Source: a virus. Taken from it: a stretch of DNA of 63,841 bases. Shown piece after piece: positions 1-63,841 of the stretch (position 1 is its first letter; every line of letters starts with the position of its first letter). The translations under genes were made by a program, and so were the position numbers. Below the pieces are notes generated by a model. The model ran no database searches. It was not told the origin of the DNA and saw nothing but the letters and a program-made list of their open reading frames with translations. The stretch is taken from the IMG/VR virus record IMGVR_UViG_3300032088_000004, positions 1-63,841 of that record; one strand, written 5' to 3'.

Positions 1-135
1 TGGACCGGTAGGAGGACCGTCGAACCACATAATATATACAACGTTGTCTCCACCAATGAGTGAGCCTTTGTTGACAGATAGCACAACACCCATATCACCA
101 TCGGCGCGCCAACGAACGAGGTCACCTTTTTTCAC
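1..135 (-). CDS. SH3-like array protein 1 (C-terminus off window)
   Basis: This is the first 45 codons of a gene that runs off the left edge. It starts with GTG behind a TGGAG Shine-Dalgarno site and begins KKGDLVRWRAD, followed by a GVVL strand and a VVYIMWFDG strand. That pattern is typical of a small SH3/KOW-like barrel. The closest relative here is the protein at 3200-3382, which shares GDLVRWRAD and the WFDG..TGP segment. The start overlaps the end of the next array gene by 14 nt. Its function is unknown. Confidence 0.8.
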   Translation of the reverse strand, partial: MKKGDLVRWRADGDMGVVLSVNKGSLIGGDNVVYIMWFDGPPTGP

Positions 136-283
136 TGACTAACTCCAGGGACACTTTGTGTGCGGAAATTACCACTCCATCCATCCTTATCACATCAAAA
201 AACCCGTTATCATTCAAAGTGCTAATGACCACACCGACAGTGCCAGGGTCGTACTTCAACTCAACTAAATCACCGACTTTCAC
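122..283 (-). CDS. SH3-like array protein 2
   Basis: A 53-residue protein with a GTG start. It opens MKVGDLVELKYDPG, has a GVVIS strand and a FFDVIRMDG strand, and ends LELVSEKR. The last seven codons carry the Shine-Dalgarno site and start of the downstream gene, with a 14-nt overlap. It is too short for many gene finders, but the start, spacing and tail match its neighbours exactly. The fold assignment is inferred from the GDLV...GVV...V pattern and the function is unknown. Confidence 0.8.
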   Translation of the reverse strand: MKVGDLVELKYDPGTVGVVISTLNDNGFFDVIRMDGVVISAHKVSLELVSEKR

Positions 284-425
284 TTAACACCTCAATCTGC
301 TTGTTGTCTTCATGTAAATCTTGTTTTGTACCACAGCTCCACAATATTGTATGCCTACCCCAACAGTGCCTTTTAATTACGATACCTACCCAATCCAAAT
401 AATAAACCAAGTCACCGACTTTCAC
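270..425 (-). CDS. SH3-like array protein 3
   Basis: A 51-residue protein with a GTG start, opening MKVGDLVYYLDWVGIVIKR, with a central HTILWSCG strand and the tail IEVLSESR. It overlaps both neighbours by 14 nt, as in the rest of the array. It is among the shortest members, so the variable loops are nearly minimal. No enzymatic motif is visible and its function is unknown. Confidence 0.8.
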   Translation of the reverse strand: MKVGDLVYYLDWVGIVIKRHCWGRHTILWSCGTKQDLHEDNKQIEVLSESR

Positions 426-600
426 TCACTACCTCCAGTGCTTTATAGCTCCAAAGCCTTTTGCCTTGGGATGTCAGAACATGAACATCCGGGTTCAAGA
501 AAGGGCACTCATCATAACTCGGACAGTTGCCAGCATAGCCAATGCCTGTCACGATGCCTGTGTGTCCTTGTCCGTTTCTAACTAAATCACCGACTTTCAC
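412..600 (-). CDS. SH3-like array protein 4
   Basis: A 62-residue protein with a GTG start. It opens MKVGDLVRNGQGHTGIVTG and ends ALEVVSESR. It is nearly identical (57 of 62 residues) to the protein at 2093-2281, about 1.7 kb away, and more distantly related to 3028-3213. This subfamily has a longer central loop with two cysteines (NCPSYDEC) and a GKRLW strand. The near-identical but non-adjacent copies point to recent recombination within the array. Confidence 0.85.
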   Translation of the reverse strand: MKVGDLVRNGQGHTGIVTGIGYAGNCPSYDECPFLNPDVHVLTSQGKRLWSYKALEVVSESR

Positions 601-748
601 TGATTAACTCCACTTGATATTGCCAAAGGTGGTTTACCTCTCCACCTATTATCACACGGAGGTGACCATTCAATGAAATCTCTACTACAACACCAATGTG
701 TTTATGCTTGATAAAGCCGACACACCTAACCAAGTCACCGACTTTCAT
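587..748 (-). CDS. SH3-like array protein 5
   Basis: A 53-residue protein with an ATG start. It opens MKVGDLVRCVGFIKH, continues IGVVVEISLNGHLRVII and ends VELISESR. It is a paralogue of the protein at 1245-1406 (42 of 53 residues identical), three genes further along. The alternation of GVV and LRVI strands fits a five-stranded barrel. It overlaps both neighbours by 14 nt. Its function is unknown. Confidence 0.8.
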   Translation of the reverse strand: MKVGDLVRCVGFIKHKHIGVVVEISLNGHLRVIIGGEVNHLWQYQVELISESR

Positions 749-929
749 TGACTATTCTCAAGCTACTTTCCGAAGCAGTGCCAATTCCACCGTGTTGCCA
801 CAGTATTCTATACTCAGGGCTATCATATCTGTTGATAAGAAAGTCAACACTGAACCCAAGAATAATTCCAACAGGTTTCTTTTTTTCCTTTGCTGGCAGT
901 GCTATACAGACTAAATCACCGACTTTCAC
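735..929 (-). CDS. SH3-like array protein 6
   Basis: A 64-residue protein. I chose the GTG at 927-929 because it sits in the conserved junction behind GGAGG. A longer frame reading upstream to 974 only runs through the coding region of the neighbour. It has a lysine-rich loop (AKEKKKP) before the GIILGF strand, a YRILWQHGG strand and the tail LRIVNESR. It is a divergent member without a close paralogue in the window. Confidence 0.8.
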   Translation of the reverse strand: MKVGDLVCIALPAKEKKKPVGIILGFSVDFLINRYDSPEYRILWQHGGIGTASESSLRIVNESR

Positions 930-1116
930 TGATAACCTCCAAGTGGTCCGGTAATGCGGTTTCTTTGATGCCATTTTGCCATAAGACTATCACCCTATCA
1001 GGTACGAAACTGAGACGCACAAGGTCATTTGATACGACTAGTCCCAGTCGCCAATGAGGTGGGTATACGTCAGCAGCGAGTGGCAGATTGATTCTCACTA
1101 AATCACCGACTTTCAC
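916..1116 (-). CDS. SH3-like array protein 7
   Basis: A 66-residue protein with a GTG start, opening MKVGDLVRINLPLAAD, with strands LGLVVS and DRVIVLWQNG and the canonical tail HLEVISESR. The VLWQNG strand recurs in several members and is probably the conserved barrel core. Both ends overlap the neighbours by 14 nt. Confidence 0.82.
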   Translation of the reverse strand: MKVGDLVRINLPLAADVYPPHWRLGLVVSNDLVRLSFVPDRVIVLWQNGIKETALPDHLEVISESR

Positions 1117-1258
1117 TGATTACCTCCATATCATCTCTATGAACACGATATTCCCCATCAGGAAATAAAACATAAAACCCGAAAGGAACAACCTTAGTGA
1201 TAATACCAAGTGTTAACTGGGGTTGACTTACCTGTCTCACCAAGTCACCGACTTTCAC
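1103..1258 (-). CDS. SH3-like array protein 8
   Basis: A 51-residue protein with a GTG start, opening MKVGDLVRQVSQPQ, with strands LGIITKVV and GFYVLFPDGEYRV and the tail MEVISESR. It is a compact member whose length is close to the minimum for an SH3-like barrel. It is coupled to both neighbours by the 14-nt overlap. Confidence 0.8.
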   Translation of the reverse strand: MKVGDLVRQVSQPQLTLGIITKVVPFGFYVLFPDGEYRVHRDDMEVISESR

Positions 1259-1406
1259 TGATTACCTCCATTTGATATTGCCAAAGATGGTTTACCTCTC
1301 CGTCTATTAACACACGGAGGTGGCCATTCACTGAAATCTCCATTACAACACCAATGTTCTCGTGTTCGATAAAACCAATACATTTAACCAAATCACCGAC
1401 TTTCAT
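1245..1406 (-). CDS. SH3-like array protein 9
   Basis: A 53-residue protein with an ATG start and about 79% identity to the member at 587-748. Differences cluster at exposed-looking positions (K/E, K/E, H/N), while the GHLRV and GEVNHLWQYQ segments are unchanged. This suggests surface diversification on a fixed core. The tail is MEVISESR. Confidence 0.8.
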   Translation of the reverse strand: MKVGDLVKCIGFIEHENIGVVMEISVNGHLRVLIDGEVNHLWQYQMEVISESR

Positions 1407-1551
1407 TTTTTAGCCTCACACTTTGACATGGTATTGGTGTAGCCTCATCATGCCACATAACCATCACATCACATCCAAAACTGCCGAAGGCACCGACTTC
1501 AACAATAATGCCCACTGAACCACGAAAAGATACCAAATCACCGACTTTCAC
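1393..1551 (-). CDS. SH3-like array protein 10
   Basis: A 52-residue protein with a GTG start, opening MKVGDLVSFRGSVGIIVEVG, with a CDVMVMWHDE strand. Its tail is RLKNESR, so only the last four residues match the consensus. The DNA here lacks a GGAGG: the next gene starts with ATG after AGGCTAAAAA, so its ribosome-binding site is weaker than elsewhere. Confidence 0.78.
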   Translation of the reverse strand: MKVGDLVSFRGSVGIIVEVGAFGSFGCDVMVMWHDEATPIPCQSVRLKNESR

Positions 1552-1744
1552 TTATCACCTCAAATTCACCAGGTCGTTCGCGGCGGATGGGGCGGTCTGG
1601 ATACAACACCATGAGCCAGTAACCGTGAAACGCAGGGTTTGGCCCGAGGGGATCAACGTGCTTGCCGGTTACGATTGCAACTGTCCCTACTTGGTGTGGT
1701 TCAATCTTGCCCCAACGCTTCTTAACTAAATCACCGACTTTCAT
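1538..1744 (-). CDS. SH3-like array protein 11
   Basis: A 68-residue protein with an ATG start and the longest member of the array. It opens MKVGDLVKKRWGKIEPHQVG, then AIVTG, a proline-rich loop (DPLGPNPAF) and a WLMVLYPD strand, ending FEVISESR. The extra length sits in the loop between the second and third predicted strands. Confidence 0.8.
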   Translation of the reverse strand: MKVGDLVKKRWGKIEPHQVGTVAIVTGKHVDPLGPNPAFHGYWLMVLYPDRPIRRERPGEFEVISESR

Positions 1745-1922
1745 TTATAACCTCTAGAAATTGTTGCCGGATTGGTCTCACCCATTCGCAATCAAACCAA
1801 TAAACATTCTGCATCAAAAGCCCGTCCTTGCCAGGATAATCATAATCTGAAACAATAATACCTGTCTTTTTAGGATCTAACTTGCCATGATACTTCCACA
1901 TCACTAAATCACCGACTTTCAC
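1731..1922 (-). CDS. SH3-like array protein 12
   Basis: A 63-residue protein with a GTG start, opening MKVGDLVMWKYHGK, with strands TGIIVSDY and VYWFDCEWVRP and the tail FLEVINESR. The WFD strand recalls the WFDG of the members at 1-135 and 3200-3382. It overlaps both neighbours by 14 nt. Confidence 0.8.
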   Translation of the reverse strand: MKVGDLVMWKYHGKLDPKKTGIIVSDYDYPGKDGLLMQNVYWFDCEWVRPIRQQFLEVINESR

Positions 1923-2106
1923 TGATGACCTCCGCTTCCGTTTCCCACAGTGGACCTGTCAAAGTGGGCAATGTTGGAGAGTATGTGCCCCACAAGACCT
2001 TGAACAATCTCCTGCGAGATGAGTACGGTGGGCGAGGAACCTCTGCCAAGACAATGCCAGCTCTTTCCATCCCCCAATTCTCTTTTACCAAGTCACCGAC
2101 TTTCAC
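1909..2106 (-). CDS. SH3-like array protein 13
   Basis: A 65-residue protein with a GTG start, opening MKVGDLVKENWGMERAGIVLAEV, with an arginine-rich loop (SSRRRL), an FKVLWG strand and the tail AEVISESR. The FKVLW strand also occurs in the member at 2334-2519. Confidence 0.8.
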   Translation of the reverse strand: MKVGDLVKENWGMERAGIVLAEVPRPPYSSRRRLFKVLWGTYSPTLPTLTGPLWETEAEVISESR

Positions 2107-2281
2107 TGATCACTTCCAGCGCCTTGTAATTCCACAACCTTTTACCGTGTGCTGTGACGACGTGAACGTCTGGATTTAAGAAAGGACACTCATCATAACT
2201 CGGACAGTTGCCAGCATAGCCAATGCCTGTCACGATGCCTGTGTGCCCTTGTCCGTTCCTAACTAAATCACCGACTTTCAT
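2093..2281 (-). CDS. SH3-like array protein 14, first gene after the internal promoter
   Basis: A 62-residue protein with an ATG start, 57 of 62 residues identical to the member at 412-600. It is the one gene in the array with a true upstream gap, about 50 nt holding a consensus sigma70 promoter and a GGAG site. It can therefore be transcribed and translated without the genes before it. The tail ALEVISESR overlaps the next gene as usual. Confidence 0.85.
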   Translation of the reverse strand: MKVGDLVRNGQGHTGIVTGIGYAGNCPSYDECPFLNPDVHVVTAHGKRLWNYKALEVISESR

Positions 2282-2308
2282 TTGAGTTCTCCATTTCTCT
2301 ATATTATA

Positions 2309-2337
2309 AGTATAACAGGTAAACCACTGAAAGTCAA
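2309..2337 (-). promoter_or_regulatory. sigma70-type promoter inside the SH3 array
   Basis: Reading on the minus strand there is a -35 TTGACT (2332-2337), a 17-bp spacer and a -10 TATACT (2309-2314), about 28 nt before the ATG at 2281. The -35 box overlaps the stop codon of the preceding gene. This splits the array into two transcription units. Confidence 0.8.
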
Positions 2338-2519
2338 GGCTTTTTTTCGCTGAGTAGCTTTAAATCGTAGTCCCAGATGTTGTCTCCAACCTTACCGTTT
2401 TGCCACAATACCTTGAACACTTTATTTAGAGCGGTTGAGTGTGGCACTGAGGCAACAACTATCCCAACCCAGCGTGGGCCGGTTGGGTGGTTGTCTTTCA
2501 CTAGGTCACCGACTTTCAT
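2334..2519 (-). CDS. SH3-like array protein 15, lacking the usual tail
   Basis: A 61-residue protein with an ATG start, opening MKVGDLVKDNHPTGPRWVGIVV, with an FKVLWQNGKVGD strand. It ends LKLLSEKKP instead of EVISESR. It is the last gene of the upstream sub-array and does not overlap the next gene. The loss of the tail exactly where there is no overlap suggests that the tail is imposed by the junction DNA and not by protein function. Confidence 0.82.
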   Translation of the reverse strand: MKVGDLVKDNHPTGPRWVGIVVASVPHSTALNKVFKVLWQNGKVGDNIWDYDLKLLSEKKP

Positions 2520-2706
2520 TGAGAAGCCTCGCGCTTTGCTCTATCTGCCTGCCTAGTGCAATGTACCTGCCATCTGTCATAACGAGCCAGTCATACTCAT
2601 AAGAATCATTCCTTGGCAACTTCTTAACTAAAATAGCAACATAACTTTTCAAGTCAAAATGGTTGCCTACACCGCGAGATAACCTCACCAAATCACCGAC
2701 TTTCAC
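2506..2706 (-). CDS. SH3-like array protein 16
   Basis: A 66-residue protein with a GTG start, opening MKVGDLVRLSRGVGNHFD, with a YVAILVKKL strand, a YDWLVMTDGRYIAL strand and the tail ARLLNESR. There is no close paralogue in the window. It overlaps both neighbours by 14 nt. Confidence 0.8.
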   Translation of the reverse strand: MKVGDLVRLSRGVGNHFDLKSYVAILVKKLPRNDSYEYDWLVMTDGRYIALGRQIEQSARLLNESR

Positions 2707-2887
2707 TGATTACCTCCAACTTAGAGACCACTTCTAGCATCGGCTGACCTAGAAAATGCCCTGACCCTAGATGCTCTTTTGACCAAAGCACATAACAGTG
2801 TGCGGAACCTACCAACGACGTGGAGGTGACAATGCCAGTACCTAACGCCTCAATAGATTGATGCCTCACCAAGTCACCGACCTTCAC
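2693..2887 (-). CDS. SH3-like array protein 17 with a doubled tail
   Basis: A 64-residue protein with a GTG start, opening MKVGDLVRHQSIEALGTGIVTS, with a CYVLWSKEH strand. The C-terminus reads LEVVSKLEVISESR, so the tail motif appears one and a half times. This looks like the scar of a past junction within the gene. Confidence 0.8.
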   Translation of the reverse strand: MKVGDLVRHQSIEALGTGIVTSTSLVGSAHCYVLWSKEHLGSGHFLGQPMLEVVSKLEVISESR

Positions 2888-3041
2888 TGACTAACTCCAA
2901 CAAATTTTTGTCCATATTGTATTGAGTGTTGGTGTCAAAGAAGAGGACCATACACCTGTCGCTCTTCAGGTCATGAGTTATAATACCAAAACGCGGGGAA
3001 GACCAGCGCGGTGTTTGTTTCACCAAATCACCGACTTTCAC
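2874..3041 (-). CDS. SH3-like array protein 18
   Basis: A 55-residue protein. I placed the start at the GTG in the junction (3039-3041), behind GGAGG. The frame stays open upstream to 3113 but without a matching start site. It opens MKVGDLVKQTPRWSS, has strands FGIITHDL and RCMVLFFD and the tail LELVSEGR. Confidence 0.8.
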   Translation of the reverse strand: MKVGDLVKQTPRWSSPRFGIITHDLKSDRCMVLFFDTNTQYNMDKNLLELVSEGR

Positions 3042-3213
3042 TGACAACCTCCATTGCTTGAGCGCTCCAGATTCTCTTGCCCTGAGGGGTCGCGACAACC
3101 ATAAAGGGACCACAAAGGTTGAGGTCGTAAATACTCTGGCTGTCGGTATAATCGAGACCCACCACTATACCAGTATCTCCGCGCTGATTTCTCACTAGAT
3201 CACCGACCTTCAC
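3028..3213 (-). CDS. SH3-like array protein 19
   Basis: A 61-residue protein with a GTG start at the junction. It is a third, more diverged copy of the 412-600 / 2093-2281 subfamily: it shares MKVGDLVRN, G.TGIV.G and QGKR.W, but the central loop has changed (a single cysteine). The tail is MEVVSESR. Comparing the three copies shows which loop evolves fastest. Confidence 0.8.
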   Translation of the reverse strand: MKVGDLVRNQRGDTGIVVGLDYTDSQSIYDLNLCGPFMVVATPQGKRIWSAQAMEVVSESR

Positions 3214-3382
3214 TAACCAACTCCAATTCATCATGATCGTTTTCTATCGGTCCGGTGGTGTTACCATCAAACCAAAGCACATAAACGATAGAACTTCCAG
3301 TAATCTTGCTGACGATTCGCGTCTGTAGAACAATGCCCATTCCATCATCGGCGCGCCATCGCACTAGGTCACCTGCCTTCAT
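3200..3382 (-). CDS. SH3-like array protein 20
   Basis: A 60-residue protein with an ATG start, opening MKAGDLVRWRADDGMGIVL, with a VYVLWFDGNTTGP strand and the tail LELVSEGR. It is the close relative of the partial gene at 1-135, so the same subfamily sits at both ends of the visible array. Its start overlaps the previous gene by only 4 nt (ATGA). Confidence 0.82.
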   Translation of the reverse strand: MKAGDLVRWRADDGMGIVLQTRIVSKITGSSIVYVLWFDGNTTGPIENDHDELELVSEGR

Positions 3383-3546
3383 GGCACGATCTTTCTCATT
3401 AAATCGTCAGACCAATGCTCTCTCTTGCCTGTGTGTTGGTCCACAAGAATGTGCCAATACTTAGTCACTTCAACAATAATTCCGTAACCCATTACCTCAC
3501 CTGAAGCGGCGCGGTATTGGACATAATCACCCACGTCTATGTTCAC
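3379..3546 (-). CDS. SH3-like array protein 21, divergent
   Basis: A 55-residue protein with a GTG start after GGAGGTTATCA. It opens MNIDVGDYVQYRAASG, so it has an extra residue and a changed N-terminus, followed by GYGIIVEVT and WHILVD strands. It ends LMRKIVP with a 4-nt ATGA overlap and has no EVISESR tail. It is clearly related but has left the standard junction format on its downstream side. Confidence 0.78.
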   Translation of the reverse strand: MNIDVGDYVQYRAASGEVMGYGIIVEVTKYWHILVDQHTGKREHWSDDLMRKIVP

Positions 3547-3694
3547 TGATAACCTCCACTGACCGTTCGTGAGTAAAAACGATTACTCCGTCAGATCTCA
3601 AGACATCAAGATAACCGTTGCCTGTGAGTAGACTCGCGATCACACCTATCAAACTGTGATTACGCCTGTGCCTCACCAAATCACCTATCTTCAT
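3527..3694 (-). CDS. SH3-like array protein 22, first gene of the array
   Basis: A 55-residue protein. I chose the ATG at 3692-3694 (MKIGDLVRHRR) because it matches the family start. The frame is open further upstream to a TTG at 3757. It has strands IGVIASLL and LDVLRSDGVIVF and ends VEVISEHRRG, two residues beyond the consensus because the next gene starts differently (20-nt overlap). It overlaps the small membrane protein upstream by 14 nt. Confidence 0.75.
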   Translation of the reverse strand: MKIGDLVRHRRNHSLIGVIASLLTGNGYLDVLRSDGVIVFTHERSVEVISEHRRG

Positions 3695-3848
3695 TTCTTC
3701 CATAAAGTTCATCCAATTTCTTTTTTTGGTCAACGCGGCGAATAACTTCTCTGACAAAATCTTCCTTCTGGCTTTGAAGGATTGCAGCCTTGATTCTGTT
3801 CCGCAAAAACAGAATCGCGAGAATTAAAAAGATAAATCCAAATTCCAT
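3681..3848 (-). CDS. Small predicted membrane protein at the head of the array
   Basis: A 55-residue protein with an ATG start. The first 15 residues (MEFGFIFLILAILFL) form one predicted membrane helix. They are followed by a charged stretch (RRVDQKKKLDELYGRNEDR) likely to face the cytoplasm. Its last codons overlap the start of the first SH3-like gene by 14 nt, in the same layout as the array. A consensus promoter ends about 7 nt upstream of the ATG, so a transcript from it would be leaderless or nearly so. Confidence 0.6.
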   Translation of the reverse strand: MEFGFIFLILAILFLRNRIKAAILQSQKEDFVREVIRRVDQKKKLDELYGRNEDR

Positions 3849-3854
3849 AATACT

Positions 3855-3883
3855 ATTCTACCTTATTATCTTAGTAATGTCAA
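3855..3883 (-). promoter_or_regulatory. sigma70-type promoter at the head of the SH3 array
   Basis: Reading on the minus strand: -35 TTGACA (3878-3883), 17-bp spacer, -10 TAGAAT (3855-3860). The expected transcription start is close to 3848, at the ATG of the small membrane protein. It lies inside the last codons of the 3858-4061 gene. Confidence 0.75.
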
Positions 3884-4061
3884 TAACTTTTTCTTGTGAT
3901 TTTGGCACTTCTTCTATCTCTTGACAGTGGTACCATCCTGATTTGGTGGAGTCTCTGAATCGTAGCTCCACTAGCCAACGGGCGATGGAGACGCAGATAC
4001 ACTTTTCTTTGTGGCGGGTTGACCAGTAGGTCTTATTGCATTTTACTTGCTTTGATTTCAC
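3858..4061 (-). CDS. Small hypothetical protein
   Basis: A 67-residue, lysine- and cysteine-containing protein (MKSKQVKCNKTYW, later CICVSIARWLVELRF, then GWYHCQEIEEV). The alternating hydrophobic strands and a tryptophan-rich segment are compatible with another SH3-like barrel, but the MKVGDLV signature is absent. The start is a GTG with only a weak ribosome-binding site. It directly follows 4069-4317 and precedes the array. Confidence 0.55.
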   Translation of the reverse strand: MKSKQVKCNKTYWSTRHKEKCICVSIARWLVELRFRDSTKSGWYHCQEIEEVPKSQEKVIDITKIIR

Positions 4062-4068
4062 GTAATAA

Positions 4069-4317
4069 TTAGTATGTGTATTCTAAAGTTTTGACGTGCT
4101 CTATGAACTTTCTATACTTGCTAGGGATGTATCCTGGCTTGTTTACCATTTCAAATTGTTCTTCTTTTAGCTCGGCCCACTCGCCGTTGCAAGGGAACCA
4201 AACAAGGTACTTGTCGTTTGCTTCACTAAACTTAATGAAGCAGCCTTCTTCTCCGTTGATGTTCTTCTCGAATAAATCATAATCGTCAATGCAACGTACT
4301 GCTTCACCCCTTTTCAT
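4069..4317 (-). CDS. Small SH3-like protein outside the array
   Basis: An 82-residue protein opening MKRGEAVRCIDD, with EEGCFIKF, DKYLVWFPCNGEW and EEQFEMV segments. These align in order with GDLV, GIV, VLW and LEV of the array proteins. A C-terminal extension of about 25 residues is basic. The ATG overlaps the stop of the preceding gene by 1-2 nt. It probably belongs to the same broad fold family, but this rests on pattern matching only. Confidence 0.6.
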   Translation of the reverse strand: MKRGEAVRCIDDYDLFEKNINGEEGCFIKFSEANDKYLVWFPCNGEWAELKEEQFEMVNKPGYIPSKYRKFIEHVKTLEYTY

Positions 4318-4595
4318 CAGGGCTCCTTACGAATAAGCTGGTTTCTTCTGAGAGAGTCAGTAATGACTTGAGCCATTGAGAGTCTGTCGTTTTCGTCGTC
4401 ACAACAATATTGTTCATTATTCTCTAGGGCCTCTCTAATTGCAACGAAAGTTTTCTCGTATGAGTCGACAGCTTCCGCTATTGTTTTGGTGTTCAGATTG
4501 TCTGTTTCATGGAACTCAGATGTTCGATACTCTTCCTCAATTATCGTTTTCAAATGTCTCCCATTCCTTATTTTTGTCACGTTGTCCAAAGACAC
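4317..4595 (-). CDS. Hypothetical acidic helical protein
   Basis: A 92-residue protein, mostly helical and acidic, with no recognised domain. I placed the start at the GTG (4593-4595) with AAGGAAG upstream; this overlaps the preceding gene by about 59 nt. A later in-frame start is possible. It is flanked by SH3-like small genes on both sides. Confidence 0.5.
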   Translation of the reverse strand: MSLDNVTKIRNGRHLKTIIEEEYRTSEFHETDNLNTKTIAEAVDSYEKTFVAIREALENNEQYCCDDENDRLSMAQVITDSLRRNQLIRKEP

Positions 4596-4782
4596 AATTA
4601 TCTTCCTTTCTTAGCTCAAATGATTTGAGTCTTCTTATCTTACCTTTTCCGTATCCATTTGTCAATAAAACATTAAACAAACTTTCACCAACAAAACCAA
4701 CGATAACTCCTCGTATCTTTGTGGCGTGTCCTAATGGCCTATCAAGTAAAATGACTCGGTCTCCCTTCTCAAAGTCGTCCAT
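4537..4782 (-). CDS. Small SH3-like protein outside the array
   Basis: An 81-residue protein opening MDDFEKGDRVILLDRP, then IRGVIVGFVG, LFNVLLTNG and a lysine/arginine stretch. The KGDRV...GVIV...NVLL order resembles the array proteins and other SH3/KOW-type barrels. It lies two genes upstream of the array, after thymidine kinase. Its function is unknown. Confidence 0.6.
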   Translation of the reverse strand: MDDFEKGDRVILLDRPLGHATKIRGVIVGFVGESLFNVLLTNGYGKGKIRRLKSFELRKEDNCVFGQRDKNKEWETFENDN

Positions 4783-4801
4783 ACTTTAAATAGGGTGCTG
4801 A

Positions 4802-5353
4802 TTAACTTTCTAACATAAGCGAGTGTTTGTAACACACAGGCTGATACGATTCTGCGCCGCCCACTAACACTTCTTTGTCTTCCTTGCACAACCTCTCAGT
4901 ATAGTAGGCATCCCTGCTGCACTTGTAGCACACAGCAGGGCAAACCTCTATACTTGTTGCCCACGGCATTAGCTCTTTTACTTCTTCAAACGCAGTGTAT
5001 CCTGTAGGTTGAGAAGATAGCTGTAGGGTGGACGCTAATATTGTTTTACCTTTTTTGAAGAGAGTGAGCAACGCTTGGGCAGACCCAGGGATCATGAACA
5101 TCTCGTCAACGGCTACAACGTCGACGTTGCGAGCCTTTTTAAGAATCTCCGAACCCGTGGACACTAAGACTGAGTTATGAGTCTGTCCCTTATGCGTTAC
5201 CACCTTACCATCAGAATATCTCTTGTCTATGTTCGGTTTGAACAGAATTGTTTTCCTGTTCTGATAAGAAAAGCGCTCAAGAGCTGCTAACATCTTGGTC
5301 GTCTTACCTCCGAACATTGGTCCTGTAAAGATTTTTACTTCTGGTCTTTTCAT
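4802..5353 (-). CDS. tdk: Thymidine kinase
   Basis: A 183-residue type II thymidine kinase that phosphorylates thymidine to dTMP for phage DNA synthesis. I chose the ATG giving MKRPEVKIFTGPMFGGKTTK, because the Walker A motif (GPMFGGKT) sits near the N-terminus as in the family; the frame stays open upstream but overlaps another gene. A Walker B-like segment (VVAVDEMFMI) and the C-terminal zinc-binding cysteines (CYKC near residue 142, PVCYKH near the end) are present. It follows the 5355-5843 gene by one base, so the two are probably co-translated. Confidence 0.93.
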   Translation of the reverse strand: MKRPEVKIFTGPMFGGKTTKMLAALERFSYQNRKTILFKPNIDKRYSDGKVVTHKGQTHNSVLVSTGSEILKKARNVDVVAVDEMFMIPGSAQALLTLFKKGKTILASTLQLSSQPTGYTAFEEVKELMPWATSIEVCPAVCYKCSRDAYYTERLCKEDKEVLVGGAESYQPVCYKHSLMLES

Positions 5354-5354
5354 T

Positions 5355-5843
5355 TTAGATTGTCGTCGTGAACTCGCCACCTTCGATTGGAATAGAAACT
5401 CCCCAACCAGAAGCAGCGTCAATGTTTTCCTTTAAGTTTGCGACTGTAGTCGTAAATTCAGCAGACACAGTACAGCAACCTCTCTTGTGGTCGTACTGTT
5501 CTGTTGAAAACTCTACAAATTCATCCAAGTCGTGCGGATTCTCCCTGATTGTTTCCGCGATGAACTGTTGGAATGCAAATTCGCCGCGGCCATAGTCCTC
5601 CAAAAAATCAGCATCCCTCATCGCTTCGAGGGCGTTTGTATCCCCGAACGACGTCCTCACTGCGAGTTGAGTGTCGGTGATTAAATCCGCGACCCTGTCT
5701 GCCGTGTCTGTCTCTCGGACTGCGTTCTCCTCTAAGTCTCCGGTCGAATGCCAGCCCTCATGCTTGTCTTCGTATGTCAGTGTGACGATTGTCTCGTCGG
5801 TTACATCAAGATTGTTGATGGTGTCAATAATTGTTACAGTCAT
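5355..5843 (-). CDS. Hypothetical acidic protein
   Basis: A 162-residue acidic protein rich in D, E and T, with no family I recognise. A central segment (EQYDHKRGCCTVSAEF) contains adjacent cysteines and looks like the conserved core. It is first in a unit with thymidine kinase, behind a perfect consensus promoter and an AAAGGAG site, so it is likely expressed strongly and early. Confidence 0.6.
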   Translation of the reverse strand: MTVTIIDTINNLDVTDETIVTLTYEDKHEGWHSTGDLEENAVRETDTADRVADLITDTQLAVRTSFGDTNALEAMRDADFLEDYGRGEFAFQQFIAETIRENPHDLDEFVEFSTEQYDHKRGCCTVSAEFTTTVANLKENIDAASGWGVSIPIEGGEFTTTI

Positions 5844-5888
5844 TTTTTCTCCTTTATTTGTGTTTGTGATAACTGCTTATCTTTAATG

Positions 5889-5917
5889 ATTATAGCACTT
5901 TGCTATAATTTTGTCAA
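5889..5917 (-). promoter_or_regulatory. Consensus sigma70 promoter
   Basis: Reading on the minus strand: -35 TTGACA (5912-5917), 17-bp spacer, -10 TATAAT (5889-5894). Both hexamers match the bacterial consensus exactly. It drives the 5355-5843 gene and thymidine kinase. The region around the -10 also contains a small inverted repeat (ATAGCA...TGCTAT) that could bind a repressor. Confidence 0.85.
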
Positions 5918-5931
5918 TACTTATCTATTCT

Positions 5932-6861
5932 TTATTTTACTTTGCGTAGCTTCAAGAGCGCCAACTCTTTTTTCTTGCATTCTAGCATGATGTCGTGCAT
6001 CTGTCCATGATTGTCTACTGGTCTTTTGATAAAATCTGAATGAGCTTGTTTGCGAATTTTTGGGTCGCCGTATTCAAGAGCTTTCGACTCCGAGACGTGA
6101 ACAACGGGAGTGATCCAGGGTGGCCAGGTTTTGGCGGCGAGTTTGACTGCTTCTCCTTCTGTGAGTCCTCCGGTGCAGAATCTATGGTGATGGTAATCGA
6201 AAACAATCGGGATTCCAGTTTTGTGATGAATTTTTTCATATATCTCCTTTGTGCTCCACATTGAAGCTTTGTCATCATTCTCTAGTGTAAATCTCTTCCT
6301 GCAGTTTGTATCAAGGCCGTCGGGATTATTGAAGTTTTCAATGAATCTGGCTGCCGTCTTGTCCTTGTCTCCGTACGTGCCACCGACATGGATGTTGATC
6401 TTGTTGTAATGGCTCGGTTCGAAGCCCATCATGTCAAAGATACGAGAGTGCATGTTCAAGTCTTTGTAAGCCTTCTCTACGACGTGTTTGTGGGGTGAGC
6501 CTAGGCAATTGTAGGGCCCAGGGTGAAACGTCAGTCTGTGGCCATTTCTCGTGGCGTATTCTCCAATCAGCTTGAGGCGCCTTCTAACCTCCCTGATGTC
6601 CGGAAGTGAACTGTACTCGTACTCTGAGGCCCATGGAAAAATGTCAGAGGACATGCGATAGAACTTGATGTCGTTTTGCTCATTCCACTTCAGTATTTTA
6701 AGCAAGTCCATGATGTTGTCAAGGGCAAGTTCTGATGCGTACTTGATGCCTTTAGCTTTGAATGTTCTTTTAATCATAGAACGGTTAGTCATGATGCGCT
6801 TGGACTTAGGCACATCGGATAATGTCATGTTGATACAGGCATAGCCGTAGTTCTGCTTCAC
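5932..6861 (-). CDS. uvsE: UV-damage endonuclease, UvdE/UvsE family
   Basis: A 309-residue protein matching the UvdE family. These metal-dependent TIM-barrel enzymes nick DNA 5' to pyrimidine dimers. It has the family opening GYACINMTL, then FYRMSSDIFPWASEYEY, RLTFHPGPYNCLGSP, NKINIHVGGTYGDK, RFTLENDD and VFDYHHHRF. The histidines, aspartates and glutamates in these motifs are the usual metal ligands. Length is normal for the family. It has its own promoter just upstream. Light-exposed phages would gain from such repair (inference). Confidence 0.93.
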   Translation of the reverse strand: MKQNYGYACINMTLSDVPKSKRIMTNRSMIKRTFKAKGIKYASELALDNIMDLLKILKWNEQNDIKFYRMSSDIFPWASEYEYSSLPDIREVRRRLKLIGEYATRNGHRLTFHPGPYNCLGSPHKHVVEKAYKDLNMHSRIFDMMGFEPSHYNKINIHVGGTYGDKDKTAARFIENFNNPDGLDTNCRKRFTLENDDKASMWSTKEIYEKIHHKTGIPIVFDYHHHRFCTGGLTEGEAVKLAAKTWPPWITPVVHVSESKALEYGDPKIRKQAHSDFIKRPVDNHGQMHDIMLECKKKELALLKLRKVK

Positions 6862-6893
6862 AGGGGTTTCCTTGATGTTGTGATTGTTTATAA

Positions 6894-6922
6894 ATTATAG
6901 CTTAGATTGATGGAAAAGTCAA
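6894..6922 (-). promoter_or_regulatory. sigma70-type promoter for uvsE
   Basis: Reading on the minus strand: -35 TTGACT (6917-6922), 17-bp spacer, -10 TATAAT (6894-6899). It is followed by an AAGGAAA site before the uvsE start region. Confidence 0.82.
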
Positions 6923-6927
6923 GAGTT

Positions 6928-7146
6928 TTATATCTTTTTATCAACGATTGTCAGTACTCCATGATTGTATGAGTTTTTCTCGTAGCAGTGCCAGCCATAT
7001 TGTTCAACCACTTCCCTAACAATCTCTTTCATTTCTTCGGAGTTGCCAGTTATGATTTCACAAGGCAAATCTACGAAGTTAAGAAACCTCCTAACTTCCT
7101 CGTCTATCAGTTTGTGTCTTTTTCCGTGTAAATCGAGCGTCATCAT
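6928..7146 (-). CDS. Smr-like domain protein
   Basis: A 72-residue protein that is essentially one Smr domain. LDLHGKRHKLIDEEV near the N-terminus matches the family DLHG motif, and CEIITGNSEE matches the ItGkG segment. Smr domains are nucleic-acid nickases found in MutS2 and stand-alone proteins. The glycine pair of the second motif is altered (GN), so activity is uncertain. It overlaps the preceding gene by about 56 nt and lies next to uvsE, which suggests DNA or RNA processing. Confidence 0.7.
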   Translation of the reverse strand: MMTLDLHGKRHKLIDEEVRRFLNFVDLPCEIITGNSEEMKEIVREVVEQYGWHCYEKNSYNHGVLTIVDKKI

Positions 7147-7414
7147 GTTTGATCTCTATCTTAAACAGCCAATTGGATGAGACATATCCGAGGTTGTCAT
7201 TTATTTTGTTTTCCTTCGAGACCTTCTGTTTGAAGAAGCCCTCGTGTTTGGTTCCTGGTTGAATTTGGACCAGTGCTTTTTCATTGTGTAGTGAATTGTT
7301 GTTTTCATCGTTTTTAAAATCTAGAATTACGCCTATCCACTCTTTTCCATAGAGGACGTGAGTAACTAAATCACCGATGGTCAAGCCCCTGCTTCTCGAT
7401 ATATCCGAATCCAT
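7091..7414 (-). CDS. SH3-like protein related to the array family
   Basis: A 107-residue protein. After about 10 residues it reads LTIGDLVTHV, then WIGVILDF, ALVQIQPG and NWLFKIEI. This is the same order of segments as in the array proteins, with a long insert between strands. A putative 30-codon ORF upstream ends over the GDLV codons in the same way as the array junctions do. The start is the ATG at 7412-7414, behind TTAGGAG. Its function is unknown. Confidence 0.65.
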   Translation of the reverse strand: MDSDISRSRGLTIGDLVTHVLYGKEWIGVILDFKNDENNNSLHNEKALVQIQPGTKHEGFFKQKVSKENKINDNLGYVSSNWLFKIEIKHDDARFTRKKTQTDRRGS

Positions 7415-7463
7415 AATATTGAACCGCTCCTAATATAATTAAGGAGAGAATCCACAATATCAC
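7371..7463 (-). CDS. Possible membrane mini-protein
   Basis: A 30-codon frame with a GTG start, MILWILSLIILGAVQYYGFG, predicting one membrane helix and a short polar tail ending HR. It fills most of the gap between the two flanking genes, and its stop overlaps the GDLV codons of the next gene, as in the array. No strong ribosome-binding site is visible, and the frame is open further upstream to a TTG, so the true start is uncertain. Confidence 0.35.
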   Translation of the reverse strand: MILWILSLIILGAVQYYGFGYIEKQGLDHR

Positions 7464-7482
7464 GATAAAACGAATATTACTG

Positions 7483-7569
7483 TTAACAATTTCTAAAAAT
7501 GAATAAAGCTGCTGTCGCGAGCGCTGCAGCAATCGCCAGAGGCCAATCAATGTTTGTTCTTTTTCTCAT
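7483..7569 (-). CDS. Possible membrane mini-protein
   Basis: A 28-residue frame starting with ATG inside the end of the 7547-8158 gene, with GAGG about 10 nt upstream. It reads a short basic start (MRKRTNIDW) and then one alanine-rich helix (PLAIAAALATAALFIF). It may be a small membrane peptide, for example a lysis accessory or anti-host peptide, but it could also be chance. Confidence 0.4.
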   Translation of the reverse strand: MRKRTNIDWPLAIAAALATAALFIFRNC

Positions 7570-8158
7570 AAGCGTTTGCCTCGGTGAGTTTCGAAAGTTG
7601 AAATCTACACTTCTCTGCTATATCCCCCCGGTTTCGAGACTGGGCGTCTTCAATTATCAAATTCAATTTTCTAAATGTTGAGTCGCAATTGATATAAAAC
7701 TCAAACGCGTCGAGCGTAGCGGCGAACGAAGAATAAAGTATCGAACGAGACGTGTAACTAAACTCTGATACTCCTCTACCTGACACTTCAACCATGAGAG
7801 TCACTTCTGTTTTCGCGTCCGAACCTATAGCGCTTCGAGAGTTTTTAAAATTTGGCTTCACCTGATAGTCTACTAATCTTAGGTTGTTCAAACTAGCGTG
7901 CTCTGCAACGTATTGTTCACAACACGCTTTAAACATTCCGTCTACAAAACCTTTTGCTTGCTCTGACTTAATCTCTTTACATCTTTTAAGTCCGCCGATG
8001 TGCTCTTCTATGACCATTTCAACCACAGTAAAGTCACTGTTCCAAAACTCTTTTACGGAGATGTCGTATGGTGCTAGTTTCAGTTCTTGACCTCTCAAGA
8101 CTTCGACAAATAGTTCCTTTACGGATTCTCTTCTGAACTCTTGCGGAGTTTTCCTCAT
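7547..8158 (-). CDS. Orphan LeuA/CimA regulatory-domain-like protein
   Basis: A 203-residue protein. Residues of about 95-160 (LRLVDYQVK, then IGSDAKTEVTLMVEV, then SYTSRSILYSSFAATLDAFEF) resemble the C-terminal allosteric dimer domain of 2-isopropylmalate and citramalate synthases, which reads DYkV...GtdA.v.V...t.gvs.niieAs..AlvDs.ey. The catalytic TIM barrel is absent. In the host enzymes this domain binds leucine or isoleucine. A stand-alone copy could form mixed dimers or sense an amino acid (inference). The similarity was judged by eye. Confidence 0.5.
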   Translation of the reverse strand: MRKTPQEFRRESVKELFVEVLRGQELKLAPYDISVKEFWNSDFTVVEMVIEEHIGGLKRCKEIKSEQAKGFVDGMFKACCEQYVAEHASLNNLRLVDYQVKPNFKNSRSAIGSDAKTEVTLMVEVSGRGVSEFSYTSRSILYSSFAATLDAFEFYINCDSTFRKLNLIIEDAQSRNRGDIAEKCRFQLSKLTEANAYEKKNKH

Positions 8159-10030
8159 TTACTCTAACCTTGTCAATCCTGTGGATAGTTTAAATAGCGA
8201 ATGAACATTCACGAGCCTCTTTATATCTCGAACTATCCTCGCCTTTACGTTTTCGGGAGTATTCATATCCCCTGGTGTTGATGGTATAAATTTAATGGCT
8301 AAGCCAGCAATGTACCTGCCCTCAGCCACTTTTTGATTTCTAACTGCAACCGTCACGATTGTTACGTTTGGCAGGGCGCGCATGTCTGCCAATATATCGT
8401 CGAGGCCTCTCGTTCTTTCACCTTCAGCTGTCAAATTGTAAGCAATCATACAATAGAACTTATAAATACCTCTCTGTCTTGAGCGGCCTTTTTCTTCTCC
8501 GAGGAGTTGTGATTCTAAGCCTTGGTAGAATTTATTCTCAAGCAAATCATCGTCTTCATCTTCGTCTCTGTTTCTATCTACGCCGGCTTCAGCGTCCAGC
8601 ATTGCTGCCATAAGCTCTTGCATCTGGGTGCCTCTGTTCTCTATTGCTTTGCAGTCTTCTGCACAAAAGGCCTCGAAGCCTTCTGCATCGTCTCCGTGGT
8701 AAGAATCGTACCCGTCGAATCTAAGCTCCAATTTCGCATAGTTGTCTTCAGCATAGCAGTTTACCTCTCCGGACATGTCAGACCATGGTGGGCCCATTTT
8801 TTGCAAATTCTCTGAAAATTTAGACTCGAAGTCTCTCCAGAAACGATAGTCTTTGTTCAGTAACACGTTACCTGTGTCATCCTCGTACTCCGGCTGGTCT
8901 AAATCCCAGAGTACCTCCAGGTTCGCATAGAACATAACAGAAGGCGGTTCGCCTGGTTCTCGGTTTCCCATTTCCCAGTGTGGACTAACAAACTCGTATT
9001 CTTCATCGGCCATGCGCTCTGCTTCTTGGCAGCGTCTCTCTGTCGCCTGCTCAGGATCTGCTGGTGGATTGTGTTGTATCCATTCTTTTGATTCCCTCAG
9101 AATTTCTTCTACTATCGAGAAGGCCTTTGATTCTAATCCTGCATCTGTCATTGGCTTCGGCTCTTCTCTAAAATTCGCTATAGCATCGGCAGATGCCTTT
9201 TCTTGCAAGCCCTTGAGGTGTCTCTCTACGATTTCGTAAATATCATCCGGATCCTGCGACTTGTTTGGACCATCCCATATCATTGTTAGATCACCGTCCT
9301 GATCAAACTCTAAAGTAATCAAGTGGTCTTTGTCGCCTTCTGGGATCCCTGAAAAATAAGCCATAACAAATGCCTTACCTTCTTGTTCGGTGTATCTGTT
9401 AAAATAGTTTAGTTTAGATTTCGTCGAGATGCACCAATTTGTTAGTCGAGGGTTTTGGCCGTAGTAGCACGAAGATTGTGTTGTGAGTGGACGCACAGCA
9501 AAAATGCCGTTTTCATTGTAAACTAGTTCTGAGTCTTTTTTGGCCAATTCTTTATCTTTTAGGTGCCTCTTTCTTTCTCCGGCGGACTGCGGCAAGGCTT
9601 GCAATTTTTGAGTGAGGGTATCAAAAGTATACTTGTTTATGTCTTTCTCATCGATTCTCTGCTGGTTTCTGTGGAAGTCCGTAACTAAACCCATCACTTG
9701 ATCAAAGAAGGTCTGCGCAGTGTATCCATCTTTCATAACATGCTTGCCTTCTGAGTTTTTGATTGTAAATTTTTGATAAAATTCTTCCATGCACTTGCAG
9801 GCAAACATTATGTATTTTGACATGCCCTGAGGTCCGAATTGACTTTTCAGTTGTGTCGCGAGGATATCCACCACTCCGAACTCGTTTGTTATTTCAAACT
9901 TTCCCTTGGCTAGTTTCTTTTTGCTTTCTGCTAACAAGTTAGCTAGCCTATAGCCTTCCTCCATCAGGAGGACGTTCCTAGATTTGATTGGTGTGCGAAC
10001 ATAGTTTCGCCATGTGTTGTTGAAGTTCAT
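8159..10030 (-). CDS. Large protein of unknown function
   Basis: A 623-residue protein that I do not recognise. Around residues 180-225 it has a motif with CYYGQNPRLTNWCIST followed by F.RY and a hydrophobic strand. The middle is acidic (about residues 290-500) and the last 100 residues look like a mixed alpha/beta domain. Its ATG follows AAAAAGGT. The only promoter-like element upstream is the late-type motif ACTATTTATAG, otherwise seen before virion genes. It may therefore be made late and perhaps packaged (inference). Confidence 0.75.
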   Translation of the reverse strand: MNFNNTWRNYVRTPIKSRNVLLMEEGYRLANLLAESKKKLAKGKFEITNEFGVVDILATQLKSQFGPQGMSKYIMFACKCMEEFYQKFTIKNSEGKHVMKDGYTAQTFFDQVMGLVTDFHRNQQRIDEKDINKYTFDTLTQKLQALPQSAGERKRHLKDKELAKKDSELVYNENGIFAVRPLTTQSSCYYGQNPRLTNWCISTKSKLNYFNRYTEQEGKAFVMAYFSGIPEGDKDHLITLEFDQDGDLTMIWDGPNKSQDPDDIYEIVERHLKGLQEKASADAIANFREEPKPMTDAGLESKAFSIVEEILRESKEWIQHNPPADPEQATERRCQEAERMADEEYEFVSPHWEMGNREPGEPPSVMFYANLEVLWDLDQPEYEDDTGNVLLNKDYRFWRDFESKFSENLQKMGPPWSDMSGEVNCYAEDNYAKLELRFDGYDSYHGDDAEGFEAFCAEDCKAIENRGTQMQELMAAMLDAEAGVDRNRDEDEDDDLLENKFYQGLESQLLGEEKGRSRQRGIYKFYCMIAYNLTAEGERTRGLDDILADMRALPNVTIVTVAVRNQKVAEGRYIAGLAIKFIPSTPGDMNTPENVKARIVRDIKRLVNVHSLFKLSTGLTRLE

Positions 10031-10050
10031 AGTGATATTGAGACCTTTTT

Positions 10051-10062
10051 ACTATAAATAGT
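10051..10062 (-). promoter_or_regulatory. Candidate late promoter motif
   Basis: The minus strand reads ACTATTTATAGT about 20 nt before the start of the 8159-10030 gene. It matches the AACTATTTAY motif found upstream of sheath, fibre, neck and scaffold genes. Confidence 0.45.
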
Positions 10063-10064
10063 AT

Positions 10065-10415
10065 TTACCAAAACAATTGGATTAGGATTATAAGAATAGC
10101 AAGGCTAAAACAAATCATAGTTTTCGGAGTAAACATCGATTCACCCAACAAGGACCAGGTCAGTAGCGGAAAAACAAGGAACCCAGTTCCTGATCCTATA
10201 AATCGAGCCGACCAAGCAGAGTCAGTGTGGCTCGCGACGATACGCCAAGCATACCAAAACAATATGCTCGTGGGTACTCCGAAGATGATAGCTGAAACAA
10301 TAGGTTTGTTTTCCCACCACTTCCAGATAAACTGAGAGTTCAGTTGAAACCATCCTCCCACCTGGCCTAGCATAAAAATAAACGAACCTAGTAGTATAGC
10401 TGCTGTGCCGCTCAT
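10065..10415 (-). CDS. Small integral membrane protein
   Basis: A 116-residue protein with four predicted membrane helices (starting AAILLGSFIFMLGQVG; then PIVSAIIFGVPTSILFWYAW; GSGTGFLVFPLLTWSLL; and MICFSLAILIILIQLFW). It resembles half of a DMT-type transporter such as EamA or small multidrug proteins, but no diagnostic motif is clear. It ends at the C-terminal helix with no soluble tail. Confidence 0.65.
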   Translation of the reverse strand: MSGTAAILLGSFIFMLGQVGGWFQLNSQFIWKWWENKPIVSAIIFGVPTSILFWYAWRIVASHTDSAWSARFIGSGTGFLVFPLLTWSLLGESMFTPKTMICFSLAILIILIQLFW

Positions 10416-10416
10416 G

Positions 10417-10758
10417 TTAGTGACTCCAGATGCCGGTGTTTATAATTGGTATTCTCTGCGAGGTCTCCAGCGCCTTCGCCATACTCAATAACTCTTCAAA
10501 TTCTCTTCTCGGTAGGTGCAATTCTGTAGCTGAATGTTCCCTTGCTTGTTCCAGGTATTCTTCCAAGAGGGTCTTGAGGGTGGTGGCACAGCTGGTAATT
10601 TCTAACAAGGCAGCCTTGTCAACTTCTGATATCAGGATTCTCTTCATGACGACATCCTCAAGTAGTGCATTGAAGCGATAATAAGTAGGGAGTACAGCGT
10701 CGTAAACAACCTTTATGACGCTTGTCTTAACCGGAGTCATACCTTTCACGGCAAGCAC
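10417..10758 (-). CDS. Hypothetical helical protein
   Basis: A 113-residue mostly helical protein without a recognised domain. The start is uncertain between a GTG at 10756-10758, another GTG at 10747-10749 and an ATG at 10738-10740, all within the junction with the glutaredoxin gene. It overlaps that gene by a few bases, which indicates translational coupling. Confidence 0.55.
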   Translation of the reverse strand: MLAVKGMTPVKTSVIKVVYDAVLPTYYRFNALLEDVVMKRILISEVDKAALLEITSCATTLKTLLEEYLEQAREHSATELHLPRREFEELLSMAKALETSQRIPIINTGIWSH

Positions 10759-10991
10759 TCTAAAAGGTCTGTGTAGCCTCCTATTTTCTTCGTCGCGCCG
10801 GTCTTTGTGTCGTTGGACAATATGATTGGAACTGTGTTATGTTTGTAAAACTCTTTGCACTCGTCCAATATTGAGGGGTTAGATGAGTAATCTAGAAATA
10901 TATACTCTGCATCGTTAGCTTTGCAGAAATCTATGGCATATACACAGAAAGGACAGTTGGCGCGCCCATAGATAATAAACCTTTTATCCAT
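10746..10991 (-). CDS. grx: Glutaredoxin
   Basis: An 81-residue thiol-disulfide oxidoreductase with the active site CPFC (RANCPFCVYAIDF near residue 10) and the VPIIL cis-proline segment followed by IGGYTDL, the glutathione-binding region. The ATG at 10989-10991 has AAGGAAT upstream; the frame is open further up without a good start. A likely role is reducing the phage ribonucleotide reductase, which is encoded elsewhere in the window. Confidence 0.9.
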   Translation of the reverse strand: MDKRFIIYGRANCPFCVYAIDFCKANDAEYIFLDYSSNPSILDECKEFYKHNTVPIILSNDTKTGATKKIGGYTDLLECLP

Positions 10992-11268
10992 TGAGGATTC
11001 CTTTTTTCGATGAGTTAAAACTAGAATGTAATTCGGCCGCGGTACCAAGCGCGATGATTTCAGATACTGTGTGGCCCTCGCTTACCTTAACCAGTGAAAA
11101 GCTTCTATCTAAATATTTATCGGCGCCTTCGCGGAGCAAGAAATCGTGGGCTCCGGAGTAATCAACTATCGAAATTACGTTGTTCAAGTTAACATAAATT
11201 TTGGCGAGCGATATGCTGCGTTTATATCCCTCGTTCATTATCTTCAATTTTTTTAATTCTACCAACAT
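10984..11268 (-). CDS. Hypothetical protein
   Basis: A 94-residue protein. After a basic start it has strands SLAKIYVNLNNVISIVDY and a segment FLLREGADKYLDRSFSLVKVSEGHTV, suggesting a small beta-rich fold. I do not recognise it. It lies between a holin-like gene and glutaredoxin and overlaps the latter by 8 nt. An internal ATG at residue 11 is an alternative start. Confidence 0.55.
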   Translation of the reverse strand: MLVELKKLKIMNEGYKRSISLAKIYVNLNNVISIVDYSGAHDFLLREGADKYLDRSFSLVKVSEGHTVSEIIALGTAAELHSSFNSSKKGILNG

Positions 11269-11271
11269 CTA

Positions 11272-11535
11272 TTAGCCTATGCCTTTTAATATGAAAGCAC
11301 CTATGAGTCCCACAACGCTTGTAAACAGAGTCCATATCATTTTAGAGCTAGTTGACTTCCAGGACTCCAACTCTCTCAATCGTGCATACAATCCGTTGTC
11401 CGGATTGTATACCGCCTCTTTTATTTTAGTTACGTCTTCTGACATCTCTTCTTGCTTCATCTGCATAACGTCGATACCGTTACACACTTTGTCCAATTTA
11501 CTAGTTAAATCTAATATATCTTTTTGTTCTACCAT
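11272..11535 (-). CDS. Coiled-coil protein with C-terminal membrane helix (XhlA/holin-like)
   Basis: An 87-residue protein. I chose the ATG at 11533-11535 because GGAGG lies 8 nt upstream; the in-frame GTG before it sits inside that site. The first 65 residues form a coiled coil with LYARLRELESWKSTS, followed by one membrane helix (MIWTLFTSVVGLIGAFIL). This layout is typical of XhlA-like proteins that act with holins in host lysis. Confidence 0.65.
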   Translation of the reverse strand: MVEQKDILDLTSKLDKVCNGIDVMQMKQEEMSEDVTKIKEAVYNPDNGLYARLRELESWKSTSSKMIWTLFTSVVGLIGAFILKGIG

Positions 11536-11565
11536 AGCGTTCACCTCCGCACTAATAAGTAGTCG

Positions 11566-13134
11566 CTACTGTTGCACAATGCTGTGATTAGTCAGCAAAA
11601 GAGTTGCTGCAACGGATACTGCGTTCTTGAGAGCGCATCGAGTGACTTTGGCCGGGTCGATGATGCCAGAAGTTAGAAGGTTCACTCTTTCTCCCGTGGA
11701 AAAATTAACTCCTTCGAAATCTTTCGCATCAGATATCGTCCACATTGTGACATCCGCGGACATGCCGGCATTCTTGGCCATGATGCGAAAGGGGGCCTCT
11801 AGCGCGCTTCGAAATATAGACAAAGCAACAGATTGCTCCTCTGTCGCGAAGTTGGGTGCGATGGACTTTGAGGCGCGCAACAGAGTCATGCCTCCGCCGG
11901 GAACTATCCCTTCCTGCTGAGCCGACCGGACGGCTTCCAATGCGTCTTCAATGCGGTGCTTTTTCTCAATCATCTCTACTTCAGAAGATGCGCCGACGCG
12001 GATGATAGCAACACCAGAAGACAGGCGAGTAACACGATCCTGGAGTCGTCCTGCTTCATGAAGGTCTTCAGTCTGCTGAATTTCGGCTTTGATTTTTGCA
12101 ATAGTTTCTTCAACTTTATTATAATCTCCTTCACCGTCAACGACCGTAGTCACATTCTTGGTGATTTCTACACTACTAGCTTTGCCGAAGTCGACCAGAG
12201 ATACTTCTGTCAGCTTGTGGCCCATGGACTGTTGAAAGAACTTGGCACCAGTGGTGATTGCAAGGTCACTCATGATGGCGCGACGTTCTTCTCCATACCG
12301 CGGTGCTTTGATGGCTGCGACCTTCATCGAACCGCGCATAGTATTCATAATTAGTGCAGCTAAAGCCTGACCTTCTATATCTTCCGCTACGATAATGAAT
12401 GGTCGTCCTTCTCGGGCGGCAATCTCAAGAGAAGGTAAAATATCGTTGACCTGGTCTATTTTTGAGTCAGTAATCAAGAACATTGGTGTCTCATAGCGGC
12501 ACACTCCCCGTCTCTCGTCCGTTACGAAGGCTGTTGCTGCATACCCACTATCAAAACGAAAACCCTCTACAAGGTCTAAACTCGTCTCGTGAGAGCGCGC
12601 CTCTTCGATGGTGATGGAACCGTTCTTGCCTACTTTATCGGCTGCTGTTGCGACAAGATTTCCTATGATTTCATCGTTGTTGGCAGAGATTGTTGCAATA
12701 TGCTTTACATCTTCGGTTGACGCGATTGGTTTTGCGATGTCTGATATGAACCCCATAGCCTGTTCAAGGCATTGCTCTAGTCCTCTCTTAATTTCAATGG
12801 GAGATGTACCTGAAGCAATGTGCTTGTTTGCTTGGTTTAGGATTTCTCTTGCCAGAACTGTAGATGTTGTGGTACCATCGCCTGCTTCTGCATTAGTCAT
12901 TGCTGATACTTGCTTTACTACTTCTGCTCCCGCGTTCATGTGCGGGTCCTCAAAGTTGACGTGCTGTGCTACGGTCACTCCGTCCTTTGTGACAAAGGGT
13001 CGTCTATCCTTTTGATGGATAAGAACATTCTGTCCTTTGGGTCCGAGTGTTGTTGCTACGTAATCCGCTAGAGTGTTTACGCCTTCAAGAACTTTATTGC
13101 GGAGTTCAGTTCCGTGGCTGAGTTGTGTGGTCAT
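11566..13134 (-). CDS. groEL: GroEL-type chaperonin
   Basis: A 522-residue group I chaperonin subunit. TTLGPKGQNVLI, the ATP-binding GDGTTTSTVLA and the GGGMTLLRA signature near residue 405 are all present. It lacks the GGM-rich C-terminal tail of cellular GroEL and ends LLTNHSIVQQ, as expected for a phage version. Phage chaperonins probably help fold the large capsid protein. A GroES-like partner is encoded about 15 kb away at 28389-28709. It has its own consensus promoter. Confidence 0.95.
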   Translation of the reverse strand: MTTQLSHGTELRNKVLEGVNTLADYVATTLGPKGQNVLIHQKDRRPFVTKDGVTVAQHVNFEDPHMNAGAEVVKQVSAMTNAEAGDGTTTSTVLAREILNQANKHIASGTSPIEIKRGLEQCLEQAMGFISDIAKPIASTEDVKHIATISANNDEIIGNLVATAADKVGKNGSITIEEARSHETSLDLVEGFRFDSGYAATAFVTDERRGVCRYETPMFLITDSKIDQVNDILPSLEIAAREGRPFIIVAEDIEGQALAALIMNTMRGSMKVAAIKAPRYGEERRAIMSDLAITTGAKFFQQSMGHKLTEVSLVDFGKASSVEITKNVTTVVDGEGDYNKVEETIAKIKAEIQQTEDLHEAGRLQDRVTRLSSGVAIIRVGASSEVEMIEKKHRIEDALEAVRSAQQEGIVPGGGMTLLRASKSIAPNFATEEQSVALSIFRSALEAPFRIMAKNAGMSADVTMWTISDAKDFEGVNFSTGERVNLLTSGIIDPAKVTRCALKNAVSVAATLLLTNHSIVQQ

Positions 13135-13164
13135 TTTGACTCGCTTTCATGTTTGTATGTATAT

Positions 13165-13193
13165 ACTATAATGCATTTCGGCTGAAATGTCAA
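13165..13193 (-). promoter_or_regulatory. sigma70-type promoter for groEL
   Basis: Reading on the minus strand: -35 TTGACA (13188-13193), 17-bp spacer, -10 TATAGT (13165-13170), about 30 nt before the groEL ATG. Confidence 0.85.
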
Positions 13194-13198
13194 GGGGT

Positions 13199-15067
13199 TT
13201 ATTTATCTTTTGTTGATTGAAGTTCTTCTGTCTTTGAGATAACATTTCCAGAAGCCTTAATTGCCTCTTCTGCTTGTTCGTCTTTCTGCATTCCGCCGGC
13301 GATATAAGCATAGGTGTTGTCTTGTATTGCTTTTACGTTCACAAAAATTTCAAACAGAGACTCATTAAGGATTCCTGTAACTCTGTTCAGCATTTTCTGT
13401 GTATTCTTGCGGCCGACGTTTATTGCGCCAAAGAATGCTTTTTCTTGGTTAGGGCCAAGAACTCGGCTTTTACTATAAGTATGTATCTCCGCTACCATGT
13501 TCTGGGTTAAACCAAATTGCTCTGTCGAGAGAAAGCCGCGGGTTTGCACTAAGGCTGCCAACTTTTGTTCTCTGCTCATATCATTGTATAGTTCTGCAGA
13601 CTTCTCCGGTGTGTACCAGTTCCTCTTCTGGCTTAGAATTTTATTACGTTTCATGGTCTCTTTCGTGGCAGAATATTGCTTTATTATACTAAGCTTGTCA
13701 GCGGCTCCGCCGCCGTTGTTGGCAGCTTTGGCGCGCCTTGCGATGTTAATGGCAAGACCGTTTCGTAGGTTAGTGATAGTCCTATCCTCCAGGTTGTACC
13801 TAGGTTCAGATAGTGTGTCATTAACCTGAGCTAGAGTCCCCAGCACTACCTGAATCAGCGCTGCGAACGGCTCGCCTGAGCCGTACATTTTAGAAGTCCC
13901 CCTCTTAACATATGGCGTTCTTGGTTCATAATCAGGAGCAGCTTTTTGTTCATCTGATAATCCCGCATCAGGGTCGAATTGTACGAAAAATTTATCACTT
14001 AGCTGTGTGGCCCAACTTAGATTTTTAAGAAATTGTTGCGTAAATGCCTCATCAACTTGTAGTTCCTCTGGTAACTTCGCGTTCATAACGTCCATTTCCT
14101 TTTGAAAAGCCATGGCGTATTTGTTTTCCATCTCTTCTGCTGATGGTGCAGCGATGCCTGGTAGGTTGTCTATAAAAGCTTGGCCACCTTTCGGCAACTG
14201 AATGCACAACCTGGAGTGCTTTGAAGACCTAGAAAGTATGTCAAAAATGTTATCTAGAGTAAAGTCAAATCTATACCACTTCAAGAAACCATTGACGTCC
14301 TGCCCTTCTTTTTGGCCGCCTTCGAAGCGCTTAGTCACAGCAACATAACGCATAAGATCGTTATCAAACTTAGGGTTTGTTATGTCCCCAACGAGATCTC
14401 TGAAAGAGCCTCCAACGTGCAGGTTTCCGTCTTGATACAGTTTCAAACTTACGGGCATGGCGGTACCGTCACTTCTAGAAAGAAAGTCTGCAATAGTCCC
14501 AGTATTGGCTGGTATTTGCTCGCCTTCCATTAAGACAGCTAGGAACGCTTCGAAACTAAAGCCGGCAGAGGCAGCGTTAAAGTTCGCTATGACCTTCGTT
14601 AAGGTTTTATAGAAGACCAAGTAAGATAAAGCTACCGCTATCTGTTGCGCGGTTGAAGTACTTCCCCCTTCGCCGAACATCTCTTGCATTGCAGCATCAG
14701 GATTGTCATAGAAATTAGAAAGTGATTTAATCTTTTCTACAAAGTCTCCGCCTGGAATGTTCTCCAAGAACTGCAATAGCTTTTGTCTCTCAGGTCCATT
14801 CACTGGATTGTCGCCTCCGGCACCTGTGACGTCGGTCCAGCCCAATTCTGTGACTGCTATTTCAGGAATAGCATCCAAAGTTAGGGTCATAGACTTTCGT
14901 TCGTTGAGGAATTGCTCTTTAAGTAGAGCGATTGGGTCTTTGTTCGACTTAAACAGTCTACCCTTCTCTACTTCATAGACCTCTTCGATGAGGTTGAAAA
15001 GATCTCCCATTGTTGATAGTGTTTTCTTCTTATTGTTCTCTGATAAAAATTCTTTGTGCCAAGTCAT
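13199..15067 (-). CDS. Large protein of unknown function
   Basis: A 622-residue soluble protein without a recognised domain. The ATG follows AGAGGAAC. Internal features include a segment of about residues 195-215 (PVSLKLYQDGNLHVGGSF) and a basic C-terminal third with many K/R residues. The segment VSLK preceded by D..SR could be the core of a PD-(D/E)XK-type fold, but I cannot show this. It lies downstream of clpP, probably in the same unit, and the groEL promoter starts within its 3' end. Confidence 0.75.
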   Translation of the reverse strand: MTWHKEFLSENNKKKTLSTMGDLFNLIEEVYEVEKGRLFKSNKDPIALLKEQFLNERKSMTLTLDAIPEIAVTELGWTDVTGAGGDNPVNGPERQKLLQFLENIPGGDFVEKIKSLSNFYDNPDAAMQEMFGEGGSTSTAQQIAVALSYLVFYKTLTKVIANFNAASAGFSFEAFLAVLMEGEQIPANTGTIADFLSRSDGTAMPVSLKLYQDGNLHVGGSFRDLVGDITNPKFDNDLMRYVAVTKRFEGGQKEGQDVNGFLKWYRFDFTLDNIFDILSRSSKHSRLCIQLPKGGQAFIDNLPGIAAPSAEEMENKYAMAFQKEMDVMNAKLPEELQVDEAFTQQFLKNLSWATQLSDKFFVQFDPDAGLSDEQKAAPDYEPRTPYVKRGTSKMYGSGEPFAALIQVVLGTLAQVNDTLSEPRYNLEDRTITNLRNGLAINIARRAKAANNGGGAADKLSIIKQYSATKETMKRNKILSQKRNWYTPEKSAELYNDMSREQKLAALVQTRGFLSTEQFGLTQNMVAEIHTYSKSRVLGPNQEKAFFGAINVGRKNTQKMLNRVTGILNESLFEIFVNVKAIQDNTYAYIAGGMQKDEQAEEAIKASGNVISKTEELQSTKDK

Positions 15068-15087
15068 GTTAAAGTTCCTCTATGTAA

Positions 15088-15789
15088 TTAGATAATTTCG
15101 TCTGCAATTCCCATTTTAATTGCTTCTTCTGCAGAGATGTAGATGTCTCTTTGGGACTTTAAAAGCTTCTTTATCTTGGATGGCGTCAACTTCGTGTAAT
15201 TTGCTAAGGTTTCAATGTAGCGATCTTGGACCCATCTGATTTCCTCAAGCTCATTCTCCATTGAGAAAATGGTGCCGCCTGTTCCTGCCATTACATTGTG
15301 AAGCATGATGCGACAATTGCGGCCAACTTTTCTTCTTCCAGGTGTGCCGGCAGCGAGAATGGGTACTCCCGCAGACATTACCTTTCCGATGCCGAAGGTT
15401 TCCACATCACAGGTTCTCCTTTTAATCATCTCCATTATATCCAAAATAGAAAACATATCAGAAGCAACTCCACCATGAGTTGAAATCATCATAGATATAG
15501 ACCTAGCAACAATTCTGTCTGGGCTCTTCGGGTCAAGAGGGTCTTCTGGTACCATTGTCAGCGAATTGTTTTCGAGGTACAACAGGGCCGCAATTACGTC
15601 GGCGCCTTTTCTTTCGGTAATATCACCATAAAGGTTAATAGTTCTAAGCTCTGGTTCAGGATTTTGCGGAAGTTGAATGTTATTTACTATCACCACCTGC
15701 TTGTCCTCTTGAGGTGACTCTGGCTTTTCCTTTTGCTCCCTCTTCTGCTCTTTCTTTTTCTTCGGTTGGGATGTTATTCTTTCAATCAA
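15088..15789 (-). CDS. clpP: ClpP-like serine protease
   Basis: A 233-residue ClpP-family peptidase. The catalytic serine is in GKVMSAGVPILAAG (S139), the histidine in MLHNVMAG (H164) and the aspartate in QRDIYISAEEA (D215). The N-terminal 35 residues are a charged, K/E-rich extension absent from cellular ClpP. It could join host ClpX/ClpA to form a hybrid protease, or act in head maturation. No Clp ATPase is seen in the window. It has its own promoter upstream. Confidence 0.92.
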   Translation of the reverse strand: MIERITSQPKKKKEQKREQKEKPESPQEDKQVVIVNNIQLPQNPEPELRTINLYGDITERKGADVIAALLYLENNSLTMVPEDPLDPKSPDRIVARSISMMISTHGGVASDMFSILDIMEMIKRRTCDVETFGIGKVMSAGVPILAAGTPGRRKVGRNCRIMLHNVMAGTGGTIFSMENELEEIRWVQDRYIETLANYTKLTPSKIKKLLKSQRDIYISAEEAIKMGIADEII

Positions 15790-15848
15790 TTTATATTTTC
15801 CTTTTCGTTAAAAAACTTTTTGTTAGACTGTATCTCACTTACATAGCA

Positions 15849-15877
15849 AGTATACTCTACTTCTAAGAAATTGTCAA
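15849..15877 (-). promoter_or_regulatory. sigma70-type promoter for clpP
   Basis: Reading on the minus strand: -35 TTGACA (15872-15877), 17-bp spacer, -10 TATACT (15849-15854). It lies directly after the terminator of the preceding gene. Confidence 0.85.
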
Positions 15878-15880
15878 CAC

Positions 15881-15917
15881 AATAAAAAACCCCAACCTTT
15901 ACTTAGGATGGGGTTTT
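15881..15917 (-). terminator. Rho-independent terminator
   Basis: On the minus strand AAAACCCCATCC (15906-15917) pairs with GGTTGGGGTTTT (15886-15897), followed by a T run. It ends the transcript of the 15946-16521 gene. Confidence 0.85.
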
Positions 15918-15945
15918 ATGAGCAATAACATTCGTATTATAGTTG

Positions 15946-16521
15946 TTACTTTCTTCTCTGTGCTACGATTCGCTTGGTGACCCTTTTGAGAACTTCGTTC
16001 ACTATTTCATCACGATTCTCGTACATTCGGTCGCCCATTGCAGGGTCTTCTTCAGCAGCTGGCTCATCACCCATCGGGTCGTCGGCGACCACTTCGTCGT
16101 CCATTGGCTCATCTTCCAGACCTTCCATGTCCTCTTCTTCTGAGCCCATGGCAGCCGACAATCTCTCACCTAGGTCGATGAGAAGCTGCGCTTCCTCTTC
16201 CGTCAAACTGATGTCGGCTGCGCCCAAATCGCCTTCGGAATCGTCACCCATGTCCATTTCCATGTCCATTTCGTCGTCCGGACCTTCCTCTGGCATATCG
16301 CCTTCGGGGGCCATCTCGTCTTCCTCTTCCTCTTTCAAGGTATCGTCATCATCTCGGTCGTACATGCCTTCGTTTTGGGCTTCGTCTTCGTCTTCTTCTT
16401 CTTCGTTAACCTGCTCCTTCTCAAACTTTTCGCTGATGAAGTTGTTAGTTAATCCATTCACGTTTGCCAGCTTCATGAACCGGCGGATAGTGTTTTCGTT
16501 CAGTAATTTGTTACCACTCAT
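15946..16521 (-). CDS. Highly acidic protein, possibly head-core related
   Basis: A 191-residue protein. Residues of about 40-165 consist largely of D, E, M, G and P. A helical N-terminus (LLNENTIRRFMKLANVNGL) and a basic C-terminus (EIVNEVLKRVTKRIVAQRRK) bracket the acidic middle. The composition resembles the gp22-like scaffold at 62054-63220 and T4-type prohead core proteins. It is a single-gene unit with a candidate late motif upstream and a terminator downstream. Its role in the head core is an inference. Confidence 0.6.
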   Translation of the reverse strand: MSGNKLLNENTIRRFMKLANVNGLTNNFISEKFEKEQVNEEEEDEDEAQNEGMYDRDDDDTLKEEEEDEMAPEGDMPEEGPDDEMDMEMDMGDDSEGDLGAADISLTEEEAQLLIDLGERLSAAMGSEEEDMEGLEDEPMDDEVVADDPMGDEPAAEEDPAMGDRMYENRDEIVNEVLKRVTKRIVAQRRK

Positions 16522-16569
16522 TTTATAATCTCCTTGTTAGCAAAGTAGTGTTTATTCGTATAATACAAA

Positions 16570-16581
16570 TATAAATAGTTT
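16570..16581 (-). promoter_or_regulatory. Candidate late promoter motif
   Basis: The minus strand reads AACTATTTATAT about 48 nt before the start of the acidic protein gene. No sigma70 pair is evident here. Confidence 0.5.
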
Positions 16582-16597
16582 ATGTCGCTTTAAAACG

Positions 16598-16843
16598 TCA
16601 GATTTTTATCCTTTTCGAGAGTTTTGCGAGTGCTTGTTTTTCTATTTGAGAAACTCTCACAAGAGATATCTTCAATCTCTTAGAAACTTCGTCCAGTGTC
16701 ATAGAGCCGTTGTGATAAATAGAAACAAGAGAACAATTCTGATCTCCTTCATAGTCTACCCACATACGGCAACTTTTCTTATCGCATTCTTCTCCGCTCT
16801 TTACACAGCTGCGGGCGCATTCTGGTAGTTGATATTTACTCAT
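16598..16843 (-). CDS. Mini-protein with sigma70 region 4 helix-turn-helix
   Basis: An 81-residue protein. Residues 48-80 (MTLDEVSKRLKISLVRVSQI followed by EKQALAKLSKR) match the region 4.2 signature of sigma70 factors, which contacts -35 DNA and the RNA polymerase beta flap. The N-terminal half has cysteines at 9, 13, 20, 25 and 37 that could bind zinc. Regions 2 and 3 are missing, so it cannot act as a complete sigma factor. It may serve as a T4 gp33/gp55-like late factor. The ATG overlaps the preceding stop and has AGGAG upstream. Confidence 0.8.
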   Translation of the reverse strand: MSKYQLPECARSCVKSGEECDKKSCRMWVDYEGDQNCSLVSIYHNGSMTLDEVSKRLKISLVRVSQIEKQALAKLSKRIKI

Positions 16844-17165
16844 ATTCTCCTAAATCCATTTCAATCATATCAAATATATCCTGCTTATCTGATTCCGTAA
16901 TACCCAAATCTGATAGCAGTTTTTTGCCTCTTTCGAGGTCTTTTGAGGTACTTGTAAGCTTTCTCCTCCCCATAGTCTTTTTGTTTTTCTTGATTTCTTC
17001 TACGACAGTCATGACTAGCGGGTCTTGTGACACGTACATCTTTAATATTGACCTGAAGAACTCTCCCTGCTGTAGTCCATCATATTTGAGCCTAATCTTC
17101 AAGTCTGCTGATTCCTTCTCATAACACCTGAATACAAAAGTAACATTTTTATTTGGGTCTCTCAT
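16836..17165 (-). CDS. Possible ribbon-helix-helix protein
   Basis: A 109-residue protein. VTFVFRCYEKESADLKIRLK followed by two helices (QQGEFFRSILKMYVSQD) fits a MetJ/Arc-type ribbon-helix-helix DNA-binding fold. The C-terminal half is charged and helical. It is translated between the IMPDH-like gene (4-nt overlap) and the mini-sigma gene (8-nt overlap), so it may be a transcription partner of the latter (inference). Confidence 0.5.
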   Translation of the reverse strand: MRDPNKNVTFVFRCYEKESADLKIRLKYDGLQQGEFFRSILKMYVSQDPLVMTVVEEIKKNKKTMGRRKLTSTSKDLERGKKLLSDLGITESDKQDIFDMIEMDLGEYE

Positions 17166-18202
17166 AATGTTAATATATGTGTCTTACTCTCACTCATACC
17201 TGAAGAGGTTTGTTTTATAAACCTCGCTTTCGACTGCAGTTCTCCGATGGAGTGTGCGCCGGTGTATGAAAGTCCAGACTTGACCTTCTGTATTGTGTCA
17301 CTCAGTATTTTATCTACCTTTCCCTTATATGGAATTGTTGTCGAAATACCTTCTAGTGAACGAGCATTGCCTCTCCAGGCAATTTGTGCCTCCGGTGATG
17401 CCATTCCTCGATAGACCTTATAGTATTTGTCGTCTTTCGATTTAAATGTCTCTCCTGGTGACTCCTTCGTTCCTGCCAGCATTGAACCCAGCATCACCAT
17501 ATCGGCTCCTGCTGCCAGTGCCTTGACTATGTCACCGGATGTTTTGATTCCTCCATCTGCAATTATCGAAGCGCCGTCGATGTCGCGGCAGTCAAAAACA
17601 GACTGAAAGGTTGGCACACCGTGGCCGGTTTGTATCCTTGTTGAGCATATGGAGCCGCCTCCTATTCCTATCCGGACAGCATCAGCTCCCCACTCAGATA
17701 GATCTAGGTAACCTTCTGCCGTTGCAACGTTGCCAGCTATCACAGTGATGGACGAACCGTACTTGTCCTTTATCTTCTTCACTGCTGATTCCGTCATAGA
17801 ATGGTGCCCATGGGCGACGTCGAGGCAGAAGATGCGGGCGCCGGCGGCATGCAGCGAAGACACCCTATCCATAAATCCTTCATTGACACCTGTGGCTACG
17901 GCGATGGAGTTCACTTTATTATTTGACTGTTCTTCAAGGACCTCTCGAATCGAGTACACAATCTCGCACTGCTCACGGGTCGTGTTGTAGCGATGGACAA
18001 TCCCCAATCCACCTCTTGACAGCATTGACAGGGTCATCTCTGATTCAGTGACAGTGTCCATCGGGCTTGAGACAATTGGAACCTCGAAAGATACTTCCCC
18101 AATGGACGTTGATAGATTTATTTGTGCTCGGCTGTTTATAGTGCTTTTTTGAGGAACCAGAAGCACGTCATCGAAACAAACTGTCTCCCTAAACATCTTC
18201 AA
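17162..18202 (-). CDS. IMP dehydrogenase / GMP reductase family enzyme
   Basis: A 346-residue TIM-barrel enzyme. It starts [13 protein letters not shown], and has [14 protein letters not shown], the phosphate-binding [11 protein letters not shown] with the catalytic cysteine, [20 protein letters not shown] and [10 protein letters not shown]. There is no CBS (Bateman) insert, as in GMP reductases and some short IMPDHs. The missing insert and the short length leave the direction open: IMP to XMP, or GMP to IMP. The start is taken as the TTG overlapping the preceding stop (TTGA); an ATG two codons later is possible. Its role is in purine nucleotide supply. Confidence 0.9.
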
Positions 18203-18483
18203 ATCAGTTCAACCTTTGGTCCGTTTGAGCCGTCATGACCTTCTCCTTTGAAAGGGTCCTTTCGAATGTCTCCAGTGAGGCATTCGGTGCACACTAGATC
18301 GATATTCTCCGACTCTTTGTTTATGTGCCACTGGTCTATGTTCTCCCCTTCCTCTGGTGGGCGATCACACTTGGAACACTTCACTTGCTTTTTAAAATTA
18401 AGCATCTGAGATTTGAAATCCTTCATGAACTGCTTTTTTGCAGCATTCATTTGTTTTCTTTTTATTTTACGCAAGAAGCCCAT
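18199..18483 (-). CDS. Small protein with HNH-like or zinc-ribbon cysteines
   Basis: A 94-residue protein. A basic helical N-terminus (about 35 residues, lysine-rich) is followed by CSKCDRPPEEGENIDQWHIN and then LVCTECLTGD. The two CxxC pairs suggest one bound zinc. The DQWHIN between them recalls the first part of HNH nucleases, but the second half of that motif is missing. It sits between dUTPase and the IMPDH-like gene with 1-nt and 4-nt overlaps. Confidence 0.6.
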   Translation of the reverse strand: MGFLRKIKRKQMNAAKKQFMKDFKSQMLNFKKQVKCSKCDRPPEEGENIDQWHINKESENIDLVCTECLTGDIRKDPFKGEGHDGSNGPKVELI

Positions 18484-18944
18484 TATTTATCTCCAGTTGA
18501 GCCCAATGCTCCATCACCTCGGTCAGTAGCGCCGTCATAGATATTATCTTCTTCTATGAGGGTCAATCCCGGTTTTTCAATTCTCACAAAAACTCCCTGA
18601 GCAATTTTCTGACCAAGTTCTATATACTCTGCTCCGGTTCCTATATTGTGCAGGTTGACAAAGATTTCTCCATCGTAGCCCTCGTCCACAACGCATGCGC
18701 CGGTAATCAAGTGCTTCTTACTTGCGACGCCTGACTTGTTCATAATCTGAAGCATGCACCCGGGTGGTACCTGCATCTTGATTCCAGTCTCCAGCAAGAC
18801 ACTTTGTCCTGGTTTGATTCTTGCAGCTGCCCCTTCCTGAGGGGCGAAGAAAAAATCCATGCCTGCGTCAGTTGAATGGGCCCTGTGTGGCAATTTCGCG
18901 GTTGGCCTAGTACGGAAAACCTTTACTTTATCAAACGATGTCAT
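18483..18944 (-). CDS. dut: dUTPase
   Basis: A 153-residue trimeric-type dUTP pyrophosphatase that hydrolyses dUTP to dUMP and PPi. It both prevents uracil incorporation and supplies ThyX. The five motifs are in order: STDAGMDFFF, MNKSGVASKK, GACVVDEGYDGEI, IELGQKIAQGV and the C-terminal DRGDGALGSTG. The last motif has ALGSTG in place of the usual GFGSTG. Length is typical. It overlaps the preceding gene by 14 nt. Confidence 0.95.
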   Translation of the reverse strand: MTSFDKVKVFRTRPTAKLPHRAHSTDAGMDFFFAPQEGAAARIKPGQSVLLETGIKMQVPPGCMLQIMNKSGVASKKHLITGACVVDEGYDGEIFVNLHNIGTGAEYIELGQKIAQGVFVRIEKPGLTLIEEDNIYDGATDRGDGALGSTGDK

Positions 18945-19578
18945 AATTAATCCCCTTATTTTTTAAATCTCTCTCTTCAATCAGAGTGTAGGTAAATTTA
19001 TTGCTCCACTTGTCTGCGGAGATGTTGCAAGTATGCATAAACTCGTAAAAGTCTGCAGAGCTTTGAAAAACTTGGCAGCCTGCAGAGACTCCTCCTGTGT
19101 ATTCTCTCTCGTCGGAGCCAAACTGCCTGTGAATGTTGATTCCGTACATACCTTCGTCTTCGGGCCCAACGTAATCCGGCGTAGAATCTCTATTATCGTC
19201 TCGCCAAACCTTGACTTTTCCGGCTCGTTGGCATAGCGCGGTATACTTCCTCTTTCCCCCATGGGTGTCGATTCTGTAAGTTGAACGATATTGGTCTGGT
19301 ACCAAGATGGCGGTACCCTTGTCGTTAATCGGCCTGTTTAAAATCCTTGTTCCTGGTTCTGTCGTGGCGGGGTAAGTGTCCACCACCCACTCTCCTTCAA
19401 TTTTATAAAAGACGATAATCAGGTCGTCAAACCTACTGGCATCGCCGGAGTCGCTCCTAACTCCTATAATGTTGAGGTTATAGTCCCCCTTTTCAAAGAA
19501 GCTGTACCCCTTATTTATTAAAGTCTCCCTATAATGGTTGACGGTCATTTTGGCGCATAGCCCTGTTAGTCTAGACAT
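18931..19578 (-). CDS. Predicted L,D-transpeptidase-like or peptidoglycan-acting protein
   Basis: A 215-residue protein. I chose the ATG at 19576-19578, giving MSRLTGLCAKM, because AAGGAG lies directly upstream; an earlier ATG overlaps that site. Near the C-terminus it has YGINIHRQFG and, 15 residues later, VSAGCQVF. An H...S.GC pair is the hallmark of the YkuD L,D-transpeptidase active site, though spacing and flanks differ here. It has no signal peptide. It may be a cell-wall enzyme used in lysis or infection. Confidence 0.5.
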   Translation of the reverse strand: MSRLTGLCAKMTVNHYRETLINKGYSFFEKGDYNLNIIGVRSDSGDASRFDDLIIVFYKIEGEWVVDTYPATTEPGTRILNRPINDKGTAILVPDQYRSTYRIDTHGGKRKYTALCQRAGKVKVWRDDNRDSTPDYVGPEDEGMYGINIHRQFGSDEREYTGGVSAGCQVFQSSADFYEFMHTCNISADKWSNKFTYTLIEERDLKNKGINYDIV

Positions 19579-19750
19579 TTTCTTTCTCCTTTTCATTTTT
19601 GCAAATACTGACTACTTTCCACGCATAGCCTAGTTTACTCCGAGTGTTGTAAGCTTCCATGGCTGCCTCTGGAAACGTGAGCTTCTCTACCACTCTTTTA
19701 TCCCACAGACCTTCTTCTTCGTTGTGTATCTTAATTGTGTAATTGTTCAT
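19571..19750 (-). CDS. Small hypothetical protein
   Basis: A 59-residue protein with an ATG start and GAGGAGA 6 nt upstream. It reads MNNYTIKIHNEEEGLWDKRV, then FPEAAMEAYNTRSKLGYAW and ends KENV. Its last eight bases contain the start of the L,D-transpeptidase-like gene, so the two are coupled. It looks like a small alpha/beta protein, with strong start signals. I do not recognise the family. Confidence 0.65.
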   Translation of the reverse strand: MNNYTIKIHNEEEGLWDKRVVEKLTFPEAAMEAYNTRSKLGYAWKVVSICKNEKEKENV

Positions 19751-19760
19751 TTGCTTCTCC

Positions 19761-22700
19761 TCATGCTAATAACTTGAACATTTTTCTCATACTGAAAGTG
19801 GAAAATCCCCACTGTTGATTATAGTTTAACCTTGCCATGTATGGTCTATTGATGTGCACAATGTCTCTCTCTGGGTCAACGCCCCAACAGCGAATCACGG
19901 TCATTTCATTGTTGTCGTCGATTACCTTCACGACATAGAAGTTCTTTCCGTTCTTTGACTTCTTGAGTTTACACTCGCGAGGTATGAACCAAGTCACGCC
20001 AAGTTCAGGATCATATTCTGAAATAGGAGGTATGTAAAGTTCATCTAACTTTTGGCGCACCCTGGGTGTCACTACCGCGTTGATGGGGAATACACCAGTA
20101 AGGTTTACCAGGTACTCTAACTTCTCTTCTTCCGAGAAATCCCCCTCTGGTGCATACAACTCTATGTTCTCGGCTAGGTTTTTCTCCTTACGCGGGCGTT
20201 TTTCAGAGATGGCGGTCCAGAAGTGTCTTAGCCCAGTAAATCTATCATCCATCAGACCATTCAAAGCCTGAGCAAGAGTCAGTGCGTGTATCGACTTCTT
20301 GTTTAGCTTTGAGTATACGATGTCTGGGTGGAACAGAAAGTCCTCAATCACGTTGAATGGCCGGTGCTCTATAATCTGTTCAATGGCCTTGATGCCAAGG
20401 CCTTTGATGGACGACAAAGGCTGAATCAAAGTTTTGCCATCATCGCTGATTTCCCAATTGACCCCCGAAGTGTTGACGTTCAGCGGCTCTACGTTATAAC
20501 CAAGTGACTTAGCTGTTGCGATTGCTCTTTCCTTTCTTGTCTCCGGCTCTTTATCCAAGAAGGCGGCTAGCCATTCTGATGGATAGTAGTTAAGAAGATA
20601 AGCACACTGATAAGAGAGCACACAGTAGGATACAGCGTGAGACTTATTAAAACCGTAGCCGGAAAAGTACTCAAATGTTTCCCACAGTTCTCTAGCTTCA
20701 TAATCTTTCATTCCTTTCTCCAAGCATCCGCGCTTGAACTTGTCAAAGATTTTGTCTTTCTGAGCCTGGACTTCGCCAGTGCCCTTCTTAGTAAGTAGTT
20801 TTCTGAGCTTATTACCTTCATCCAGGGATAGGTCCTTGCCCAACTTGTGAGCAAGCATTGCAATCTGTTCCTGAAAAATAAGGAAGCCGTATGTCTCTTC
20901 CGTTACTTCACGCACATGGTTGTTGACGTACTCCACATCTTCTGGGTTTGACTTTGCTCCAATGTACTTTCTATCTACTCCCGCACCTAGTGGGCCAGGT
21001 CGATAGATAGAAGTGATGGCAGACAAGTCAATGATGTTGTCTGGCTTGGCATTCTTGCAGAACGATTGAGCGCCAGTCTCTGTGAACTGGAAGATACCAG
21101 CCCACTTGCCTTTGTGAAAGATGTTCTCCCAGACTGCTCGGTCTTCCAAGTTAATCTTTTCTGGATGTAGATTCTTATCGTAGAACTCTTTGATGTCTGC
21201 AAACGTAGGGTTATCCATTCCATGATGTCGTTTGAGGATACGTTCGATAGCACCCTCCAACATACGAAGTGAAGCGAGGCCAAGAATGTCAAACTTGATG
21301 AAGCCCATTGGCTCCAAGTGCCTTACATTCATACCCTCGGACCAAGGTGTTTGTCGAACTCCTCCTGAGTTGATAAGCGGCATCCACTGGTCTAGGTTCT
21401 CACCTACAACAACACCACCAGCATGGCGTGAGGCTGAACGTGTCTGTCCGTACAACTTCTCGATGTGAGTTCTGATGTGTGGATACTTCTCTAGGAAGCC
21501 TTGTAGCGATTCTGAGAACTCAACTAACTCTTCAAACGTGGGAACATAAACACCAGATGTAATTCCGTGCTTTGCCTTGGCTCGCGGTGTGGCCTCGTAG
21601 ACCATCTTGCTCGTTACATTGTTCGCCTCAGTGAATTCAATGCCGTAGAACTTTGAGATGTCTTTAATAAGAGAGCGAAGTTGCAAGGTATTCCAGTTGG
21701 TGATAGGTACGACAGAGTTGTCGCCCCATTGGTCAATCAGAACTTCCTTGAGAACCATCGGGTCAGATACATCATAATCAATATCTGGATAACCCGAACC
21801 TCCCTTAGTTAAGAACCTTTCGAATTGAAGTCCGTATTTGATAGGATCAACTTGAGTGATGTTCAATACGTACGCTACAAGAGAGCCGGCAGCGGAGCCG
21901 CGGCCAGCTCCGACTAGCTGTCGGTCCACAGCCACGTCAGCAATAGATTTCATCGTAAGGAAGTATTTGGAGAAACCTCGCTCTTCAATGACGCTTACCT
22001 CGTGTTTGAGGCGCGCCACGTAACCTTGGTCATCCTGCAAGTTCAACGACCGCAAGCCTTCGACGCACAGCGCGGCTAGCGTTTGGCCGGCTGTAGAGCC
22101 CTCCGGCACAACGAAGTCAGGCAGACGGACAGTGTTGTCTGGCAAGAACGCTTCGATTCTTTCGTGCGCAATCTCGTGAGTCCGGACTATTGAATCCCTT
22201 ACAATATTGTCGTCATATTCGGCGCCGCATTCTTTAGAATATTTGAGGTAAGACTCCCACATCTGGTCTCCGTTCTTTGGGTACAGTTCGTAGCCTACTT
22301 CTTCTACGGAGAGTGGCAGCTCCTCTGATAGATAATCTGGTCGACCTTTGCCTAACCACCCTAGACGCTTGTAAAGCTCGCGGTCCTTCCAAACGTCGGC
22401 GTTGTAATAATGAGAATCAGCAGTGGAGATAAGCTCGATTCCGAACTCGTGGTGCATCTGGATGATGTATCTATTCAGGTCGTGCTGTTCCGGGACATTG
22501 TTCCACTGCAATTCTCCATACCAGCGGTCTCCGAAAATTGATTGCATTTTTTGAGTAGTTTTTCTCATCGCCCCCAAAATAGCGTCTGGGCCGGTATCTC
22601 TATTCTCCCAATAATTACCAGCGTATACGCCACCAAGGCATGCGGATGCGGCGATGACACCTTCTCCGTATTTCTTCAGCATAGCATAGTCGACTCTCGG

Positions 22701-23195
22701 GTATCGATAGAAGTTGTCGCCAGAGTAAGATTGTGAAATCATCTTGAAGATATTTTGTAGGCCTGTTTGGTTCATCGCCAGCAAAATAAGGTGGCGACGT
22801 CGATTTAAGATTGACTTAATCTTTTTCTTTGACGAGGATTCATCCTCAACTGTTGTTCCCGAGTTGTCGGCTTCATATTCGGATTTCTTCTTCGCGGCGG
22901 AGCGGACAGTCTCGTACTCCTCCTTCCATTTTGCGACAGAAGGAATAAAGTATGCTTCGCAGCCAAAAATTGGCTTGAAGTCTTTATTTTCTTTCTGCAT
23001 CTTCTTTGCATGCAGGACTTGGTAAGCTAGTCCGTTCGCGTTTCCATGATCTGTTAGGGCCAGTGCGTCCATACCATTTTCGTAGGCGAAGTCCATATGT
23101 TCTTGCGGATATCCCAATGCGTCAAAGGGGGAACCAGCGACGGAGTGGGCATGCAGCCCAACAAATGGTAAATTGCTTTCTGTTCTAGATGTCAT
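19761..23195 (-). CDS. dnaE: DNA polymerase III alpha subunit (DnaE, C-family)
   Basis: An 1144-residue replicative polymerase of bacterial type. An N-terminal PHP domain is visible (GLHAHSVAGS at 13-22, LTDHGN at 47-52). The palm has GAGRGSAAGS (429-438) and the catalytic PDIDYDVSD (470-478), with the third aspartate in FIKFDILGL (about 636). A fingers region has IYRPGPLGAG and GYGFNKSHAVSY, and a C-terminal OB-like region has VIRCWG. Length is close to cellular DnaE. Its ATG lies in the last codons of the preceding gene. It is probably the main phage replicase. T4-type phages normally use a family B enzyme, so this is an unusual replacement. Confidence 0.95.
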   Translation of the reverse strand: MTSRTESNLPFVGLHAHSVAGSPFDALGYPQEHMDFAYENGMDALALTDHGNANGLAYQVLHAKKMQKENKDFKPIFGCEAYFIPSVAKWKEEYETVRSAAKKKSEYEADNSGTTVEDESSSKKKIKSILNRRRHLILLAMNQTGLQNIFKMISQSYSGDNFYRYPRVDYAMLKKYGEGVIAASACLGGVYAGNYWENRDTGPDAILGAMRKTTQKMQSIFGDRWYGELQWNNVPEQHDLNRYIIQMHHEFGIELISTADSHYYNADVWKDRELYKRLGWLGKGRPDYLSEELPLSVEEVGYELYPKNGDQMWESYLKYSKECGAEYDDNIVRDSIVRTHEIAHERIEAFLPDNTVRLPDFVVPEGSTAGQTLAALCVEGLRSLNLQDDQGYVARLKHEVSVIEERGFSKYFLTMKSIADVAVDRQLVGAGRGSAAGSLVAYVLNITQVDPIKYGLQFERFLTKGGSGYPDIDYDVSDPMVLKEVLIDQWGDNSVVPITNWNTLQLRSLIKDISKFYGIEFTEANNVTSKMVYEATPRAKAKHGITSGVYVPTFEELVEFSESLQGFLEKYPHIRTHIEKLYGQTRSASRHAGGVVVGENLDQWMPLINSGGVRQTPWSEGMNVRHLEPMGFIKFDILGLASLRMLEGAIERILKRHHGMDNPTFADIKEFYDKNLHPEKINLEDRAVWENIFHKGKWAGIFQFTETGAQSFCKNAKPDNIIDLSAITSIYRPGPLGAGVDRKYIGAKSNPEDVEYVNNHVREVTEETYGFLIFQEQIAMLAHKLGKDLSLDEGNKLRKLLTKKGTGEVQAQKDKIFDKFKRGCLEKGMKDYEARELWETFEYFSGYGFNKSHAVSYCVLSYQCAYLLNYYPSEWLAAFLDKEPETRKERAIATAKSLGYNVEPLNVNTSGVNWEISDDGKTLIQPLSSIKGLGIKAIEQIIEHRPFNVIEDFLFHPDIVYSKLNKKSIHALTLAQALNGLMDDRFTGLRHFWTAISEKRPRKEKNLAENIELYAPEGDFSEEEKLEYLVNLTGVFPINAVVTPRVRQKLDELYIPPISEYDPELGVTWFIPRECKLKKSKNGKNFYVVKVIDDNNEMTVIRCWGVDPERDIVHINRPYMARLNYNQQWGFSTFSMRKMFKLLA

Positions 23196-23385
23196 TAATA
23201 GTTTCTTTCATTTCTTCAATTGTTTGTAGCAGGTCTCTTCTTATCGAGGCCCTGTCAGTAAAGTATAAACCCATTATAAACCTTTCTTGCTCTCTTGTCA
23301 AGTTAAAAAAGTTGTCAGGAAAACCAACATCTTCCTTTGCCGATGACGACATGGTATTGTACGCGTCCTCAATGTTATAAGTCAC
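23185..23385 (-). CDS. Small hypothetical protein upstream of dnaE
   Basis: A 66-residue protein with a helical, acidic C-terminus (IRRDLLQTIEEMKETINDI) and a central FNLTREQERFIMGLYF segment. It has no known domain. It overlaps dnaE by 11 nt and the preceding gene by 11 nt, so it is co-translated with the polymerase and may be a small replisome partner (inference). Confidence 0.55.
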   Translation of the reverse strand: MTYNIEDAYNTMSSSAKEDVGFPDNFFNLTREQERFIMGLYFTDRASIRRDLLQTIEEMKETINDI

Positions 23386-24232
23386 TTTCCGTCTCCTTGT
23401 TAAATATATATGGTTTCATAAACTGTTTTGTTGGCCTTGGAATTTTAAGGTCTGATTTGTAATACTCTTTCAAGCTGTCCCAGCTATCAAGACTATAGTA
23501 TTTTTCTATTTCTACTGATTTATCTATATCTATTATATCAAGATTAAAGATTTTGTCAAGCGTAAAATGTCTACTTGACCACCTTTCTTCGAACGGCTTA
23601 TTTTTATTGCCTCCGGTGCACTGATTCTTTATGTTCCACTTAAACTTTGGCCAATCCTCTGGAAAGAAAGTAAACGCTAAGAACATGTTATCTCTCACTG
23701 TTTTTCCTTCATATTCTAAGAAGAAAGATTCAGGTCCGCGTATCGCGTCGCGGTGGTCCCTTACTTTTCCAGGGTGATATATACCATAAGGGAAAGAAAC
23801 GAAATACTTTGTAGGAGTAACCCACTGACTCATCTTGTCTGATATCATAAAAGCATTAAGTGCCCCATGTAACACCGACCAGCCCAGCGAATCTCTCCTA
23901 TCTCTGTCTTTTTGGGAAATTGGAGTGTAATAGATAGGTATCCACTTCTCGTGATAATCTTTTCTTTTTACGAATTCTTTCTCTTCAAAATATCTCGGAG
24001 ACATAACGTAGTCTCCAACCCTCTGCTTAACCAGCGGAGCAACGTCATCGTTGCATACTATCCAAATGCTATCGCAGCCTGCATATGCACATTCATATAC
24101 AGATCTTTCGACAGCTAAAAATCCTTCTCTCAATGGTTGCAGATAGTCTGGCCATGGAAAATCGAAAGAATCGTGCCAACCGGACAAAGGAATGATACCA
24201 GCAACGTTACGGCCGTGTGGTGCTGGCTTCAT
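23375..24232 (-). CDS. Predicted nucleotidyltransferase-like protein
   Basis: A 285-residue protein. The N-terminus (NVAGIIPLSGWHDSFDFPWP, then GFLAVERSVYECAYAGCDSI and WIVCNDD) follows the pattern of GT-A fold nucleotidyltransferases that activate sugars: an IPLAG-like loop, a helix and a strand ending in DD. The usual GxGTR signature is not preserved, so the substrate cannot be guessed. The C-terminal half is aromatic-rich and unassigned. It overlaps the 24207-24995 gene by 26 nt. Confidence 0.5.
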   Translation of the reverse strand: MKPAPHGRNVAGIIPLSGWHDSFDFPWPDYLQPLREGFLAVERSVYECAYAGCDSIWIVCNDDVAPLVKQRVGDYVMSPRYFEEKEFVKRKDYHEKWIPIYYTPISQKDRDRRDSLGWSVLHGALNAFMISDKMSQWVTPTKYFVSFPYGIYHPGKVRDHRDAIRGPESFFLEYEGKTVRDNMFLAFTFFPEDWPKFKWNIKNQCTGGNKNKPFEERWSSRHFTLDKIFNLDIIDIDKSVEIEKYYSLDSWDSLKEYYKSDLKIPRPTKQFMKPYIFNKETESDL

Positions 24233-24995
24233 TAAATATCTCCTTCAGGTTCATTTCCAGGAACTTAACGCGTTCTGAATCTCTATAAATTGTTTTTTCT
24301 ATTTCTCGTACCGTTCTCGAACTATGTACAACCTTCGGTTTGCGGTATTTTGGGTTTCCGTTTTTGTAGTACTCCATGAAGTTACCATAGATACCTATAG
24401 AAGTCAAGTGTCTTTCCACTGCGAATCTGACCATCGAATCAGAGTACTCAAAGTCGTTTAACTGCTCTCTTGACAGAGTTGACTCAGATACACAATCAGT
24501 GACATAGTGAGCTCCGTCGACCCTGTTCGATGTGTAATAGTATATTTTACCCGCGAAGTTCGTAGGTTCTGATTTTGGTTGGAGATATTCATGTTTGCCT
24601 CCAAGGTTTGACAACTCGAAATCATCATAAACTAAGAACAAAGGCTGTGCAGACGACACAATGTCATTCTCTAGTTGCAGACCTGTGGTCTCAAAAATTT
24701 GACAAAGTTCAAACTGATACTTGTTGAGGCCTTGAAACGAAGATATCTTAATCTCTCCTTCGGAGACTCTGATGCTGCTGACTTCTTCATGATTCAAGAG
24801 TTTTCCATTTAGCGCCATAATGGTCTGAAGTCTACTCCATGAATAATCTATTCTCCTGTTTCCAAATAGATTCATTGTAGAGATATCAAAAAACATTGGA
24901 GAGTATTCTATAATTGGAAGGAAGTAGCAGTCATTTAGGAAAGCGTAGGTTATTGACTCTAGGCTCGTACCCAGCACTACTCTTTCTAGTAGCAT
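24207..24995 (-). CDS. Hypothetical protein
   Basis: A 262-residue protein that I do not recognise. The start MLLERVVLGTSLESITYAFL has a G.S...Y pattern that could be a degenerate dinucleotide-binding loop, but no further Rossmann motifs are evident. The C-terminus is basic and helical. It sits between the MopE-like lipoprotein (10-nt overlap) and the nucleotidyltransferase-like gene, and may act with the latter. Confidence 0.5.
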   Translation of the reverse strand: MLLERVVLGTSLESITYAFLNDCYFLPIIEYSPMFFDISTMNLFGNRRIDYSWSRLQTIMALNGKLLNHEEVSSIRVSEGEIKISSFQGLNKYQFELCQIFETTGLQLENDIVSSAQPLFLVYDDFELSNLGGKHEYLQPKSEPTNFAGKIYYYTSNRVDGAHYVTDCVSESTLSREQLNDFEYSDSMVRFAVERHLTSIGIYGNFMEYYKNGNPKYRKPKVVHSSRTVREIEKTIYRDSERVKFLEMNLKEIFNEASTTRP

Positions 24996-27205
24996 ACGCC
25001 TCGAACATAATCATAACGTGTTTCCGAGTGTGATGCAAATGAATAGTTGATTTCTTTCCTTGAGGCTTGGCCGTTTGCTCTTGGTAGGCAAGCTTCGTCA
25101 ATGATTGACATAAGGTCGTTGTACATACTTACTGCGTTGGAAGTCAACTCGAAGATTACACCTCCTCCTGCTAAGGTTATGTTCTCCCAGTCCTGGTTCG
25201 CGTTGCCCAACCTGGGCATTTCAGCGAATGTATAAAGTTTCAAACTCGGAGAAGCTCTCACTGCGTTTGCGACTATCCCTTCAGTGATTGGCCTTCGAGG
25301 GCCCTCTGGATCGTTGACATCTCTTAAAAATGATTGCTCGTTCTCATCTGAAAATACTATTATTACCCTGTCAGTGTCGGGTCTCCACGTAATGTTGAAG
25401 TTCTCCTTTTCGGGGATAGAAGTTGTATTTCTCCACCAGGCGACAGAGTCTAGGTCCAAGTTCGCGTTGGCTGAGAGGTTTCTAACTGCAAGGTATATGG
25501 CGTCCAAGAGCATTTCGCTGCCGGTATCCATACCTTCTACTCCCAAAGCGGCAAAGGCAGCTAAGAACTGAGCGAATGGTGCAATGTCAGACACTAATAC
25601 TAATGTTTCTTTCTCACTTCTTGGAAGCTCCTTCGGGCCTACAATCAGCCCCCACTGGAGCTGTTGTTCAGCCGAGAATTGTCCTGCGAATCGGTTTAGG
25701 GCAATCCGTACTGCCTCTATCTCTTGGTCCATGGAACCCGACCAGTCAACAATAAAAAGTATGTCTGTATCTCTTATTTCCTCTCCATAGTCTACCACTC
25801 CATCGCAGTCGTTATCCGCTCCGTCACATATTTCTTCGCTTGGTGTCACTTCCCCGGTGCACAGCGAGGGCTCAAATCGGCCGTTACGGTCGTTGCCCCA
25901 CGCTCCTTGGTGACAATACACCTCTCCGGGAATACAGACACCTACAAGCAGCGTTTCCGGCTCACCAGTGTAGCATGCTTGGGCTAGGTTCTCGTCAATG
26001 ACCTGATCACAATCTTCATCAAAATTGTTACATTCCTCCTGCACTAGTGCTATGCCTCTAATTGGGTCACACACTGGAGGTTCGGGCATCGGAACATATA
26101 CACACAGTGCTGCACAATCAGTCAACCTCATCTCTTGACAGGCTGGGTCCACACACTCACACGTCTTAAAACCTTGTCCGCACAGCAATGGTGGCTCGCT
26201 ACACGGCATCAAGTTACCAACGTCGTTAACAGTACAGAGACAATCAAGTTGTTCGTCTACCTGTCCGTCGCAGTCGTTATCTGCCCCATCGCACTCTTCG
26301 GCTGCCGGCCTAGTAGCTGTGCATGAAATCCAGTTGCCGTCTTCACAGACCTCTATACCCCTCTCGCACACTGTTTCGCATTCCCTGGCCAACTCCTCGT
26401 CAATCAACCCATCGCAGTCGTTATCAACACCGTCGCAGATGTCGGCACCAACAGGGCCACATTCGTCGCACACATTCCTTTGGCCCTCGTCAACCTCACC
26501 ATCGCAATCATCATCGAGGAAATTACACCGTTCTTCGCCAGGCAAATCTGCAGTGCACTCTTCGACTTCCCCGTTTACACAAACCCCAACTCCAGTGTCG
26601 CATGCAGAAACACAAGGGAAGAAACCTTCATCTATCAAGGAATCACAATCATTGTCGGTGCCGTCGCACATCTCCGGGTCGCATGGGCGGCATGGCAGGT
26701 GCTGAAGGCTGCCCTTATCACAAATAATCTGCTGTCTTCCTAGCGTGCCGTCTTCAAGCTGGCACTCGAACCACCTAATAAATTCTCCACTTGTTCCAGG
26801 TGGACACTCCCATTGAGTGTAACATTCGCTTTGAGAAATAATCTCCGGTGGAGGACACTCTGGGTCGGTGCCATAAACGCAAGGGATTTTATCTTCGTCA
26901 CAGACCTCGACAACTACTTGCATTACATCAATTGTTTGCAGAGGGTTGGGCGGACAGTACCATCTCTGGGTACTGCAACACTGCGGATAACATTGGCAGT
27001 ATGATTGTGTTTCCTGTATTGGGGTTTGCGCGCACCTCTCCTCTCTTGTCAGCTCAGGTTCCGGTGGAATCGGAGGAGACCAGTCCAGTACATACACATC
27101 ACTAAATGATGAATCTGGAGAAGTAATTCTAACCCCTTCATCTACTTGAGTCGATACAGTGTCTGTGCATGCTGTTAGTAACAGTAAAATTGCAATTATT
27201 CTCAT
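24986..27205 (-). CDS. Secreted lipoprotein with MopE-type repeats and a VWA domain
   Basis: A 739-residue protein. A signal peptide with a lipobox (MRIIAILLLLTAC, cysteine 13) predicts a lipid-anchored, exported protein. A long cysteine-rich region follows, with six copies of a DNDCDG-type motif (for example CDGADNDCDGQVDE), the calcium-binding-like repeat of MopE family proteins. Next is a von Willebrand A domain with an intact MIDAS site: DWSGS, then a threonine in MDTGSE and an aspartate in VIIVFSDENE. Such proteins are typical of Myxococcota-like bacteria and are very unusual in phages. It may coat the infected cell or mediate adhesion or exclusion (inference). Confidence 0.9.
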   Translation of the reverse strand: MRIIAILLLLTACTDTVSTQVDEGVRITSPDSSFSDVYVLDWSPPIPPEPELTREERCAQTPIQETQSYCQCYPQCCSTQRWYCPPNPLQTIDVMQVVVEVCDEDKIPCVYGTDPECPPPEIISQSECYTQWECPPGTSGEFIRWFECQLEDGTLGRQQIICDKGSLQHLPCRPCDPEMCDGTDNDCDSLIDEGFFPCVSACDTGVGVCVNGEVEECTADLPGEERCNFLDDDCDGEVDEGQRNVCDECGPVGADICDGVDNDCDGLIDEELARECETVCERGIEVCEDGNWISCTATRPAAEECDGADNDCDGQVDEQLDCLCTVNDVGNLMPCSEPPLLCGQGFKTCECVDPACQEMRLTDCAALCVYVPMPEPPVCDPIRGIALVQEECNNFDEDCDQVIDENLAQACYTGEPETLLVGVCIPGEVYCHQGAWGNDRNGRFEPSLCTGEVTPSEEICDGADNDCDGVVDYGEEIRDTDILFIVDWSGSMDQEIEAVRIALNRFAGQFSAEQQLQWGLIVGPKELPRSEKETLVLVSDIAPFAQFLAAFAALGVEGMDTGSEMLLDAIYLAVRNLSANANLDLDSVAWWRNTTSIPEKENFNITWRPDTDRVIIVFSDENEQSFLRDVNDPEGPRRPITEGIVANAVRASPSLKLYTFAEMPRLGNANQDWENITLAGGGVIFELTSNAVSMYNDLMSIIDEACLPRANGQASRKEINYSFASHSETRYDYVRGVCY

Positions 27206-27218
27206 AGTCTTGTTTTCC

Positions 27219-27698
27219 TTAACATCCGTCCGTAATATCTGACCAAACTTGTCTGACTCTCTTGACGTATTTTAGCCTTTTGTAGAAGTGCTTCTTTGTC
27301 AAACACCTTGTACCCGCATTGTAAAAGCATAGCCCTTTATCTATGTTTCCTCTAGCATATTTAGAAATAACATAGGATAAAATTTGGGCCCCAACGTTTA
27401 TCGAGACAACAGGGTTTTTCAGTTGGGCGCAGGTGTAACTCTTACCACCGGTCTCTCTGGCGCCTGTCCATTTGGGGACTACCTGTGTCAACCCGCAGGC
27501 GCCAGCAGTAGAAACAACCCTAGGTCGAAAAGAGCTTTCAACGTAAATTAAAGAAGCCAACATATAAGGATCGACACCGTGTTTTGTCGCGGCGTTTAGA
27601 ATTGTCTTCTCATAACGACAGATATTCTTTGCTTGATAGGCGGACATGGGTAAAGCGGCCGGCATGGCGACGCACAGTGATAAAAGTAGGGTATTCAT
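27219..27698 (-). CDS. Secreted lytic transglycosylase
   Basis: A 159-residue protein with an N-terminal signal-like helix (MNTLLLSLCVAMPAALPMSA) and an SLT domain. The catalytic glutamate is in YVESSFRP, followed by AGACGLTQVVP and CFYNAG. It cleaves the glycan strands of peptidoglycan and is probably an endolysin or a spanin-independent lysis enzyme exported by the host Sec system. Its ATG overlaps the thyX stop by 1 nt. Confidence 0.88.
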   Translation of the reverse strand: MNTLLLSLCVAMPAALPMSAYQAKNICRYEKTILNAATKHGVDPYMLASLIYVESSFRPRVVSTAGACGLTQVVPKWTGARETGGKSYTCAQLKNPVVSINVGAQILSYVISKYARGNIDKGLCFYNAGTRCLTKKHFYKRLKYVKRVRQVWSDITDGC

Positions 27699-28399
27699 TA
27701 TTTCTCCATTTTGTGCTTTCTAAAGGACTCAACTGAATTTGGAAATTTGCCCTTAACTATCTTGAGGCATGCCTCAGCAACTTGTTGAATTTCCCACTGG
27801 GCGCCTGAGTGGCTCCTAAGAGAGACAAACTTTAACAAATTGTGTAAGTTGACCGTCCCATAGTACTGGGTGTACAGGTTTTGCGGCAATACTCCCCTAG
27901 CTTGCTCTCGGCAGACACCCGAGTCCATCAGGGCCTTGTATAAAGACAAGCTCTTATTGTTGTGCATCCGTACTGCAGTTTCTGCATTTTCATATCCGAG
28001 CGACATATAAGATGAATTCAGGACTGGATTTATCAAATCATCGGTGCTGGCCTGTCTATTGCTGCCGTGTTGTTGCCTGAACTTCTTAGGTTCATAGAAG
28101 TTAATGTCTATGGATGTGTAACGTCTAGAAATTTCATTATAGGCCCAAGTGCGGTGTCTATGGTGTTGACTACGTATAAAGAGAGGCACGGTAAACCGAA
28201 ATGTGACAGCGCAGTGCTCAAAAGGAGAGCTATGGTTGTGTTCCATAAGGTAATTGATAAGCTTGATGTCTTTTTCGTCTACTTCTTCTTTTTCTGAACC
28301 GAAGGATACCCTTGCCGCATTAACAACCGAGAGATCCGAACCCATATGTGAAATGTACTCAACCGCACCTATCCCGTCTCCAAAGAGGTCAATTCGCAT
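27698..28399 (-). CDS. thyX: Flavin-dependent thymidylate synthase ThyX
   Basis: A 233-residue enzyme that makes dTMP from dUMP with FAD. The signature RHRTWAYNEISRRY matches RHRxxSxNExSxRY, with W in place of the first variable residue and A for the serine. HNHSSPFEH and ARGVLPQNLYTQYYGTVNLH are also present. I chose the ATG at 28397-28399 because GGAGG lies 4 nt upstream; it lies within the last codons of the GroES-like gene. It works with dUTPase and thymidine kinase encoded in the window. Confidence 0.95.
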   Translation of the reverse strand: MRIDLFGDGIGAVEYISHMGSDLSVVNAARVSFGSEKEEVDEKDIKLINYLMEHNHSSPFEHCAVTFRFTVPLFIRSQHHRHRTWAYNEISRRYTSIDINFYEPKKFRQQHGSNRQASTDDLINPVLNSSYMSLGYENAETAVRMHNNKSLSLYKALMDSGVCREQARGVLPQNLYTQYYGTVNLHNLLKFVSLRSHSGAQWEIQQVAEACLKIVKGKFPNSVESFRKHKMEK

Positions 28400-28709
28400 T
28401 AGGCCTCCGATAAACACCTACAACGTAATTTTCCAAAATCATGTAATGGGTACTGTCCTTTACCCTGACCTCTTGTATCATTGTTCTGTCAATAACTATC
28501 TTGTTGTTGTCAATATTTCCGTATTTTAGGTGCCGGAACTGTTTATCACAGTCTTCAGCAATGTCGATAACAGTGGCTTCTACGTAGCTATCTTCTTCAT
28601 GTTTGAAGTCCTCAGGCAAAAGAACGCCGGAGCTAGTTTCGTTCTTCTTTACGTGAGGAATAATCAACAGATGACGATTAACAGGCTTTAGTCTTGTTAT
28701 CTCAGCCAC
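28389..28709 (-). CDS. groES: GroES-like co-chaperonin
   Basis: A 106-residue protein with the GroES pattern: LKPVNRHLLIIPH, a flexible mobile-loop segment KKNETSSGVLLPED, EATVIDIAEDC and the C-terminal YMILENYVVGVYR. T4 uses gp31 and some phages CocO in this role. It would cap the phage GroEL or host GroEL. It overlaps thyX by 11 nt. Similarity is clear in order and length, but residue identity to cellular GroES is low. Confidence 0.75.
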   Translation of the reverse strand: MAEITRLKPVNRHLLIIPHVKKNETSSGVLLPEDFKHEEDSYVEATVIDIAEDCDKQFRHLKYGNIDNNKIVIDRTMIQEVRVKDSTHYMILENYVVGVYRRPNAN

Positions 28710-28974
28710 CTGTAATCCTCCCTACAGAACGTTGACATTTGTTAACATAATCTGTCAAGATTTCCATGTCTGTCTCTGACTTATAAAGGCGATATGCTTT
28801 TACAGCTAGGCGCATTTCTTGCTTTGTTAGCCAGCCGTTTTCGTCGTATGACTCTCTCAAGTCTTTGCGTTGCTCTTTGAATGGCTCCATTGCATCTTCT
28901 AAGGCGACGAATGTCTTGATATAATTTGCGAGGTGCTCCTCTTGGGTGGTGGTTTTATCGTTGTTAGAACTCAT
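28702..28974 (-). CDS. GapR-like (DUF2312-type) small helical protein
   Basis: A 90-residue protein. I chose the ATG at 28972-28974, with AAAGGAG upstream. After a polar start it reads LANYIKTFVALEDAMEPFKE, then a helix-turn with ENGWLTKQEMRLAVKAYRLY. This follows the pattern of GapR/DUF2312 proteins, which bind overtwisted DNA ahead of replication forks. The match is by eye. It is first in a unit with groES and thyX and has its own promoter. Confidence 0.5.
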   Translation of the reverse strand: MSSNNDKTTTQEEHLANYIKTFVALEDAMEPFKEQRKDLRESYDENGWLTKQEMRLAVKAYRLYKSETDMEILTDYVNKCQRSVGRITGG

Positions 28975-29005
28975 AATTTCTCCTTTATTGTTGAGTTGTG
29001 TTATA

Positions 29006-29034
29006 ATAATAGTACATTTTATTAGGTTTGTCAA
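29006..29034 (-). promoter_or_regulatory. sigma70-type promoter for the GapR-like/groES/thyX unit
   Basis: Reading on the minus strand: -35 TTGACA (29029-29034), 17-bp spacer, -10 TATTAT (29006-29011). It lies just after the stop of the Mom-like fusion gene. Confidence 0.82.
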
Positions 29035-29037
29035 CCT

Positions 29038-30468
29038 TTATCTTTGTTTCTTTTTATGTGCGTTTACATTTTTCTCGTTGTATTCCACTACAGACAAATC
29101 CCAGCTTGGAATTTTATCCAAGTCTTCGTACTTCTTTCGGGCGACCATTTGGCGCCACTTGAGACTATTCTCTTTTGGGTATACTCCTGTGCCGATTTTC
29201 CATTCTATCTCCTCTGAGTGTTTCAACATCTTCTTCGCTCTCTTATTTAATGGGAAAATATATCGAAACATTTTGCCCTTTATCTTCTTCATTCCTTTAT
29301 GATTCAGAAATTCAGGTGTGAGCCAGAATACTTGCTTCTTAGGTGCTTTTGAGTTATTTTGAATCGCATCGGTGACTTTCTGGTCATGGTTATCTTTAAA
29401 TTCTTGACTGAAACCCGGAGAGCCCTGGGTGTAGTGCCACCTCCAGTTCTCCTTGCACAACTCCGATGTGGTGCGTGGGTGCACCTTCTCTCCCTTGTCG
29501 GTCATATAACTGTCTGTCCAATACTCACCGCCGTAGTGGAAATTAGCGGCCTGGTAAACGTATCCACACTTACCCATGATACCGTCAGCTAGTGTGTATA
29601 GGTATTGGACTTCTGATTGTGGAGGGTCACTCTCTCTTCTTCTCTTATTCTCAACATCTTTAATCCATTTTACCAGCTGAGATAACATCTGTGACTCTGA
29701 GTTTCTAAGCTCTGAATCTAATAAACACATCTTACCGATTTCGTAATAGTCTTGAGAAGTCAAGTCCTTGCTTACAATCTTCTGAATTGTATGCAGAGGT
29801 CTCGTTCCCCACCCTAGGGTTACAACACCCACAAATTCTTCTTGTTTAAATATACCTAACCAAACCTTCGTAAGCCTAGGCATCACGGGAGAATAGTGAT
29901 TTGCCTGAACCAGTTCTGTAGCTTTTTCTCTGGTAATTTCCCTTAGTTCGTATTTCTTGTTGGATGATCTTTTAGAGTTGCGGCTAGCTAACTTCAAGCT
30001 ACTTATGCGAGATGATAACTCATCTTTTCGAATGATTTCTAGAGTCTTCAAATCCCCCATGAGACCGTTTTCCTTCAAGGTTTCTGCGAGCTTCTTAGCT
30101 GTCTCAACCTTGTGGTTTGCGCCTGGTTTGTCCCAGTGGGAACCGCTGAGTACAATAATATAATGAGAGATATTCCTTAAATTGTTCTTTGCCATATTCT
30201 CATTGGTAAAGTTTAAGGTTGCGTTCCAAATTTCATTTTCAAGCTTCTGATCAGCTGTACCTGAGACATCTTGGTGCTTGCATTCTACAATCGTAGATAA
30301 TTCTGAAACGTAATGATCTGTTGTTTTCTTGCGAACGTCTGGCGCGCAATTGGCTGGTTTGTAAGATAACCGGATTGGGTCATAACCAAAACCTTTTAAA
30401 ATCTTCTTCACGACGCTTTCGGATTTTTGACCACTAGCGTTGGCCTTAGCGCCTTGCGAGTCTGACAT
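29038..30468 (-). CDS. PD-(D/E)XK nuclease-like domain fused to a Mom-like DNA modification domain
   Basis: A 476-residue protein. The N-terminal part (about 12-115) has IVECKHQDVSGTADQKLENE, matching the (D/E)XK core of restriction-type nucleases, then YIIVLSGSHW. The part of about 175-320 matches the GNAT-fold Mom family: NHYSPVMPRL, LGWGTRP, DSELRNSESQ, YTLADGIMGKCG and VYQAANFHYGG. Mom of phage Mu converts adenine to methylcarbamoyl-adenine, which blocks many restriction enzymes. The basic C-terminus is unassigned. A single protein could both modify phage DNA and cut unmodified DNA (inference). It has its own promoter. Confidence 0.8.
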   Translation of the reverse strand: MSDSQGAKANASGQKSESVVKKILKGFGYDPIRLSYKPANCAPDVRKKTTDHYVSELSTIVECKHQDVSGTADQKLENEIWNATLNFTNENMAKNNLRNISHYIIVLSGSHWDKPGANHKVETAKKLAETLKENGLMGDLKTLEIIRKDELSSRISSLKLASRNSKRSSNKKYELREITREKATELVQANHYSPVMPRLTKVWLGIFKQEEFVGVVTLGWGTRPLHTIQKIVSKDLTSQDYYEIGKMCLLDSELRNSESQMLSQLVKWIKDVENKRRRESDPPQSEVQYLYTLADGIMGKCGYVYQAANFHYGGEYWTDSYMTDKGEKVHPRTTSELCKENWRWHYTQGSPGFSQEFKDNHDQKVTDAIQNNSKAPKKQVFWLTPEFLNHKGMKKIKGKMFRYIFPLNKRAKKMLKHSEEIEWKIGTGVYPKENSLKWRQMVARKKYEDLDKIPSWDLSVVEYNEKNVNAHKKKQR

Positions 30469-30503
30469 AGGGGGGTTCTCCTTGTTTGTTTTGTACTTGT
30501 TAT

Positions 30504-30532
30504 ATTATACTATAGATGGGAGGACTTGTAAA
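30504..30532 (-). promoter_or_regulatory. sigma70-type promoter for the Mom-like fusion gene
   Basis: Reading on the minus strand: -35 TTTACA (30527-30532), 17-bp spacer, -10 TATAAT (30504-30509). It lies directly after the 3' end of the tRNA gene. Confidence 0.8.
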
Positions 30533-30540
30533 GAAAAAAG

Positions 30541-30617
30541 TGGAGCCTAAGGCAGGATTCGAACTTGCAGCTTCCTCGCTGGACACGAGGCACCCATTCC
30601 TATAGGGTCTCTTAGGC
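30541..30617 (-). tRNA. tRNA-Gly (UCC), atypical
   Basis: A 77-nt cloverleaf including an encoded CCA. The acceptor stem GCCTAAG/CTTAGGC is perfect, the D stem is ACCC/GGGT, the anticodon stem is CCTCG/CGAGG, and the T arm is GCAAG-TTCGAAT-CCTGC with one A-C mismatch. The 7-nt anticodon loop TGTCCAG gives UCC. G1-C72, C2-G71, U73, C35 and C36 agree with bacterial tRNA-Gly identity. Odd points are G at position 33, normally an invariant U, and A8 with U14, which swaps the usual U8-A14 pair. It may be poorly active in translation or serve another purpose. Confidence 0.8.
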
Positions 30618-30627
30618 ATACTTGTTC

Positions 30628-31821
30628 CTACTTTTTCAGAAACTTTGATTGTCTCTTGTTCCACTGGTAGGCTTCATTTGAGACTCTATCGTCAGCCAAA
30701 TGTTTGTGGAAAATTATGCGGTCACAAAGGCTGCAGCCGCAGGCCTTAAAGTTCTTGTTTTTGTTATATTCCGAGATGTCTTCTAGGTTCTTTTTCTTCT
30801 GCTTCGCGTACTCGGACAGAGTTGTAAGATTCGCCTCGAAAGTCACGAATATTGTAATTTCATCGCGGACGGCGCTATGAGTTTCTCTTTTCGACCAATT
30901 ACCCTCATTTAAGGGCGCGAAGACACCTCTCTTCAATCGTGTAGTCGCGACTTCCTTACAGTAGGTGTTCTCTATTATCTCGGTGGACCAAGTGTCTTCA
31001 AAGAACTTGTTGTGAATCTTTTCTATTTCGCTCGTGTGAGGCTTGTCTAATACGAATGCCCGGTTTTCGGAGAAAACAGCGCCGACGATGTTTCCAAGCT
31101 CTGATTCGGGAGCATAATAAGAGTGGTTATTGATTAGATATTTTCTACCATATTCCTTAAGCTTTGCAGTGTCGAAACTAGATGTATCATCCTTCATCCA
31201 ATGCTCTGGGTCCTCAATATCAAGCAGCCTCTGTCCGTCGAGCGCATTAACATAGTCTCTCCTCTCCATGTCTCTAGTTTGGCTTTGTGATCTATCGTTA
31301 CTGTAGTCTGCCAATTTTTTGAGAAAAGACATATACTTATAAGGCTTAGAGTCAAAGTCGTCTGGAGGTGAAAGGAGCAAAACATCACAAAGAGACTGAT
31401 GCTTATACTCTTCAATAGCCATCTTATGCATCTGCAGCCTCTTCCAACCTGCTACTCCGTAAATCTCTTCATCTATCTCTACGACGATAGGGATTCGCTC
31501 TCGTCTTTCGGCGCGGACATATATCTCCTCATAAAGCTCCTGCAGGCCTTCCGTGGTTCCTGCCTTTTGTATCCTCATTTGAAGCTGTTTGAAGTAACGT
31601 TCGTTTGATTCTGTGCACCTAGCCAAGTTACCCAGGTCGATAGACTTCAAAACCTCCACTCCGAATCCTAGATTGACACCTTCCAAAAATATGAGGTCAA
31701 ACATCTTTTTGATTCTTGGGTCTGAGTCCTTCCATGGATCATTGTATCCGAGTTCAACAATCTGGTCTTTTATAGCCACTGAATGTGTGGGCTTAATGTG
31801 TAAAACTTTTTTATTTTTCAT
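30628..31821 (-). CDS. Hypothetical protein with ParB-like segment and cysteine cluster
   Basis: A 397-residue protein. Around residues 112-135 it reads RIPIVVEIDEEIYGVAGWKR, similar to the start of ParB/Srx-type nuclease domains (a strand, then dG.kR..A), but with AGWKR instead of DGxHR. The C-terminus has CGCSLCDRIIFHKHL, a probable zinc site. The role is unknown. It precedes the tRNA and has its own promoter. Confidence 0.55.
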   Translation of the reverse strand: MKNKKVLHIKPTHSVAIKDQIVELGYNDPWKDSDPRIKKMFDLIFLEGVNLGFGVEVLKSIDLGNLARCTESNERYFKQLQMRIQKAGTTEGLQELYEEIYVRAERRERIPIVVEIDEEIYGVAGWKRLQMHKMAIEEYKHQSLCDVLLLSPPDDFDSKPYKYMSFLKKLADYSNDRSQSQTRDMERRDYVNALDGQRLLDIEDPEHWMKDDTSSFDTAKLKEYGRKYLINNHSYYAPESELGNIVGAVFSENRAFVLDKPHTSEIEKIHNKFFEDTWSTEIIENTYCKEVATTRLKRGVFAPLNEGNWSKRETHSAVRDEITIFVTFEANLTTLSEYAKQKKKNLEDISEYNKNKNFKACGCSLCDRIIFHKHLADDRVSNEAYQWNKRQSKFLKK

Positions 31822-31849
31822 TTTTCCTCTTCTAATTTGTTATGTCTAC

Positions 31850-31878
31850 AGTATATCAAATATTAGCTAATCTGTAAA
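31850..31878 (-). promoter_or_regulatory. sigma70-type promoter for the 30628-31821 gene and tRNA
   Basis: Reading on the minus strand: -35 TTTACA (31873-31878), 17-bp spacer, -10 TATACT (31850-31855). It lies in the 64-nt gap after the ribonucleotide reductase gene. Confidence 0.78.
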
Positions 31879-31885
31879 GTGTTTT

Positions 31886-33748
31886 TTAAACAAATTTTAT
31901 TTCGCAAGCACCGCCAGCACAGGCAACTTCACCTGCTAGGTTGGTATTGTCCTCATCCTCAGAAACCTGAGTAAGGTCAATGTTTGTGAGTGAGGCCATC
32001 ATAGCCTCATAAGTCTCCTTTGAACAATCTTCGAATGGTGCCTGCGTGTAGGTTCCGCCGTTGTAAGGAAGAACCGACAAGCCGTTATAGCTAGCTCTAT
32101 TATCCCACATCCATTCGCCTACGTCAACCCATTCCGCATCTTTTATTGATACAGTCGCTGAGATGTTGTGGGTGTTCTGCCCCTTGCGAAAACCTGGCTT
32201 TACCCACTCGTCAGTCACGAGTTTTACTCTCTTGAGCAATTGTAGTGCCGACTCTGTTCTCATGATAGAACCTTCTGGGGCCTTCTGTGGAATAGAGATG
32301 ACGGCAGTAGTGTGGGGGCTGAAGTATTCATCCTCTACTAGCTCTGGGTGGTTGTTCAATAAGTGTGCATAGATAGGCTCGTTCTTGCCTACGCGGATTC
32401 TGCGAATATAGTAGTCATTGTGCCAAGCGTGGATACCCGAAGACGTCCCTAGGGTCAAGCTTGTGGTTCCTGCAGGTTTGACGCAGGTTGTTCTTGCTGC
32501 CGGCTTAATACCAATCAACTCTGCGACTCTCGCGTTCTCGACCTTCACACCCTTCGCTGCCTCTTTCATATCAAGTTCTAGCACAGCCCCTGATGCGATA
32601 CCAGTCATGGATACACCGATAAGTGCATCCTTTTCAGTTGTTCTTCTCCAGATGTCACGCAGATAGTGAAAATCAGTGTAGCTGGCCTGCAGTGTTCCAA
32701 TAAAAGTTGCTGCTCTAACTCTTTCGTTGAGGTCTTCTTGAGACTCCACGTTAGATACATTAACCTCTGTAAGATTGCAGAACTGATATGGGCGCAAACC
32801 AATCTCACAGCAAGGGTTGGTTCCCCAGTCTTTATCGTTTGAGAAATAAAAACCAGGCTCTCCTGCGCCAGAAGCTTTTACTCTGTCCCAAAGGTTCATA
32901 AAGTATTCCTTATCAATCTTGTGACGTAGTAGTACAACCGAGTTGTTGGCCCTTCCTCGTTGTGGATTGGTCTCCCACCAATTTCCTGTCTTGGCTGCAA
33001 TCATGTCCTCGTCATCTGCTGAAAACAAGGAAATGAGCGCTGCTCTTCTGATTCCGCCTGCAAGAACTGCGTCCGCAATGTGGCAAATCATGTCGTGTAC
33101 TTCAATTGTGGATAGCTTCTCTCCGTTCTCGCGGTTTGAGAGGATGCCCTCCAATTTGACCAAGCACTCTTTGAGGGGCTGTGGCCCTGGAGCCTTACCA
33201 CCTGAAGTGATTAGCGCTGCTCCCTTTGGCCGAATGTCTGTAAAATCAAATCGAAGCTTCGAGCCTCCATAGAAATATGATCTGGTGATTGCCTTTATTG
33301 CATCCGCCCAACCCTCAATCGAGTCGTTGACCAAAAATCGTCGGGTTCTATTCATGTTCGGTCGCGTGATTTCCGGCAACTTCTCTACGTGGTGCTTCTG
33401 CACCGAGTATCCAACGCCTGTTCCCCCAAGGAGCAGAAACATTGATTCTCCAAAACAACGCCAATCATCAGCTGGCATAAAGGCGCAATTAAAGATACGG
33501 TTTGGTGCCACTTCGATTGGTTTCCCTCCGAACTGCATCGACCTCATTGAAGGTAACACCTTCTTGTCGAAGACCATTTTGTAAGCTTTAATAATTTGAA
33601 GCTCCAGTTCTGGAAACTTCTTTAAGTGCATGTTCATGTTCCGAGTCACCAACTCGACCCACGTTTCCCTTCTTTTTTCAGCCTCAATGTACCTCGCGTA
33701 CTTCATGTGCACTGTAATTGATGATAATATTTGATTTGATAATTCCAT
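31886..33748 (-). CDS. nrdJ: Class II (cobalamin-dependent) ribonucleotide reductase
   Basis: A 620-residue reductase. The opening domain has LPSMRSMQFGGKPIE and IFNCAFMPADDW (one active-site cysteine), and LLLGGTGVGYSVQ follows. NPCCEIGLRPYQFCNLTEVN carries the catalytic C-x-E segment. A C-terminal redox pair is in VACAGGACE. The layout resembles monomeric B12-dependent enzymes of the Lactobacillus type. It makes deoxynucleotides without oxygen dependence but needs adenosylcobalamin, so the host must make or import B12. Glutaredoxin at 10746-10991 may recycle the C-terminal cysteines. Confidence 0.92.
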   Translation of the reverse strand: MELSNQILSSITVHMKYARYIEAEKRRETWVELVTRNMNMHLKKFPELELQIIKAYKMVFDKKVLPSMRSMQFGGKPIEVAPNRIFNCAFMPADDWRCFGESMFLLLGGTGVGYSVQKHHVEKLPEITRPNMNRTRRFLVNDSIEGWADAIKAITRSYFYGGSKLRFDFTDIRPKGAALITSGGKAPGPQPLKECLVKLEGILSNRENGEKLSTIEVHDMICHIADAVLAGGIRRAALISLFSADDEDMIAAKTGNWWETNPQRGRANNSVVLLRHKIDKEYFMNLWDRVKASGAGEPGFYFSNDKDWGTNPCCEIGLRPYQFCNLTEVNVSNVESQEDLNERVRAATFIGTLQASYTDFHYLRDIWRRTTEKDALIGVSMTGIASGAVLELDMKEAAKGVKVENARVAELIGIKPAARTTCVKPAGTTSLTLGTSSGIHAWHNDYYIRRIRVGKNEPIYAHLLNNHPELVEDEYFSPHTTAVISIPQKAPEGSIMRTESALQLLKRVKLVTDEWVKPGFRKGQNTHNISATVSIKDAEWVDVGEWMWDNRASYNGLSVLPYNGGTYTQAPFEDCSKETYEAMMASLTNIDLTQVSEDEDNTNLAGEVACAGGACEIKFV

Positions 33749-33749
33749 T

Positions 33750-35126
33750 TCAACCTTTTCCTCCTTCTTTCTTGAAAATCTTGTATTTTTCTTTTAGAGT
33801 ATCGAGCCTCTCCTTCGAGGACCTCTGGATGATATCATTCACTGACTCGCCTGTCTGGTTCAAAACCTTTATCTTTACATTGCTCGTATCCATAAACAAA
33901 GGATACACGAGCCCATCAGGGCCGTTTCGATTCTTTGCAACGAAGATTCGGCCAGTGTTTGTGTTTTTGTCTTCAACTGTTCGTGAAACGGTGAAGATAA
34001 AATCTGCGACGAAACATTTGTTAAATGCTTCCGAGATTGATTCCATAGTAATCACTTCGGCGTTGAGACCAGACCGGTTAGTTTGTGATGCTGTCCACAA
34101 CGGACACTCGCAAATTTGGGCGATTCCCCTTAACTCTTCGTAAATAGTTTCTAGTTGGTGTCTTTTCTCATCTTTTCCGCTATTTTCTGGCCTGATTAGG
34201 TCCCCGTAGTCTACGATGATCACATCTGGGGCGAAATCTCGCCTTTTTAGCTTCTCAATGTGATTTTTGATTGTCTGAATACTAGCACTTCTTGTTGGGT
34301 ACTCTTTTACTATCAGTTTTCCCTGTATGTCTTTGATTTCGTCATAAATCTTTTCTTTAAAAACGGTTAGATTCTTAAGTTCCACGCCAGTAATAGCAGC
34401 GTCGTAGCGACCAGCGACAATAGTATCAGCAAGTTCCAAAGTATAATGGAGTACATTTTTTCCCTGCTTGAGGGCTTCGGCGCCGAGATGGACAAGCACC
34501 ATTGATTTACCAGCGCCAGTAGGAGCAACAACAACACCAAGTTCACCTTTTCCTAAACCCCCTTTTGCTATGTCATCTATATCTTTCCACCCTGTGGAAA
34601 TTGGGTCTCTCGCTTTCCTTTCGAACCTCTGCTCAAAGTCTACGAAGTAGTCGTACCCTAGGGTGTTATCCGACCCAAGTTTTAGCGCGTCGTCGATAAC
34701 TCTTGACACATCGTCAAAAGAGGAGGACTTGATAAGCTCTACTGATTTAATTAGTGCCTCTTTGAGTTTCTGTTTTTTACAAAAGTCGAGTGCTGTATCT
34801 TTAATATAGTCCGAGGATTCTGGGATTTTACCATTAGCGAGTACCCGGGCGTAATACTCTCGTATTCGCACCTTTACTGACTCAGGTTCAGAGTCGAGGC
34901 CTGTTCGTATGATCGAGTGCATGATGTTAGGAGTAGGGTGGACTCCATATCTTTTTCTGTACTCTTTTACTTTTCCGACGAAAACTCGCAAGTGTTTAAG
35001 TTCAAGAAAGTTAAGGTCCAGCACTTCGAACATCTGGTCTGCGAAGCTTCGGTCATTTAACACTAAATGACAAAGGTCTTCCTGAAATGTTTTTCCGAAC
35101 TTGGAAAAGCTCTTCTCTTGTTCCAT
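33750..35126 (-). CDS. DnaB-type replicative helicase
   Basis: A 458-residue helicase of the T4 gp41/DnaB family. The first 150 residues form a helical N-terminal domain. The RecA-like domain has Walker A APTGAGKS (201-208), FDFEQRF...STGWKDID, the strand VIIVDYGDLIRP (Walker B) and PLWTASQTNRSG (sensor). It unwinds DNA at the fork ahead of DnaE. I see no separate primase in the window. It ends 2 nt before the ribonucleotide reductase gene. Confidence 0.93.
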   Translation of the reverse strand: MEQEKSFSKFGKTFQEDLCHLVLNDRSFADQMFEVLDLNFLELKHLRVFVGKVKEYRKRYGVHPTPNIMHSIIRTGLDSEPESVKVRIREYYARVLANGKIPESSDYIKDTALDFCKKQKLKEALIKSVELIKSSSFDDVSRVIDDALKLGSDNTLGYDYFVDFEQRFERKARDPISTGWKDIDDIAKGGLGKGELGVVVAPTGAGKSMVLVHLGAEALKQGKNVLHYTLELADTIVAGRYDAAITGVELKNLTVFKEKIYDEIKDIQGKLIVKEYPTRSASIQTIKNHIEKLKRRDFAPDVIIVDYGDLIRPENSGKDEKRHQLETIYEELRGIAQICECPLWTASQTNRSGLNAEVITMESISEAFNKCFVADFIFTVSRTVEDKNTNTGRIFVAKNRNGPDGLVYPLFMDTSNVKIKVLNQTGESVNDIIQRSSKERLDTLKEKYKIFKKEGGKG

Positions 35127-35142
35127 TGTTATTCCTTTTCTT

Positions 35143-35164
35143 TAATACAGTATAGCAGACTTCA
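35143..35164 (-). promoter_or_regulatory. Possible extended -10 promoter for the helicase gene
   Basis: On the minus strand TGCTATACT fits an extended -10 element about 20 nt before the helicase ATG. No good -35 hexamer is present at 17 bp, so activity is uncertain. Confidence 0.4.
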
Positions 35165-36124
35165 TCATGAAAAGGAAGTAATAATGTGATTAAATCTTTG
35201 TTCCAAATCTGTGGTCGTTACGGTCAGCACGCCGTCTTGAAGCATTAACTTTCTTATTTCCGTTTGATTGTAGTGGGGCTTATACTGCTCAAACGTATCG
35301 TCAATCCCTTGTTTGGCTTGTATAGATAGCATTGGCGAGGATAATTGCATAATATCATAATTGTTTTCTATTAACTCCTTTGATTCTAAAATATTTGTAT
35401 AAACTTTTTGTTTATTCTCTGGTTTTTGGCATTCTTTAAGAATGTGCTCTAAGTAGTACGTTGCTTCCTCTTTTAGGAAAGGAAAATTCTTTGCCACTGT
35501 CGGTAGTCCCACTCTGGGTACACCTGGTAGATTATCAGAAGAGTCTCCTACAATCGCCCTCGCGAGGGCGAAATTTGTTGGGTGGATGTTGAACTTCTCC
35601 ACTATATTATTCTTGTTCAGATACTCTTTTTGGATAGGTCTGTGTAATATTGTCTTGTCGTCCAACAACTGAATAAAGTCTTTATCGGCTGATACAATTA
35701 CTTTCTGCCACTCTGAAAACATTGGAGTATTCTTGATGTAAGAAATCACATCGTCCGCCTCGACATGAGGTTCCATAAACTGAATCACTGGTGTTTGGTT
35801 GAGGTATTCTATTACTCTTGTTTGTTGCCAAACCTTGTTGTTTAAAACTTCTTCCTCCCCCATCCCCACTTGGGTCCAATTTGTCCTCGGTGGCTTACGT
35901 CCACCCTTGTAATTCTTATTCATTGAGCGCCGCTTCTTAGAACCACCCTTTCCGTCCCAAACCAGAACCAACAGGTCTGGTCGAATCTCTCTCGTCAGTT
36001 TATTAAAAATATTAATAAATGTTCTTATTCCGCCAATGGGGGAGCCGTTTGGGTTTTTGCTAGGGTCTACTATGTATCCGCGGATGAACTGGTTGTACGC
36101 GTCTACTATCATTACTCTCTTCAT
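35165..36124 (-). CDS. 5'-3' exonuclease / RNase H (FEN-1 family)
   Basis: A 319-residue protein of the T4 RNase H and Pol I 5'-nuclease family. Acidic metal-binding motifs are in order: IVDAYNQFIRGY, LLVLVWDGKGG with KKRRS, EPHVEADDVISY, VSADKDFIQLL and the helix-hairpin-helix GDSSDNLPGVPRVG. It removes RNA primers from Okazaki fragments. It lies between UvsX and the helicase, with a terminator-like hairpin immediately upstream. Confidence 0.93.
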   Translation of the reverse strand: MKRVMIVDAYNQFIRGYIVDPSKNPNGSPIGGIRTFINIFNKLTREIRPDLLVLVWDGKGGSKKRRSMNKNYKGGRKPPRTNWTQVGMGEEEVLNNKVWQQTRVIEYLNQTPVIQFMEPHVEADDVISYIKNTPMFSEWQKVIVSADKDFIQLLDDKTILHRPIQKEYLNKNNIVEKFNIHPTNFALARAIVGDSSDNLPGVPRVGLPTVAKNFPFLKEEATYYLEHILKECQKPENKQKVYTNILESKELIENNYDIMQLSSPMLSIQAKQGIDDTFEQYKPHYNQTEIRKLMLQDGVLTVTTTDLEQRFNHIITSFS

Positions 36125-36142
36125 GTTTTCTCCATAAAATAT

Positions 36143-36167
36143 AAAGCCCGGCAGAGAGCCGGGCTTT
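36143..36167 (-). terminator. Rho-independent terminator-like hairpin
   Basis: AAAGCCCGGC and GCCGGGCTTT pair around a 5-nt loop just after the uvsX stop. The following T tract is short and interrupted on both strands, so it may be a partial or bidirectional terminator. Confidence 0.7.
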
Positions 36168-36176
36168 ATTGTTAAG

Positions 36177-37310
36177 CTATTCTTCGGTCGGAATGTCTTC
36201 CGGCTCGTAGAAGTCGCCTGCGTTGCCTTCTCTATTCTTGAACTTCATAATAACATCTTCTTCAATAATAGTCAAGACACTTTCTCTGAATTTTTCACTC
36301 TCAAGTTTGGTGACCCACTGTTTGCGCTGGAACTTTTCCTTAGACCCATCATTGTGGATTAGCGTAAACCAGGCACCAGACTGTTCAAGTCTTTCAGAGA
36401 TTTGGATTGCATCGAACCAACTCTCTTCATCTTGGACACCAACGGCGTCATCTCCCCACAGGATCTTGAAGTTGCAGGTTCGGCCGTGGGTCCCGAAACG
36501 AGACTTCTCCAGCTTTACCTTTACTTCAGATCCAATGCGGAAACCATTGTCATCAACGATGAAACTAGCTTTGGCTTTTCTTGCCGTGAGCCATACACGA
36601 AGTGAATAAGCATAAATCATAGCCTTTCCACCTGGAGTCGTGTACGGTTCAGTCATAGCCTGCGCTGGTGTTCTTGCTCCCAAGTTAGTCTTCAATTGAT
36701 TGAGGACTAGAAAGGTAGCATTAGCATCGGCGATAGGGATAGTTAGCTTTGACATTCCCTTGGCTAGGATTCTAGGCTTTACCGCCATCGAAGACTGAGG
36801 ATTGAAGTCACCGTCAATATCAGAAATCGAGGGAGTAAGAGCCAAAGAATCCCAAATGAAAAGCCACTTGTTGCCAGTGGCTAGCAGTTCTTCGATGGTT
36901 TCCAGGACAAACTCAACAGATGCTGCTTGAACATACATAAGCCTGTCTAAGTCGCAACCTGCTCGCTCCATGAAAGAAGGGTCGATGGCGGACTCTGAAT
37001 CAAAGTACACTACATCGATACCCATCTTTTGGGCGTTCCCAGCAATCTGAGCAGCCAAAAATGACTTACCAGTACCAGGGAGGCCTGCAATCTCTGAGAT
37101 TTTACCCACAGGAATACCAGCGTGTCTGCCCTTGCAAATGATGGCATCAAGCCACCGTGAGCCAGTAGGAATCCACTCATTCACTTCTGTTGGATTGTTA
37201 TCCTGAAGTGAGTGAGCGACTTCTCTGCCGGCTTTCTTGTTGATAATGCCTCGAATAGAGGCAATATCTAAAGCGCCCTTTTTGAGTTTGGTAACCTTAG
37301 CCTTAGGCAT
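36177..37310 (-). CDS. uvsX: UvsX/RecA-like recombinase
   Basis: A 377-residue recombinase. Walker A is GLPGTGKS (76-83), Walker B WLFIWDSLAL, and the L1/sensor region FLVLNQLKTNLG. It forms filaments on single-stranded DNA for strand exchange and recombination-dependent replication. The C-terminus is acidic (EDIPTEE). It directly follows the SSB gene, as in many T4-like phages. Confidence 0.93.
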   Translation of the reverse strand: MPKAKVTKLKKGALDIASIRGIINKKAGREVAHSLQDNNPTEVNEWIPTGSRWLDAIICKGRHAGIPVGKISEIAGLPGTGKSFLAAQIAGNAQKMGIDVVYFDSESAIDPSFMERAGCDLDRLMYVQAASVEFVLETIEELLATGNKWLFIWDSLALTPSISDIDGDFNPQSSMAVKPRILAKGMSKLTIPIADANATFLVLNQLKTNLGARTPAQAMTEPYTTPGGKAMIYAYSLRVWLTARKAKASFIVDDNGFRIGSEVKVKLEKSRFGTHGRTCNFKILWGDDAVGVQDEESWFDAIQISERLEQSGAWFTLIHNDGSKEKFQRKQWVTKLESEKFRESVLTIIEEDVIMKFKNREGNAGDFYEPEDIPTEE

Positions 37311-37317
37311 TCTTCAC

Positions 37318-38076
37318 CTACGCATTCAACAGGTCGTTAAACGCTGCTTCTACTGTGTCTGTCGTACCTGTTGGTGTAGAGTTATTTCCTCCAAACTTTT
37401 GAACTTCGGTGTTACCTGACTCCCCTGCTAGAAACTGGTCCATGATTGACTGAACTTCCGCAGTAGTCTTTCTCTCAAAGATTTCGTCGAAGTTTGGAAT
37501 AGTCTCGAGAAGCTCTGCGCATCGCTCGTCTCCCCCCACAACATCGTCACACAAGACTGTCTTGCGAGGTCGTGGCCGAATATCGGTACGAGGAAAGCTT
37601 GCACCAGGCAACTTGCCGTACATCAGCTTGAGGTCGTTTCCAGTCTCAGGGTCTGTGATATCTCCATAGTCTGGGTCCAAAACAATTGTCAGCAGTTTTT
37701 CGTAAGCCATCTTACCGTATCCCCAAACTCGGATACCCTGGTCTTCTTCCCCTCGGACAAGAACCGGAGAAAAGAAACGTTGCTTTGCGAACATCTCCTT
37801 TGCTTGCCTCTTACTGTCTTCTGTTCCCTCATTCCACAACTTGTTTGCAAAATTGCAGGTTGGGCAGTCATCCCCAAAGTTCCGCTTTGGGCAGAGAAAA
37901 GACTGGCCACCAACACCGTAGTGGAAGTACTTTTCCTTGAACGGGTCGCCGTCCTTCGTGGAAACGATACGGATATTGCTTTCTCCGTCCTCTGGTCGCC
38001 AGAAGTTCTTCTTTCCGTCTCCCTTTCCGTTAAGTTTATCGAGTTTCGCTTTCATAGCGTCTAAGTTAATTGCCAT
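37318..38076 (-). CDS. Single-stranded DNA-binding protein (gp32-like)
   Basis: A 252-residue protein of the T4 gp32 type. A helical start is followed by FWRPEDGESNIRIVS, a zinc site CPKRNFGDDCPTC with HYG upstream as further ligands, and RVWGYGKMAYEKLL. The C-terminus is a Q/N/G/T-rich linker and an acidic-hydrophobic tip (VEAAFNDLLNA), the usual partner-binding tail. It has GGAGG upstream and a long leader with an inverted repeat. Confidence 0.9.
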   Translation of the reverse strand: MAINLDAMKAKLDKLNGKGDGKKNFWRPEDGESNIRIVSTKDGDPFKEKYFHYGVGGQSFLCPKRNFGDDCPTCNFANKLWNEGTEDSKRQAKEMFAKQRFFSPVLVRGEEDQGIRVWGYGKMAYEKLLTIVLDPDYGDITDPETGNDLKLMYGKLPGASFPRTDIRPRPRKTVLCDDVVGGDERCAELLETIPNFDEIFERKTTAEVQSIMDQFLAGESGNTEVQKFGGNNSTPTGTTDTVEAAFNDLLNA

Positions 38077-38126
38077 TGTTATTACCTCCTATGGTATGTT
38101 GCTTTTTTGCACGTTTGGCTATAGCA

Positions 38127-38146
38127 GGTCAGCAAATCTCCTGACC
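38127..38146 (-). promoter_or_regulatory. Inverted repeat in the ssb mRNA leader
   Basis: GGTCAG and CTGACC pair around an 8-nt loop in the untranslated leader between the promoter and the GGAGG of the SSB gene. T4 gp32 represses its own translation by binding a structured leader. A similar control is possible here but not shown. Confidence 0.45.
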
Positions 38147-38156
38147 AACTGTATAT

Positions 38157-38185
38157 ATACTATCAGATTCTGTTGTCTGTGTCAA
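38157..38185 (-). promoter_or_regulatory. sigma70-type promoter for ssb-uvsX
   Basis: Reading on the minus strand: -35 TTGACA (38180-38185), 17-bp spacer, -10 TAGTAT (38157-38162). The -35 lies inside the last codons of the tubulin-like gene. Confidence 0.78.
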
Positions 38186-39029
38186 CAGCTATTTGTTGAA
38201 TTTTTGGTGAGAAGTATTCTACGTAAATGTAGTCACTTTCATATTGTGTTGGATAAATCCCAAACGAAACCTTTGTTTCGTCTGTAATCCTTGATTTCAC
38301 TTTGTTTGTAATTGTTCTGAACAAGTTTTCTTCCGTCTTTAGTTTTTCTTCATTGATACCATAATAGTATACCACTTCTACCTCTTGATTGCAAGGAAAA
38401 AACATCAAATCGTCTTTCTCTAATGATCCCAGGCCGATAGTAGTAATCCTGCAAGATTCTTTTTGTCGCTTAAATGTGGACGTAATCGGCTTTGTGTTTT
38501 TAAACACGTCCAACATATAGTAAGTGCTTGTAAACACATGGTTTATTTGGTCATAGTAGTCGAATACATTAGTGGAACCCGCCAACTCCTCCAACCGCAG
38601 GTTGGATACGAGACAAATTTTTCCAAACAGGCCGCTTCGGGCGTAATTTTGCAATATGCCGCGGCAGGCTCTTTCTTGGAGTGTCTTCTCTTCAGATAAG
38701 ACCTCAACCTCGGGCATGAAATACACGACATCCATTTTCACACCTTTAAGGTGGAGTGAATGGAGGGCCCGCAAAGTGAGGCCCGACGAGGAGGCGCCTC
38801 CGCAGACAAACACTGTGCAGGTTTCCTCGATTGTGCCAAGCCACTTATCCAGCTTTTTTGTGTCCATCGCCTCATATTCTTCTGGGCCATCCAGCTGAGG
38901 CAGGTTAAAATGGTATTTTGTTGTTTTTTGATTTTCAGTACAAATCGTGTAGGGCTTATACATCTTGTATTGACCTAGTTGCTTGACTATATTAGATCCT
39001 GCGGTTCCTATTCCTAGTACTGTCTTCAA
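38163..39029 (-). CDS. FtsZ/tubulin-like protein
   Basis: A 288-residue protein. The N-terminus VLGIGTAGSNIV (4-15) matches the first nucleotide loop of FtsZ/tubulin (GvGGaG.N), and VFVCGGASSSGLTLRAL (73-89) matches the tubulin signature GGGTGTG. Then come KMDVVYFMPEVE, QERACRGILQNY, VSNLRLEELAG and a helix DYYDQINHVF, in the same order as in FtsZ. It is shorter than FtsZ, with a reduced C-terminal domain. It starts with a TTG coupled to the polA-like stop (TTGA). Phage tubulins such as PhuZ position DNA. Whether this one polymerises is unknown. Confidence 0.65.
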   Translation of the reverse strand: MKTVLGIGTAGSNIVKQLGQYKMYKPYTICTENQKTTKYHFNLPQLDGPEEYEAMDTKKLDKWLGTIEETCTVFVCGGASSSGLTLRALHSLHLKGVKMDVVYFMPEVEVLSEEKTLQERACRGILQNYARSGLFGKICLVSNLRLEELAGSTNVFDYYDQINHVFTSTYYMLDVFKNTKPITSTFKRQKESCRITTIGLGSLEKDDLMFFPCNQEVEVVYYYGINEEKLKTEENLFRTITNKVKSRITDETKVSFGIYPTQYESDYIYVEYFSPKIQQIAVDTDNRI

Positions 39030-40156
39030 ATTCCTAAATCCTTTAGATTTCCAAAATTATTGCCTGTCTTGCATGTGCTTCTGAATGGGCCCCACGGTGT
39101 TTCTTCAAACTGGGACTTTATTTCTCTGAGCATTTTAATGTCTTCTTGCGATATATCGATAATAATCGAATCGTGCAGCGTGAACGCTATATAACTCTTT
39201 TTGTTTTTTAGCATCTTCATAATCTTGTATGCGTTTTGTATAACTATATCAGAAGTTGTCGATTGAAGCAAGTAGTTTTGTGCTTTTCTTTCGTCCACCG
39301 CCAAAACTCTACCAAATGGGGTTTTCAGCGTCTGGTTTTCAGGGGCAAAAAAATCTCGAAAAATTAGCCGCGAAAAAAAATCGTCAAATCGACTTTCTGT
39401 ACTCGAAGGATTGTACAACCACGCAAACAACTCCACCTTCGCCCTAGCGCGTTCTATCTCTCCATTGAACACATTCTCCACGACCCACTCATGAATGTCC
39501 TCCTGTGGCTGTTCTCGGCCTGATAAAGCTATTAGCGTACGTATCTCGGCGGCATTTAAATCTAACTCGACGAAAGCATCGTTCTGAGGGGTGATTTTAT
39601 ACCTGTCTCCCTTCTTCAAAGTCATAATGGGTACTGAGCCCTTCTTAGTAGTCAATCTTCCTGTTGCCGAGCCAAAGATGTTATATTGCACTCTACCTTT
39701 CTTGCCCTCGAATATCAGGTCTTGATGAGCTATCTCGGATGTCAGGACGTGGGCCTTGTGTAGGATATCATAATCGTCTTCTCGCTTGGTCGTCTTGTAA
39801 AGAGAGTGTAGTGCTTGCTCTCTCATTTTAAACCATTTACTCAATTGATGCTCGGGAAGCAAGTCAAAGAAGCACTCCTCTGTTAAGTCTATTTTTGCTG
39901 TTGCTGCGGCCTTTGCATGCGACGTCAATCTAGTCATGTATTCTCCGTACAAATCAACATCAGGCGAGTGAGTCGATAAATCATCGCTCCTAAGCCTCAA
40001 GTGCAAGTACTCAAATTTCTCATCATCTAGAATCGGAGAATGCTTCCAACACAAGTCATATTCATCCATCAAGTCTTGGTCCGGATTGAAAATAAATTGG
40101 TTTTTGTGGAAAATCCCCTTGCAGTTGTCTTTTATGTCAAGAGTTTGTAGAATCAA
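39026..40156 (-). CDS. Short, divergent family A DNA polymerase
   Basis: A 376-residue protein with only the polymerase part of Pol I. It has SATGRLTTK (motif 1-like), motif A VELDLNAAEIRTL (196-208), a motif B remnant RARAKVELFAWLYN (235-249) and motif C FTLHDSIII (325-333), with S where Pol I has E. There is no 3'-5' or 5'-3' exonuclease domain. The start is a TTG with AAGGA upstream and overlaps the preceding gene by 20 nt. With DnaE also present it may do repair or Okazaki-fragment filling, or be partly inactive. Confidence 0.85.
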   Translation of the reverse strand: MILQTLDIKDNCKGIFHKNQFIFNPDQDLMDEYDLCWKHSPILDDEKFEYLHLRLRSDDLSTHSPDVDLYGEYMTRLTSHAKAAATAKIDLTEECFFDLLPEHQLSKWFKMREQALHSLYKTTKREDDYDILHKAHVLTSEIAHQDLIFEGKKGRVQYNIFGSATGRLTTKKGSVPIMTLKKGDRYKITPQNDAFVELDLNAAEIRTLIALSGREQPQEDIHEWVVENVFNGEIERARAKVELFAWLYNPSSTESRFDDFFSRLIFRDFFAPENQTLKTPFGRVLAVDERKAQNYLLQSTTSDIVIQNAYKIMKMLKNKKSYIAFTLHDSIIIDISQEDIKMLREIKSQFEETPWGPFRSTCKTGNNFGNLKDLGI

Positions 40157-41336
40157 CGTTAGTCCTTCTGAGTCTTTCTTTTAGGAGATTTGCGCATGTG
40201 TTTTCAATAAACAATATAACTCCCGAGTTATGAGTGAGTTGGGAAAGCCCCTGGTGAAGTAATATATTATACTTTTCTATCGATTCTGTCAAGACTTTTT
40301 TAAATCTTTTTCTAGCCGGGGTTGGATCTTCATCTGAAGAGTAAAAGTCTGCGTTTTTGAATTCTCCAATCTCTCTCATCCTGTTGGTCAAATATGTTTC
40401 AATCCAGCTCTCCTCTGGCACAGCATCTGCAAAGGTCTGCAGAACTGATTGTCCTTTTGTCTGTGCATACTTTAGATATAACCTCTTGTAAAACGACTTG
40501 ATTCTCCAGTAATCATCCAGTCCAACCTTGATTAAATACTCTTCTGAATAAAAGTCATTAAACGGCCTGTGAGATACTGAGTTTAATATATTCTCCTGAG
40601 CAACTGGGGAATAGAGATTTAAGACCAAACGCCATGGGCAATTTTGGTCAACGAAAAATCCATATTCATTTGCTATTTGCCCGTAACACTCAAAATTTGG
40701 GTCAGAGATTAACGCTACTTTCACATAATCGACCGCCGGGTCGTTATGTGGCGCGAGGTCGATATATAAACCTGTCTGATATGCGGAAGCGTAGCGGCTT
40801 AAAACGTATCCTGATTTACTCAGCTTGTATTGTTTTTTATCCTCATCGAATATGACCTGGTCGAGGGCAGACACAAAAGAAGAAAACGACATCAGTGGTC
40901 CAGCGAAGCGTCCAGTAAGGAAAGGGTCTATCATTACCTGGGATAGTAGATTTTGAAAATTTGTATACTTCTCGGAAATATCTTCATAGCTTTTCTTAAC
41001 TACCAGCCCCTCCAAACCTACTGGTACGCCGATGTTGCCCCTGGAAGCAGCGTCCAAATAGAAATCCCTAAATTTATTGAAGCAAGAGACCACAAAGTTA
41101 AGACCTGAAATGCCGCCGGCGTAATCTCCAAACTGTACTAGTTCTGGATTAGGTTCCACAATATAGTAGTCGTTGTCAATAAAACCATACAGTGGCGTCT
41201 TGCTCACGGTATCCAAAAAGTTAATTCCCAGGGAAGCCTTCTTCTCCTCTATGAAATCTGAATATCTAATTCTTTCTGAGTAGTTCTGGCCAGGGTCAGA
41301 GACGAGTCCTCCCATTAATCTATTTTCAACTGTCAT
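40137..41336 (-). CDS. Probable virion structural protein
   Basis: A 399-residue protein that I do not recognise. It is aromatic-rich, with segments DNDYYIVEPNPELVQFGDYAG and CPWRLVLNLYSPV, and has no enzymatic motif. It follows the baseplate-like gene at 41348-43624 by 11 nt, so it probably belongs to the tail or baseplate unit. Its end overlaps the polA-like gene. Confidence 0.6.
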   Translation of the reverse strand: MTVENRLMGGLVSDPGQNYSERIRYSDFIEEKKASLGINFLDTVSKTPLYGFIDNDYYIVEPNPELVQFGDYAGGISGLNFVVSCFNKFRDFYLDAASRGNIGVPVGLEGLVVKKSYEDISEKYTNFQNLLSQVMIDPFLTGRFAGPLMSFSSFVSALDQVIFDEDKKQYKLSKSGYVLSRYASAYQTGLYIDLAPHNDPAVDYVKVALISDPNFECYGQIANEYGFFVDQNCPWRLVLNLYSPVAQENILNSVSHRPFNDFYSEEYLIKVGLDDYWRIKSFYKRLYLKYAQTKGQSVLQTFADAVPEESWIETYLTNRMREIGEFKNADFYSSDEDPTPARKRFKKVLTESIEKYNILLHQGLSQLTHNSGVILFIENTCANLLKERLRRTNVDSTNS

Positions 41337-41347
41337 ATTAGCTACTC

Positions 41348-43624
41348 CTACTTTTTCTTGTTAAGTGATTTCGATCTCTGCATAAGGTCTTCCACTTCCT
41401 TGTCTGCCTTTACGGCCCCTGGCATTCGCTTGGCTTCGCCAATTGTCTCAGGGTACCCAGCAAACTGAAGCTGCAATGTTGTGTTCAAGACTCCAGACGT
41501 AAACGATGTTGTAACTTTGATTACCGAATAGTACCCTCCTATACCCAGTTTACGAGTTGATGAGTCCAAACTCGCTGGTTCGCCTAAGCCCAGGGCTTCC
41601 GGGTCTATATAAACCATCATGAGCGGATGAAAAAGAGTGTTTCCAAACATAGTTACTGTTGCATTGTGTGGTATTCGCAGAGCGTCAAATGCATTACCAT
41701 GTCCAACTATCAAATATTCCTCAAGGCCCGGTTGGTTTTGTGCAGAAAAGTTAATACTCTTGACCAACCCCCTGTCTTGACTAGTTCGAAGATGTATTAT
41801 CCCACTGTCCTGATCTTCTATTTGATTTCCCCTTCCGATGGTTCCAGAAGTGTCGCATCTTTCTTGATGATATATCACGTATTGGGCCTTTTGTTTTTGC
41901 TTTGATTTAATAAGCTTCGCAGTATCCGTATCTAGATGTTTGACATCTATTGAGCCTTTTCCTTTTCTTATCTTTTCGGACAAGTCGGTGCCTTGAAGAG
42001 TGCTGACTTTGACCTTTGCTTTTTTCATGATATCTGAGCCAGAATATTCCGCTAGTGCATCATTAAGTAATCCGGCGCAAAAGGATACTAGGAACTCCTT
42101 TAGTCCGAAAAAGTATTTCCTTGGTTGTATGTAATCCTCATATATCGCAGTGTATATCAAATCGATTGAGATTGGTATATCCGATATGTTGACCGCTAGT
42201 TCTCCTTTTTTACCTTTTGGTTGCAGGGTCATATCGCTGAAAAACACGTTTGTGAGTTGCAAAAACTTTTGACTTTCCTGCAGCGATTTCAACATTTTCT
42301 GCTCCTGCTTGGGTTTGATTCTTTTGTTTTTCAGGTCCGTTTTTATGTTCGACTTTATTTTATTGAAATCCTGGTCAGCTATCTTAGCCATAAAAGCATC
42401 CACCAAATCTCCGAAGTTGACATAAAAGACGTAGTCTCCTGTCAGTATGTTATCTTGAACTCGTCCAGCTGTACTAGGGGGCGCAGGGCTTGACTTGTCG
42501 TTTGCTGCGGCTGGTTTTGTCCCGAACTTCAAAAATTGTTGAGCATCTTCGGCAATGGGTACTGCAAATATTTTCTCTTTCCTATGTAAGTTATCAATTA
42601 CCCTTGAGACTTCTGACACTATACCCAGCATATAATCCGGTTTTTCTAAAGAGGAGTTACTTGCCGCAGAGTTTTCTTGCTTTGCCTTATCACCCGGGAC
42701 GGCAGTTTTAATATCCTGTGGTTCTTTTTTCCCAGAGTTGGGCTTCGCATCAGTACGAATCTCTAGCAGTTTCTTTTTTGTCTCAGCTTTTTCAACTACA
42801 TTATAAATAAAGTCCTTGTCCACAGCTTTGAGGCTACCGTGATATCGTGCACTGATAGTAGCTGAACCATTTTGTTGTATAGAAATATCTCTTCCCTTGT
42901 AGTGCATAGATACAAGAAGCTTTGTTGCATCTATTGCTTTTTTTTCTTTTGTTGTAAGGATGCCATCCTTATCCATAAATGAATATCCTATAGTAGCGGC
43001 GATTTCTAGTGCCCTGCCAGACTCAAGGGCGCCAACTTCGGGAGTTTTGCCAGAGTTTGGTAATCTCTTGGACTCTGGCACTCTCATTAAAATTAGGTCT
43101 GCGAGTTCTGCGAATGAATCATTTGGCCTACTGAAAAGAGTAGACAAACTGTCTATTTCCACCTCCAAGGATGTTTCTAGCATTCCCAAGCCTGCATCAA
43201 ATGGACTATTACCCACAAAATCTATATTAAAACTTTTTAAAACTGCCGAATTTGCAGAGAATGCTCTAGTCTTGTCATATTGACCATTGGTGGTAAAATT
43301 ATAATCAGTTGTTACCGGAAAATAGAAAGGCGTATATTGCTTTCCTTCCACCCTGTACAATCGTATCTCTGGCACCAAAAGAGAAAGCTTGTGATTTTCA
43401 ATATTTAAAAAGTCTCTTTCTAGTCGATAATCTTTTCCGTGCCCGGATGGGTTTTTAATCTTTGATATAACACAAGAGGGTTTATATGCTCCAGACAGTT
43501 TAGCAAGGGCGACTTTCTTTTGGAAACCGGTGTTGCCTCCGAAAGAACTTTGGCCGGTCGCTAGTCCCTGTTTGAATAGTGTGTATTGCAAATACGCCTG
43601 CGGCGTTAAAAGGTTCAATTTCAT
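41348..43624 (-). CDS. Large tail or baseplate structural protein
   Basis: A 758-residue protein with no recognised domain. The N-terminal 250 residues are beta-rich, and a lysine/serine-rich linker lies near residues 295-325. The C-terminus has IPHNATVTMFGNTLFHPLMM and GIGGYYSVIKVT, a pattern often seen in hub proteins that bind the tail tube. It overlaps the LysM baseplate gene by 4 nt. Confidence 0.6.
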   Translation of the reverse strand: MKLNLLTPQAYLQYTLFKQGLATGQSSFGGNTGFQKKVALAKLSGAYKPSCVISKIKNPSGHGKDYRLERDFLNIENHKLSLLVPEIRLYRVEGKQYTPFYFPVTTDYNFTTNGQYDKTRAFSANSAVLKSFNIDFVGNSPFDAGLGMLETSLEVEIDSLSTLFSRPNDSFAELADLILMRVPESKRLPNSGKTPEVGALESGRALEIAATIGYSFMDKDGILTTKEKKAIDATKLLVSMHYKGRDISIQQNGSATISARYHGSLKAVDKDFIYNVVEKAETKKKLLEIRTDAKPNSGKKEPQDIKTAVPGDKAKQENSAASNSSLEKPDYMLGIVSEVSRVIDNLHRKEKIFAVPIAEDAQQFLKFGTKPAAANDKSSPAPPSTAGRVQDNILTGDYVFYVNFGDLVDAFMAKIADQDFNKIKSNIKTDLKNKRIKPKQEQKMLKSLQESQKFLQLTNVFFSDMTLQPKGKKGELAVNISDIPISIDLIYTAIYEDYIQPRKYFFGLKEFLVSFCAGLLNDALAEYSGSDIMKKAKVKVSTLQGTDLSEKIRKGKGSIDVKHLDTDTAKLIKSKQKQKAQYVIYHQERCDTSGTIGRGNQIEDQDSGIIHLRTSQDRGLVKSINFSAQNQPGLEEYLIVGHGNAFDALRIPHNATVTMFGNTLFHPLMMVYIDPEALGLGEPASLDSSTRKLGIGGYYSVIKVTTSFTSGVLNTTLQLQFAGYPETIGEAKRMPGAVKADKEVEDLMQRSKSLNKKK

Positions 43625-43974
43625 AATTCACTCGCGTTATATGCCTGTCCAATCGCGGCCTCCAGGGGTAATGGGACAAGAATTGTATCTCCGTTATTGC
43701 AGTGGAAGTCAGTTGGTTTCGAATTAAACCAAGCGATGACCCACCAGTATTTAGCCTGGCCGTAATATTTATAAGCTATCTTACTTAGGCTGTCCCCTGT
43801 TGAATAAAGGTGTTGCATTATCTCTATTTCACTAAGAAAGGATTCTTGCGATGGATCGCCATAAGTTATTAAGCCAAAATGCCTTATCGATGTGGCGCCT
43901 GTTCTATTCATAAAGTCTCGATAAGTCTCGTCCGAGTTATTGTATATGAATCCGTATTTATTCCATTCTGTCAT
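43621..43974 (-). CDS. gp53: LysM-containing baseplate wedge protein (gp53-like)
   Basis: A 117-residue protein. The C-terminal half is a LysM module: YSTGDSLSKIAYKYYGQAKY, then WWVIAWFN and GDTILVPLP. The first half (WNKYGFIYNNSDETYRDFMN) resembles the start of T4 gp53, a wedge protein with the same layout. It is assembled into the baseplate, and the LysM part may touch peptidoglycan or other baseplate proteins. Confidence 0.75.
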   Translation of the reverse strand: MTEWNKYGFIYNNSDETYRDFMNRTGATSIRHFGLITYGDPSQESFLSEIEIMQHLYSTGDSLSKIAYKYYGQAKYWWVIAWFNSKPTDFHCNNGDTILVPLPLEAAIGQAYNASEL

Positions 43975-44001
43975 GTCGTTATCCTCTTTTCTTCTTTAAT
44001 C

Positions 44002-44628
44002 TCACGGCTTAATTGTGCCCTGGGTGTTGGAGTTTCCGTACCCATACGGAAAACCTTGTGCCAGGAAATTACCGTTCTGGTCAAACCCGAGTGGAACCTC
44101 GTGCAATGGTTGAAAATTTATACTTAAACTGTATATGATTGGTATCAGTTTGTTGTTTTTAGTTATAAAGTGTCCCTTATCTCTAAAATCCGGATTGAAA
44201 CTCATTCCACTCAAAGCACCAAGAAGGCCTGCGCCGGTGGGAGAGCTAATATAGTTTGCATACTTTATTCTCCACAAAGGTGGAGCTTTAATTGTTCGTG
44301 CGTTATTACTGTTTCCTATGGGAGAACTGTACACTGGGTAGCACATTTGTATTAGTTTACCATACTTTCGAAAATTGTCAATAGCTTGCTCTTCGTTTAC
44401 TCCAACTATATCGAAGGCAGCCTGAATCGTTCTGGACGTGGATTGGTAGTGTTTAACTGGATCGTTTCTTCCGAACGTTGTTTCTCCTCCGAACCCAATC
44501 GTGAAGTTGTCGTTAAAATTCGTTATAAACGCTGGAAAACTAATCGTTTCACCCGTTGCTATAGAGCTGAACTTTATCTCTCCAATTTCAGAATTTCTTT
44601 TTGCTATTTCATGAAAGTAATCGCTCAT
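44002..44628 (-). CDS. Tail or baseplate structural protein
   Basis: A 208-residue beta-rich protein. ISFPAFITNFNDNFTIGF and TTFGRNDPVKHYQSTSRTIQ followed by FDIVG resemble small tail proteins that contact the tube end. The segment IYSLSINFQPLHEVPLGF ends the fold. It sits between the tape-measure-like gene and the LysM baseplate gene. Confidence 0.6.
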   Translation of the reverse strand: MSDYFHEIAKRNSEIGEIKFSSIATGETISFPAFITNFNDNFTIGFGGETTFGRNDPVKHYQSTSRTIQAAFDIVGVNEEQAIDNFRKYGKLIQMCYPVYSSPIGNSNNARTIKAPPLWRIKYANYISSPTGAGLLGALSGMSFNPDFRDKGHFITKNNKLIPIIYSLSINFQPLHEVPLGFDQNGNFLAQGFPYGYGNSNTQGTIKP

Positions 44629-44647
44629 ATATTTTCTCCTTGGTTTA

Positions 44648-46630
44648 TCATGACGTCAGACCTTCCCCTTTGAGTCCGGCGTTCACTATCATATCCGGTT
44701 GGCCCGGGCCTAAGTTGATTATAAATTTCATGTTGTTAAAGGCGGACACGATCGCGCTTTCAAGTACTGAGGTGATATCGTCGGGTGATTGAGTCTTAGA
44801 CCCATCAACAGAAGCACTTTCGTCTTTTTTTGCTTCTTCCTTTCTCATTTTGCGTTGGAGCCGGGTTTTAACTGCAGCCTCAGTTTGTTTCCCTATTTTT
44901 TGCACGGGTTTGGATGGTGTATCACCTTCAGACAACGGTCCTTCAAGTTCACCTCTTCGGGCGATCTCAAGCGCTTGGCGTTTCAAGCCCGCAATATTGG
45001 GGGTGAGGTCAATAAATTTCTGTTCCTTGAATGTAACTTCATCATCCTGCTCGGAAGCCGGAACAAACTTGGTGTCGCCCCTAGTCATTTGCTGCAGCTG
45101 TTTGAATGCATCCTTTTCCTGCTTCGTGGTCATGGTTTTAGCGCCAGACAATCTGAGGACTTTTTGTAGCTGTTCTTGGAACTGCGTTTTGTCATCGCCT
45201 TCGTCCATGGTTTGAATCTTTTTAACCAAATCGCCTACTTGAGAAAAGCGAAAACGGGAGCGCCTGAAGGAGTCGGCATCGAGGTCCTTTATGTTTTTGA
45301 TTCCCAGGCTTTCTTCTATGTCGGTATCGGTGCCAAATCGAGCTAAACCTTGAAGCGCCATGCTCTGCAGTGTGTCTTCCGCGATTAAGCCCCCCCTGGT
45401 TTTCGGCATCATCTTCGCCCTATCCTCTACGAAGGCCCGATCGAATGGATTCAGGGACACATTCTTTATTACAGTGGCCAATCTTTCTAAACTATTTTCT
45501 AAAGCTTTAGAGTCTCCTTTTCCAAAAAACTGTTTAGCGGCCGCGGCCTTGTCACCATCTTTTGTCTCGCCACCAGTGACTCTGCCTCCTGAAGCCTTCT
45601 TGGCCATAAGCGTTTTCAAGGAACCGTCGTTTTCTTTTCCTAGTATGTACTTTCTTGTATCTTCCTTACTGAAACCTGTAAGCTTTGAAATGGTATTCAA
45701 AGCAAACTTGCCTAGCTTTCCGCCGCTTTCTATTTCGTTGTAGATTGGAGATTCTTGCAAGACTTCTCTTATCTTTACCATTCTCTCTGCTTCGTCCATC
45801 ATGAGAATTTGATTTGGGCTGAAGACATTTCGCCCTAATATAGCATTAAGTTGTCCAGTGAATTGTGCTGCTCCGCCGATAGTATCTAGCTTTTCACCCA
45901 TACCACCCATGAACGTGCCGATAGAGACGCCAGTTTGTTGACTGAGTCTTTGCATTTTTTTGAACTGCTCCGCTACCTTAGGAGCTTCATATGACAATGA
46001 TTTGGCGACCAATTGGAAGTTTTGTGATACAACCGATGGCATCATCTTCATCTGTTCAGCGAAATCGAACAGCCCTTGGTTTAGGCTTTTTACTTTATCC
46101 GACGAAAGGTTGAACATGTTCATGGCCAAGTCCATGTTCTTGGTATATTCTCCGAAGCCTAGACCCAGACGATCAAGGGCCGCGGCTTGGTTTGCAAAAT
46201 CTTCTGCTAGCTCTTGGCCGCCTTTCATGTTTTCAGTCATGACACCGAATTGAGCGAATTTCTGGGTCAACTCTTCGACCGCTTTGGCTCCCATGCCCGC
46301 ATTGCCCGTCATTCTGTCAAAAGTGCTTGCGACAGATTCTAGTGCAGCGTTTGTTTTTCCTCCTGGGGCGAAGGTGAGGCCAGTTGCGTTTAACCTCTTG
46401 AGGGTTTCGTCTATGACTTTCAGCCTTTTGTCGTCAATATTACCCAACATGGTCAGACCAGGGGCGTCGACCTCGTAAGTTGATTTCGACTCTTGAAGTT
46501 GCTCCTCTAGCTGCTTAACTCTCGCAATGAGCTTCTGGGCGGCTGCTGGTGTTAGCGCTCCTTTGGCAGCTTCTCCGGCTTTGGAGACTATACCTGGTCT
46601 TTTGGGGTCGTCGTGTTTTGACATTGTCAA
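44648..46630 (-). CDS. Tape-measure-like tail protein
   Basis: A 660-residue, mostly helical protein with long amphipathic stretches. After a coiled coil (about 30-50) it has FDRMTGNAGMGAKAVEELTQ and LNQGLFDFAEQMKMMPSVVS, typical of the helical body of tape measure proteins. The lysine-rich region of about 590-625 is probably a linker, and the C-terminus is hydrophobic (AIVSAFNNMKFIINLGPG). If it sets tail length, the tail would be fairly short for a myovirus. Confidence 0.6.
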   Translation of the reverse strand: MTMSKHDDPKRPGIVSKAGEAAKGALTPAAAQKLIARVKQLEEQLQESKSTYEVDAPGLTMLGNIDDKRLKVIDETLKRLNATGLTFAPGGKTNAALESVASTFDRMTGNAGMGAKAVEELTQKFAQFGVMTENMKGGQELAEDFANQAAALDRLGLGFGEYTKNMDLAMNMFNLSSDKVKSLNQGLFDFAEQMKMMPSVVSQNFQLVAKSLSYEAPKVAEQFKKMQRLSQQTGVSIGTFMGGMGEKLDTIGGAAQFTGQLNAILGRNVFSPNQILMMDEAERMVKIREVLQESPIYNEIESGGKLGKFALNTISKLTGFSKEDTRKYILGKENDGSLKTLMAKKASGGRVTGGETKDGDKAAAAKQFFGKGDSKALENSLERLATVIKNVSLNPFDRAFVEDRAKMMPKTRGGLIAEDTLQSMALQGLARFGTDTDIEESLGIKNIKDLDADSFRRSRFRFSQVGDLVKKIQTMDEGDDKTQFQEQLQKVLRLSGAKTMTTKQEKDAFKQLQQMTRGDTKFVPASEQDDEVTFKEQKFIDLTPNIAGLKRQALEIARRGELEGPLSEGDTPSKPVQKIGKQTEAAVKTRLQRKMRKEEAKKDESASVDGSKTQSPDDITSVLESAIVSAFNNMKFIINLGPGQPDMIVNAGLKGEGLTS

Positions 46631-46692
46631 TCTCCGTTAAACGTTAGCAGCAGTATTGATACTACAGTATAATTAGCACGCTTCAACGATTA

Positions 46693-46911
46693 TTACTCTT
46701 GCTCAGTTGAGATGTCTTCTAGGTTTCTACTGACAAACCACTTTCTGAGTCCGATTGGTAGGTTGTACGCTTCAGTGAACGAAAAGTTTCCTTCTTTCAA
46801 TAAAAAGAAAATTTCCTCGTATACGACGTTCTTGATGTAGTTAGATGTCGGTACGAAAAAAGGCCCAAGAGATAGGCGCCTCTCTTTCAGTCTTGGTTTT
46901 ACAGACCTCAC
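46693..46911 (-). CDS. Small baseplate-assembly-like protein
   Basis: A 72-residue protein with a GTG start and AGAGG 6 nt upstream, inside the 3' end of the 46841-47731 gene (71-nt overlap). It is basic at the start and then reads NVVYEEIFFLLKEGNFSFTE, suggesting a helical chaperone-like protein. The pair may be the counterpart of overlapping tail assembly chaperones in other phages. Confidence 0.55.
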   Translation of the reverse strand: MRSVKPRLKERRLSLGPFFVPTSNYIKNVVYEEIFFLLKEGNFSFTEAYNLPIGLRKWFVSRNLEDISTEQE

Positions 46912-47731
46912 ACGACACCTCTTGTATTGTACTCAGCGTCGGCCGACAAGCGCTATAGAATCTAAGTATCTGCTTTGCATCAGAGGCAGGAAGAACATCA
47001 ATCAATTGTTTGATAAGCTTTCTGTCAGTGATATCGTTAGCTGATACTATTGTTTTATCTAAAAACGCTAGTGTATAGTTGAATGGAAGGTTATACTTTT
47101 CTTTTTGTTTCTTATCTTCTTCCAGTTCTTTTTCATACTCAGGTGTGAGGTTTATTAGTTCAACCTCAACATCTGAAATCTTTAATATATGTCTAAATGT
47201 GTTTGTTTCCGGTGTATAAACTATCTCTGTTTCGTCTATCTTGGTTTTTGAAACTTTTGACAAATCAAAAACGTGTTTTGTCCTTTCGTTGCAACCTGTG
47301 CACATCACTACGGATTCGTACACGTTGCCATAGCCGGTCGTCCTAGCCTTCAAAAGGATAGCCATTTTGTCTTCTTCTAGGAACATGTCCGCACTTAAAT
47401 TATCATCCAAGAGGAGACTATCAATCAGCTTTTCAAAAGCACTAGAATCAGATTCGGTCACAGAGGACAGAATGTCTTCCTCTTTCGCGGTCATGTGCTT
47501 TATCTCTACCCTCTCCACTGCAGAAAGTGGACTGGTCAGCGGATAGTAGTTTCCCGAGGAAGGCAGGTCAACAAATTCAGTTGGAACAACAAAAGATAAT
47601 CCAAAAGGGTTATCTGGTTGTTTTGGCGCCTGAGGCTTGGGTACCTCAGGCTCCTTTTGTTCTTCTTGTTTGGGGGACTCTTTATACTCAGAGTTGGTTT
47701 GTGGTTTTAACTTTCTAGAATTTCTAGTCAT
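46841..47731 (-). CDS. Baseplate hub / tail assembly chaperone-like protein (gp26/gp51 type)
   Basis: A 296-residue protein. A polar, proline-rich start (PKQEEQKEPEVPKPQAPKQP) precedes a core with FVDLPSSGNYYPLTS, VEIKHMTAKEEDILSS and LIDSLLLDDNLSADMF, as in T4-type hub assembly proteins. Four cysteines (CTGC near residue 144, CEVC near 275) look like a split zinc site. It follows the tail tube gene and precedes the tape-measure-like gene, the usual place of assembly chaperones. Confidence 0.65.
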   Translation of the reverse strand: MTRNSRKLKPQTNSEYKESPKQEEQKEPEVPKPQAPKQPDNPFGLSFVVPTEFVDLPSSGNYYPLTSPLSAVERVEIKHMTAKEEDILSSVTESDSSAFEKLIDSLLLDDNLSADMFLEEDKMAILLKARTTGYGNVYESVVMCTGCNERTKHVFDLSKVSKTKIDETEIVYTPETNTFRHILKISDVEVELINLTPEYEKELEEDKKQKEKYNLPFNYTLAFLDKTIVSANDITDRKLIKQLIDVLPASDAKQILRFYSACRPTLSTIQEVSCEVCKTKTEREAPISWAFFRTDI

Positions 47732-47787
47732 TATTACTCGCTTTCTTTTTTATATATTGTAACAGGCAATGGTTAATACTTTAAGAC

Positions 47788-48387
47788 TTAATTGTTGTCG
47801 GTATTACCTGGTGTGGGGTTTACACTGGGTGTCCAAACTCCGCCCTTCTTAACGGTGATTTCTGCAGGGTTTAGTTCCGCCCAGTCGTACTTTATTCCAA
47901 CTTGAATGTTAATGCCGTCATCTGAGGTGTAGTCCAAGCTGTCAAAGTTAACTGAAGTTATTTGTGGGTTATTGATTCTCCACGATTCAATAATTTCGTT
48001 TGAACCTTCAGCTGATATCTGGTCTATTCTTATAAAGTTGCCCAAACTCTCAACCATGGCCTTTTTGGATATAGTTCTTTTACCTGCGTCGTCGTCTAGA
48101 ACCTCTGTTGGCAAAACATAACCTGCAGACTTTATGATTGAATACAAGGAGTCGGTGGCGTCTGGGTTGACTGGGTCGACCAAGGTGACACTAATGTCCT
48201 GCCATGTAACTCTACCAGGAAAATGAAACTGATGCTGCAAAAAGTTATGTGCAGATGAGCCTACCTGAAAAGAAGGCTTCGTTACTGATTTGATTATAAA
48301 CTGTGGTGCTCCTGCAAAGTACAAGAGCCATCTAAACTTTCTTTTTGGCTCGATGTTTGGTTGTGTCCAAAAGTTATTTCCTGACAT
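47788..48387 (-). CDS. gp19: Tail tube protein (gp19-like)
   Basis: A 199-residue protein. FRWLLYFAGAPQFIIKSVTK, VGSSAHNFLQHQFHFPGRV followed by TWQDISVTLVDPVNPDATD match the T4 gp19-type tube fold, which also appears in other contractile injection systems. It stacks as hexamers inside the sheath. Directly downstream of the sheath gene. Confidence 0.88.
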   Translation of the reverse strand: MSGNNFWTQPNIEPKRKFRWLLYFAGAPQFIIKSVTKPSFQVGSSAHNFLQHQFHFPGRVTWQDISVTLVDPVNPDATDSLYSIIKSAGYVLPTEVLDDDAGKRTISKKAMVESLGNFIRIDQISAEGSNEIIESWRINNPQITSVNFDSLDYTSDDGINIQVGIKYDWAELNPAEITVKKGGVWTPSVNPTPGNTDNN

Positions 48388-48431
48388 ATTATAGGTCTCC
48401 TAATAGTATATAGTTACGTCGCATCTTTTTT

Positions 48432-51400
48432 TTAGTCATCAAAAGAGGCGCCGGTGTTTGTTATTACAAAGTCAACTGCAATGAATTCTATGGAGCGCGC
48501 TGGCTTCAAGAAAATCTTTGCGTACATCACATTTCTGTCTACTAAATCCGGGGTGGTTGTAGTGTCATCCAAGACAACCTTGAAATCAGAAAGGCCAAAT
48601 CGGGTCTTTATGCTTTGAAGTTCCGGTACGACAGCGTTGATGAATCTGTTCCAAGTTTCCTGTACGTTCTGCTCGAAGAGAAGATTGTTCGATATTCTAG
48701 AGACAACCTTTTTGATGAAGATTAACAACCTTCTAACGTTGATTCTGTCTAGGGCCGACTGAGTCGACTGGAGCGTCTTCTGTCCGAACACAACCAATCC
48801 TTCCGATACGAAAGATGCGATTGGGTTAATGTTTGCCTCATATAGAGTGTCTCTATCTCTCGATAGAAGCTGCTCAGATACCTGAAGTACAGGAATTCCT
48901 GCATTTCCTTGATTGAGGCCGCCTCGATTGAATCCGGCTGGTGCGAACCAGACTTCATCTCTCTTTTCGGTGTAAGCCATGACGCCGAGAGCAACAACTG
49001 AAGGTGGTACCCACACATCCCTTGAGTTCTGATCATCTCTAATCTTGCACCAAGGATAGTAAGCAGCACCGTAAGAAGAATTCAATTGTCTCTTCACGAG
49101 AGCAGCTGAAGCCTTCTCTGGTGTTGTCTGTATTCTCTTGTCGAAACTATCACATGCATCTTCCGAAGGAGGAACATAAACACTTGGCAAGTCTATGATG
49201 GCCAGTGAGTCTCCTCTCGCTTCACACGCTCTAACTAACTTAGTAGTAAGCGAAGTGTTTGTGATACCTGGCAATAGGGCTAGGTTGTGCTCAATTGCTT
49301 CAGCATCCTTGACCAATTCAATTGCTCGGTCGACTGACGCGTATGCATAAGAGTTAGCGGTTGTTTTTCCATTTAACGTGTTGTTGTTAAATGGGTTAGC
49401 TTCAGTTATATCTGTTCCGTCGAAGCCGCCAGCTAGAGGGACATGGAATCCCTTTACAATTTCTGTCAATGGTCGAAGCGCGGACGCTTTACCAGAGGCT
49501 GCTGCGAGGACACCGGAAAAACTAGCAGGGCTTACCCCTCCAGTGAACTTGGCTGGCACAGTGGCGTTAGCAGTACCTCGCAAGGTGCCACTAATGTCTT
49601 TGTCACCGGTGGTACCGGTGGTACCTTGGGTCAAAGTCACAACGCCGCCGTCGACGGATACCAGAATCTTTCCGGCGTGCCCATTCGTATGTTCGATCGC
49701 CAACTTGAGACCTGCAGCTGCAAGTGTTCCGTTTGTTCTGTTGAAAGTAAGGTCGCCGGAGGCCTGACTATTGCCTCCGGCAGCGCGATAAGAAACCGAA
49801 GTTCCGTCTGCAGACAATAATACCAATGTCGCGTTGTCAGTTAACTGTCCCGAAAGCGTGATTACTGCAGTCGAGAAGGTACCGTTCTTGGAACCCGACT
49901 CATATCGAGCGACCGATACTTCAGAAGCTCTTGTTATACTGGCTGTGGCTATATTGTTAACAGGGGATGGCACTAGGACAACTTCGTCCATTGAGAAGCT
50001 GAATGCATGCTCTGTGATGTTCGCTGTTGCCGTGCCGTCATCCTGGTCCGTAGTTAATTTGGCTACATCGAGGTCTGCCAATCTACGAGTGTGGTCTGAA
50101 TAGCCCGGGTTTATTTCTTCCGACACTTGTGCAGCGTTGCCCGAGACATAAGTTCTCTTGTAAGGCGTGGCTCCCATGTAATACCCAGAATCAGAAGACC
50201 CTGTTATGACCAGCGGAAACTCTCCCCATGAAGCGGTAAGACCGAGAACAGTATTCAACGCGACATTACTGTCTATCCAGTGGCCAGCCGTAGCCTTAGC
50301 GAAATCTATAACGCTAGCGTTTGCATCATCCGTGAGAGTCTTTGGAACTATTGGACCCAAGAAGCCGAAAGGAACGGTTTCTTTGTTGGATGGTCCTTGT
50401 CCTGCGTCGAATATCCTGTCCATGTCCACTCGTACAAGTTCAGAAATATTTGGGTGCGTTCCGTACAGCTTGTTTCTTTTTTCAGTTGCGGACCACTCAA
50501 AGTACTGATCACCAATCATCTTTGCGACGTAGTTATCAGAACTAGGATTTAAGTTGCAATTATCGAATCTTTCAATCTCTTCCAAACGAGTGCTGGTTAT
50601 TCTCTTCACTACAACACTGAAGGTGCCATAGAGTCTATCTCCCTGCTCACCTTCACGTGGAATAGTTATATCCTCTATTGCGGTGATTAAGTTTGAGTTA
50701 GCCTCTGCACCTTCTTGGATTGCAATCAATCTAAAAAGCTTTTGCTGAGAAGCCACACTGAACGTGGAATTGTCCATCGCTGTATCGTTCCCGACAATCC
50801 ATCCAGTTCTAGCTGCATTTAAAGAATGCTTTGCAGAACGGAACACTGCCATCTCGTCATCTAATTTGAGTACTACTGCGGCGCGTTTGTTGGAGTCGGT
50901 TATTGAAGATTCAAACTTTCTGATTGATTCTTCAAATGTTTCTCCGAGCCAGTATTCATCAGCAAGAGTTTCAGACGCTGGTGTCATTATTCTTGAATTT
51001 GTAGCCACTGGGTTTGTATTGAAATCTTTTCTTATCTCTTCTGCTAAAAACTTTACTTCTTTTGTTCTACTGCTTGAACCAGACAGCATCAAACTTAGCC
51101 GATTTGACGTTGAACTAAATAAAACAGGAGTTCCTGGATCAGCTGTGTGAGTGGTTGAACCTGAAAGTGACTGGCCTTTCAGTTTTATCTGGAAATCAGC
51201 CGAGGTACCATAAAAGACACCCGCCAGCTCAAGCTTTGGAGAAGACGCTGCCATCGTCGCAGCAGAGCTTGATGCGAACATGAACAGTCCCCATGCGTTT
51301 GTGGCTTTCCAACCTGGCTCACCTGCAGAGTCTGCAACTGAATCTTCACCGGGGACGCCGGCGAGACGCACGACTGTCACTGGAGAGTCTATTCCTGCTG

Positions 51401-51677
51401 ATAAGTAAGCTTTCGCTGCATACGGCAAATAAGATTCTGCCAAGAGATCAGTACCCTGTCTCCAGGGGTCATCCCCTTCATTCCCGGGCATTGGTTTACC
51501 AAATACTCTCTCGAATTCTTCTAATGATTTTACTTTATAAGGTTTCATCGCTGGGCCTTTTCTGGTGCGACCTATAATGACCGGACCGATACCCGGTGCC
51601 TGGCCAGGAAGTTGGGAATTATCTATCTCTTTAAGAAAGACTCCTGGTGAAACAAATCTAAATTTTCTAGATGCCAT
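48432..51677 (-). CDS. gp18: Contractile tail sheath protein (gp18-like)
   Basis: A 1081-residue sheath. The N-terminus (FRFVSPGVFLKEIDNSQLPG, then GPVIIGRTRKGPAM and YLSAGIDSPVTVVRL) and the C-terminus (FVSEGLVVFGQKTLQ, RINVRRLLIFIKKVVSRISN, AVDFVITNTGASFDD) match the sheath core. T4 gp18 is 659 residues, so about 400 residues are extra and lie in the middle. They are beta-rich and serine/threonine-rich and probably form outer decorating domains. A late-type motif lies 45 nt upstream. Confidence 0.92.
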   Translation of the reverse strand: MASRKFRFVSPGVFLKEIDNSQLPGQAPGIGPVIIGRTRKGPAMKPYKVKSLEEFERVFGKPMPGNEGDDPWRQGTDLLAESYLPYAAKAYLSAGIDSPVTVVRLAGVPGEDSVADSAGEPGWKATNAWGLFMFASSSAATMAASSPKLELAGVFYGTSADFQIKLKGQSLSGSTTHTADPGTPVLFSSTSNRLSLMLSGSSSRTKEVKFLAEEIRKDFNTNPVATNSRIMTPASETLADEYWLGETFEESIRKFESSITDSNKRAAVVLKLDDEMAVFRSAKHSLNAARTGWIVGNDTAMDNSTFSVASQQKLFRLIAIQEGAEANSNLITAIEDITIPREGEQGDRLYGTFSVVVKRITSTRLEEIERFDNCNLNPSSDNYVAKMIGDQYFEWSATEKRNKLYGTHPNISELVRVDMDRIFDAGQGPSNKETVPFGFLGPIVPKTLTDDANASVIDFAKATAGHWIDSNVALNTVLGLTASWGEFPLVITGSSDSGYYMGATPYKRTYVSGNAAQVSEEINPGYSDHTRRLADLDVAKLTTDQDDGTATANITEHAFSFSMDEVVLVPSPVNNIATASITRASEVSVARYESGSKNGTFSTAVITLSGQLTDNATLVLLSADGTSVSYRAAGGNSQASGDLTFNRTNGTLAAAGLKLAIEHTNGHAGKILVSVDGGVVTLTQGTTGTTGDKDISGTLRGTANATVPAKFTGGVSPASFSGVLAAASGKASALRPLTEIVKGFHVPLAGGFDGTDITEANPFNNNTLNGKTTANSYAYASVDRAIELVKDAEAIEHNLALLPGITNTSLTTKLVRACEARGDSLAIIDLPSVYVPPSEDACDSFDKRIQTTPEKASAALVKRQLNSSYGAAYYPWCKIRDDQNSRDVWVPPSVVALGVMAYTEKRDEVWFAPAGFNRGGLNQGNAGIPVLQVSEQLLSRDRDTLYEANINPIASFVSEGLVVFGQKTLQSTQSALDRINVRRLLIFIKKVVSRISNNLLFEQNVQETWNRFINAVVPELQSIKTRFGLSDFKVVLDDTTTTPDLVDRNVMYAKIFLKPARSIEFIAVDFVITNTGASFDD

Positions 51678-51722
51678 ATTATCTTCTCCTTTTTGAGGGG
51701 GACATACAAATGTTATTTTACT

Positions 51723-51734
51723 TAATAAATAGTT
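51723..51734 (-). promoter_or_regulatory. Candidate late promoter motif upstream of the sheath gene
   Basis: The minus strand reads AACTATTTATTA about 45 nt before the sheath start, directly after the terminator of the fibre gene. Confidence 0.55.
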
Positions 51735-51749
51735 TTTGTATGTTCTAAC

Positions 51750-51788
51750 GGAAAGAAGAAAAAGAAAAGCCCGCCAAAAAGGCGGGCT
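51750..51788 (-). terminator. Rho-independent terminator of the fibre gene
   Basis: On the minus strand AGCCCGCC and GGCGGGCT pair perfectly around a 5-nt T loop (51768-51788), followed by a long T/C-rich tail. Confidence 0.9.
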
Positions 51789-51821
51789 GAGGTAGGAAAT
51801 TCAAGAACTAGGTGGGCTATA

Positions 51822-54800
51822 TTACTTCTTGATATACTGGATTATGATTGCATCGTCATCTTCTGGCTCTTCTGCAAACTTGACTAATTTGTTTGCGGTT
51901 GAACCCGAAGTCAGAAGCTCATAGTCGAAAGTACCAGCGATGGAGCCTGACTTGACCTGCAACATGCCATTCAAATAAACTTGAAGTGACCCAACTACGA
52001 TTTCTTCGTCGAGTGGGGCGTACAGTCCGCTGTAAGACGAACCAACTCGTTGCAAGTTGGTGGGACCAGAACTACTAGCATACAAACCAGCAGAACCAGT
52101 AGAGCCCGAGAAATGCTGAAGTTGGTAACTGATTGAGATTGCGGCAGTTGAGTCGTTAACTTGTAACCCGTCGCCTGCGCCTAACAAATCAGCAATGTTT
52201 TGCATTGTCGCCTTCTTCATCAAGTGGTTAGTACCACTGTCACTAGCATCCGCGAAGAGGACACCGTCTGCAGCTGCCAGAGCTATATCAGAGCCTTCGC
52301 TAGCATCAAGTAAATTGAGTTCCGACGCGTTTGCGGTAACCGCGGTTCCGCCAATTCTCAACTTGCCATGATTGATATCAAGGAAGCTCGAACCGGATAC
52401 AATGCCGCCGGCGGTCAAAGTACCATCTAAATCAATGTGAGACATTGAGAACTGGCCTGAACCAGAAACAGTTGTTGCTCCCGCAATTGCACCTGCGGTT
52501 GTGACACCGGCAGAAAAGACTGCGCCAGCCTGGAAAGTTGGTACGCCTTCGACATTCAAAGTACCATCAATATCAGTGTTACCACTCGAATCAACAGTAA
52601 ACTCTGTATTTGTTATAGAGCCAACCGTTAGGTCACCAGAAGCGTCGATGGTCGTAGCGCCAGAAATGGCGCCACCGGCGTTGATACCAACAGCAACAAC
52701 GGCACCTCCACTGCTTACAGTGAAGTTTTCGTTTGCAGCACTAATTCCAACTGCCAAAGATAATTGACCAGAGCCAGAAATAGTAGTTGCACCAGCGATT
52801 GCGCCGGCATCTGTAATACCTCCAGAGTTGACATCAAGTGTCTTGACAGAAGTGTCGCCGTCAGCGTCGACAGAGAAGCCAGTCATTGTGATTGTACCCA
52901 TGGTAAGGTCACCGTTGCCATCAATACTTGTTGCACCAGCAATCGAACCACAGCCAGTAATGCCTTGGCTGCCCATAACCAGAGCTTCTGCTTGCGTACC
53001 AAGAGAAGTTAAGCTTGAGTTAACTACAGAACTCCCGAGAGTTGTTGCACTAAGGACAGAAGCGTTGTTAATTGCGTAGTCACCACCAGTCTGGATGTCG
53101 AAACCAGCAGTTGAACCACTAGCCTTCAAGCGCCCACCGTCGGCCGCGGCGACCAAAGAGATGTCCGCTCCGAGTGTAGATCCAGAAATATACAGACCAG
53201 CGCCTGCATTGGATGCTCTAGAGCCGCTATTGCCGCGGGCGATCTCAATCAAACTATCTTCCACTAGAAGATTTGTGGTTTCAACCGTTGTCGTGGCGCC
53301 GTTTATGGTAAGGTCACCAGTTACGGTAAGGTTACCGCCGACAGTTGCATTGTGTGTTACGGCCAGGCCTGTGCCAGATGCTTCGGCTGAGACTGCGCCA
53401 CCTGCGCCAACTGAGAAGTTGGTCATTGTGATTGTGCCCATGGTAAGATCACCTGAGCCATCAATACTTGTTGCAGAAGATATTGCGCCTCCGGCGACGA
53501 TGCCACCACCAGAAGTGATAGAACCCGTCGTCGCTAGAGTTGCTCCAAGAGTGACAGCGCCATTATTATGAAGCGTTGATGAGCCAGAAATTGCGCCAGC
53601 AGTACTGACTGTCAAGGCGTCATTGACGTTGACGCCACCATCGAGGGACGCAAGTCCACTAAGCGTTCCAGCAACACCAACAACATTACCATCCGTATCA
53701 ACAGTGAAGTCATCATTGACGTTGACGCCGCCATCTAGATCAGAGACACCAACTACAGTGACCTTACCACCAGCGTTGAGAGTTCCGTCGAGATCGATGT
53801 GGGACATCGAAAATTGACCAGAACCTGAAATGGTTGTTGCGCCGGCGATCGCATTAGCGGTTGTGACACCACCGGAGAAGACTGCGCCAGCCTGGAAAGT
53901 TGGTACTCCTTCGACATTCAAAGTACCATCAATATCAGTGTTACCACTTGCATCAACAGTAAACTCTGTATTTGTTATAGAGCCAACCGTTAGGTCGCCT
54001 GATGCATCAATGGTTGTGGCGCCAGCAATTGCACCAGCGGCGGTGATGCCACCAGACTGGAGCGCAAGGGATGTACCCGCTAGCGCGTCGAAAGTACCTG
54101 CAGCACCAGAAACGATGCCTTCTATTGTAGCGTTACTAGAGGCCGCAATGGTTGTTATGCCAGAAACTGCGCCGGCAAATACAGCGTCGTCTACGTAAAG
54201 AGTTTTCCATGCGTTTCTTACCGTCTCGGATCCGTTAATCGCAGAGCTTGCAAAAGAACTATCCGAAGTAAAAGAAGAACCATCACTCAAATCATCTCTC
54301 GGGTCAGCAACGAAGCCCCATGCGTTACCAGAACTAACAGCTGCCTCCAGTTCAAAGACAAAGTTGTTTGCAGGCGAGCTTCCGTCAGTGTAAGAAAACA
54401 GGGAACCCTTACTCGCAGAAACGCCAGACAAGCCGCCGCTTCCTGATATCGAACTGTATTGTTTAATATCGCTGATTGATGAAACTGAGGTAGAGTGGCC
54501 ACTGATGTTGCTAAGAGCATGAATCTTCATGGTAGTGCTACTAGAACCACCTGTGTAATCCTCGACCACAACAAAGAAAAACTTGTTTCCGCCGCTGTCC
54601 TCAAGTGACATAACAGTACCAGCGGATACAGAAGCACCACTATTGCCACTGAAGGGTAGTGTACCTGACCTATCAGAACTGAAGCCGCTGAGACTTACAG
54701 ACTGCAAGGTACTTGTTGTAATCCCGGAAGGTGCTGACGCTCCAGAGCCGGCTGACAGGCTTGAGCCGAAAAGAATTGCCTGGCTCTGAGAGTCAGACAT

Positions 54801-55382
54801 CGAGATAGTCTGGCCGGACACGATGTTAGTTCTAATATCTGTTGAAGTGCCGGCTACGAAGCCGCCTGGGTCACCGATATTGTCCGTGCCGTCAGCATAA
54901 GAAACAAGATTACCATCTATATTAACTGCGCCGCCTGTTGGGTCGAGATGAATATCTGCAGCTGCGATCACTGTCAGGTCACTCGATTGGATGTTCAGGT
55001 AATTTGAGGTACCTGCAATATTGAATTTATCGGATTGAAGTGCACCTCCTGCCATGGTCATCAGCTCCTGAGCCGGGTTCCAAGTCAGAGTATCGTCGTC
55101 GACCTTGAGAACTTGTGAGTCACCAGATCCTGAAGCGAAAACAAGCTTATAAGATACATTGTCTTCTGCTGCGACGAGGTCGGTGTTAGAGAAGTAGTTC
55201 TGCATTGCTGCAGCTGTTACGCTTTTCGCTTGAGCGGTTGAAGCCGCCTGGACGATAAATTCGTCCGTCGCGACGACTGTTGAGTGGACTGCTGAACCGG
55301 TGATATCGATTGCAATCGTTTTGAGGGCGTTATCTGAAACGAGTTTTTGAATCTGCCCTTGATTAATTTTTGATTTTGCCAT
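51822..55382 (-). CDS. Repetitive tail fibre / adhesin protein
   Basis: A 1186-residue protein. The N-terminal 250 residues are unique. A long region of repeats such as GATTIDASGDLTVGSITNTE and QFSMSHIDLDGTLNAGG follows, poor in charged bulky residues and rich in G, A, S and T. Near residue 700 there is DLTINGATTTVETTNLLVED, common in phage fibres. A non-repetitive C-terminal part ends DDAIIIQYIKK. The repeats fit a trimeric beta-helical shaft. It lies next to the sheath gene, suggesting a role in tail attachment or head fibres. The DNA repeats make it prone to recombination. Confidence 0.8.
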   Translation of the reverse strand: MAKSKINQGQIQKLVSDNALKTIAIDITGSAVHSTVVATDEFIVQAASTAQAKSVTAAAMQNYFSNTDLVAAEDNVSYKLVFASGSGDSQVLKVDDDTLTWNPAQELMTMAGGALQSDKFNIAGTSNYLNIQSSDLTVIAAADIHLDPTGGAVNIDGNLVSYADGTDNIGDPGGFVAGTSTDIRTNIVSGQTISMSDSQSQAILFGSSLSAGSGASAPSGITTSTLQSVSLSGFSSDRSGTLPFSGNSGASVSAGTVMSLEDSGGNKFFFVVVEDYTGGSSSTTMKIHALSNISGHSTSVSSISDIKQYSSISGSGGLSGVSASKGSLFSYTDGSSPANNFVFELEAAVSSGNAWGFVADPRDDLSDGSSFTSDSSFASSAINGSETVRNAWKTLYVDDAVFAGAVSGITTIAASSNATIEGIVSGAAGTFDALAGTSLALQSGGITAAGAIAGATTIDASGDLTVGSITNTEFTVDASGNTDIDGTLNVEGVPTFQAGAVFSGGVTTANAIAGATTISGSGQFSMSHIDLDGTLNAGGKVTVVGVSDLDGGVNVNDDFTVDTDGNVVGVAGTLSGLASLDGGVNVNDALTVSTAGAISGSSTLHNNGAVTLGATLATTGSITSGGGIVAGGAISSATSIDGSGDLTMGTITMTNFSVGAGGAVSAEASGTGLAVTHNATVGGNLTVTGDLTINGATTTVETTNLLVEDSLIEIARGNSGSRASNAGAGLYISGSTLGADISLVAAADGGRLKASGSTAGFDIQTGGDYAINNASVLSATTLGSSVVNSSLTSLGTQAEALVMGSQGITGCGSIAGATSIDGNGDLTMGTITMTGFSVDADGDTSVKTLDVNSGGITDAGAIAGATTISGSGQLSLAVGISAANENFTVSSGGAVVAVGINAGGAISGATTIDASGDLTVGSITNTEFTVDSSGNTDIDGTLNVEGVPTFQAGAVFSAGVTTAGAIAGATTVSGSGQFSMSHIDLDGTLTAGGIVSGSSFLDINHGKLRIGGTAVTANASELNLLDASEGSDIALAAADGVLFADASDSGTNHLMKKATMQNIADLLGAGDGLQVNDSTAAISISYQLQHFSGSTGSAGLYASSSGPTNLQRVGSSYSGLYAPLDEEIVVGSLQVYLNGMLQVKSGSIAGTFDYELLTSGSTANKLVKFAEEPEDDDAIIIQYIKK
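52505..52640 (-). repeat. Long internal repeat of the fibre gene, copy 1
   Basis: This stretch is nearly identical to 53870-54005 over about 120 bp, for example in the segment encoding VGSITNTEFTVD and GTLNVEGVPTFQAG. The two copies lie about 1.37 kb apart in the same orientation. Confidence 0.85.
53870..54005 (-). repeat. Long internal repeat of the fibre gene, copy 2
   Basis: The second copy of the direct repeat described for 52505-52640, with only scattered third-position and single amino-acid changes. Recombination between the copies would delete or duplicate about 455 residues without shifting the frame. Confidence 0.85.
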
Positions 55383-55481
55383 TATAATTTCTCCTATATA
55401 TAGCTTTATGAATTGCCTCAGTTGGCAATTAACAGTTCTTTTTAAATTATATTAAAAAAACATTATTCAGTAAAATATATC

Positions 55482-55523
55482 AGGTGAAAAAATGCTAGGT
55501 GAAAAAATGCTAGGTGAAAAAAG
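55482..55523. repeat. 15-bp tandem repeat in the fibre gene leader
   Basis: AGGTGAAAAAATGCT occurs twice in direct succession, followed by a partial third copy, in the gap between the 55574-55786 gene and the fibre gene. It lies in the predicted 5' leader of the fibre transcript. Confidence 0.85.
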
Positions 55524-55553
55524 GTCTTAAAGAATATAAAACAAACAGGCGTT

Positions 55554-55563
55554 GTAAATAGTT
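55554..55563 (-). promoter_or_regulatory. Candidate late promoter motif upstream of the fibre gene
   Basis: The minus strand reads AACTATTTAC about 170 nt before the fibre start, beyond the 15-bp tandem repeats. This would give a long leader. Confidence 0.45.
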
Positions 55564-55573
55564 TTTAGTTTTC

Positions 55574-55786
55574 TCAAGAGAAGAGGATTTTCTTGAGGTT
55601 GCGCACGATGTTGTCAAAACGACAAAAATCGGAATCTAAAAATTCCAACGATATTGAAGGACACTGGTTTTCCGGGTCTTCAAAAGAGAAATGAAACTTT
55701 CCAGTTTCTAGTCTCTTGCATTCTTTAATCTTGAAGCCTTTTAATTGCAAATATGCTGCTATTCCTATGTCACTCGTCCTAAACAT
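55574..55786 (-). CDS. DUF5659-like small protein
   Basis: A 70-residue protein reading FRTSDIGIAAYLQLKGFKIK, then KFHFSFEDPE and FCRFDNIVRNLKKIL. This order resembles DUF5659 proteins of phages (FktsDl.lAayL...g, fvf, ..a...lk.li). The function of that family is unknown. It lies among virion genes. Confidence 0.6.
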   Translation of the reverse strand: MFRTSDIGIAAYLQLKGFKIKECKRLETGKFHFSFEDPENQCPSISLEFLDSDFCRFDNIVRNLKKILFS

Positions 55787-55879
55787 TTGTCACTCCCATG
55801 TCGCGTATGTTTTTAATTAGAAACCTTACGAATTCCTAACTTCTTATGTAGCTGTGGGGCCTACAAGTATAAGTAGTTT

Positions 55880-56206
55880 CTATGAATCGACTTTGCGAAT
55901 AAAGTAAGCCTTCTCCCCTTCTTGCGTAGGCAGCTTAAACTCGTAAGTCCACTCTGGGTTGACATCGAATTTATGCTGTAAGGCCGTGGCTGTTTCATAC
56001 AGGTTTTTCTCCAGCTCTTCTACGTTTCTGAGTAGAGAACTCTTTCTTTTTTCGTGCTCCAAGAGCATTTGCGACAGGTATTGCTGTGTTTCTAACAGCA
56101 TTTTCCTAATTTCTACTGTTTCTTTCGCATCCTCCCAAGATACCTCTACGACCTCTGCATCGGCAGCTTCATTCTCTTTTTGTTGGTTATCAATTTCTTG
56201 TGACAT
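55880..56206 (-). CDS. Coiled-coil protein of unknown function
   Basis: A 108-residue protein. After an acidic start, residues 30-80 form a coiled coil (EIRKMLLETQQYLSQMLLEH and on), ending with a small strand region PEWTYEFKLPTQEGEKAYFI. It lies between the gp15-like gene and the DUF5659-like gene. It may be an assembly factor. Confidence 0.55.
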   Translation of the reverse strand: MSQEIDNQQKENEAADAEVVEVSWEDAKETVEIRKMLLETQQYLSQMLLEHEKRKSSLLRNVEELEKNLYETATALQHKFDVNPEWTYEFKLPTQEGEKAYFIRKVDS

Positions 56207-56270
56207 GGTATGTCTCCTTTCTATAATGTTGATTGATTTATTTATTATAATATAACGTTTTTGTTATTTT

Positions 56271-57095
56271 TTAAAGGTTGTATTTATCTATTTCTTTCGG
56301 ATCAATAATTACTCTTTCTTTGGGAAGCTTGATTTCTACTGCGTTCTCTCGAACTGAAAAGAATGGTTTCTCTCCGTTCTTTCCTTCACCAATTAAATAT
56401 CCAATAACTTTTAAATTTATCTTCGATTCGAACTTGCGCTCTTCATTGTTGTAGTTATCTAGATTGTCTCCGATTTGATATTGACCATCAATGAACCCTT
56501 CGTATCTGTGCTTTGCATGAGTTAACGTTATGGCGCGCACTGTGCCCGGCTTTGTAACAAACGGCAAGATTAGCTCATTCATTTGTTGCTGAAACTCGGT
56601 TCTGATGTTTATCTCATACATCATTTCGACATTCACTGGCATAGGGGCGCTGACTGTCTTATAAACAATCTTTTTGTTGTTTCTAGGGCGGTTTTCATCT
56701 CCGTGCTTCTTTTTTGCATCTGCTGTTGCGAAGTTGGAGGTTTTTTCTTGATTTATGATTCTCATTACAGGAAGAGAACCTCCCTGGTGGTCAGAGTTTG
56801 GTGGCACGTTACCTATAAATATACCGGAACCAGGGGAAGGCTTGGTTATACCCGTCCTCCTTACTGTGATTACTGGAAATATCAAGGCTCCTTGCTGGTC
56901 TCTAGCTTCTTTAGCTTCTTTCGTTAGGAATCCTCTCTCTGCCGTACCCCAAAGTACTGGCACCTCTATTCTTCCCTTATTCGTATCTGCGTAAAGCTTT
57001 AAATCTCTGATGAACCCATACACTGAGCGGTCAATGGTTTCGATAGTCGATGGGTCAAAGTATATTTTGTCGTATTTGTTGTTAATTTCAGACAT
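56271..57095 (-). CDS. gp15: Tail completion / sheath stabiliser protein (gp15-like)
   Basis: A 274-residue protein. The start FIRDLKLYADTNKGRIEVPVLWG, then IFPVITVRR, PVNVEMMYEINIRTEFQQQM, LPFVTKPGT and KINLKVIGYLI follow the same order as T4 gp15 (IkR...irVPI.Y, lP.i, y.P..i.YelsI.tr...d..qi.eqilp.f). It caps the tail so that it can join the head. It lies next to the gp14-like and gp13-like genes as in T4. Confidence 0.75.
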   Translation of the reverse strand: MSEINNKYDKIYFDPSTIETIDRSVYGFIRDLKLYADTNKGRIEVPVLWGTAERGFLTKEAKEARDQQGALIFPVITVRRTGITKPSPGSGIFIGNVPPNSDHQGGSLPVMRIINQEKTSNFATADAKKKHGDENRPRNNKKIVYKTVSAPMPVNVEMMYEINIRTEFQQQMNELILPFVTKPGTVRAITLTHAKHRYEGFIDGQYQIGDNLDNYNNEERKFESKINLKVIGYLIGEGKNGEKPFFSVRENAVEIKLPKERVIIDPKEIDKYNL

Positions 57096-57576
57096 TGAAC
57101 AGCCCTTCTCTTGCTCTTACACACGATGCTGCTATCTCAAAGCTTGACTCTACTTGTCCGAACAGCCATTTTGGCTCCTCAAGAGTCAATATCTCATAGA
57201 AGTGCACCCCATATTGAATAAAGTCCCCCTCTCTAACGAAAAGGTTCTGGTCTTCTGTTAAGCGGCGCTTGTGGAACGCGACGTTTATTCGTTCAATCCT
57301 GTCGACGCCCATCGGGGTTACAGTTGTTGTCTGAGATTCATATTTTACCATTGCATACACTCGAACAGGGTTGTGAAAGTTCTTCTTTACGGCTTCTCCA
57401 TAAAGATCATGGTAATTTGTGTGTTCCAAGCTTATTGGATAGTATACAATTGTCTGCCCAACAACTCTTTCTATAATTTCGTCGTTGACTTGCTTTACTA
57501 GATTCTTTTCCTTCTCTCCAACAAAGAGTGGAGGAGGTGGAGAGTCCGGTTGTGACCATTTGTTATCATCTGACAT
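57088..57576 (-). CDS. gp14: Neck protein (gp14-like)
   Basis: A 162-residue protein with YYPISLEHTNYHDLYGEAVK and then NPVRVYAMVKYE, matching the DlYGEs segment of T4 gp14. A beta-rich C-terminus (LFVREGDFIQYGVHFYEILT) follows. It forms part of the head-tail neck. It overlaps the gp15-like gene by 8 nt. Confidence 0.75.
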   Translation of the reverse strand: MSDDNKWSQPDSPPPPLFVGEKEKNLVKQVNDEIIERVVGQTIVYYPISLEHTNYHDLYGEAVKKNFHNPVRVYAMVKYESQTTTVTPMGVDRIERINVAFHKRRLTEDQNLFVREGDFIQYGVHFYEILTLEEPKWLFGQVESSFEIAASCVRAREGLFNV

Positions 57577-57582
57577 AAAAAG

Positions 57583-58842
57583 TTATCCTACAAAAATGTA
57601 ATTCGGTACTTTATCGAGTACCTTTTCGGTATTATCAAGCATGTTGGCGTCTTGCTCTGCCAACTTAGCATATGTAAGCTCCGCCAAGGTGGTTTTAAGC
57701 TCTTCTCTTAGCTTTTGCTGCTCGTCCTTACCTTCGGAGATTAAAGCGGCGCCATTGAGCGTGACCGACTCTCCTGGTATGGGTACCGTTCCAAACTTTG
57801 AGCGTATTTGTCCGAGGGTCTCCTTGCATAAAGATAAAGCGAATCGGCGAATCCACTGTTTACCTATTGAATTGATACTCTCATAAGGTAAGTTTCCGAT
57901 CGGCAGCGTGTTCATGTTGTTGACACCGTCAGTAGCCTTGTCATCATTCTGCCACACGTCTTGCGGTACAGAAAATTCGACCCACATCTTTGCTTGCATA
58001 GCCGTCTGTGGGATAGGATACAATCTAAGTTTGTTATTTTTCAATTCATATGACCAATGAGACATTCTAGTATAAATGGCGTCTTCAAATGCTTGGGCCT
58101 GTGCTTTGTTGTGCCAGGCAGGAATCAATTGAAACGTTGAGTCATCTGAGAACTGTCCGTAGTTGTGCATATTACCAACAACATTTAACCCACCGTAGTA
58201 GCCAAAGAATCTCCACATTGCGTGGGGCGTCTTGTAATACACTTTCTTTATAAGAACCTTTTTGCCAGCGACAGTACTTGAATGTTCTGTCGAGGTCTCT
58301 ATTATTCGCTGAAGGTCGTAGTCTTGCTCTCCAACAATTACGTTAAACGATGCAGAGAACTGTGTTGAGCCGTTCAGGCCGATTTCCGAGCCAATACCAT
58401 TTGCGACGCGTCGAGTCATGCTATAATCAAATTTGGGATACTTCAGTGCAACATGGCCCCCTTCAAGAGATGAAGATAACGCTCCTGGCAGAATGTTTCC
58501 GTCCGAGTCAAAGGACCCTGTTGTGTTTCCAAGTGCGTCTGACAGTATGTTCGTCGCCTGATGGACATTTATAAGGTAGGAATATTCTAGGACCGATTCT
58601 TCGTAAGCTGCATACACGTTGCCCTCTGTCAGTTCTAAATCCAGAACGTCTCCGCCGAGTTTCTTGTATACATATGATACTTGATCCATTGCTCCAGTTA
58701 GGAATTGCAAAGAATACAAAGGTGAGTCTTCATCTGAGTATATCTTATACGGCGCCGTGCTGTTAACGTTATATGTTGAGCCCGTAGCCGGCAAGACAAT
58801 TGCAAGCAGTGTACTTGCTGGTGTTAATGTAGGTACAGACAT
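57583..58842 (-). CDS. gp13: Neck protein (gp13-like)
   Basis: A 419-residue protein. LDLELTEGNVYAAYEESVLE followed by YSYLINVHQATN is typical of gp13-type neck proteins of T4-like phages, and the C-terminal part has KQWIRRFALSLCKETLGQIR and then KFGTVP. It precedes gp14 and gp15 homologues in the same order as T4 and has a candidate late motif 29 nt upstream. Confidence 0.72.
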   Translation of the reverse strand: MSVPTLTPASTLLAIVLPATGSTYNVNSTAPYKIYSDEDSPLYSLQFLTGAMDQVSYVYKKLGGDVLDLELTEGNVYAAYEESVLEYSYLINVHQATNILSDALGNTTGSFDSDGNILPGALSSSLEGGHVALKYPKFDYSMTRRVANGIGSEIGLNGSTQFSASFNVIVGEQDYDLQRIIETSTEHSSTVAGKKVLIKKVYYKTPHAMWRFFGYYGGLNVVGNMHNYGQFSDDSTFQLIPAWHNKAQAQAFEDAIYTRMSHWSYELKNNKLRLYPIPQTAMQAKMWVEFSVPQDVWQNDDKATDGVNNMNTLPIGNLPYESINSIGKQWIRRFALSLCKETLGQIRSKFGTVPIPGESVTLNGAALISEGKDEQQKLREELKTTLAELTYAKLAEQDANMLDNTEKVLDKVPNYIFVG

Positions 58843-58871
58843 TTTTGTCCCTCGCTAAATATAGTTTATCA

Positions 58872-58883
58872 ATATAAATAGTT
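58872..58883 (-). promoter_or_regulatory. Candidate late promoter motif upstream of the neck genes
   Basis: The minus strand reads AACTATTTATAT about 29 nt before the gp13-like start. Confidence 0.5.
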
Positions 58884-58908
58884 GTTGAGGCTAGCAATTA
58901 ACCTAGGC

Positions 58909-59298
58909 TTATGATTTTGTTTTCGTAGTGCGGCGCCTGCGTGTTGCAGAAGTAGTTTTCTTTGGCGTGTTAGAAGTAGTCTTTTTGGTTGTAGGAGTTT
59001 TCTTAACTGCCGGAGTCGTTTTAATTATTGTCTCTGGCTTTTCTAGATTGGGCGCTTCAACGTTGGGCTCCTCAAGCTGGGTTTCCTTATCTTCCTTTAT
59101 GAACTTTAGAGCATTAGGGTTTTGCTTTGTTTCTTCCGGTGCTGGTTCAACAGCTTTCGTGGCAATCTCTGTTGGCGCCTCTACTACTGTCTCTACTGTT
59201 TCTGTTATTTGCCCTCGCAGTCTTGCGAATGTGTCTCTAAGTGCCGATGCTTTGTTTGCATATTTTGGGCTTCTTAATTTTCTTGCTTTCTTTCCCAT
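58909..59298 (-). CDS. Small basic, low-complexity protein
   Basis: A 129-residue protein. It has a basic start (MGKKARKLRSPKYANKA), an acidic proline-rich middle and a C-terminal third made almost only of K, T, R, S and P (for example KKTTSATRRRRTTKTKS). The tail resembles histone H1-type DNA-binding tails. It lies between two capsid-region genes with a candidate late motif and may be packaged with the DNA (inference). Confidence 0.6.
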   Translation of the reverse strand: MGKKARKLRSPKYANKASALRDTFARLRGQITETVETVVEAPTEIATKAVEPAPEETKQNPNALKFIKEDKETQLEEPNVEAPNLEKPETIIKTTPAVKKTPTTKKTTSNTPKKTTSATRRRRTTKTKS

Positions 59299-59320
59299 GG
59301 GAATATCCTTTCGTGTTATA

Positions 59321-59333
59321 TAATAAATAGGTT
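59321..59333 (-). promoter_or_regulatory. Candidate late promoter motif
   Basis: The minus strand reads AACCTATTTATTA about 22 nt before the basic protein gene. It carries one extra C relative to the other copies. Confidence 0.4.
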
Positions 59334-59338
59334 GGATA

Positions 59339-59376
59339 TAAAAAAACCCCCAACCAGGATTGGAAGGGGGTTTTTA
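59339..59376 (-). terminator. Rho-independent terminator
   Basis: AAAAACCCCC and GGGGGTTTTT pair around an inner CC/GG stem, followed on the minus strand by a long T run. It ends the 59396-59827 transcript. Confidence 0.85.
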
Positions 59377-59395
59377 GAAGATTTGCTAAATCTTA

Positions 59396-59827
59396 TTAAG
59401 CAGCTACTACAGTTGGCTCAAACCCAACCCACTGAACGCCGTCTGCTTTAGCTACAACCAACATGGCGTTTGTAGCTACAGTGATGCCAGCGTTATCGGC
59501 GGCCGGTAAAATCTTATCACCAGATGCAGGATACACTTCCAAAGTGCCTCCCGCATTGTTTTGTATAAGATAAATATGGCCGTCTGCAACATCAGCTAGT
59601 GCTGGAAGAACAACTCCCTTGGTGCCATCGCCGCCAGAGACCAAAACAACTGCACCGCCTAATGCAGCAATAGCTCCGGCGTTTCCCTGGGCGTTGCCGG
59701 CTGCGGCAACGGCCTGAGCGCCGAGAGCAAGGCCCTGAAAACCAGTTCCTGCTCCGAGAGTGATTTCTCTCTTCAAATTCTCCATTAATGACTGGACTCT
59801 CGCCAGCCCTACTCTTTTTGTACCCAT
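59396..59827 (-). CDS. Small head-associated structural protein
   Basis: A 143-residue protein. I chose the ATG at 59825-59827 because GGAGG lies 8 nt upstream. After a helical start the sequence is rich in G, A and V (AIAALGGAVVLVSGGDGTKG), then YLIQNNAGGTLEVYPASGDK, resembling beta-rich decoration proteins. It sits directly after the major capsid gene and between two terminators, so it is made as a single strong unit. Confidence 0.65.
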   Translation of the reverse strand: MGTKRVGLARVQSLMENLKREITLGAGTGFQGLALGAQAVAAAGNAQGNAGAIAALGGAVVLVSGGDGTKGVVLPALADVADGHIYLIQNNAGGTLEVYPASGDKILPAADNAGITVATNAMLVVAKADGVQWVGFEPTVVAA

Positions 59828-59910
59828 TTTATAACCCTCCATTGGTTTTACCATTTATAATCATGTCATGAAACTGGGTGTATCATTACAATCACTAATA
59901 ACTAGTGCCA

Positions 59911-59950
59911 GAAAAAACAAAACCCCCGACCAAATTAATGACCGGGGGTT
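59911..59950 (-). terminator. Rho-independent terminator after the major capsid gene
   Basis: On the minus strand AACCCCCG and CGGGGGTT pair around an AT-rich loop, followed by TTGTTTTTT. Confidence 0.88.
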
Positions 59951-59978
59951 AAGTTTATCTAATCGCTGTTTTCAGCTA

Positions 59979-62015
59979 TTAGGCTGTTGCACCGGACTCA
60001 CCAAGGAGACCACGTACAATAACTAGACCATACATATCTGGTCTAACCATCTTCTTGGCGTAACGGGTCATAACACCCTTACGTGGCACGAAGTCTTCCG
60101 TACCGAAAATGGTTGGCGTGACCTGCAATGGCACGTATGGAGCATAGACATATCCACTTTCGAGGAATGAACTACCCTTACGCCCAACGAGGACAACGTT
60201 TCGGATGAAGTAAGGGTCGACGTAAACGTCAAACTTCTTACTCAAGCTACCAGCCTTAACAGCACCGATGGTGCCTCTGTCCTGGTCAGCAGTTACGCTT
60301 GCGCGGAAACCACTAGTGAATTCCAAGATGTTCGCAACCTCAGGAGAACAAACAACAAAGTTTGCACCGCCGCGGAGCGTCTTTCTGTGGATCTGAGCAC
60401 TAACATCGTTGATAGTCTCAATGAGGGTTTCATACCACTCACTGACAGTACCAGTGAAGTCAGGAGCTGCAGAACTAGCGCCCTGCTCAACACCTTCCGA
60501 GTTAACGAAAAGACCTGGAGCGCGTGACCAGTAACGAGTACCGGCGGTTGCTCCGCGAACAAGCTCACCAAGAAGCTCACGGTCGATTTCCAAAGCAATC
60601 TGCTCTGAAAGAATACCAGTAAGCTCAACCTCTGCGTCGAGGTTGTGATAAGCGTTGAGGTCCTGACCAAGCTCTGGAGACCACTTGGCCTTCAGTTTCT
60701 TAGTCTGTGCAGTAACAGCGATGCTGTCAACCTTGATGTCAATCTCTGCAATCGCATTCTTATTCGAAGTAGACCCAGAGTTTCCAGTTCCTGGCGTAGG
60801 CTCTTCAAGTGCCCATATATCAGCACCAACGATAGAACCTAGGCCTCCGCCTGTGGCAAGCTGGTCTCTTGCGGGACCTTCAAGTCTACAACTCGAAGCT
60901 GCACCATGAACTTCAACTCCCCACTGTGCAGTGCTTACCGCGTCGACAGCGGCGTTGGCGGTGCCAAGAGCTTTAAGTCTCTCAATCTCTGCAACGATGG
61001 CATCCTTGTTTGCATCAGTAAGGGCATCCAATGAAGCCTGTGTGGTGTCGGCATCCGCGTGGCCGTAGAGTGTTGGTAGACCCAAGTCTATTACAACGCT
61101 TGGCTCAATAACCATTCTCTTTAATCCGCTGATGCTCTTAAGACCGTTAACGGACTCTGTTGCAACACTCGTAAGTCTTCGGATGGTGCGAAAAACAACA
61201 GCCTGAAAATCGTGGTCGGTGGCGGCTTGGCCAAAGATTGCGCCGCCGTCTGACTGGAACACTACAGCTTCCATGCCGTCTTTAAGAGCAAACTGCAGTG
61301 TGCCTGTTGCGGCGGCTACGCCCTGGATGGCAAGTACGCGTAGTGACAAAGCCTGTGGAACACCTGGGTCAAGCTGGCGACGAGCGCTAGCCTCGGCAGT
61401 GGACTCGGCAGCTGTGAGGTCGATACCTGCAGCTGCGAACGGGTCGCTGCCAGCAGAAATCAAAACGTGTGCGCCGAGGTCAGGGTCAAAATCCTGGTCC
61501 TTCCCGACGTTAGCAGCAGTAACTGCTTCGTTTGTACTTGCAAGGCTGATTGCGTCCGCGCCTCGTACGATAGCGTTGGACTTGCCTGTGCCGAGGTTAT
61601 AAAAACCTCCGTCCGGAGTAACGCCGTCAACGATTTCGGAAGCAACCTTGCGGCCGCCGTAGAGTGACTCTCCAGAAGTTTCATGAGTGAAGTCCAAGAA
61701 GAAAATCAATCCACTTGGAAGACTCATTGGCTGAACGCTAACGAGATCATTTGCAATCAATCCACCGAATACACGGCGAACGATTGGGAAAGCAACTGCT
61801 GCGAAGCCTTCGACATCGCCAGCTGCCATAGAGGATGCTTCGCGAAGAAGCTCCTTGGCTTGGTTTTCGAGAAGAACTGCCATTCCTTGCTTAGCTTGGC
61901 CTTGAGAAAGGCCCTCTAGCAAGCCGGTAGCTTCCCATTTGTTTAGTAGAGCTGCGCCTTCAGCTTGCATATCGCGATGCTGGACGCCCTCTGTTAGTTT
62001 TTGTAAAACAGACAT
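59979..62015 (-). CDS. gp23: Major capsid protein (gp23-like)
   Basis: A 678-residue HK97-fold capsid protein of T4 type. It has AFPIVRRVFGGLIANDLVSV, PSGLIFFLDF and the P-domain helix region AVDAVSTAQWGVEVHG. The C-terminal core includes KLKAKWSPELGQDLNAYHNL, ANFVVCSPEVANILEF and VDPYFIRNVVLVGRKGS. It is longer than T4 gp23 (521 residues). The extra length lies between about residues 150 and 330 and probably forms an insertion domain. AAGGAGGTGA precedes the ATG. Confidence 0.93.
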   Translation of the reverse strand: MSVLQKLTEGVQHRDMQAEGAALLNKWEATGLLEGLSQGQAKQGMAVLLENQAKELLREASSMAAGDVEGFAAVAFPIVRRVFGGLIANDLVSVQPMSLPSGLIFFLDFTHETSGESLYGGRKVASEIVDGVTPDGGFYNLGTGKSNAIVRGADAISLASTNEAVTAANVGKDQDFDPDLGAHVLISAGSDPFAAAGIDLTAAESTAEASARRQLDPGVPQALSLRVLAIQGVAAATGTLQFALKDGMEAVVFQSDGGAIFGQAATDHDFQAVVFRTIRRLTSVATESVNGLKSISGLKRMVIEPSVVIDLGLPTLYGHADADTTQASLDALTDANKDAIVAEIERLKALGTANAAVDAVSTAQWGVEVHGAASSCRLEGPARDQLATGGGLGSIVGADIWALEEPTPGTGNSGSTSNKNAIAEIDIKVDSIAVTAQTKKLKAKWSPELGQDLNAYHNLDAEVELTGILSEQIALEIDRELLGELVRGATAGTRYWSRAPGLFVNSEGVEQGASSAAPDFTGTVSEWYETLIETINDVSAQIHRKTLRGGANFVVCSPEVANILEFTSGFRASVTADQDRGTIGAVKAGSLSKKFDVYVDPYFIRNVVLVGRKGSSFLESGYVYAPYVPLQVTPTIFGTEDFVPRKGVMTRYAKKMVRPDMYGLVIVRGLLGESGATA

Positions 62016-62053
62016 TATAAAATCACCTCCTTTTCTATAAATTTAATTTAGAT

Positions 62054-63220
62054 TTATTGTGTCTTTATCCCTGCCAATTTCTGCATTCTATTATACAAAG
62101 GATTGGCTTCCTTGTTTGGTTGCTCATTACGAGCCGCGACAAGTAGCGATGACCTTCTCGATACCACTTCATTTAATGTTGCACTCTTCCTCACGTCTGA
62201 AGTAGTTGTAACAGTTTCATTCATTGTATCAAAGACTATCTTTGCTTCTTGTACTGTTTCGGCTTTGGAAATGGCTTCGACAATTTTTCTTTTTTGTCGC
62301 TCATTCAAGGAGGCATTCTCTAAGGCCTGGTTTATATACAGCAACTTTGCGTTAGAAACATTCATGGTTTCCAGCTTTTCTTGCAAAGTATCAAAAGCTG
62401 TGTCAAATTTCTTGTTCTGATTCTGAAGCTTTGTTGCCGCAGAAATTAAAGTCTTGTTTTCTTTTTGAAGAGCGGCAACGTTCTTTCGAAGTTCCTCGTT
62501 CTCTTCTTTTACTTCACTGTCTTGCTCTCTGGCAAGCAGCATCGATTCGTATTCTCTCATCATAGGTTCAGGTGTTCCTGCCCAACCTGATTTTTGTGGT
62601 TCGAAATCAACTCTAACTCTTTCCATGAGTTCGTCGAGGTCAATCTCTTCTTCATTAATTCCCATCTCGGCGAGAACTTCCTGCATCATATCAGAAGAAA
62701 TGTCAACTCCGATGTTTGAGTCGACGTCAGGAGTGGTATCCATGTCAGGAGTGGTGTCTACGTCAACATCTGCAGCGATATCTTCGTCATCAAAGATATC
62801 GATACCAATCTCGTCGTCGCCAATCTCGTCTCCGCTAGCAAATGGACCTTCATCGTTCTCATCCTCATATTCTGCTTCGAGTGAATCGAGTTTAATGTTG
62901 ATTATCTGGTCATCATCCGACTTAAAAGAGTCGGGCAGTCCGCCCATAAGGGAATCAGGATCTAAAGCAATCTCTTCTGCTCCTGGCTCTTCCTCTGTTA
63001 CAGGCTCTTCCATAGACATATCGTCCATTCCCATGTCCATGTCACCCATGGCGTCGGCGGGCATGCCCATCTCGTCCTCTGGTGCCTCTTCCAAGAGATT
63101 ATTGACGGCAGTTTTAACTTCTTCTGAATATTTTTCAATTACAAGTTGTTCTGCGTTTTTCAACGCGGCTTCTTTGAGCGCTTTTGCGTCGACAATGGCT
63201 CTCTCAAGTAGGTTTGACAT
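62054..63220 (-). CDS. gp22: Prohead scaffold/core protein (gp22-like)
   Basis: A 388-residue protein directly upstream of the capsid gene, as T4 gp22 is. The middle (about residues 45-190) is extremely acidic with runs of D, E, M and G. Residues 230-300 form a coiled coil, and the C-terminus has RKIVEAISKAETVQEAKIVF, the most conserved part of gp22-like scaffolds. Such scaffolds are cut away by a prohead protease, which is not seen in the window. Confidence 0.82.
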   Translation of the reverse strand: MSNLLERAIVDAKALKEAALKNAEQLVIEKYSEEVKTAVNNLLEEAPEDEMGMPADAMGDMDMGMDDMSMEEPVTEEEPGAEEIALDPDSLMGGLPDSFKSDDDQIINIKLDSLEAEYEDENDEGPFASGDEIGDDEIGIDIFDDEDIAADVDVDTTPDMDTTPDVDSNIGVDISSDMMQEVLAEMGINEEEIDLDELMERVRVDFEPQKSGWAGTPEPMMREYESMLLAREQDSEVKEENEELRKNVAALQKENKTLISAATKLQNQNKKFDTAFDTLQEKLETMNVSNAKLLYINQALENASLNERQKRKIVEAISKAETVQEAKIVFDTMNETVTTTSDVRKSATLNEVVSRRSSLLVAARNEQPNKEANPLYNRMQKLAGIKTQ

Positions 63221-63275
63221 TCTTTTGACTCCTAAAAAATTCTGTTTTTATGCATTGGCAAATAATTTTGCCTCT

Positions 63276-63287
63276 AAGTAAATAGTT
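63276..63287 (-). promoter_or_regulatory. Candidate late promoter motif upstream of the scaffold-capsid unit
   Basis: The minus strand reads AACTATTTACTT about 55 nt before the scaffold gene start. Confidence 0.5.
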
Positions 63288-63326
63288 GTGGGCTGTTTAA
63301 AGGGAAGGAAAAAATTTTGAGGTGAT

Positions 63327-63764
63327 TTAGAAGGTGGAACAAGCTGCGTAAAACTGAACTTTGTCGTTAGCACCGTTTGAGCTAATTTTAAATCTAACCT
63401 TGTCAAACCCCAGGATTGGTATAATAGCAAATGCACCATCAGCTGCTAGAGATACAGCGGCGCCGTGAATATCCTTTGTTAAGGCAAACTCACTAAAAGC
63501 ATTGACAGTTCCATTTGCGTTGAACGTGGCCGCGGCGTGGGTAATTCCAAAAACCTCAAGTGAAGGGTCGCCTCCATCTGTATTGTCAAGACCTTTTACA
63601 AAAACATGCAAAAATCTTTGGTTTTCTGTAATGCAATCAACTGCGTCACCGCCATGTACTATTTCTTTCGCAGTACCTAGAGCGTCAGTCCCTGCTCTGT
63701 GTTTGGATAATATGTTCTTTGGGCTGCGGGTTCTACCCCAACTGGTGTGCTTAAATTGTGACAT
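63327..63764 (-). CDS. Small head-region structural protein
   Basis: A 145-residue beta-rich protein. It starts MSQFKHTSWGRTRSPKNIL and has RFLHVFVKGLDNTDGGDPSL, a G/A-rich middle and the strand DKVRFKISSNGANDKVQFYA. It resembles small capsid decoration proteins in composition. It lies just before the scaffold gene. Confidence 0.55.
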   Translation of the reverse strand: MSQFKHTSWGRTRSPKNILSKHRAGTDALGTAKEIVHGGDAVDCITENQRFLHVFVKGLDNTDGGDPSLEVFGITHAAATFNANGTVNAFSEFALTKDIHGAAVSLAADGAFAIIPILGFDKVRFKISSNGANDKVQFYAACSTF

Positions 63765-63778
63765 CTTTTATATAACTC

Positions 63779-63841
63779 CTATTTAAAATTTTCAAACTTG
63801 TCTTTATAGTCTTGTGTAGACTTCTGAGAGAGTTTTTTCTT
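63779..63841 (-). CDS. C-terminal fragment of a gene running off the right edge
   Basis: The last 20 codons and stop of a minus-strand gene. They are highly charged (KKKLSQKSTQDYKDKFENFK). It precedes the small head protein by about 15 nt. By T4 order it could belong to the head assembly genes, but the fragment is too short to tell. Confidence 0.5.
   Translation of the reverse strand, partial: KKKLSQKSTQDYKDKFENFK

Follow-up and report, generated by a model that had tools for sequence, protein, structure and literature searches.

A cassette array of overlapping mini-genes for predicted SH3-like barrels, shuffled among uncultured T4-like phages

Introduction

Small genes of T4-type phages are reportedly reshuffled at conserved boundary elements, the PeSLs, which are composite promoter-terminator motifs understood to be intergenic (Arbiol 2010 and Comeau 2014, cited through PMC4503421). 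The cyanophage S-PM2, a T4-like marine phage, carries an "ORFanage", a run of small genes of unknown function whose order is rarely conserved (PMC4503421). Integrons hold co-directional single-gene cassettes with a constant join, which are gained, lost and reordered singly. As for small barrel proteins, it has been reported that MotB, an early host-takeover protein of T4, has a predicted KOW/SH3-like domain (PMC7827196), and five-stranded barrels of the KOW, Tudor and SH3-like type occur in NusG (KOW), PcrA (Tudor, 5dma) and Mind bomb (SH3_15). Here, a locus is described from a virus genome fragment of 63,841 nucleotides (IMG/VR record IMGVR_UViG_3300032088_000004, hereafter the window), in which a row of over twenty tiny, related genes with overlapping ends behaves as a set of exchangeable cassettes in a family of uncultured, mostly marine T4-like phages. 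No description of such arrays was found in the literature searched.

Organization of the array

A preliminary description of the sequence reported 22 successive minus-strand genes within positions 1-3848, with shared N- and C-terminal motifs and nearly every junction overlapping by exactly 14 nt, and this observation is confirmed. All 22 genes exist at that place, are co-directional and encode 51-68 aa, start with GTG or ATG and follow the consensus MKVGDLVR...GIV...VL(W)..G...LEVxSESR; the last gene is cut by the contig end, so 22 is a minimum. Of the 21 joins between SH3-like genes, 18 overlap by exactly 14 nt, the exceptions being a 4-nt overlap at 3379-3382, a 20-nt overlap at 3527-3546 and a 52-nt spacer at 2282-2333. 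A 19th 14-nt join links a non-SH3 mini-gene to the first SH3-like gene, so that the SH3 array proper occupies 1-3694. The features, all on the minus strand, are as follows.

3855..3883 (-), sigma-70-like promoter TTGACA-17-TAGAAT at the head of the array operon, 11 of 12 consensus bases
3681..3848 (-), non-SH3, single-TM-like leader mini-gene ending in the same 14-nt join (tail NEDR)
3527..3694 (-), SH3-like cassette 1, first of the array
3379..3546 (-), SH3-like cassette 2, divergent, with a 20-nt join upstream
3200..3382 (-), SH3-like cassette 3, with a 4-nt join upstream; AlphaFold2 model with pLDDT 88.7 and five strands
3028..3213 (-), SH3-like cassette 4
2874..3041 (-), SH3-like cassette 5; 96% DNA identity to a cassette in L129 and in L134 (two relatives of the window), neighbours in L129 unrelated
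2693..2887 (-), SH3-like cassette 6
2506..2706 (-), SH3-like cassette 7; 88% DNA identity to L134, at a different array position
2334..2519 (-), SH3-like cassette 8; 98% DNA and 100% aa identity to an L134 cassette, with the promoter spacer at its 3' side
2309..2337 (-), internal sigma-70-like promoter TTGACT-17-TATACT
2282..2333 (-), 52-nt spacer that travels with cassette 8
2093..2281 (-), SH3-like cassette 9; 87% DNA identity to cassette 19, homology ending near the joins
1909..2106 (-), SH3-like cassette 10
1731..1922 (-), SH3-like cassette 11
1538..1744 (-), SH3-like cassette 12; AlphaFold2 model with pLDDT 85.9; 94% DNA identity to an L134 cassette
1393..1551 (-), SH3-like cassette 13
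1245..1406 (-), SH3-like cassette 14; 84% DNA identity to cassette 18
1103..1258 (-), SH3-like cassette 15
1103..1128 (-), example of the dual-coding join (one of 19): ribosome-binding site GGAGGT, start GTG and the 14-nt overlap GTGAAAGTCGGTGA, whose TGA ends the upstream gene
916..1116 (-), SH3-like cassette 16
735..929 (-), SH3-like cassette 17
587..748 (-), SH3-like cassette 18
412..600 (-), SH3-like cassette 19, paralogue of cassette 9
270..425 (-), SH3-like cassette 20
122..283 (-), SH3-like cassette 21
1..135 (-), SH3-like cassette 22, truncated by the contig end

Since a profile of all 22 members was too diverse for finding related loci, a junction pattern and neighbour genes were used instead, and 1,570 genes of the family were found on 140 contigs, with the same fixed orientation in all 140. 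Among 985 close joins in independent contigs, 690 are 14 nt and about 30% are not, and the 14-nt overlap is not due to chance, since it is also found in 78 of 110 joins in loci retrieved by thymidine kinase rather than by the junction, and in 441 of 731 joins that do not match the search pattern. At 60% identity the members form 1,103 clusters, of which 779 are singletons. By contrast, blastn and tblastn searches against INPHARED gave no significant match in cultured phages with the queries tried, and no family match was obtained in S-PM2, Flavobacterium phage immuto, RM378 or T4 in a search run without a positive control.

Predicted fold and family assignment

AlphaFold2 gives two divergent members, cassettes 3 and 12, a five-stranded SH3-like barrel, which places the proteins in the SH3-like barrel superfamily at fold level, by prediction only. 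The strands are conserved, while three loops carry the variation in sequence and length. The best topological match is the Tudor domain of PcrA (5dma, TM 0.68/0.76), although Foldseek matches to solved structures are weak in E-value (best 0.057), as expected for 60-residue barrels, and do not point to one function. No tested window member passes a Pfam cut-off, and among 100 members only scattered weak hits were seen, such as KOW (PF00467) with an E-value of 0.005 in 1 of 100; PHROG hits were few and of unknown function. PADLOC models, which list defence rather than anti-defence proteins, matched 0 of 100 members.

Exchange of cassettes between relatives

Related phages carry such arrays with differing number and order of genes, a result on which the preliminary description had staked its reading. 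Between close relatives the order is shuffled and single cassettes are shared at 82–98% DNA identity while the neighbours are unrelated, and identity falls to background inside the join. Over 114 and 132 cassette pairs with unrelated neighbours, identity is at baseline upstream of the start codon and past the stop and is high between them, with 26 independent cassette families on 37 contigs. The window and L134 share cassettes at 94–98% DNA identity, whereas the thymidine kinase of the backbone is only 69% identical. L134 and a further relative, L135, are identical over 15.3 kb on one side and 99.4% identical on the other; a simple deletion was expected between them, but the sequences show a replacement, in which two cassettes are replaced by one, with one breakpoint inside the join and the other in the last part of the gene, near the next join. 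Meanwhile, the cassette cores are under purifying selection, with omega of 0.13–0.17 (about 0.15), so that the idea of rapid mutagenesis is not supported and the diversity is old standing diversity.

Constraints on the joins, the tail and the spacers

The codon for Gly4 is GGT in 100% of 14-nt joins, compared to 58–75% of far or edge starts, and the codon GTT for Val3, which would change the upstream Arg to Trp, is depleted (6 of 495 against 40 of 328, p about 1e-11). Just downstream, the Leu6 and Val7 codons vary equally in joined and unjoined genes. The constant C-terminal tail is imposed by the overlap and is not part of the barrel design; the idea that the ESR tail is a functional motif of the barrel was rejected, since ClpP, thymidine kinase, HD, DUF3310, DUF2061 and GIY-YIG proteins that precede a cassette end in a similar extension beyond their domain. 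In addition, many spacers inside arrays carry host-type sigma-70 promoters: good matches (2 or fewer mismatches) were found in 38 of 90 spacers against about 1.7 in shuffles.

Proposed mechanism

It can be seen above that the interpretation given in the preliminary description is partly supported: the predicted SH3-like fold and the cassette array with constant joins and diverse inserts, now shown comparatively, hold, the tail and the origin of the diversity are to be read differently, and the suggested host-binding or anti-defence purpose remains inference. The best explanation, held with fair confidence, is an exchangeable-cassette operon in lytic T4-like phages, in which each cassette is one complete gene for a single-domain SH3-like barrel, running from start codon to stop codon. 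In this view, the first 14 nt of every cassette (RTG AAR GTN GGT GA) also close the upstream reading frame, and the last coding bases of the upstream gene (LEV = TGGAGGT) are the ribosome-binding site of the next. Because each join has the same sequence and frame, homologous recombination between joins, of the same or different phages, would insert, delete, replace or reorder single cassettes without breaking either reading frame or translation initiation. The analysis itself demonstrates the array, its joins, the shuffling, breakpoints in the joins, purifying selection, promoters in spacers as consensus matches and the barrel fold as a prediction, whereas phage recombination of the UvsX/RecA type as the engine, early transcription by host RNA polymerase, expression as protein and the job of the proteins are inferred from metagenomic sequence. 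Homologous recombination is the likeliest engine, as a RecA/UvsX-type protein is encoded in the window and no tyrosine or serine recombinase or reverse transcriptase was detected in 20 large relatives. As for the job of the proteins, binding and modulation of host proteins or nucleoprotein machines, in takeover or counter-defence, is considered most likely, but only tentatively, with each phage carrying its own sampled set.

A further reading, possible but short of an even chance, is that the array is a repertoire locus, a translation-safe cassette system in which the recombination joint is embedded in overlapping reading frames and the ribosome-binding site, so that any cassette can be plugged next to any other, letting a phage population draw sets of host- or defence-binding SH3-like barrels from a shared pool of more than a thousand types. 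The system would be a concrete, testable answer to how lytic phages swap small accessory genes quickly without breaking operons, the recombination site, stop codon, start codon and ribosome-binding site being one sequence. It also exposes a pool of at least 1,100 distinct small barrel proteins (60% clusters) under purifying selection in uncultured phages, a natural source of candidate host-takeover and counter-defence proteins, with no counterpart found in the cultured phages searched here.

Alternative explanations

The alternative that survives best, although it is considered unlikely, keeps the same cassette genetics but gives the barrels a different purpose, as KOW-type nucleic-acid or RNA-polymerase binders that regulate the phage's own transcription or translation and are not host-directed variants. 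Weak profile and fold matches to NusG KOW, ribosomal uL24, PcrA Tudor and MutS2 KOW domains speak for it, but hypervariable loops and a different set in every phage are unlike conserved regulators, and most clusters have no second member.

Ordinary tandem duplication, in which paralogues expanded by unequal crossing over and diverged in place while the 14-nt overlap is just compact translational coupling with no part in exchange, is improbable. Paralogous pairs do exist in the window (412-600 and 2093-2281; 587-748 and 1245-1406), and the sequence RTGAARGTNGGTGAY has TGA in both other frames, so that 14- and 4-nt overlaps are the natural outcome for any upstream frame (690 and 113 of 985 close joins). 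However, cassettes are shared between phages at higher identity than the backbone, in different order and with homology ending in the joins, and divergence in place gives neither; this explanation is already largely refuted by the identity profiles of the shared cassettes.

A site-specific, integron-like system, in which a dedicated recombinase recognises the join and moves cassettes, is slightly less likely still. The fixed orientation, the single-gene cassettes and breakpoints confined to a short conserved site would agree with it, but family searches of the 20 large relatives found no tyrosine recombinase (PF00589, 0 of 20, while controls ring in 14 of 14), no serine recombinase (PF00239) and no reverse transcriptase (PF00078, 0 of 20), the last of which also speaks against a diversity-generating retroelement. 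Join conservation is explained by two reading frames plus the ribosome-binding site, and no attC-like element was seen in joins profiled for sequence only.

Finally, a metagenome assembly artefact, in which short-read assemblers joined unrelated fragments at the repeated joins, is very unlikely, since exact matches across window joins are at most 29 nt (median 8), pairs of contigs from separate metagenome datasets agree in order over 24, 21, 13, 10 and 9 cassettes, and shared cassettes in shuffled positions mostly differ by 1–18% in DNA and so are not the same reads.

Comparison with known systems

T4 MotB resembles the present proteins in its predicted KOW/SH3-like domain, but it is a single, well-conserved, two-domain gene without an array. 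The matches to KOW, Tudor and SH3-like domains share the five-stranded barrel but are sub-threshold. The run of small genes in S-PM2 shows no constant 14-nt join in its annotation. Compared with integron arrays, the cassettes are likewise co-directional and exchanged singly at a constant join, but no integrase was found in the relatives examined, no intergenic attC was seen, translation is coupled through the 14-nt overlaps, and nearly all inserts share a fold. With the PeSL-mediated shuffling of T4-type phages, the array shares the exchange of small genes at a conserved boundary motif, early expression being inferred here, and many spacers carry sigma-70-like promoters that travel with a gene. 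However, most joins are overlapping coding sequence without a spacer and only a minority are spacers with promoters; whereas PeSLs are understood to be intergenic, the exchange point here lies inside overlapping coding sequence, with ribosome-binding site, start and stop in under 30 nt, and the cassettes are of one predicted fold family.

Genomic context and organization of the array

The window is a 63,841-bp virus record, and its genes, which include a T4-type major capsid protein, a RecA/UvsX-type recombinase, a DnaB-type helicase, a DNA polymerase III alpha, GroEL, a ClpP-type protease and thymidine kinase, mark a T4-like phage distant from cultured ones. The nearest named capsids and GroEL are those of Flavobacterium phage immuto at 44-46% identity, while Rhodothermus phage RM378 is further off. 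The features of the window considered here are as follows:

1-3694, minus strand: 22 co-directional SH3-like genes of 51-68 codons
3681-3848: non-SH3 mini-gene that precedes them and is joined to them in the same way
3883-3855: sigma-70-like promoter at the head of the array, TTGACA-17-TAGAAT
2337-2309: sigma-70-like promoter in the 52-nt spacer of the array
19761-23195 and 39026-40156: a DnaE-type DNA polymerase III alpha as well as a family-A polymerase fragment-like gene, which is unusual for a T4-like phage
24986-27205: a 739-aa cysteine-rich protein with an N-terminal signal-like sequence, repeated (E/D)xCDGxDNDCDGxxD motifs and a possible VWA-like C-terminal part, odd for a phage

Of the 21 joins between the SH3-like genes, 18 overlap by exactly 14 nt, and the others are an overlap of 4 nt, one of 20 nt and a 52-nt spacer. 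The array runs off the contig, so 22 is a minimum.

Structure of the join

In gene orientation, a typical join is TGGAGGTAATCA GTG AAA GTC GGT GA(T), which is read as LEV-I-S-E-S-R-stop in the upstream frame and as (M/V)-K-V-G-D in the downstream frame, with GGAGGT as the ribosome-binding site a few bases before the start codon. Any RTG AAR GTN GGT GAY start has TGA in both other frames, which explains why 14-nt (690) and 4-nt (113) overlaps dominate the 985 close pairs. Sampling bias was checked in two ways, and it was found that 78 of 110 close joins are 14 nt in loci found through thymidine kinase, as are 441 of 731 among joins not matching the search pattern. Both frames are selected. For instance, Gly4 is GGT in all 14-nt joins but in 58-75% of far or edge starts; similarly, GTT at Val3, which would turn the upstream Arg into Trp, is depleted (6 of 495 against 40 of 328). 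The start codon is GTG in 59% of 14-nt joins and in 12% of far ones, which sets Ser or Asn in the upstream tail. However, the codons just past the overlap (Leu6, Val7) vary as freely in joined as in unjoined genes, so no larger DNA site is conserved.

The tail is imposed by the join. Proteins unrelated to the barrel that precede such a gene (ClpP, thymidine kinase, HD, GIY-YIG, DUF3310 and DUF2061) end in a similar short extension (ESR, EDR or a variant) beyond their Pfam domain; some of the 107 upstream frames in this comparison may be chance ORFs, but the Pfam-supported ones are not. When an SH3-like gene has no 14-nt join downstream, the tail is usually different.

Distribution in relatives

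A search with a junction pattern gave at least 120 stretches in IMG/VR and five metagenome-assembled contigs in GTDB genomes (L188, L189, L190, L191 and L192), which are possibly phage contigs binned with bacteria and could give host hints, while no significant match was found in INPHARED with DNA or with three member proteins. After removal of overlaps between loci, there are 1,570 genes on 140 contigs, always on one strand per contig; before that, there were 1,434 distinct proteins in 1,103 clusters at 60%, of which 779 were singletons. In addition, 25 phage records of 135-293 kb hold 2-30 copies each.

Cassette-by-cassette shuffling

The array is shuffled cassette by cassette, as comparison of the window and related loci (numbered with L) shows. 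L129, whose thymidine kinase is 99% identical in aa and 95% in DNA, has 21 array genes in the same place. The flanking DNA is 93% identical in one block down to window position 3673, i.e., 21 nt inside the first cassette, and from there cassettes are shared in a different order, with many unmatched. A small lipoprotein-like gene sits inside the SH3-like array of this locus (L129:15009-15254, plus strand), so non-SH3 inserts are tolerated. L134 and L136, which are 98% identical over 13.5 kb of flank, share array pieces only as blocks whose ends lie near joins. L134 and L135, identical for 15.3 kb on one side and 99.4% on the other, differ by the replacement of two cassettes by one, with identity ending 17 nt into the gene and resuming in the last part of the gene, near the next join. 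The window and L134 share cassettes at 94-98% DNA although thymidine kinase is 69% identical, which implies horizontal movement of single cassettes.

Over all data, there are 372 cassette pairs at 80% aa or more on different contigs, of which 83 have both neighbours unrelated, 57 have both related and 13 are mixed, while the rest lack a comparable neighbour on at least one side. For pairs with unrelated neighbours, which come from 26 independent cassette families on 37 contigs, identity is at the unrelated baseline upstream of the start codon, rises above it inside the 14-nt overlap, stays at 0.8-0.9 through the gene and drops to baseline right after the stop. Exchange therefore occurs within the overlap.

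Possible mechanism of exchange

No match to tyrosine recombinase, serine resolvase or reverse transcriptase families was found in 20 large relatives, in a search whose controls were detected. The window encodes a RecA/UvsX-type protein, and its joins share exact stretches of up to 29 nt. Homologous recombination or strand annealing at the joins is the likeliest route, although this is inferred. In addition, a GIY-YIG endonuclease gene precedes an SH3-like cassette in two loci, L072 (8635-8949, plus strand), where it is joined to the cassette by the 14-nt overlap, and, by sequence resemblance, L083; it could start recombination in the array as a possible local initiator, but it is not general.

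Selection and promoters

Core codons, with joins excluded, show an omega of 0.15 (bootstrap 0.13-0.17; 140 pairs, each gene used once), which points to functional proteins and old diversity. Of 90 spacers between array genes, 38 have a sigma-70-like promoter with two or fewer mismatches, against about 1.7 in shuffles, although some spacers are from near-identical phages and are therefore not all independent. The window has one such promoter at the head of the array and one in the 52-nt spacer, and this spacer travels with its cassette. Near-identical promoter spacers (TTGACTTTCAGTGG..TATACT) recur beside different cassettes in several phages (window 2309-2337 and array spacers of L129, L134, L135 and L073), as if the promoter were itself a mobile part. 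These promoter matches fit transcription by host RNA polymerase early in infection, as inferred from sequence alone.

Predicted fold and putative function

Two members sharing about 29% identity both model as five-stranded barrels (pLDDT 88.7 and 85.9). The matches among solved structures are SH3-like/Tudor/KOW domains (PcrA Tudor, NusG KOW and CAP-Gly), none of them significant by E-value, while one viral predicted structure passes 0.001. Profile conservation sits in the strands (GDLV, GIV, VxW, LEVI), and variation in sequence and length sits in three loops, from which binding domains with variable loops are inferred. T4 MotB is a precedent for a KOW-bearing early takeover protein (PMC7827196). 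Host-directed takeover or counter-defence is the best guess for the purpose of these proteins, but it is a tentative one, somewhat less likely than not, and self-regulation of phage expression is the main rival. The array, its joins, the exchange within the overlap, the selection on the cores and the promoter matches in spacers are seen in the sequences themselves, whereas the recombination route, early transcription, expression of the proteins, their binding and their purpose are inferred, and the barrel fold is predicted.

Comparison with known shuffling systems

The preliminary description, which reported at least 22 tandem SH3-like mini-genes with nearly every junction overlapping by exactly 14 nt, is right in its observation and understated. 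Its reading of the locus as a protein-coding cassette array that could supply many variants of a host-binding or anti-defence barrel is partly supported, since the cassette nature is borne out by the relatives and the host-directed purpose remains an inference. The locus is a cassette-exchange system related in spirit to the PeSL shuffling of T4-type phages, but it differs in that the joint is buried in overlapping coding sequence.
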